Virus record (IMG/VR): IMGVR_UViG_3300030060_002753
Coordinates: 1-24,067 of that record
Origin: a virus
Length of the DNA stretch: 24,067 bases
Direction: 5' to 3' (one strand)
A model generated the notes under the pieces. It made no database searches, had not been told where the DNA came from, and saw only the letters and a list, made by a program, of their open reading frames with translations. Both the position numbers and the translations under genes were made by a program. Within the stretch, counting starts at the first letter, position 1, and the number at the start of each line of letters is the position of its first letter. Positions 1 to 24,067 of the stretch are shown here, in pieces.

Positions 1-527
1 ATTTCATTTCGTTTCCATCCTTTAATTCTTGCAAGTCCTCCTTTGCCTAACGAGCCAATAGGAGTTTTAGCAAGTGTGTCTAATGGTGGGCAAGGCAAAA
101 CTTCTGCAATAAACTGTCCATCAATATTTGAGGTGTTTGTATTTTGTTGACCTACGTTGGAATCGCTCTCCTCGTCACTTTTTCCATTATCTTCTTTCAC
201 TTCCTCTCCTACATTGTTTAAGCCTTTAACTAAATCAGTATTAGGTTTTGGTGGCTGAATATCAGCATAAAGATCAGGTGCAATGTACATGGGAGGAGCA
301 AAATCACAGACGGTAAGATTGTTTTCTGGGTCTACATTAAACATTTCGCTGCCTGTTCCTGTCTTTTTATCTCTGGCTACAACACAAGGAAGTTCAATAA
401 TTGGGACAAATCCAAACGGTAATTGACCAAAAGTAGTTGGAGGGATTATTTCCGCAGGAGGAATTATTGTTAGTTCCGGTAAATCTTTAACCTTTGGCTC
501 GTTTATAAAAGGAGGATTTAATTCCAC
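1..527 (-). CDS. Proline-rich hypothetical protein, 3' end outside window
   Basis: The frame begins with GTG at 527-525, immediately after the TAG of the upstream gene (528-530). It runs open to the left edge, with at least 175 residues visible. It reads ELNPPFINEPKVKDLPELTI, then IIPPTTFGQLPFGFVPIIEL with PCVVARDKKTG. A CDFAPPMYIAPDLYADIQPP segment follows, then an acidic, Asn/Ser-rich linker (EDNGKSDEESDSNVGQQNTN), and finally LGKGGLARIKGWKR near the cut. Proline-rich strands with an acidic linker suggest an extended structural protein. No known family is recognised. The GTG start is chosen because it abuts the stop and no earlier in-frame start exists. Confidence 0.55.
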   Translation of the reverse strand, partial: MELNPPFINEPKVKDLPELTIIPPAEIIPPTTFGQLPFGFVPIIELPCVVARDKKTGTGSEMFNVDPENNLTVCDFAPPMYIAPDLYADIQPPKPNTDLVKGLNNVGEEVKEDNGKSDEESDSNVGQQNTNTSNIDGQFIAEVLPCPPLDTLAKTPIGSLGKGGLARIKGWKRNE

Positions 528-1085
528 CTAGCAGTCGTTCCATTGCCCTGCAAGATCACTAGCTGCACTTCCTACTTGTTTTCTAGCTTGGCCAAAAAAT
601 ATTCCTGCCAAAACCGGGCCTACTATGGGAACACTTGCTATGGCTGGTGTTACCTGAACTGAAGCAGCGTCAGCAATTAACTGTCCATTACTGCGACCTT
701 GAGCCATTTTTTCTATACATTCAATTTGTTTATCAGTAAGCTTTCCTCCGTCACCTTTTGGATAGATTGCAAATTGGGCAACAGATTCTTTATGTGTATG
801 CCTAGTCTTTACACCGCCTGAAAACGTAGGAGATTCTGTCGATTCATACTGAAGCATCGTTTTAGGGTCATGTTGTCGGGAGGAAAAACTCCACTCTTCA
901 GCACCATCAGATTTTGTTTCGCTCCTTATTTGAAGGCTGCTGTAAGGAGTACTAGATAGCTTGGCTATATCAGGAATGCCTGAGTCTTTACGAGCCAACA
1001 TGTTTAAGCTCATAAAATTGGTGGCAATGAGTCCACCGCCTAACACTAAAGAAGTCAGGCCGTTAAATGATTTAAATTGGATCAT
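528..1085 (-). CDS. Hypothetical protein with two hydrophobic segments
   Basis: A 185-residue protein starting at ATG 1085 in an ATGA overlap with the previous gene. An N-terminal hydrophobic stretch (LTSLVLGGGLIATNFMSL, about residues 10-28) looks like a signal anchor. The middle is polar (RSETKSDGAEEWSFSSRQHD). A second hydrophobic stretch lies at about 145-165 (TPAIASVPIVGPVLAGIFFG). Cysteines occur in QIECIEKMAQ and as the last residue (QWNDC). The layout suggests a membrane-associated or secreted protein. I do not recognise a family. Confidence 0.6.
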   Translation of the reverse strand: MIQFKSFNGLTSLVLGGGLIATNFMSLNMLARKDSGIPDIAKLSSTPYSSLQIRSETKSDGAEEWSFSSRQHDPKTMLQYESTESPTFSGGVKTRHTHKESVAQFAIYPKGDGGKLTDKQIECIEKMAQGRSNGQLIADAASVQVTPAIASVPIVGPVLAGIFFGQARKQVGSAASDLAGQWNDC

Positions 1086-1288
1086 TTGCCGAACGGAAGC
1101 ACCCCTCCAGTAGCCGAAGGTGTTTTAGGTATTGATGGCATTGCATCTTGCACTAAAGAAGGAAGTTCTTTTTTAACTCCGTCAAGCACTGCATCAAAAA
1201 TTTTAGATCTAAAAAGAAACGCACTACCTAACCCTGCTACGCCCAAAATAAACGCAGCAAAGTTAATCCAAGTTATTATTTTTATCAT
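1082..1288 (-). CDS. Small single-span membrane protein
   Basis: Starting at ATG 1288, which overlaps the upstream stop as ATGA, the product has 68 residues. The frame could begin 9 nt earlier at a TTG, but the coupled ATG is preferred. It begins MIKIITWINFAAFILGVAGL, with one membrane segment at about residues 5-26. A basic/amphipathic helix (FRSKIFDAVLDGVKKELPSL) and a Pro-rich SIPKTPSATGGVLPFGK tail follow. Similar small 'membrane anchor plus PSATG' proteins are, from memory, common hypothetical proteins in cyanophages. A holin role cannot be excluded but is not supported by any neighbouring lysis enzyme. Confidence 0.65.
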   Translation of the reverse strand: MIKIITWINFAAFILGVAGLGSAFLFRSKIFDAVLDGVKKELPSLVQDAMPSIPKTPSATGGVLPFGK

Positions 1289-1476
1289 GCAGGACAAGCC
1301 TCACCACTATCAGCATTAGCCTTATCAGCCTCTCTAGCTTCTTCTATGACTTTGGCTTGCAATTCTTGTAATTTTTGACCAAGAGGCTGAAGTTCCGCTT
1401 TATTTGCTTCTTGTTGTCTAGCAACGATGCCATTGTATTCAGCAACAGCAGCATCAAATTCAGAGATAGCAGACAT
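1285..1476 (-). CDS. Small coiled-coil protein, unknown function
   Basis: A 63-residue, Ala/Glu/Gln-rich product (MSAISEFDAAVAEYNGIVAR then QQEANKAELQPLGQKLQELQ). It is almost entirely helical with heptad-like hydrophobic spacing and ends in GEACPA. Its TGA overlaps the next ATG (ATGA). It heads a run of four overlapping or abutting small genes after the fibres. Function unknown; a fibre chaperone or structural coiled coil is possible, but nothing in the sequence proves it. Confidence 0.65.
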   Translation of the reverse strand: MSAISEFDAAVAEYNGIVARQQEANKAELQPLGQKLQELQAKVIEEAREADKANADSGEACPA

Positions 1477-1499
1477 AGATAAAGTGTATATGCCTTTTA

Positions 1500-1505
1500 A
1501 TTATA
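1500..1505 (-). promoter_or_regulatory. Possible -10 box TATAAT before the distal small-gene cassette
   Basis: A perfect TATAAT lies 23 nt upstream of the ATG at 1476, in the only sizeable gap (64 nt) of the left part. The hexamer 17 bp upstream is a poor -35 match. In AT-rich DNA such a match can be chance. Confidence 0.3.
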
Positions 1506-1521
1506 GCCCTGCTGTCTATCC

Positions 1522-1538
1522 CTGACCTGTTCGGCCAG
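1522..1538 (-). other. Short hairpin after the second fibre gene
   Basis: The minus strand reads CTGGCC-GAACA-GGTCAG, a 6-bp stem with one G-U pair, starting a few bases after the fibre stop. No T-run follows, so it is more likely an mRNA 3'-end stabiliser or processing signal than a terminator. It could be chance. Confidence 0.35.
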
Positions 1539-1540
1539 CA

Positions 1541-4009
1541 CTAAGCATGGGCATAATAAATAAATTTACGCCCCGACAAATTAGTATCAGGATCATTTGT
1601 TAAATAAATCCCAGTAGAAGTTGGATAACCAAAATCGGTATTACAGTTTTGTGCTCCATTAGTATTAAACTCAAACTTACAATCACCACCTGATCCCCAT
1701 CCTCTCAGGGTATCAAATACAGTCCAATTACCAGTGTAATCATAGCGTTTTACAAAAAAGAATCTTGGTTGAAATCCTGTTGTTATAGTTATAGGAGAAT
1801 TTGACCCCTCATAGCTACCAACCTTGCTGATGCCGTTAACGCTGGCGAAGAGCATGGCTATTAGATTTGACCCATCTTCATTAACACTTATATGAGATCC
1901 AACTGTAAAAGCTGTACTTGTAGGTTCTGTGTCGTTAAAATAAGCTGCTGAATCTTGTTCTGCATCAGTGGTATTTAAAATTAAATATTTATCGGCTGGA
2001 TTAGTTCCACCATTTAACCCTTTATGATAAACACGCCAATGAGCATTAGAAGCACTATTGTCTCTGTTTTTAATCCAAATCATTTCTGGGATTTTTGAAA
2101 GGTTATGACTTATTTGGCGACCAACAATATCGTCACCTTTATAAGTCACCACATCAAAACCAGCGTGGCGTTTCCACATCCATGCTTGATTGCTGCTGTT
2201 AAATTCATTTTTCCAAATTCCAACATTTGAATCAAAACTATATCCTGTACTACTATTTTCACTACTATTAGTATTTGCAACCAAATATTTTCCTTGAATA
2301 AGTCTTGCAGATGTAATCCAATTTCCAGTACCACCTGGATTCTTTTTCAAAGCCCAATCAACAGGGAATCCACTATCAAATACTGGAATAGTTGAACTAC
2401 CATTACCCGTATCCATAGCGAATACATCCGTACCAAGTTCGGGAGGTTTGCCCACGTATCCATCTGGTCTTCGGATTGCGATGTACATAAACTCACCACC
2501 ACTATTGTTTATGTCATGAGCTGCACTTGTTAATTGAAAGCCTGTAGAAGTTAAATTAAGTCTTGCATTTGTTGATTCACTAGCATTTGTATCTGCAAAT
2601 AACCTTGCGTCACTGCCACCAGTCACAATACCTCTCATTGAATCGAATATCACCCACTCTTGGTTACTTGACTCGTATCTTTTTATTAGTAACCATTGTG
2701 GTTCGTATCCTAAATTTACTGTTGTTCCATTAGAACTAGAACCATTTCCTGTATAGCTACCGCACGAAATTACACTAGCGTCTCCAGCTTCTCCAAATGA
2801 TTGATTATCATGTGCAAAAACATAAGCAACATAAGTACCATTTTCCGCATTTACTTCGGAATCTGTACCGACAACAAAGTAAGTAGATGTGGGTGATTGA
2901 TCGTTAAACATTTGATAACGCTCTTGTCTTGATCCATTAGTGTTTAGATGCATGTAATAAACATCTGCTGCCGTTGATGTTTGAATTGATCTATGCCATA
3001 CGATCCAATTATCACTGCTATCAGTTCTTTTGATAAAAATTGCACCAGGAACGCTGCCCAAGTCATGTGATATTTGCCTCGATCCATTACCTGAGCCTGT
3101 CCACTCACAAATTGTGAAGAACCCAGGTGCCTTGCGAAATGTCCAACTTGCGTAGGTATCAGTAGATGCTCCTGTCCTAGCGTTATCGGAAATTTGAAAA
3201 CCATAAGGTAAAAAACTTGTTAACCCATCAGAAATTGTTGTTTCAGAGGCATTACTACTGCTAACCAAAGCTTTTGTTGCTCCTCTTGCTGTGTCAAATA
3301 AAACATGTTCATTACTACTATTTCTTTGCTTTATCCAAACGAGACCGCCTTCTCCAGTTACGTTATAATCGGATAAACTTGCAACAGTTACCCTCCTTAT
3401 AGCCCTTACTAATCTTGTCTTAGTTTTATTATCAGTATTTGACCAAGTTCCACTACTCATGTAAATCATCCAAGCATAAGTAGAGTTAATTTCAGTACTT
3501 GACCATGTATCAAAACTTGCATCCCAAGCTTGTCCAGAAGGTAAAGTAGAACTGTTTTGATATAAAAGTGTTAATTCATCTTTTGCAGGTAAATACCAAT
3601 CACTATATCCATTTAATGACAAAGCATAGGCCCAATCAGCAGCAGGCCAATCACCTCCAGCAGCAGCCAATGTTGCCGTATTAGAAGGCCCGTTTGTTAA
3701 ACTTGTTGCTCCTGATGCTGTACTTGAAGATCCATAAGTTTTATAATTTCCGTTATTATTTCCTGTGCCATTAGGTGCAACTATTAAAGCATAATCAACA
3801 CTGTTATCTGTAAAAGTACCTTGATAATATCCACCCTGAATATACGTTCCAAGGGGTAAATTTAATCCTGTAGCTAACTTTAAACTATTATTTATAGTTT
3901 TTGCATTTCCATCGCCTTTCCAGAGGTAGGTCGAGAAAATATCGTCAACGTAGGTCGTCGTGGCAACTGCACTACCTGTTCCAAGAAATAATTGTTGTAT
4001 TGGTGTCAT
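1541..4009 (-). CDS. Second tail fibre/adhesin with DUF1566 lectin-like domain and six beta repeats
   Basis: The 822-residue protein begins MTPIQQLFLGTGSAVATTTY, then a STYLWKGDG leader familiar from cyanophage fibres. Residues ~50-207 form a DUF1566 (Lcl C-terminal, C-type-lectin-like) domain: DWAYALSLNGYSDWYLPAKD (125-144), TWSSTEINSTYAW (168-180) and a final RLVRAIRRV. Six repeats of roughly 90-115 residues follow, each opening with a strand like GLVWIKQRN, GAIFIKRTD, QWLLIKRYE, DWALKKNPG, EMIWIKNRD or FFFVKRYDY at about residues 218, 320, 436, 548, 640 and 747. This repeat type resembles the DUF7483 family of cyanophage fibres. Probable receptor-binding protein. It starts at ATG 4009 with GAGGT and ends ...FIYYAHA-TAG. 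Confidence 0.82.
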   Translation of the reverse strand: MTPIQQLFLGTGSAVATTTYVDDIFSTYLWKGDGNAKTINNSLKLATGLNLPLGTYIQGGYYQGTFTDNSVDYALIVAPNGTGNNNGNYKTYGSSSTASGATSLTNGPSNTATLAAAGGDWPAADWAYALSLNGYSDWYLPAKDELTLLYQNSSTLPSGQAWDASFDTWSSTEINSTYAWMIYMSSGTWSNTDNKTKTRLVRAIRRVTVASLSDYNVTGEGGLVWIKQRNSSNEHVLFDTARGATKALVSSSNASETTISDGLTSFLPYGFQISDNARTGASTDTYASWTFRKAPGFFTICEWTGSGNGSRQISHDLGSVPGAIFIKRTDSSDNWIVWHRSIQTSTAADVYYMHLNTNGSRQERYQMFNDQSPTSTYFVVGTDSEVNAENGTYVAYVFAHDNQSFGEAGDASVISCGSYTGNGSSSNGTTVNLGYEPQWLLIKRYESSNQEWVIFDSMRGIVTGGSDARLFADTNASESTNARLNLTSTGFQLTSAAHDINNSGGEFMYIAIRRPDGYVGKPPELGTDVFAMDTGNGSSTIPVFDSGFPVDWALKKNPGGTGNWITSARLIQGKYLVANTNSSENSSTGYSFDSNVGIWKNEFNSSNQAWMWKRHAGFDVVTYKGDDIVGRQISHNLSKIPEMIWIKNRDNSASNAHWRVYHKGLNGGTNPADKYLILNTTDAEQDSAAYFNDTEPTSTAFTVGSHISVNEDGSNLIAMLFASVNGISKVGSYEGSNSPITITTGFQPRFFFVKRYDYTGNWTVFDTLRGWGSGGDCKFEFNTNGAQNCNTDFGYPTSTGIYLTNDPDTNLSGRKFIYYAHA

Positions 4010-4016
4010 AATTAAT

Positions 4017-4021
4017 ACCTC
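4017..4021 (-). promoter_or_regulatory. Shine-Dalgarno GAGGT of the second fibre gene
   Basis: GAGGT lies directly after the giant fibre stop (4022-4024) and 7 nt before the ATG at 4009. It is the clearest ribosome site in the window and implies independent, strong initiation of the adhesin. Confidence 0.65.
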
Positions 4022-7000
4022 TTATGAAACAGTTAAGGCTGACGCTTGAATATATCCAACCGTTCCAGACCCCATCCAAATGGTAGCCATTGATCTCGCT
4101 CCAAGAGTTAAAGTACTTGCTTTTACATTAGCTCCATCAGCCGTATTGTATAAAGTAGTTAATGCAGTTGCATTTATAGTTTGATCATTACCACTATCGT
4201 TTAAAAGTGTAAAAGTATTTCCTTGAGACAACCCAGTTGGAATAACCCAACCGCCAGTAGTAGTTGCAACAACTTTTCCAGCATCACTCGCAGATAGGGT
4301 CATTGCACTCGTTCCAGCGTTAACTGGGATATTTCTTAAATCGCCTTTGCTGTCTGATACCGTTCCATTGACTTCTAATTCCGAACTTGGACTTGTTGTG
4401 CCAATACCAACTTTTCCATTTGCCAAAACGGTAAGTCTTTCTGATCCATGATAAATATGAATAGGGTCGCTTCCAGATGCTCTAAGATATGTAGCGGCAT
4501 AATTTTTATAAATTAAAAAGTCATCAGTCTCTCCATCAGATTGAAGTCGTATGCCTGCACCTTCACTCGAACCACTTGGCCCCGCCAAATGAAGGGTGGT
4601 CATTGAGCCTATTTGATTTGGTGTTGCGTTTATACCAAATAAAGTTCCAGCAAACGTGGCGTTTTGATCCTCATCAAGTGTTAATGCTAAGACATCATTT
4701 GTTGTTTTCTTTGTGTAAAATCTTAAACGTCCAGGCTTGTTTGTACTTCCCCAAGTTGCAGTAGACTCAGCAACAATTTTAGCTCCTACAGTTTCAGCAC
4801 TATCAGCAAATCTTATTTCACCTAATTGATCGGCTTGACTAGGAACAGAACCTCTTTGTATATGTATAATACCTTGTCCTGCTCCTCCACCGCTATATCC
4901 TTCGACTGTCAAAAGAGCAACTGAACTAGAAGCCGCATCACCAATCAAAGTTTTTCCATCAACAGTTAAACCTGTAAGCGTTCCAACAGAAGTGATATTT
5001 GATTGAGCAGCACCCGTAACCGTTGCAGCCGTTCCAGTTGTGTTTTGGTTAAGCGTTGGGACTCTTGCTGCTGCAATCGTTCCAGAAGCAATATTTGATG
5101 CGTTTAATGCAGTTAAAGTTGAACCATCTCCAATAAATGTCTTACCGCTAGCGACCTTAATATGCTCTGAAGATGTCCAAGCATCTGTAGCATCAACCCA
5201 GTTAAATGTCTTATCTGTTGCACCTTTAAGAGTTAAACCTCCTCCATCTGCGGTTGCATCACTAGGACTTGCAACTTTGCCAAGAGTTATATTTTTGTCT
5301 TCGACATCTAAATTGGTTGTATTAATAGTGGTAGTAGTGCCATTAACAGTGAGATCGCCACTTAGCGTTAATGACGCTGCATGAATAGCACTAGAAGCTA
5401 AAGCACCACCAGAACCTATATTGTTTTGATGAATAACTTCATAAAAATTACTTCCAGCATTAGGAGAGAATTTTAAATCAGTAGTTATAGATAAAAGTCT
5501 ATTAGTAGCTTGATTATGAAGATCAAACCTTTCATTACCACTCCCAGCAGTATTATCCCAACGAATATAGGCTTTATCAGTTGTACCTTCTTGGAATTGA
5601 ATATAAGGAGCACCAGAACCAGAAAGCACAATTTTCTGTCCACCATTACCACTTCCATTGATATTTAAAGGAACTCCAGAACCAGAACCATGATCTAATG
5701 TTAATCGTGCAGTAGTAAGTTCTCCTGTCGAAGAATTATAAGTAAAACCTGTATCTGTACTAGGAGTTAAATAACCTGTTGCAGTAGCTCCATTACCAGC
5801 AAATAAAGGATAAACCGTTGCTGCTACACTGTTTTGAGCAGTTACATTTACAGTTGAAGCTTGAGAAGCTGTTCCAGTAACATCTCCAGTAACATCTCCA
5901 ATAAAACTTGTCGCTGTCACAGCACCAGTCCCAGAGTTAAATGTAAATGAACTTGATCCTGCAAAAGCACCAGAATTATTAAATTGAACTTGTGTATTTG
6001 ATCCAGCAGCAGAAGTATCTACAACTTGCCAAGAACCGTCACCTCTTAAAAAATTAGAACTAGAAGCAGTTCCAGAACCAAGCCTTGCAGTTGGAACTGT
6101 TCCTGAACTTAGATTTGACGCATTTAAAGTTGATAGGTCTGCTTGATTGCTATTGGTCTGAACGCTGTTCCCCATTAAGGCATGAGCAGAGCATTGATAA
6201 TGAAGAACTTGTGGAGTTGTGTCTGAAACGACTATCTGTGTATAGGCTCCAGAAGATCCTGCTGTTCCGTTGGTTGTGACTCCTGTTGTATAAGCAGTTG
6301 TTTTGTCTGCTTCTAAGTAAAAACGAAGTGGATGATTTGCGTTAGAACTATCTGCTTGATCAAATTTATATGTACGTCCGGGTGTAAGAGTTAAGAAAGG
6401 AGATTCTTTTCCATCAATCTTGTATCCAGAACTAGATCCAGAACCGTTATAACGATGTGCACCAGTTTTACTTGCGACCGTAACTGTTAATGTTTTTGCG
6501 TTACCTGTATAAGTCGCACTAAGTGCAGCAAACCCAACTAAATTTCCATCATTAGTAAGACTTACATCTCCTGTAAATGTTGGTGATGATGTCGAACCGG
6601 GGTCAACCCAAGATAAAGTTCCAGATCCATCACTAGCTAAGACATAGCCAGAAACAGCAGCGTCAGCCGAAGGGAGAGTAAGAGTAAAACTGCTTGCAAC
6701 AGAAGCAGGAGATTGAAGAGCGACATAATGAGAGCTATCAGCGTCCTTAAACCGAAGGTCTGCTTGAGCGTTCAGATTAATATCACCACTACTTGTTAGA
6801 CCTGTAAGTGTTCCAACCGAAGTTAATGAACTAGCTGTTACTCCACTAGCCAAGGTTGCTCCACTTAATGTTCCAGCAGCAGCCGTAATTGTGATTGCAG
6901 CCGAACCATCAAAGTTAACTCCATTTATTGCCCTAGCTGTTGCAAGTTTTGTCGCTGTTGCAGCATTGCCTGTGTAATTAGTTCCATCAAGAACTTGTGT

Positions 7001-10000
7001 TCCATTTATCTTTAATACTTTTCCACTTACAAGATCAATATGTTCTGAACTTGTCCAAGCATCGGTGGAGTTGACCCAATTCCAAGTTTTATCTCCGTCA
7101 GATCCAGCATCAAGAGTAATACCACCGCCATCTGCTGTTGAGTCTGATGGGCTTGCTACCTTACCAAGCTCGATATTCTTATCAGCTACTTCAACAGTGG
7201 TACTTGAAACTGTAGTTGTTGTTCCATTAACAGTTAAATTCCCACCGACTACAACATTATTAGTGACGTTTAAACTTCCAAGTGTTCCTACAGAGGTCAA
7301 GCTTGAAGCCGTTACTCCACTAGCAAGAGTATTTCCAGAAAGAGTGCCAGCAGCAGCAGTAACTGTTATGTCACCAGTGCCATCAAAGTTAACGCCGTTA
7401 ATCGCTCTAGCTGTGGCTAAAGCAGTTGATGTTGAAGCATTACCTGTTACGTTCCCAGTGATATTTCCAACAAATGTTCCTGTGATTGTTCCACCATTAG
7501 TTATATCGTTGCTTCCTAGATTTAAATCTCCACTTAATGTGCCGCCTGCTAATGGCAACTTGGTTGGGTCTGTTGAATTATCTGTACCCCAACTTAGGTT
7601 TCCAGATCCATCAGTTTGTAGCCTTTGACCATTTGATCCATCACCATCAGGCAAGGTAAAAGTAATATCAGCCGTTACAGAATTAGGAGCTTTTAATGCT
7701 AAATAATGTGAGCCATTGGAGTCAGCCTCAGTAAGCCTAATGCTTTTTGCATTATCAATAATTAAGTTGTCAGTTAATGTGCCACCAGCTTTCGGCAAAG
7801 CCGCATTTGCTGTTGTAGCAGCAGCATCAGCAGCGTCCTTCGCAATCTTTACAGCAGCAGGAGTAGCAGCCGTAGTAGCAGAAGTAGATGTTGCACTGTC
7901 TGTTAACTGAAGAACACCAACAGCACTTGTAGTACCAGTCGCAACTTTTGAGCCAGTAATTGCAGCAGATCCTGAAATATCTGAATCAACAATGGAAGCA
8001 GCAGTAATTGAAACGACCCCTGCATTTGATATTGCTATATCTCCTGTAACTGAAACTGCAACAGCATCATTATTTGCATCTCCAACAAGAATCTTCGCTG
8101 ATGCTAAATCTGCTAATTTTGTAAACGCAATCGCAGCAGACGTACTTATATCAGCATTAAGAATCGTGCCATCAGCAATCATGGCTGAAGTAACAGTACC
8201 TGAATCGTTAGTTGTTATTAAAGTTCCAGAAGTATTAGGTAAAAGTATTGTTTTATCTGCTGTAGTTGGGTTAACAACACCTAAAGTAGTTTGAAATGCG
8301 TCTGTACTCGAACCCTCAAAAACAAGCGTTGCAGTATTACCAAATAAGACCTGACCTGTAACAGTACCACCAGCTTTTGCTAACTTCTCTGTCTCTATTT
8401 CTTCAAGAGCATCTTGAACATTTGTGCTTTGAAGTTGTCCAAATGGTGTAAAAGTAATATTACTTGCGACCTGCCCAGCCACTGTTTGCGATAAATCAAT
8501 TTCTTCCCATGAACTTCCAGATGTATTTGTAACACCTAAAATGTAATCTGGTGGAGCAAGAGCAACTACAGGTGCTGGCGCACTTGGAGTACCAGCATTT
8601 TCGACTACTAAATATATTCCATCAGTAGAACTTGTAGGGGTCGGTACGTTAGATCCAACGCTTAAACCTGCTGCTGCACCAGCGGTTGTTACACTTGCAA
8701 CTTTACTTGTCGAAGCGTTAAAAGTACCACCAAAGACCAGAGAACCTTTTGTTAAAGTTGTTACTGGCTGATAAGCATTTCCATCATATATATATAAATC
8801 TTCAGAGACAGAATCGAAGAAAAATTGTCCTGTGAACTCGCTGCTGGGGAAACCCGTCTGAGCTACAGATCCAAACAGCGTTGTTGACGCATTTGCAAGT
8901 TTTGCTCCTGATATTGTTGAGTTACCAATTCTAGCTGCGGCAATACTTCCAGAAGTTATTAATGCTGCACTGTGATTAGGAAGATCACTATCTGAAAGAC
9001 TTGTAAGATTAGTTACTCGCCCCTTTGCGTCAACTGTTACCTTTGCTCCTGTTCCTGCTGTTACTCCAGAGTTAGCAACTGTAATAGCACCATTTGAATC
9101 TATTGAAAGTGGCCCTCCAGTAGGAACAGACACTGCACCAACAGCACTAGCAGTTGCAACAGGTAAATCTGAAGCTCCTAATACCGCTGTTCCTGTTATT
9201 TGTCCAAAACTATTGAAGGTAACTTTTGTTGCTGTAGCTCCAGTCGTTGTGGCTGCAATTGACAATGCACCAGCACCACTAACAGTTAATCCACCTGACG
9301 TAGGAACAGAGACACCACCAACCGCAGTTGCTGTTGCTACAGGCAGATCGCTTGCTACCAGTGCAGTTGTAGCGGTTATTAGACCCTGAGCGTTATAACT
9401 TATCCCTGAGCGAGTTCCAGCCGAAACTGTATTGTTGATCCCTAATTTTCCAGACGCAACATTTAAAGATCTATCAATATCACTTGTAAGGAGCTTGGCT
9501 GCTGTAACCGTTCCATCAGTTAGCTTTGCTCCACTTATTCCACTTGCAACTTTTGCATCAGTGACAGAAGAAGCAGCAAGTTTTGCAGTTGTTACAGAAG
9601 TTGCACCTAAAGCAAGCGTATCAACTGCACCTGCTCCAAGCTTGGCACTTGTTACAGCATCATCGGCAATTTTTGCTGTTGTAACCGCATTACTAGCAAT
9701 AGATCCAGCAGGTATAGTGCCATCTAACTTCGCAGCCGTTACAGAACCATCAGCTATTTTCGCTGTGGTTATTGCAGCATCTGCCACAGCCGCCGTGTCT
9801 ACAGCATTATTTGCAAGTTCTGTTGCGGTAACTGCATTAGTTGCGATCTTTGCCGAAGTAACAGCGTTATTAGCTATAGCTGCTGTGTCAACCGCATCAT
9901 CAGCCAATTCACTAGCTGTTATTGCATTTGCAGCAATTTGACTAGCTGTGATTGAATTATTTGCAATTTTCGTTCCATCTATATCTCCAGCAGATAAATT

Positions 10001-11794
10001 TAATTTTGCTGCTGTAATTGTTGAAGCAGCTATTTTTGCTCCTGTTACAGCCAAGTTTGCTATGGCTGCTGTGTCTACCGCATCGTCAGCAAGTTCTGAA
10101 GCTCCAACAGCGTTTGCTGCTATTTCGCTTGCCCCTACAGAATCAGCAGCTAATTGAGTTGCAGTAATCGTGCCAGTAGCAATATTTGCTCCTTCAATTG
10201 TGGCTGCTGCTATCTTTGCTCCTGTTACCGCATCATCTGCTAAAGCATTGGTGTCAACTGCATCGTTGGCAAGTTCACTTGCTCCTATAGCGTTTGCCGC
10301 AATCTGACTTGCAGTAAGAGAATTATTTGCAATCTTTGCTCCAGCAATATCTCCATCTGAAAGATTTAATTTTGCATAAGCAATTGTCGTATTGGCAATT
10401 TTATCGTTAGTAACTGCTGCATCAACTATTGCCGCTGTATCAACAGCATTATCCGCTAATTCGCTTGAGCCGATTGCATTAGGAGCTATTTCCGAAGCTG
10501 TAATAGTATTTGCAACAATATTTCCTGCCGCAATTGTTGTCGCAGCAATATTTGCTCCTTCAATTGTCGCTGCTGCTATCTTTGCCCCAGTAACTGCGTC
10601 ATCAGCTATAGCCGCTGTATCTACAGCGTCATTCGCTAACTCACTAGCACCTACTGCATTTGCTGCTATTTGATTTGCTGTTAAAGAATTAGATGCAATC
10701 TTGGCAGCAGGAATATCTCCATCTGAGAGATTTAACTTTGCATAAGCAATAGTTGTATTAGCTATCTTTGCTCCAGTAACCGCATTATTTGCAATAGCAT
10801 TTGTATCAACAGCATCGTCTGCAAGTTCACTAGCCCCTACAGCGTTAGCAGCTATTTCACTAGCACCAACAGAATCTGCTGCAAGTTCAGTGGCAGTAAT
10901 TGTTCCAGCAACAATATTCGCCGCTGTAATTGTTGTATTAGCAATTTTTGCTCCAGTTACAGCCGCAGCACCTAACGCTGTTGTATCAACAGCACCCGCC
11001 GCAATTTTTGCAGCAGTTACAGCATCATCAAGAATTGCATTTGTATCTACAGCATCATCTGCTAATTCACTAGCACCTACAGCATTAGCAGCTATTTGAG
11101 TAGCCGTAATTGTTCCAGTTGCTAGTTTTGCGCCTGTAATAACACCATCAGTTATTTTAGATGCAGTAACAGAATTAGCTGCTAACTTTCCTGCCGTAAC
11201 AGCGAGATTAGCTATTGCATTTGTATCAACAGCATTATTAGCAAGTTCACTAGCACCAACAGCATCAGCGGCGATCTGTCCTGCTGTTATTGAATTATCA
11301 GCAATTTTTGCACCAGGAATATCTGCATTACTAAGATTTAACTTTGCATAAGCAATCGTTGCGTTTGCAATCTTATCGTTAGTAATTGCTGCATCTAAAA
11401 TCGCAGCAGTATCAACAGCGTCATCAGCTAATTCACTTGCACCTATTGCATTAGCTGCTATTTGTGTAGCAGTAATAGTATCGTTGACTAATTTGGCCCC
11501 AGTTATTGTTGCGTTCGCTATTTGAGTTGCTGTTATTGTTGCGTTTGCTATTTTTGCTGCCGTAACATTTAGATCAGTAATACTTGCTGTTACAACAGTA
11601 TTTGCCCCTAAAGCCGCAAGTGCTGAACCTGGAATTGAACCTGCATCGATTAAAGCAACACCTTTTTCTACTAACGCCTTAGCCGTAATTCGTTTCGTTT
11701 CCGATGCACTGCCGTCTACGACAGCTAATTCATCTCCAGCCGCTAAATCTGCTTCAGCTAACGGAGGCAGTTGACTTATTTGAAGATCAGCCAT
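4022..11794 (-). CDS. Giant tail fibre (2590 residues) with repeat shaft and embedded cupredoxin-like domain
   Basis: Modules in order: an N-terminal anchor (residues 1-58: LQISQLPPLAEADLAAGDEL and SASETKRITA), typical of cyanophage fibres; an Ala/Asn/Thr repeat shaft (about 60-770) built from ~10-residue units such as ASELADDAVDTAAIA and AVTGAKIA; a mixed region (770-1440); two copies of a 'VNGTTTT..DKNI.LGKVASPSD' module (about 1517-1590 and 2150-2215); a cupredoxin-like domain (about 1760-1884; His1821, Cys1868, His1871, Met1874); and a C-terminal block with VGIGTTSPSSELEVNG and a SKGDLRNIPVNAGTSAMTLS cap (about 2480-2590) common at phage fibre tips. There is no S74 peptidase after the VGIGTTSP motif. 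Probably a homotrimer for host contact. Confidence 0.9.
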   Translation of the reverse strand: MADLQISQLPPLAEADLAAGDELAVVDGSASETKRITAKALVEKGVALIDAGSIPGSALAALGANTVVTASITDLNVTAAKIANATITATQIANATITGAKLVNDTITATQIAANAIGASELADDAVDTAAILDAAITNDKIANATIAYAKLNLSNADIPGAKIADNSITAGQIAADAVGASELANNAVDTNAIANLAVTAGKLAANSVTASKITDGVITGAKLATGTITATQIAANAVGASELADDAVDTNAILDDAVTAAKIAAGAVDTTALGAAAVTGAKIANTTITAANIVAGTITATELAADSVGASEIAANAVGASELADDAVDTNAIANNAVTGAKIANTTIAYAKLNLSDGDIPAAKIASNSLTANQIAANAVGASELANDAVDTAAIADDAVTGAKIAAATIEGANIAATTIAAGNIVANTITASEIAPNAIGSSELADNAVDTAAIVDAAVTNDKIANTTIAYAKLNLSDGDIAGAKIANNSLTASQIAANAIGASELANDAVDTNALADDAVTGAKIAAATIEGANIATGTITATQLAADSVGASEIAANAVGASELADDAVDTAAIANLAVTGAKIAASTITAAKLNLSAGDIDGTKIANNSITASQIAANAITASELADDAVDTAAIANNAVTSAKIATNAVTATELANNAVDTAAVADAAITTAKIADGSVTAAKLDGTIPAGSIASNAVTTAKIADDAVTSAKLGAGAVDTLALGATSVTTAKLAASSVTDAKVASGISGAKLTDGTVTAAKLLTSDIDRSLNVASGKLGINNTVSAGTRSGISYNAQGLITATTALVASDLPVATATAVGGVSVPTSGGLTVSGAGALSIAATTTGATATKVTFNSFGQITGTAVLGASDLPVATASAVGAVSVPTGGPLSIDSNGAITVANSGVTAGTGAKVTVDAKGRVTNLTSLSDSDLPNHSAALITSGSIAAARIGNSTISGAKLANASTTLFGSVAQTGFPSSEFTGQFFFDSVSEDLYIYDGNAYQPVTTLTKGSLVFGGTFNASTSKVASVTTAGAAAGLSVGSNVPTPTSSTDGIYLVVENAGTPSAPAPVVALAPPDYILGVTNTSGSSWEEIDLSQTVAGQVASNITFTPFGQLQSTNVQDALEEIETEKLAKAGGTVTGQVLFGNTATLVFEGSSTDAFQTTLGVVNPTTADKTILLPNTSGTLITTNDSGTVTSAMIADGTILNADISTSAAIAFTKLADLASAKILVGDANNDAVAVSVTGDIAISNAGVVSITAASIVDSDISGSAAITGSKVATGTTSAVGVLQLTDSATSTSATTAATPAAVKIAKDAADAAATTANAALPKAGGTLTDNLIIDNAKSIRLTEADSNGSHYLALKAPNSVTADITFTLPDGDGSNGQRLQTDGSGNLSWGTDNSTDPTKLPLAGGTLSGDLNLGSNDITNGGTITGTFVGNITGNVTGNASTSTALATARAINGVNFDGTGDITVTAAAGTLSGNTLASGVTASSLTSVGTLGSLNVTNNVVVGGNLTVNGTTTTVSSTTVEVADKNIELGKVASPSDSTADGGGITLDAGSDGDKTWNWVNSTDAWTSSEHIDLVSGKVLKINGTQVLDGTNYTGNAATATKLATARAINGVNFDGSAAITITAAAGTLSGATLASGVTASSLTSVGTLTGLTSSGDINLNAQADLRFKDADSSHYVALQSPASVASSFTLTLPSADAAVSGYVLASDGSGTLSWVDPGSTSSPTFTGDVSLTNDGNLVGFAALSATYTGNAKTLTVTVASKTGAHRYNGSGSSSGYKIDGKESPFLTLTPGRTYKFDQADSSNANHPLRFYLEADKTTAYTTGVTTNGTAGSSGAYTQIVVSDTTPQVLHYQCSAHALMGNSVQTNSNQADLSTLNASNLSSGTVPTARLGSGTASSSNFLRGDGSWQVVDTSAAGSNTQVQFNNSGAFAGSSSFTFNSGTGAVTATSFIGDVTGDVTGTASQASTVNVTAQNSVAATVYPLFAGNGATATGYLTPSTDTGFTYNSSTGELTTARLTLDHGSGSGVPLNINGSGNGGQKIVLSGSGAPYIQFQEGTTDKAYIRWDNTAGSGNERFDLHNQATNRLLSITTDLKFSPNAGSNFYEVIHQNNIGSGGALASSAIHAASLTLSGDLTVNGTTTTINTTNLDVEDKNITLGKVASPSDATADGGGLTLKGATDKTFNWVDATDAWTSSEHIKVASGKTFIGDGSTLTALNASNIASGTIAAARVPTLNQNTTGTAATVTGAAQSNITSVGTLTGLTVDGKTLIGDAASSSVALLTVEGYSGGGAGQGIIHIQRGSVPSQADQLGEIRFADSAETVGAKIVAESTATWGSTNKPGRLRFYTKKTTNDVLALTLDEDQNATFAGTLFGINATPNQIGSMTTLHLAGPSGSSEGAGIRLQSDGETDDFLIYKNYAATYLRASGSDPIHIYHGSERLTVLANGKVGIGTTSPSSELEVNGTVSDSKGDLRNIPVNAGTSAMTLSASDAGKVVATTTGGWVIPTGLSQGNTFTLLNDSGNDQTINATALTTLYNTADGANVKASTLTLGARSMATIWMGSGTVGYIQASALTVS
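5150..5350 (-). repeat. Fibre module, copy B of the DKNI/LGKVASPSD unit
   Basis: It codes VNGTTTTINTTNLDVEDKNI, LGKVASPSDATADGGG and FNWVDATDAWTSSEHI, in the same order as the unit at about 7030-7245, with moderate divergence. Confidence 0.75.
7030..7440 (-). repeat. Fibre module, copy A
   Basis: This stretch codes LATARAINGVNFDGTGDITV, SGVTASSLTSVGTLGSLNV and VNGTTTTVSSTTVEVADKNI with LGKVASPSDSTADGGG, ending ...NSTDAWTSSEHI. Related copies recur at about 6795-6955 (LATARAINGVNFDGSAAITI) and 5150-5350 (VNGTTTTINTTNLDVEDKNI...DATDAWTSSEHI). Segmental duplication within one gene is the simplest reading. Confidence 0.75.
9480..11620 (-). repeat. Fibre-shaft repeats with 366-nt super-repeat
   Basis: The shaft is coded by degenerate ~30-nt units. 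On a larger scale the KLNLS(x)(x)DI landmark recurs, with its TTT trinucleotide (plus strand) at 9999, 10365, 10731 and 11337. Spacings are 366, 366 and 606 nt (122, 122 and 202 residues). Each super-unit runs KLNLS..DI - AKIA.NS - QIAANA - ASELA.DAVDT.AIA - AVTGAKIA. The exact 366-nt spacing of three copies points to recent tandem duplication. Confidence 0.8.
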
Positions 11795-11834
11795 TTAACT
11801 CTTGTCTTTAAGGACAGTTTATACCTTTTATCTA

Positions 11835-12704
11835 TTATGTCGCATCATCTTCTAAGAACAGTTTGCTTCCATCTTCTTGCAATATGTAGTCAGTAGATTC
11901 TTGTAAAATATATCCAGGTGTTGAGCCTACTTTTAGATCAAACTCACCATTAGTAATAAAATCTATTTGAGTTTTTACTATTCCAACATTAGGGATTGAA
12001 ATACTACAACTTGTTATCTGTGCCGTACATTCATACCAAACATTGTTTGCAGAAGAAGCAGATTCTCTATAGAGAAAAAACCTACCAATAAAATCAGTCC
12101 CTTGTTGAACTCGTAAAATCAAACGAGCCAAATAAGAAGAAAATTCTTGATCAGGAGAATAATCAGGATCTGTTGCTACATACCTATGCTCCCAAAAACA
12201 AGTCATTGATCCTTGCCCTTGAATCATTCCATTGTCATATTGCCTCTTAAAAACATCACCTAGTTGACTAATTTCTATTTGATCTCTTTGTGTAGTGAAT
12301 TCATATTCTTCAATTCTTGCTAAAGGTCTGTAATTGTTGTTTCTAGAAATTATTGAAATCTCTTGATTACCAGAAGGAGCAACCAAAGTTAAAGCACTTG
12401 TTTTTGTTCCACCAACTGCAAGTGCAAAAGTTGTATAAAGTCGCAATCCTCCTATGTCATCAACATGAGCAAACCAACTGCCATCTCTTGCGTTATGACC
12501 AGAAACTAATTCTAAATTTGCAGATCCATCTGTTCTTGATATTGATATTCGATCACCCGTAATAATATTTCCTTTTACATTATCAACAGAGAATCTTTTC
12601 CTTGAAACATTTACATCACTAGGAACTATTGAAGCAGTAAGACTCTGCTCCATTGAAGTTCTTTTGAGTTCAACGAACCCTCCGCTACCTAAATAGGTGG
12701 GCAT
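11835..12704 (-). CDS. Tail structural protein with tube-like domain, precedes giant fibre
   Basis: A 289-residue protein (MPTYLGSGGFVELKRTSMEQ). The N-terminal ~125 residues are beta-rich and not recognised. Residues ~138-255 repeat the motif order of the preceding protein: DQIEISQLGDVFKRQYDNGM then IQGQGSMTCFW (161-171), followed by RFFLYRESASSANNVWYECT and a QITSCSISIPNVGIVKTQID strand pair. The LGD to I-x-G spacing is 11 residues, against 12 in the neighbour. The C-terminal tail has a short LQE(x)TDYILQEDGSKLFLED-type repeat. The start lies 4 nt after the upstream stop, implying coupling. Likely a tip or fibre-adaptor protein; this is inference from motif and place. Confidence 0.6.
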   Translation of the reverse strand: MPTYLGSGGFVELKRTSMEQSLTASIVPSDVNVSRKRFSVDNVKGNIITGDRISISRTDGSANLELVSGHNARDGSWFAHVDDIGGLRLYTTFALAVGGTKTSALTLVAPSGNQEISIISRNNNYRPLARIEEYEFTTQRDQIEISQLGDVFKRQYDNGMIQGQGSMTCFWEHRYVATDPDYSPDQEFSSYLARLILRVQQGTDFIGRFFLYRESASSANNVWYECTAQITSCSISIPNVGIVKTQIDFITNGEFDLKVGSTPGYILQESTDYILQEDGSKLFLEDDAT

Positions 12705-12708
12705 CTAT

Positions 12709-13143
12709 TTAAGCAGCAATTACAGCAGTAGGAGCAGAAGCAGCCTCAAAGGAAACTTCAGCAGACAAGACTTCACCTTGGCTACTTGTCATAGCAATAC
12801 TTGTCAAGATAACAGTTATAGTCGTGACTTTTTCAGTATCTGAATGATCTTTAATTCCCAAGCTAAGTTCTACCGTCTCCGAAACCGCACCACCTGTTTT
12901 AACTAATTTACCCATCAATACAGATGCTTGAGTTTGATCAACAGATGAACCTTGTGCGGAATACCAAGAAATCGAAGCAGAACCAGAAATGCTGCGTGTT
13001 CCACCTATAAGTTGTCTGTCACGATCACCTAAAGTTGTGACATCCAAGGTTTCCTGTGATGCAGTAAAACTCCATGTAGTTACGGTTGCGACTGTGGTAT
13101 TACCCACTTTCATCAACCCATCACCGCCTGAATAGTAGCCCAC
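12709..13143 (-). CDS. Small tail-tube-fold protein downstream of the tip gene
   Basis: The 144-residue product starts at GTG 13143: MGYYSGGDGLMKVGNTTVAT. It continues SQETLDVTTLGDRDRQLIGG (residues 29-48) and SISGSASISWY (51-61). The order 'Y.GgdG.l.VG.t.Va.v..Ws......e.ld.TtLGD..r....G..s.sGsas..wY' is a hallmark of small tail tube or tube-like structural proteins. The GTG start is preferred over the internal ATG (Met11) because the YSGGDG segment belongs to this pattern. It is a second tube-type protein besides the 311-residue one at 21991-22926. Its place next to tip and fibre genes suggests a tip ring or fibre-attachment ring. No Shine-Dalgarno is obvious. Confidence 0.7.
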   Translation of the reverse strand: MGYYSGGDGLMKVGNTTVATVTTWSFTASQETLDVTTLGDRDRQLIGGTRSISGSASISWYSAQGSSVDQTQASVLMGKLVKTGGAVSETVELSLGIKDHSDTEKVTTITVILTSIAMTSSQGEVLSAEVSFEAASAPTAVIAA

Positions 13144-13174
13144 GACAATTTTTAAATTAAACAGTCATTCTATT

Positions 13175-13573
13175 CTAAGGCGAATCGAGGCAAGCAACAA
13201 ATTTACATTCAACATTGCTACGTCCAGGATAGACACTTGTCACCATTGGAGGGCCATCATATCTCCATTTTAACTCTGTTCTTTCAACAAAATATGATTG
13301 CATTTGACTAGAAGCTCCTTCTACAACACCAGTGCCATTAAAGGTAACTTCATCCCAAACTGAATTTATATCTTCATAATTTTGCAAAATTGCAGCAGCA
13401 TCTGAATCTTCAATATTATTGAATCCCAATGTCAAAGTTGAATTATATCTATATTTTCCATATCGAATAATAGTTTTTACTCCATTTAAAGCTTGAAATT
13501 CATTTTGAGGATATTCCCCAGGAGAATAACTTCTTGTTGAAGGAACTAAATTTGTAGGTTCAAAAGTTGCCAT
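13175..13573 (-). CDS. Minor tail protein of unknown role, possibly gpM-like
   Basis: A 132-residue protein beginning MATFEPTNLVPSTRSYSPGE. It contains FQALNGVKTIIRYGKYRYNS and then TLTLGFNNIEDSDAAAILQN, ending in ...YPGRSNVECKFVACLDSP. The 'v.f.nG...r...s....tl.f.ni.d.d...i...y' shape resembles small beta-barrel tail proteins such as lambda gpM, but I cannot name the family from sequence alone. Start ATG 13573 shares its first base region with the J-like stop (TAATG), so it is translationally coupled and likely part of the tip. In lambda, M precedes L; here the possible counterpart follows J. Confidence 0.6.
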   Translation of the reverse strand: MATFEPTNLVPSTRSYSPGEYPQNEFQALNGVKTIIRYGKYRYNSTLTLGFNNIEDSDAAAILQNYEDINSVWDEVTFNGTGVVEGASSQMQSYFVERTELKWRYDGPPMVTSVYPGRSNVECKFVACLDSP

Positions 13574-16500
13574 TAGATTGTGTTTACGTCAGGGAACCGA
13601 TTGTTGAATGTCACAATATCGTTAGGATTTATGTCCCGTAGAGTACTCATAAAACCATCTTTATCAAACGGAACATGACTTGCTGCAATTTTAATAAAAC
13701 CCTCCTCTCCATGAGTAATTGATTCAATCTTATACAAACGATCTTCAGTCGTTTCATCAACCACTGTAAATATAGTGTTTTTTAAAACATCACTTGGAGC
13801 TTTTCCGTTCCCAGCAAAAACAAAAGTATCATCATTTACAACATTATTTTCTCCTGGTTTCCAAAAATAAATTTTTTGACTACCACTTATTGTTTCTCTA
13901 CTAACAATATTTAAATCATTATCAATACTTCCATTTTTAAATCGACTCGTATGAGTCATTTCAGTCATTACTCTTATATAATCACCAGCCCTTAGATTTA
14001 AAACGGAAATTGGTGTTGTTTCAAACGTGATGCCATGATCAACATCTTTTCTTGTTGCCAATGCAAATGCAGCAAATTTCTTTGCATGATTTTCATGAGT
14101 ACACCATCCACTCATATCAAATACTTCTTCAGGAAGTGCTTCTGCTTTTCTTAAAAAAGCATTAGGATCAGTTTCCTCTGGCTTTCTATAAGCAAAAGTC
14201 AATGCTTTAGTCTCAGGAAAACCATCTTGTTCATCTTGTCTATACATAACAGTTGCTTTAAACATTCTTCTTTCTTCTGGAGTTAAGAAAGTAACTTGTA
14301 AATCTTTCATGTTTCCATCAGTAAATAACGCCTTTACGTCACTCTCCATCTGAGTTCTGGTGATGTTATATCTTATCTGACCATTAACATCAACAGGTAC
14401 ACCTGGCCTTAAACTAAATTGCCCACCAACAATACAAAAATCTAAGAAGCAATAGCCAGCATTTTCAAATATAAACTCTCTTAAATTTATTTCTTTATCA
14501 ATAATACCGTTCCATTTAAATTCATTTTTCAAACAATAATTTGCACCTTCTTGCATTTCACTTACATTGACAGCTTTTATACCTGCAATATCACCAGCAC
14601 CATAATCAGTATTAGTTAATAAGTCATAAACTATTTCAACAATATTATCGGTTGATTGAAAACGATTACTTTTGCCTGTCAACGGATCAATAGTTGTATT
14701 ACCTGGACCTTCATTATCATTAGGATCTTTAATTAACCTTTGAACTTTTATTCCTTCCTGTATGAAACAAGACAAAGAAGCAAATTGATTAAAGTTTGGA
14801 CTTGCACCAATTCTTAATCCAGCAATTGCAAGTTTTTCATAATTAATTTTTGCATGTGAACTATTTGCTCCTTCATGAATTATTTCATTAATATGAGTTA
14901 TCTCATGTTCAGGCCCATTGCTATGACTAGAGTCTTCTGTGTCATACAAGAAATAATCAGCTATAGCATTATTAGGATTTGTATCTCTTTGATCTAAAAA
15001 ATAGGTGTTGTGAGAAGGGAAATCTGTGTCATTAGGATTTTGTGCATCATAAGAATCAGGGTCTACAAACGGTGTTCCTGCAATTAAATCAAAAACAGTT
15101 TGTGGTGCATCAGCTAGGCGAACTTGATCTCCAGTAAAATATTCATCTCCTGAATGACCATCTTGTTTTTTATAAGTTATATAAGAACGAACAGTACCAC
15201 TATCATCTGTCCATGATTTTGAGGTTTTGGTAATTCTAAGTCCAGTACCAGTTGTATCTTCTAATGCAACAACAGCATGATCCGTTTCCACTTCAGCAGG
15301 AGGTGTCCTGTCTTGCACTTGCATTGCAATTCCAAAATTCAATGATTTAACCCCATTACTTACGTTTGTATACCTCCAATCCCTTCCTGCTCCGTTTGAT
15401 GCAGGATTTCTAGCAATTCTAAAACGATGCCATATACCAGTAGGATTACCATTTCCATCGTTTGCTTCTACAGCAGTAGTCCACGCATCGACAACGCTGT
15501 AATCGCCTGCGGCAGCAGTAAATGTCCCTAAAGAACCAGCAGGAATAATTGTTCCACCAAACCAATATTGCCAACGCCATTGCCCACCAGCCACTTCAGT
15601 CGCTGTTAAAGCAATACCGTGATAAGGGCTAAAATAGGAATTACCACCATCAGAAGGAATGCCTTTAAAATTTCTTTCACTAGGAGTCGCAAAACCTGTC
15701 CTTCCCCAATTACCATAATTAGCTCCTGAAGGATCAGTCCCTGGCCCAGTTCCCCAATAAGTGTAATCATTTGCGTTTGGATTTGAACCCCCTCTATTCC
15801 AAGGTGTGCCTACTAAAGAAGGTGTTATTAATTGTGGACTAAAGCGTTCATGTGAAAAAGTAAAAGAAGGATAAGCCCAATTATCTTCACCAATTGATTT
15901 AGGAGAAAAATCAGTAACAGGTTCTCCTCCTGTTATTGGATTACCTTGTTCGTCAAAACCAGAGCCTAAACCTCCTCTAACCCATTCAATGTTATTAGTT
16001 AATCCATTTCCTCTTGCAATAGAAGCTGTATTTTTATCTGGGAGAGTTGCAGTCTCAGCATGGAAATAAGCCATTGCTGTGATTGTTGTTTGCCCTGCAT
16101 CATTTTTTAAATCAAATGATTTTGTATGTAACTCTCCTGCATAACTTAAAATATAAATATCTCTATCTGGTTCTTCATTTAAAACAACATTTCCAGCAAC
16201 AGGTACAAAGCGATATTCAAGTGGTTTTGCATCAATATGTTTTATATTAATTGTATTGTATTGAGGTTGATTTGTAGCACCTCTTACACAAAAGACTCGA
16301 CTACATACATCCGTCCAACCAGTATTAGTATTTAAAATTTTTGCTTGTAATTTAAAGAAACTTAAACGATTAACATATTTACTAACTGATCCAAGACTAA
16401 TATTACCGCCATCTTTTTCATAACTAACAATTCTTTCTCTACTAGGACATTCATTTAGATTTTGATTACCACTAATTTGCCTCCAAACTGTGCTTTTGAT

Positions 16501-18033
16501 ACCTATTTGAGTTTCATCACATTCTTTAGTGTTTGCAAAAGAGCCAATTTCACATTTCTGAACAATTAAAGCTTCATAAGGCATTTTTGCATCTTCTGTA
16601 TTTGTAAAATTCATATATCCTGGTTCATCTACTTTCATCTTGTAACTTTTACCTTCATATTTTCCGTTCACAGGAAAAGGTGTCCAAATATTTCCGTCTG
16701 TTTCTTGATATACCGTTGCCAACGCTGAACCAACCATATATTGCTCACCTAAAGCCATACTTGTATCAGTTTCTTCTCTTACTGAATCAGCAGCAGCTTT
16801 TGCATCTCCACTACCCCAAGGTGAAAATTTATCCCATCTTTTTGAACGATCTATTTGATCTAATTTCTTATCATCCTCATTAACACCACCACCTAAAAGA
16901 TTAGAGGAAATCCAAGCATCTTCATTTTCTGCTTTATAAATATCTAAATTAAAATCATGATTTTTAGTTACTAAATGATTAATAGAACTTGGACTGTGAA
17001 CACTACTTTTTAGACAAACGTATCTTGGAAAAAAATGAACCATTTTTTGTCTTTTTACTTCTAAATCATCTGCAACCTCACCACTCATTCCTTTTGGAAA
17101 CATCAATAATTCCCAGTTAATTTTAAAAGCACTTCCATTAGGCATTGGAGCGTAAAGTCCAAATTTTGAATTAGAAGCAGGAGTTTTTGTACTTGAAAAA
17201 CTTGGTTGCCATGCCCAATTGCCATTAGGATCTAAAACCTTGACCATAAAAGGATCATTATCGTCATATTCTCTATTTCCACGATGGCCATAATTATTGT
17301 CATTACGAGCAGTCCCTCCAACAAAATCAGATGGCTTTAAACGATTTTGCTGATCAAGGTGTTGAGTATAATTAGTACCATGTAAACCTTTATATTGAAC
17401 TGATTGAAAACTCTTGTTAGCACGACCACCTGTAGAAAAATATAGTTTTAATTTTGATTCTGGAAAATTATCTAAAAATGTTTCACCTAAAGCAAAAGTT
17501 TTAAATAATGGTGTAGCTCCTATTTCGCCTTGAGAAAATAAACAAATAGCATTAATTTCTTGACCATATTGTTTATCACGAATCTGCGACCAGATTAATT
17601 GACTTGAAACTCTTATACCTAACCTTGCATAAACTAAAGGAATAAAAGAACCTAAAACAGCTAAGTCTTGTGCAGATTCAAATCCACTAACAGGATTAAA
17701 TCTACTTCTGCCTTGAACACCACCTATCTGAAGACTTGGGGCATCTTTTGGTTGCTTGGGTTTAGGTGTAAGTAAATATGTAGCAGCAGCAATCGCAACG
17801 GTAATTGCAAGTTTTACATACCATGCCTGTGCTACATACCATGCACCAATCGAAACTGGATCACATCTAATATCTGGAATTAATTCATATCCTTTTCTTG
17901 AATCTTTATGATATTTATAAGTTAAATCTAAAAACTGTAAATACTCTTTATCAGTTATGCCAAGTGCATTACATAATTCTATTTCATAGGGTAATAAAGT
18001 TCTAAAACCTCCAAAAAGGTTAGAGGACTCCAT
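13573..18033 (-). CDS. Tail tip attachment protein, gpJ-like central hub
   Basis: About 1486 residues from ATG 18033; the frame extends to a GTG at 18111, but that start overlaps the K-like gene more and has no ribosome site. Early conserved features are LLPYEIELCNALGITDKEYL and a hydrophobic AITVAIAAATYLL segment (about residues 70-90), both common in J-like N-termini. The hub core includes LAIAGLRIGASPNFNQFASL (about 1063-1090), IVEIVYDLLTNTDYGAG and REFIFENAGYCFLDF, as in Phage-tail_3/J proteins. Residues ~690-910 form a Gly/Asn/Trp-rich insertion (e.g. GGQWRWQYWFGGTIIPAG). The protein ends DRLYKIESITHGEEGF...NRFPDVNTI without fibronectin-type repeats or a receptor-binding C-terminus. TAATG overlap with the next gene. 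Confidence 0.85.
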   Translation of the reverse strand: MESSNLFGGFRTLLPYEIELCNALGITDKEYLQFLDLTYKYHKDSRKGYELIPDIRCDPVSIGAWYVAQAWYVKLAITVAIAAATYLLTPKPKQPKDAPSLQIGGVQGRSRFNPVSGFESAQDLAVLGSFIPLVYARLGIRVSSQLIWSQIRDKQYGQEINAICLFSQGEIGATPLFKTFALGETFLDNFPESKLKLYFSTGGRANKSFQSVQYKGLHGTNYTQHLDQQNRLKPSDFVGGTARNDNNYGHRGNREYDDNDPFMVKVLDPNGNWAWQPSFSSTKTPASNSKFGLYAPMPNGSAFKINWELLMFPKGMSGEVADDLEVKRQKMVHFFPRYVCLKSSVHSPSSINHLVTKNHDFNLDIYKAENEDAWISSNLLGGGVNEDDKKLDQIDRSKRWDKFSPWGSGDAKAAADSVREETDTSMALGEQYMVGSALATVYQETDGNIWTPFPVNGKYEGKSYKMKVDEPGYMNFTNTEDAKMPYEALIVQKCEIGSFANTKECDETQIGIKSTVWRQISGNQNLNECPSRERIVSYEKDGGNISLGSVSKYVNRLSFFKLQAKILNTNTGWTDVCSRVFCVRGATNQPQYNTINIKHIDAKPLEYRFVPVAGNVVLNEEPDRDIYILSYAGELHTKSFDLKNDAGQTTITAMAYFHAETATLPDKNTASIARGNGLTNNIEWVRGGLGSGFDEQGNPITGGEPVTDFSPKSIGEDNWAYPSFTFSHERFSPQLITPSLVGTPWNRGGSNPNANDYTYWGTGPGTDPSGANYGNWGRTGFATPSERNFKGIPSDGGNSYFSPYHGIALTATEVAGGQWRWQYWFGGTIIPAGSLGTFTAAAGDYSVVDAWTTAVEANDGNGNPTGIWHRFRIARNPASNGAGRDWRYTNVSNGVKSLNFGIAMQVQDRTPPAEVETDHAVVALEDTTGTGLRITKTSKSWTDDSGTVRSYITYKKQDGHSGDEYFTGDQVRLADAPQTVFDLIAGTPFVDPDSYDAQNPNDTDFPSHNTYFLDQRDTNPNNAIADYFLYDTEDSSHSNGPEHEITHINEIIHEGANSSHAKINYEKLAIAGLRIGASPNFNQFASLSCFIQEGIKVQRLIKDPNDNEGPGNTTIDPLTGKSNRFQSTDNIVEIVYDLLTNTDYGAGDIAGIKAVNVSEMQEGANYCLKNEFKWNGIIDKEINLREFIFENAGYCFLDFCIVGGQFSLRPGVPVDVNGQIRYNITRTQMESDVKALFTDGNMKDLQVTFLTPEERRMFKATVMYRQDEQDGFPETKALTFAYRKPEETDPNAFLRKAEALPEEVFDMSGWCTHENHAKKFAAFALATRKDVDHGITFETTPISVLNLRAGDYIRVMTEMTHTSRFKNGSIDNDLNIVSRETISGSQKIYFWKPGENNVVNDDTFVFAGNGKAPSDVLKNTIFTVVDETTEDRLYKIESITHGEEGFIKIAASHVPFDKDGFMSTLRDINPNDIVTFNNRFPDVNTI

Positions 18034-18350
18034 CGAACCGTCTTTTCTACGAATGATAGCCAACCGCCTTTCCAGTAAACAGCCATACCATAGCCTTTTT
18101 CTGCTTTGCACAGAGCTACAACACCAATATTAGCGGTTGTTGTCTGTCTTCCCCACTTTTTCAATTCATCAGAAAACACTTTATAGTCTTTTTTTCTTAA
18201 ACGCCTGTACCAAGACCTTGGTGGCTCTGGACTTTCAATCCCATAATTTGTCAATACTTCTCTAGCTAAAGTCAAACAATCTGCTGCTTTATGCTTATCA
18301 GGTGTTGCGCCTAAACGATAAGGCAAACCCAAAAGCAATTCAGTTTTCAT
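17979..18350 (-). CDS. K-like tail assembly protein with degenerate NlpC/P60 fold
   Basis: The 123-residue protein contains LPYRLGATPDKHKAADCLTL (residues 9-28). This matches the NlpC/P60 active-site helix 'G.py..gg......DC..l....y' with Cys25 kept. The strand that normally begins with the catalytic His ('H.giylg...iiH') appears as YGMAVYWKGGWLSFVE (residues 87-102), with Gly at the first His position and Phe at the second. The only His in the protein is His20. It is therefore probably an inactive structural relative of lambda gpK, whose place it holds between L-like and J-like genes. Start ATG 18350 overlaps the L stop as ATGA. It overlaps the start of the J-like gene. Confidence 0.7.
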   Translation of the reverse strand: MKTELLLGLPYRLGATPDKHKAADCLTLAREVLTNYGIESPEPPRSWYRRLRKKDYKVFSDELKKWGRQTTTANIGVVALCKAEKGYGMAVYWKGGWLSFVEKTVRWSPLTFLEVLELYYPMK

Positions 18351-18874
18351 TTCGTTCTTATATTTCCTGTAATTGGTAAATGACCAACCAGTGAACTTGT
18401 TAAAAACCTTCCAATATTTCCACCAACAGCATCCACTCCTGTAGAAAGCATTACTTCTATATTTGTTGCATCGTATCCCATTGAAGTAACAGTCCAGCTA
18501 TCAGTAGAAATCCTATCTTCAACAGTTGTAAACGCTGTATTCATTTTGCAAATATGAATATGAACATTCCAACCTTTATCAACAGCATCATGTGCATAAT
18601 TCATAGATAACTTATTAGGAGCCGTACTTCCATTCCTTAAAGTACTTGTATTTGCCAAAATCAAAGAAGCTTCAAGGTTGTCTCCACTTTTGGTTTGTGT
18701 AGCACCTGAATAAAGAAAACTTAGATATTTATAAACACCAGTTCCAAAACCTGTGATAGGACTGGTAAAAGAAATTGCATTAACTGGATCTGCATTCTGA
18801 AACCTTTCTTCTATGCCATTTGTTTTTGGATCATAAAGATCAATAAAAACAGCTATAGGAACCAAACCTGACAT
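18347..18874 (-). CDS. Minor tail protein, gpL-like (tail tip/distal tail)
   Basis: The 175-residue product starts MSGLVPIAVFIDLYDP. It contains beta-rich segments such as GVYKYLSFLYSG, 'LEASLILANTS', and a C-terminal MLSTGVDAVGGNIGRFLTSS preceding VGHLPITGNIR. The 'L.spvda.g..ig.r.ls' block is characteristic of minor tail protein L and related distal tail proteins. The cysteine cluster that follows in lambda gpL (Fe-S domain) is absent, so this is an L N-domain-like ring protein without the metal domain. TGATG coupling to the tape measure upstream and an ATGA overlap with the K-like gene downstream place it in the tip operon. Assignment is by position and short motifs. Confidence 0.65.
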   Translation of the reverse strand: MSGLVPIAVFIDLYDPKTNGIEERFQNADPVNAISFTSPITGFGTGVYKYLSFLYSGATQTKSGDNLEASLILANTSTLRNGSTAPNKLSMNYAHDAVDKGWNVHIHICKMNTAFTTVEDRISTDSWTVTSMGYDATNIEVMLSTGVDAVGGNIGRFLTSSLVGHLPITGNIRTK

Positions 18875-21234
18875 CAGATACCAATCCGTGATCTAGATGA
18901 GCGATTATTTTGCAATGATCTCATTGTTTTTGTCTCTCCCATTGCAGCACCTTTATTTGCCGCTGAATTAATAATGCTACCTACAGCAGATTTAGGAACA
19001 TATTCATCACCATTAAAGTTTAATGTTGGGCCTGTGTAATTCACAGTCGTGACCCCACCACCGCCTCTGCCACCGTGCATTTCAACTCCAAGTTTTCCGC
19101 TCTTTCCTCTCTTGAGAGGCATTATAGCTTCCGGGCCAGCCTCCCCGGCAATGCCTAATTTTGAGCCACCATATTGGAACATCGTTGGCTTATCAACAAC
19201 ACCACCTTTCCTATAAGGAACAATTCCATTAGCTGCAAAAGCATTGCCGTTTGCATTGAAACTAACAGGGAATCCCAATGCTTTCATTAGAGGTGCAGTA
19301 ATTGATGCCCTAATTGCGATCTTCAGCAAGTCAGCAAGAATGCTTGATACTAAAGCTTGAAACTCAAGTTTTCCTGTCTGAGCAAACTTAACAAGTGCAT
19401 CTTCCATTTTGGTGAATGCACCAACAACAGCAGTTTCAAGTTGCTCTGCAACCTTAAAGCCTTCTGCTGCAAATTTCTTGAGAGGACCAAGAGCATCTCC
19501 TCCCCCTTCTGAGCCAGTATTACCTGATTTACTTGCACCACTTCCAAAACCACTTGGACTCCACTCAAAAAATTTCTTTTTAATTCTTGCAAATTCTTGT
19601 TCAGCAGATTCAAACTCAATATTGAGTCCTAATACCTCTTTATATGAATTTTTTAAACTATTGATAAAAGCATCTTCTTTTCTTTCTTTAAATTCTTTTT
19701 TTGGATCTTTAAATACAAAAAACTCGCCTCTTTTTTTCTCTACATTTGTAGCATCCATTGCCTTCGTTTTAGCGTCTGCAAGGAAACCTCTAACTTCTTT
19801 TCCTGATTTTCCTTGGTCAAACAGTTCTTGTTCAGCTTGTCGTTTTAAACGCTGAACGCCAAGCATATCCGTCAATCTATTGATATCTCTTGCGAATGAC
19901 ATTATTGCTTGTTTTATTCCACTTAATATTGGTGCGAAAATATCATGCAAAAGACTAGCTAATTCGTTAAATAAATCAACAAGATTTTTAGCAAAAATAG
20001 CAAAATGAGTAAGAGTATTTTTCAATTCATCTTCATTATCAAGTACCCATTTACCCATATTATTTAACCAATCTTGGAAACCTGCTCCTACGCCAGCAAA
20101 CATGCCTCCAAATTTAATCTGAATCATTGACAATGTTAACGCTAATCTTTGACCTGCTTTTTCAGGAGATGTAGCTAAAGTTTCAGATATTTTTTCATAC
20201 TTTTTAAATAAATCTTCAGAGAAAACTATAAAATTATCTAACCTAACTTCACCTCTTTCTAACATCTTATCTAGGTCTTGAGTGCTGATGTCCATTGCGT
20301 TTGCAAAGGTTGTAAAAGCTCCAGGAAGTCTTTCACCGATTTGTTGTCTCAATTCTTCGGCTGAAACTTTGCCTTTTGAAAATACCTGGCTGGCCGCTAT
20401 CAAAGCACTATTTAAATCATGCGTTTTACCACCTGTAGCTAATATCGCAGCACCCATACCTTTGAATACTTTAATTGTATCTTCAGTCGTAAATCCTGCT
20501 CCAACAACACTTGCTTTTAGTCTTGTAAATTGTTTAATTGCATCTCCTTGAGGTATTAAAAACTTTTGAGATATTTCTGTCATTCCTTGCATGCTTTTTA
20601 CATAATCAGCCTGATCAGTACTGATACCAGCCAATGCAATCTGCATACTTCTAAATGTTGCAACATTGTCAGCAACACCTGCTGCAAATTGTTGAAATTG
20701 TTCTCCAGCAATACCAAGAGCAGTACCAACAGCAACGCCACCTAACGCACCACCCGGCCCACCTAACACTGCTCCTATACCTCCACCTATTAACGTACTT
20801 GCACCTGCAATTGGTCCACTAAATATTCCAGCACTAGTTGAAGCACCAACAACAGTCGCAGCAGAGCGACTTAAACCTTTTAATTTTCTCCCAAAACCGC
20901 CACTAACAGCAGTAGCTTTATTCATTTTTCCTGTAAGCCTTTCTATTTCTCGACTAAATTCTCTAAATTCTCTACTAGTAATATCAGCTTGATTTCTTAA
21001 CCCTTCAAAAACAGCTATTTGACTACGAAAAGAATTAATACTATTAGCACCAGTTCTTCCCAGCTTTTTAAATTCATTTCCAATAGCCTTTAGCCCTTTG
21101 GCCGTGGCAACACTTTTACTAACATCTTGATTGAAATTTCTTAATCTTCCTCCTAAACGATCAAACGCTGCTTCAACACTTTTATTCCCATCAACCTTGA
21201 AATCAACAAGAATCTCACCAATTTTATTAGCCAT
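18874..21234 (-). CDS. Tail tape measure protein
   Basis: The 786-residue protein begins MANKIGEILVDFKVDGNKSV. Heptad-like helices follow (residues 35-110), then a Gly/Ala hydrophobic stretch (about 125-178, e.g. ASTLIGGGIGAVLGGPGGAL). Residues ~200-360 match the tape_meas_nterm type: FRSMQIALAGISTDQADY, 'FKGMGAAILATG' and SAEELRQQIGERLPGAF. The C-terminus carries KGGVVDKPTMFQYGG and GIAGEAGPEAIMPLKRG (about 673-705), the standard lambda-gpH-like ending. It sets tail length; at roughly 1.5 Å per residue the tail would be about 110-120 nm if all residues count. ATG 21234 follows the chaperone stop by one base. Its own stop overlaps the next start (TGATG). Confidence 0.92.
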   Translation of the reverse strand: MANKIGEILVDFKVDGNKSVEAAFDRLGGRLRNFNQDVSKSVATAKGLKAIGNEFKKLGRTGANSINSFRSQIAVFEGLRNQADITSREFREFSREIERLTGKMNKATAVSGGFGRKLKGLSRSAATVVGASTSAGIFSGPIAGASTLIGGGIGAVLGGPGGALGGVAVGTALGIAGEQFQQFAAGVADNVATFRSMQIALAGISTDQADYVKSMQGMTEISQKFLIPQGDAIKQFTRLKASVVGAGFTTEDTIKVFKGMGAAILATGGKTHDLNSALIAASQVFSKGKVSAEELRQQIGERLPGAFTTFANAMDISTQDLDKMLERGEVRLDNFIVFSEDLFKKYEKISETLATSPEKAGQRLALTLSMIQIKFGGMFAGVGAGFQDWLNNMGKWVLDNEDELKNTLTHFAIFAKNLVDLFNELASLLHDIFAPILSGIKQAIMSFARDINRLTDMLGVQRLKRQAEQELFDQGKSGKEVRGFLADAKTKAMDATNVEKKRGEFFVFKDPKKEFKERKEDAFINSLKNSYKEVLGLNIEFESAEQEFARIKKKFFEWSPSGFGSGASKSGNTGSEGGGDALGPLKKFAAEGFKVAEQLETAVVGAFTKMEDALVKFAQTGKLEFQALVSSILADLLKIAIRASITAPLMKALGFPVSFNANGNAFAANGIVPYRKGGVVDKPTMFQYGGSKLGIAGEAGPEAIMPLKRGKSGKLGVEMHGGRGGGGVTTVNYTGPTLNFNGDEYVPKSAVGSIINSAANKGAAMGETKTMRSLQNNRSSRSRIGI

Positions 21235-21235
21235 T

Positions 21236-21580
21236 TTAAGAATCTTTCTTATTAAGAAGAGACATCGCAGCAGCTTCCATAACTTGTAAGCCCTCCAATG
21301 TATTTCTTTTATCCTCTACATCATATACGTCAAATAATCCTCCAGCCAGAATAAAGGCTTCATATCTAAACCCAATCAATCCAGACATACCTACATTCCA
21401 TTGAGTTTGACCTCTCATGAACATCTGAACTGCATCCCAATTTTCTTGGTATACAACAAAATCTTCATCTATCTTTGATTTACTTGGTGGCAATTCAATA
21501 CCAAAAATCTTTGCATCTTCATGGGCTTGCAAACTTGTGTCTTCGCCTCCTTCTGCCCAGTATTGAACTGCCTCTTTTAG
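21236..21580 (-). CDS. Frameshift extension of the tail assembly chaperone (gpT-like, DUF1799-type)
   Basis: From the slip at 21580 the -1 frame reads LKEAVQYWAEGGEDTS and then continues without a stop to TAA at 21236, giving 114 residues (a 225-residue fusion with the gpG-like part). The core YQENWDAVQMFMRGQTQWNV followed by GMSGLIGFRYEAF matches the DUF1799/gpT-type pattern '...pENw.av.lF...qTQWrvg..G..GldY.a'. The frame has no ATG near its beginning; the only obvious independent start is TTG at 21532, with an AGGAGG 13 nt upstream. The clean open overlap and the slip site argue for production mainly as a fusion. The tape measure ATG follows one base after its stop. Confidence 0.8.
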   Translation of the reverse strand, partial: LKEAVQYWAEGGEDTSLQAHEDAKIFGIELPPSKSKIDEDFVVYQENWDAVQMFMRGQTQWNVGMSGLIGFRYEAFILAGGLFDVYDVEDKRNTLEGLQVMEAAAMSLLNKKDS

Positions 21581-21912
21581 TTTTTTAACTTACTTTCTTC
21601 TAAAGCTTTGCCATATGTATCTAGAACAGCACTAGTCCAAAAAGGATCTTCTAATAATGCTTTTAAATTATTAACTGTATATTTTACAGGTGTTCCATCT
21701 TCTTCTTCTAATTGCTCCCAACCTTTAAGAATTTTTTTTAACGATTCCAACTCGTCATTTGTTTCTCCAAGTTTTGCGTATTCAGTTCTTGTTAATCTTG
21801 CAAAAATAGCAACAAATTTATTTTCTGCATATTCGCCAGCATTTTCTTCGCTAGGCTCTCTCACCACAACGGGCCATTTGAAATGCTTATTTTTCTTACG
21901 GACGAAAGCCAT
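21577..21912 (-). CDS. Tail assembly chaperone, gpG-like
   Basis: A 111-residue acidic protein beginning MAFVRKKNKHFKWPVVVREP. It has the 'F.WPV.v..P' opening, a central FVAIFARLTRTEYAKL helix, and a C-terminal LKALLEDPFWTSAVLDTYGK segment. These are features of siphoviral gpG-like chaperones, which coat the tape measure before tube polymerisation. The frame ends ...EESKLKN-TAA, and the last two sense codons form part of an A AAA AAC heptamer (see the slippery-site entry). It sits between the tube and tape measure genes, as in lambda. Start ATG 21912 lacks a convincing Shine-Dalgarno. Confidence 0.8.
   Translation of the reverse strand: MAFVRKKNKHFKWPVVVREPSEENAGEYAENKFVAIFARLTRTEYAKLGETNDELESLKKILKGWEQLEEEDGTPVKYTVNNLKALLEDPFWTSAVLDTYGKALEESKLKN
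21580..21586 (-). promoter_or_regulatory. Programmed -1 ribosomal frameshift site A AAA AAC
   Basis: In the gpG-like frame the codons read TTA AAA AAC TAA, so the heptamer A AAA AAC fits X XXY YYZ exactly and is followed at once by the zero-frame stop. Slipping back one base gives CTA AAA GAG..., which is the frame of the gpT-like part. Lambda-type G/GT pairs use the same layout. Downstream, TGGGC and GCCCA could form a distant 5-bp stem, but I see no strong pseudoknot. Confidence 0.75.
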
Positions 21913-21990
21913 TGATTACAAGAGTAAGTCTTTTAAGCTTAGTGCATATAAGAACAGTCGCAAATATGTTTTTTACGTCTTTTTACGACT

Positions 21991-22926
21991 TTACCTATAT
22001 ATCAATGAAAACTCGTCGTTACCACTAGTTGAAGGTACTGCTGTGAAAGGTATTTCAGCCATCACAACGCCATTTGTCTCAGTATATGCAACATCACCTA
22101 TGTCTATATTTGAAGAAGAAAACTGAACAATATTTCCGGCAACAGTGCCATGAGTCAAAGTTAAGTTACCCAAGCTTGTATCAAGCAGAGCAGCAGCAAA
22201 ATAATCTTTGGTTGCCATTTTTACAGCTTCCAAAGTCACAGTACCGCTAGTAGCACGATTAACTAAATGCACTTCTTTTGTACCGCCCACAAGCTCCATA
22301 TACTCGGTTTCTATTCCTGCATCTATAGACAAAGCTTGCATCGCACCTGAATAAGAAAGCAATTGGAAACCAGATGTATTTCCGTTTTTCACAACCAATG
22401 GAGTGCTTTGCTGCCCATAAGTAATTGCTGGAAGTGCAACGTCAGTTGGAGGAATATAAATGCCAGTAAATGTAAAATTTAATTTTGGCAAATCACCTAC
22501 TTCCGTTTCAAGAACAAAACTTCCTCGACACCCTGTTGTCTTGTGTAAAACACCATCTACGTTGTAATAAATAGTTGCTGATTCAAAAGATCCAGAAACA
22601 GGTGCATAAGTAACACTTGTGTTAGCAGCAATTGTCTCGCTAAACCCACACGCACGTAAAGCTTTCCCCACTCTAGGAGCCGTCCCGGCTGCTCCAGATC
22701 CTGACCATTCCACGCTAAAACTACATTCAACTTTTGTGTTAGCCAGAAGCTGACGAGATGCACCTAGGAAAGGTCTAATTAAATCTCTAGAGACAAGATC
22801 GCTAGATTGTGGAACTATTGAAAGATCACTTACTTGTAGAGCGTCTGCCCCTGTTGGAGTTGGATCTGTTCCGTAACTGCTTTCCAGTTCCAGCAGAATT
22901 ACTCTTTTTCTGTCCAGAAGTGCCAT
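21991..22926 (-). CDS. Major tail tube protein
   Basis: The 311-residue protein starts MALLDRKRVILLELESSYGT, then DPTPTGADALQVSDLSI. This is the typical opening of siphoviral tube proteins of the Phage_tube_2 type ('...l.k.E.tYGtdp.Pt...ai...d..i.p'). It continues with beta-rich blocks (SFSVEWSGSGAAGTAPRVGK, then ALRACGF; later KLNFTFTGIY near residue 150), as expected for a tube subunit that polymerises around the tape measure. Length is in the normal 250-350 range. It lies immediately before the tail assembly chaperone gene, the conserved position for this role. Start is ATG at 22926 with a clear GAGG. Confidence 0.85.
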   Translation of the reverse strand: MALLDRKRVILLELESSYGTDPTPTGADALQVSDLSIVPQSSDLVSRDLIRPFLGASRQLLANTKVECSFSVEWSGSGAAGTAPRVGKALRACGFSETIAANTSVTYAPVSGSFESATIYYNVDGVLHKTTGCRGSFVLETEVGDLPKLNFTFTGIYIPPTDVALPAITYGQQSTPLVVKNGNTSGFQLLSYSGAMQALSIDAGIETEYMELVGGTKEVHLVNRATSGTVTLEAVKMATKDYFAAALLDTSLGNLTLTHGTVAGNIVQFSSSNIDIGDVAYTETNGVVMAEIPFTAVPSTSGNDEFSLIYR

Positions 22927-23038
22927 TTACTGTTTCCTCGTTTTGAGTTGATGATGCTGTGCGCTTTATTAAAGTGCGTTCGCCTGTTTCAGGATCAAGC
23001 GAGTAGCTTCCACCTTCAGTTGGATTTTCATTAGTCAT
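22826..23038 (-). CDS. Small hypothetical tail-module protein overlapping the tube gene
   Basis: This 70-residue frame starts at ATG 23038 with MTNENPTEGGSYSLDPETGE followed by RTLIKRT. The 'GGSY..DP.TG...l..RT' core looks like small accessory proteins often seen just before phage tail tube genes. The last ~34 residues (NGTSGQKKSNSAGTGKQLRN and onward) are low-complexity and basic, and they overlap the first 101 nt of the tube gene in another frame. The 5' half therefore looks selected as protein, while the 3' half may be constrained mainly by the tube frame. No good Shine-Dalgarno is visible. Function unknown. Confidence 0.5.
   Translation of the reverse strand: MTNENPTEGGSYSLDPETGERTLIKRTASSTQNEETVNGTSGQKKSNSAGTGKQLRNRSNSNRGRRSTSK
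22936..22939 (-). promoter_or_regulatory. Shine-Dalgarno GAGG of the tail tube gene
   Basis: The minus strand reads GAGG, then nine bases, then ATG at 22926. This supports the tube start even though it lies inside the preceding small ORF. Confidence 0.6.
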
Positions 23039-23080
23039 AGTAAATGAAACAGGTTGTAAGGCTTGATATTCATTACTAAA

Positions 23081-23506
23081 TCAGGTTGATAAATTGTTGA
23101 AACTTGTTCGATATTCTATGTCGTACTCACACGAAATAACACCAGCAGGTTGATCGGCTTCAACTATTTCAAAAGTCGTTGTAGATGGCCTTATATCAAT
23201 AGCTAGACCTCCAATCGTTGGATCTGTCATTACTTTGGCGTGAAGACTTTCAATCGTGCTGTCAGCGTTGCTGTCAGGGATGCTTCCTCTAACTATCACT
23301 GAAATTCTTACACGAAAATCCCATGTAATTTTTGTATGTATTGTTTGATCTGTTGGAGTATCTGAAACAGGCTCTAAAACTACGGCAATACTTTCTCCTC
23401 TTACAAAAGGCTCTACACGAGATCTATATATTCTTGTTCCGGCCCCAGTAGTTCCTGTTAACGATGTTTTTAATGCTGCAAGAATTTGCTCTCGTTTAGT
23501 AGCCAT
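23081..23506 (-). CDS. Tail terminator/completion-type protein (gpU-like position)
   Basis: The 141-residue product opens MATKREQILAALKTSL, an amphipathic helix. A YRSRVEPFVRGESIAVVL strand segment follows, then WDFRVRISVIVRGSIPDSNADS, a helix (TIESLHAKVM), and a C-terminal EYDIEYRTSF. This helix/strand order ('...R.e.f.rge.PavvV.p...........r.l.v.v.v.....d...d.......i......') is typical of tail terminator or tail completion proteins that cap the finished tail tube. It lies 6 nt after the joining gene and before the tube gene. No Shine-Dalgarno is obvious at the ATG, so coupling to the upstream gene is likely. A gpZ-like minor tail role is the alternative. Confidence 0.65.
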   Translation of the reverse strand: MATKREQILAALKTSLTGTTGAGTRIYRSRVEPFVRGESIAVVLEPVSDTPTDQTIHTKITWDFRVRISVIVRGSIPDSNADSTIESLHAKVMTDPTIGGLAIDIRPSTTTFEIVEADQPAGVISCEYDIEYRTSFNNLST

Positions 23507-23512
23507 CGTTAT

Positions 23513-23791
23513 TTAAGTCTTGGTGAGAGAAACTATGCATAAAACACCATCATCTATTTTTCTCACGCTACGAATCGTATAAGCGGCTCCATTGACAGTC
23601 AAACTTGCTCCGTAAACCAAAGCTCCAAGATCACTTGTTTTAGCTGTTAATTGATAATCAGTTGTTAAGACAACACCATCTGCTACAACCTCATCAGGTT
23701 GATCAAGAATCCCCTTGTATGTCGAACTTGAATACACGACAGTATCTTGGAAATCCTCAAAGAAAATATCTAAATCTTCAGTAAATGCCAT
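23513..23791 (-). CDS. Head-tail joining (attachment) protein, lambda gpFII-like
   Basis: This 92-residue protein begins MAFTEDLDIFFEDF. It contains a beta-rich core with YKGILDQPDE (about residues 25-34), a LTTDYQLTAKTSDLGAL segment, and GAAYTIRSVRKIDDGVLCIVSL near the end. This is the usual pattern of small Phage_attach/FII-type joining proteins: a short helix, the 'G.ld.p' strand, then 'G..Y.vr.v..dg.g.....L'. Such proteins sit between the connector and the first tail ring. Length and position (first gene after head genes, before the terminator-type gene) agree. Start is ATG at 23791, with AGGGGG 9 nt upstream inside the hairpin. Confidence 0.7.
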   Translation of the reverse strand: MAFTEDLDIFFEDFQDTVVYSSSTYKGILDQPDEVVADGVVLTTDYQLTAKTSDLGALVYGASLTVNGAAYTIRSVRKIDDGVLCIVSLTKT

Positions 23792-23799
23792 AAGGAAAA

Positions 23800-23823
23800 G
23801 CCCCCTCGCAGACGTAAGGGGGC
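23800..23823 (-). terminator. GC-rich hairpin between head gene and head-tail joining gene
   Basis: On the minus strand a 7-bp perfect stem (GCCCCCT / AGGGGGC) encloses a 10-nt loop and is followed by CTTTTCCTT, directly before the ATG at 23791. It starts 10 nt after the stop of the preceding gene. The shape fits a weak intrinsic terminator or attenuator that would reduce transcription from the highly expressed head genes into the tail genes. The 3' arm AGGGGG also sits 9 nt before the start codon, so it can double as the ribosome binding site. The T-run is short and interrupted, so termination would be partial at best. Confidence 0.55.
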
Positions 23824-23833
23824 CATAAATAAA

Positions 23834-24067
23834 TTAGCCGTACTTTTTCAAACCCAATCCATTTACAGAAAATGTAAATGACTGGCCTGATGAACCGCCA
23901 ATTGTGTACTTGATGCGAACGTAACGTCTTGCATCATCCTTGTTTACAGAAGTTACTTGAGCAGACGCTGTACCTGTTACTTGAGTAAAGGCAACAGCAC
24001 CTGAAGCAATAGCTGCAAATGAGGAGTTGTCAGCAGAATCTTCGATTGTTACATCGAGAGTTGGACT
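23834..24067 (-). CDS. Head-associated structural protein, C-terminal 77 residues (5' end outside window)
   Basis: This open frame enters from the right edge and ends at TAA (23834-23836). The 77 visible residues are rich in Ser, Thr, Val and Ala with alternating hydrophobic residues, for example TLDVTIEDSADNSSF near the start, DDARRYVRIKYTIGG in the middle and a GLGLKKYG end. This is a beta-sandwich-like composition, as seen in head decoration or minor head proteins. It lies just upstream of the head-tail joining gene, where lambda-type phages place capsid and decoration genes. The role is inferred from position and composition; no N-terminus is visible. It could also be the end of a major capsid protein variant, but the short strand pattern fits decoration better. 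Confidence 0.6.
   Translation of the reverse strand, partial: SPTLDVTIEDSADNSSFAAIASGAVAFTQVTGTASAQVTSVNKDDARRYVRIKYTIGGSSGQSFTFSVNGLGLKKYG

Follow-up and report, generated by a model that had tools for sequence, protein, structure and literature searches.

Cupredoxins have been described as copper proteins that are either free in solution or bound in enzymes, and blue copper proteins act in photosynthesis and respiration. Among described systems, amicyanin and plastocyanin (PF00127) have in common with the phage domain reported here a predicted beta-sandwich and the ligand order His...Cys-x2-His...Met; with plastocyanin it further shares the His-to-Cys distance of 47 residues, and with amicyanin the C-x2-H-x2-M loop. 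However, those proteins are soluble electron carriers, whereas the phage domain is a module of a 2590-residue fibre; its first ligand His precedes Pro (HP) rather than Asn, and its sequence falls under the Pfam cut-off. Rusticyanin and the domains of multicopper oxidases and nitrite reductases provide its best structural matches. In multicopper oxidases, too, the first type-1 ligand is a His followed by Pro, but the phage domain carries neither the type-2/type-3 His-x-His ligands nor the second cupredoxin domain of these enzymes. Stellacyanins use Gln as axial ligand, as do ten phage copies in which His, Cys, and His are kept; the copy described here has Met.

Two further systems come from phages themselves. 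The cyanophage plastocyanin PetE, encoded by an auxiliary metabolic gene, is a cupredoxin from the same phage group, but it is a separate soluble protein for host photosynthesis and not a fibre module. The iron sites of T4 gp37 and HxH motifs in marine phage fibres have been proposed to support a Trojan Horse (Ferrojan) attachment (PMC11705849). There, too, a metal site on a fibre is proposed to matter in the ocean; those sites hold iron by paired His-x-His in an octahedral sphere, whereas the phage domain presents a type-1 copper ligand set from one chain within an independent fold. Both the fold and the set of ligands are therefore familiar. In the open-access papers that we searched, no description was found of a conserved type-1 site recurring as a module of virion tail parts.

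The window, meaning the whole 24,067-nucleotide stretch of viral DNA that was analyzed (IMG/VR record IMGVR_UViG_3300030060_002753), is a virus contig and probably a fragment. The features that concern us are as follows.

4022..11794, minus strand: giant tail fibre ORF carrying the domain, 2590 aa, with matches to phrog_892 and phrog_30742
6146..6526, minus strand: cupredoxin-like domain, residues 1757-1883 (core about 1763-1882), placed by profile boundaries, a pLDDT of 92.1, and PDB matches
6332..6334, minus strand: ligand His1821 (the H of HPLRF), present in 335 of 338 copies, rank 1 of 108 positions in conservation
6191..6193, minus strand: ligand Cys1868, 331 of 338 copies, rank 2 of 108
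6182..6184, minus strand: ligand His1871, 333 of 338 copies, rank 4 of 108
6173..6175, minus strand: axial ligand Met1874, Met in 321 of 338 copies and Gln in 10, rank 5 of 108

The original prediction placed a complete set of type-1 copper ligands (H1821, C1868, H1871, and M1874) in a cupredoxin-like domain inside a phage tail fibre, and all four residues were found at the positions that it had given. The setting was upheld as well. The ORF matches the tail fiber families phrog_892 (E 3.5e-81) and phrog_30742 (E 4.8e-62), relatives of the gene in isolates are annotated as tail fibre, and it shares a block with genes for a tail terminator, a tail tube, a tape measure, and minor tail proteins. 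The host of this virus is likely cyanobacterial, to judge by sequence resemblance, because the adjacent tail protein is 26-28% identical to its counterparts in the Synechococcus phages S-CBS1, S-CBS3, and S-LBS1.

Several features of the fibre set the ligands apart. Cys1868 is the sole Cys among its 2590 residues, and M1874 is one of 7 Met; the pattern H-x(34-60)-C-x2-H-x(2-4)-M did not arise when the fibre sequence was shuffled 20,000 times, which, together with conservation across 338 copies, rules out a chance motif. That the only Cys should be the ligand is not a general rule for such fibres; it holds in 38 of 217 proteins, the window fibre among them. The finer comparisons of the original prediction stood in part. 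Its likening of the C-x2-H-x2-M loop to amicyanin was borne out, and a solved structure among the fold matches, PDB 2vmj, bears a grafted amicyanin loop (CTPHPFM); the likening to pseudoazurin was not, since pseudoazurin and plastocyanin show C-x2-H-x4-M in alignments. The spacing of 47 residues from His to Cys, said to be as in plastocyanin, is correct but not diagnostic, as it spans 41 to 65 among relatives.

Single-sequence searches were almost silent (a search of the PDB with the window domain returned just a weak match to an unrelated acylase), and a profile of relatives was therefore needed. Relatives were collected by searching viral contigs with four queries and adding isolates, giving a 110-row alignment (A1). 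The AlphaFold2 model of the window domain built on this alignment is all-beta with eight strands (mean pLDDT 92.1, pTM 0.86), and all 50 of the PDB matches listed for it are cupredoxins, led by rusticyanin (E 3.1e-4, probability 1.00) and followed by nitrite reductase, laccases, and amicyanin. The model of A3, a divergent sister subfamily, has a pLDDT of 95.9 and 79 PDB matches at E<=0.001, with E-values below those of the window domain; the 50 listed are all cupredoxins and include plastocyanin, amicyanin, ascorbate oxidase, and the Nitrosopumilus purple cupredoxin. TM-scores against solved cupredoxins reach only 0.4-0.6 (0.4-0.53 for the window domain), with rmsd mostly 3-7 A, and the domain is therefore a divergent member of the group. 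No fold other than the cupredoxin appears among the 50 matches listed for the window model, and residues 1757-1883 almost certainly adopt it.

Sequence comparisons point the same way. The A1 profile retrieved nitrite reductase (3.8e-4), plastocyanin (2e-3), and pseudoazurin (3.1e-3) from the PDB sequences, and mostly cupredoxins thereafter. Against a mixed profile of six phage plastocyanins and two bacterial cupredoxins it aligned with P 7e-6 and with the four ligand columns in register; the profile-profile score was 36.4 for this mixed set, 23.3 for plastocyanins alone, and at most 14.3 for column-shuffled plastocyanin profiles. Set against the phage plastocyanins alone, A1 gave a probability of 13%, and azurin was not supported as nearest kin (hhalign probability 3% against azurins alone). 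PF00127 (Copper-bind) gave no match to the window domain at E<=1, and some signal of it was present in 25 of the 110 A1 members. Two family members exceed its cut-off of 21.2 bits, L104 in a phage (22.2) and L380 in a flavobacterial genome (22.0). NCBIfam returned no match in the window, so that the cut-off of the amicyanin model TIGR02657 was not reached there; cellular relatives score up to 25 bits against that cut-off of 110. Pfam matches to At5g54830-like and Ig-type domains were under cut-off and scattered, and were set aside.

A fold other than the cupredoxin and freely varying ligands were the two results taken as refuting the idea, and neither appeared. Conservation at the four ligand positions is close to the highest in the family: they rank 1, 2, 4, and 5 of 108 when redundant sequences are down-weighted (effective number 26). 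The set reads HCHM in 320 of the 338 distinct copies and HCHQ in 10. Codons for the ligand His and Cys differ synonymously (CAT/CAC, TGT/TGC) while the residues stay constant, which indicates selection and rules out recent copying as the cause of the conservation. The copies with axial Gln (WCHFHTGQG) are confined to the third copy of P-HM1-like giant fibres (for example L187, L191, L190, L231, and L253). Where core ligands have been lost, several are usually missing from the same copy (HSSV, ESNY, KDHT, KDHV).

Such losses bear on whether the domain might be an Ig-like spacer descended from a copper protein, its metal now unused. Ligands are gone from some copies (L242, L087, and L088 first copies) and from the first of two domain copies in a flavobacterial adhesin (L336, 4386-11777, 2464 aa); the persistence of these copies means that the fold can exist without ligands. 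However, a workable set is kept in 330 of 338 copies, the ligands outrank nearly every structural residue in conservation, and the sole Cys of the window fibre is a ligand. A relic fold of this kind therefore seems decidedly unlikely to us.

We instead regard residues 1757-1883 as probably a cupredoxin with a complete type-1 copper site, serving as a host-contact or structural module in a virion-borne family. That copper occupies the predicted site in the virion is, taken on its own, quite probable. A solved cupredoxin-like protein among the A3 matches, 4hcg, holds zinc, and the metal in the phage domain therefore need not be copper. Phage fibres assemble in the cytoplasm, which offers more available zinc than copper, and in the virion zinc, or else Cu(I) only, might act as a lock for the fold. 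The axial Met and the C-x2-H-x2-M loop fit type-1 copper sites instead, and we judge a different metal to be quite unlikely.

Under the preferred copper reading, the domain would be apo in the reducing, copper-poor cytoplasm and would take up copper once the virion is released from the cell; bound copper would then rigidify, or lock, a loop-rich fibre domain. The stiffened domain might contribute to host-surface contact in a structural or adhesive rather than catalytic capacity. A structural or host-contact role in preference to electron transfer is proposed only tentatively, as a matter close to evenly balanced.

A redox use would have the site pass electrons to or from carriers on the host surface or in the periplasm, or protect virions in sunlit water by quenching damaging oxidants. 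The type-1 ligand set is full and includes the axial Met/Gln switch, which tunes the potential in known cupredoxins; moreover, plastocyanin is employed by hosts and phages of the same group. However, no partner for electron transfer and no other redox domain were found in the fibre, and the residues near the exposed His differ among close relatives (HALM, HSLM, HPLM, HGFM). We consider this use improbable, and retain the structural or host-contact module as the preferred account.

The domain recurs in unrelated fibres, baseplate proteins, and connectors of marine phages. Searching 50,697 phage records with three queries recovered marine phages only, namely phages of Prochlorococcus, Synechococcus, Pelagibacter (SAR11), and Methylophilales, with a few that are unassigned or uncultured. 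Among the proteins concerned are tail fibres, proximal tail fibres, gp7 baseplate wedge proteins, gp9 fibre connectors, and virion structural proteins. A profile search of isolates found matches in 18 of 19, with up to five per genome, where 13 of the 19 had been picked as domain carriers and six added for their plastocyanin gene (five of these six matched). C-x2-H is intact in most of the isolate matches and absent from the weakest (e.g., L414 and L426). The domain also occurs in T7-like pelagiphage fibres within SAR11 assemblies; a SAR11 cellular gene was ruled out, as these matches are T7-like phage fibre genes adjoining phage genes. Three SAR11 contigs, L334 (117 kb), L335 (133 kb), and L341, carry such fibre genes with the domain beside phage genes, and look like proviruses or co-assembled phage.

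This distribution could be read as metal-baited attachment, a copper version of the Ferrojan in which copper on the fibre draws outer-membrane proteins of the host that take up metal or handle copper. Iron in fibres has already been proposed for such a use (PMC11705849), the domain sits in host-contact parts (fibres, gp9-type connectors, and baseplate proteins), and among the 50,697 records it is confined to marine phages. However, it would require a copper receptor common to hosts as unrelated as cyanobacteria, SAR11, and Methylophilales; moreover, several copies belong to baseplate proteins of a structural kind, and a buried type-1 site makes a poor lure. Baiting of this sort appears unlikely, and a copper-stiffened module for structure or host contact is still the account that we favor.

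Outside phages, Flavobacteriaceae lipoproteins with CHRD or Lipoprotein_15 (PF03640) repeats (L374-L390) carry the domain at their C-terminus with all four ligands kept. By hhalign (99.9%), it is a homolog of the phage domain; the lipoproteins are cell-surface or secreted, whereas the phage domains are virion parts. The combination of repeats with a cupredoxin suggests, by its domain arrangement, a surface copper or redox function. Matches to the domain were found in 26 of 251 Flavobacteriaceae genomes and, rarely, in Pseudomonadota (3 of 299 genomes), the latter including one SAR11 phage gene and one multicopper oxidase. The oxidase match (L428) is a multicopper oxidase domain with HP (HPIHIHGH) and C-H motifs, found by the family profile.

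Hundreds of related marine phages retain all four ligands, so copper may be present on the host-contacting parts of many ocean viruses. In a broader proposal, which we hold to be on the doubtful side, many marine phage virions are copper proteins: their fibres and baseplates would bear tens of type-1 sites per particle, filled from sea water after lysis, and fibre stiffness or host attachment would be governed by the copper state of these sites. If it were true, copper availability would affect infection, and the virus pool would hold part of the ocean's organically bound copper; the domain occurs in phages of the ocean's most abundant bacteria. More immediately, these results name a domain in hundreds of proteins labeled hypothetical or structural, and a vague notion of metals on phage fibres becomes testable through a domain of 127 residues.

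Additional observations were made along the way. The N-terminal half of the window fibre contains a tandem repeat of 366 bases (9842-10918; 2.9 copies, 69% matches) encoding units of the ADDAVDTNAI type, and another fibre-like ORF of 822 aa (1541-4009) matches DUF7483 in two stretches and contains an Lcl_C domain. In Synechococcus phage S-SCSM1, a plastocyanin-like stretch (NC_070962.1, 127779-128000) is annotated as "tail tip protein Tal," which is probably a misannotation. Two "beta-sandwich proteins" of giant viruses (Pithovirus and Marseillevirus; BFVD A0A481Z6J5 and A0A481YY19) gave fold matches with a TM-score of about 0.7.
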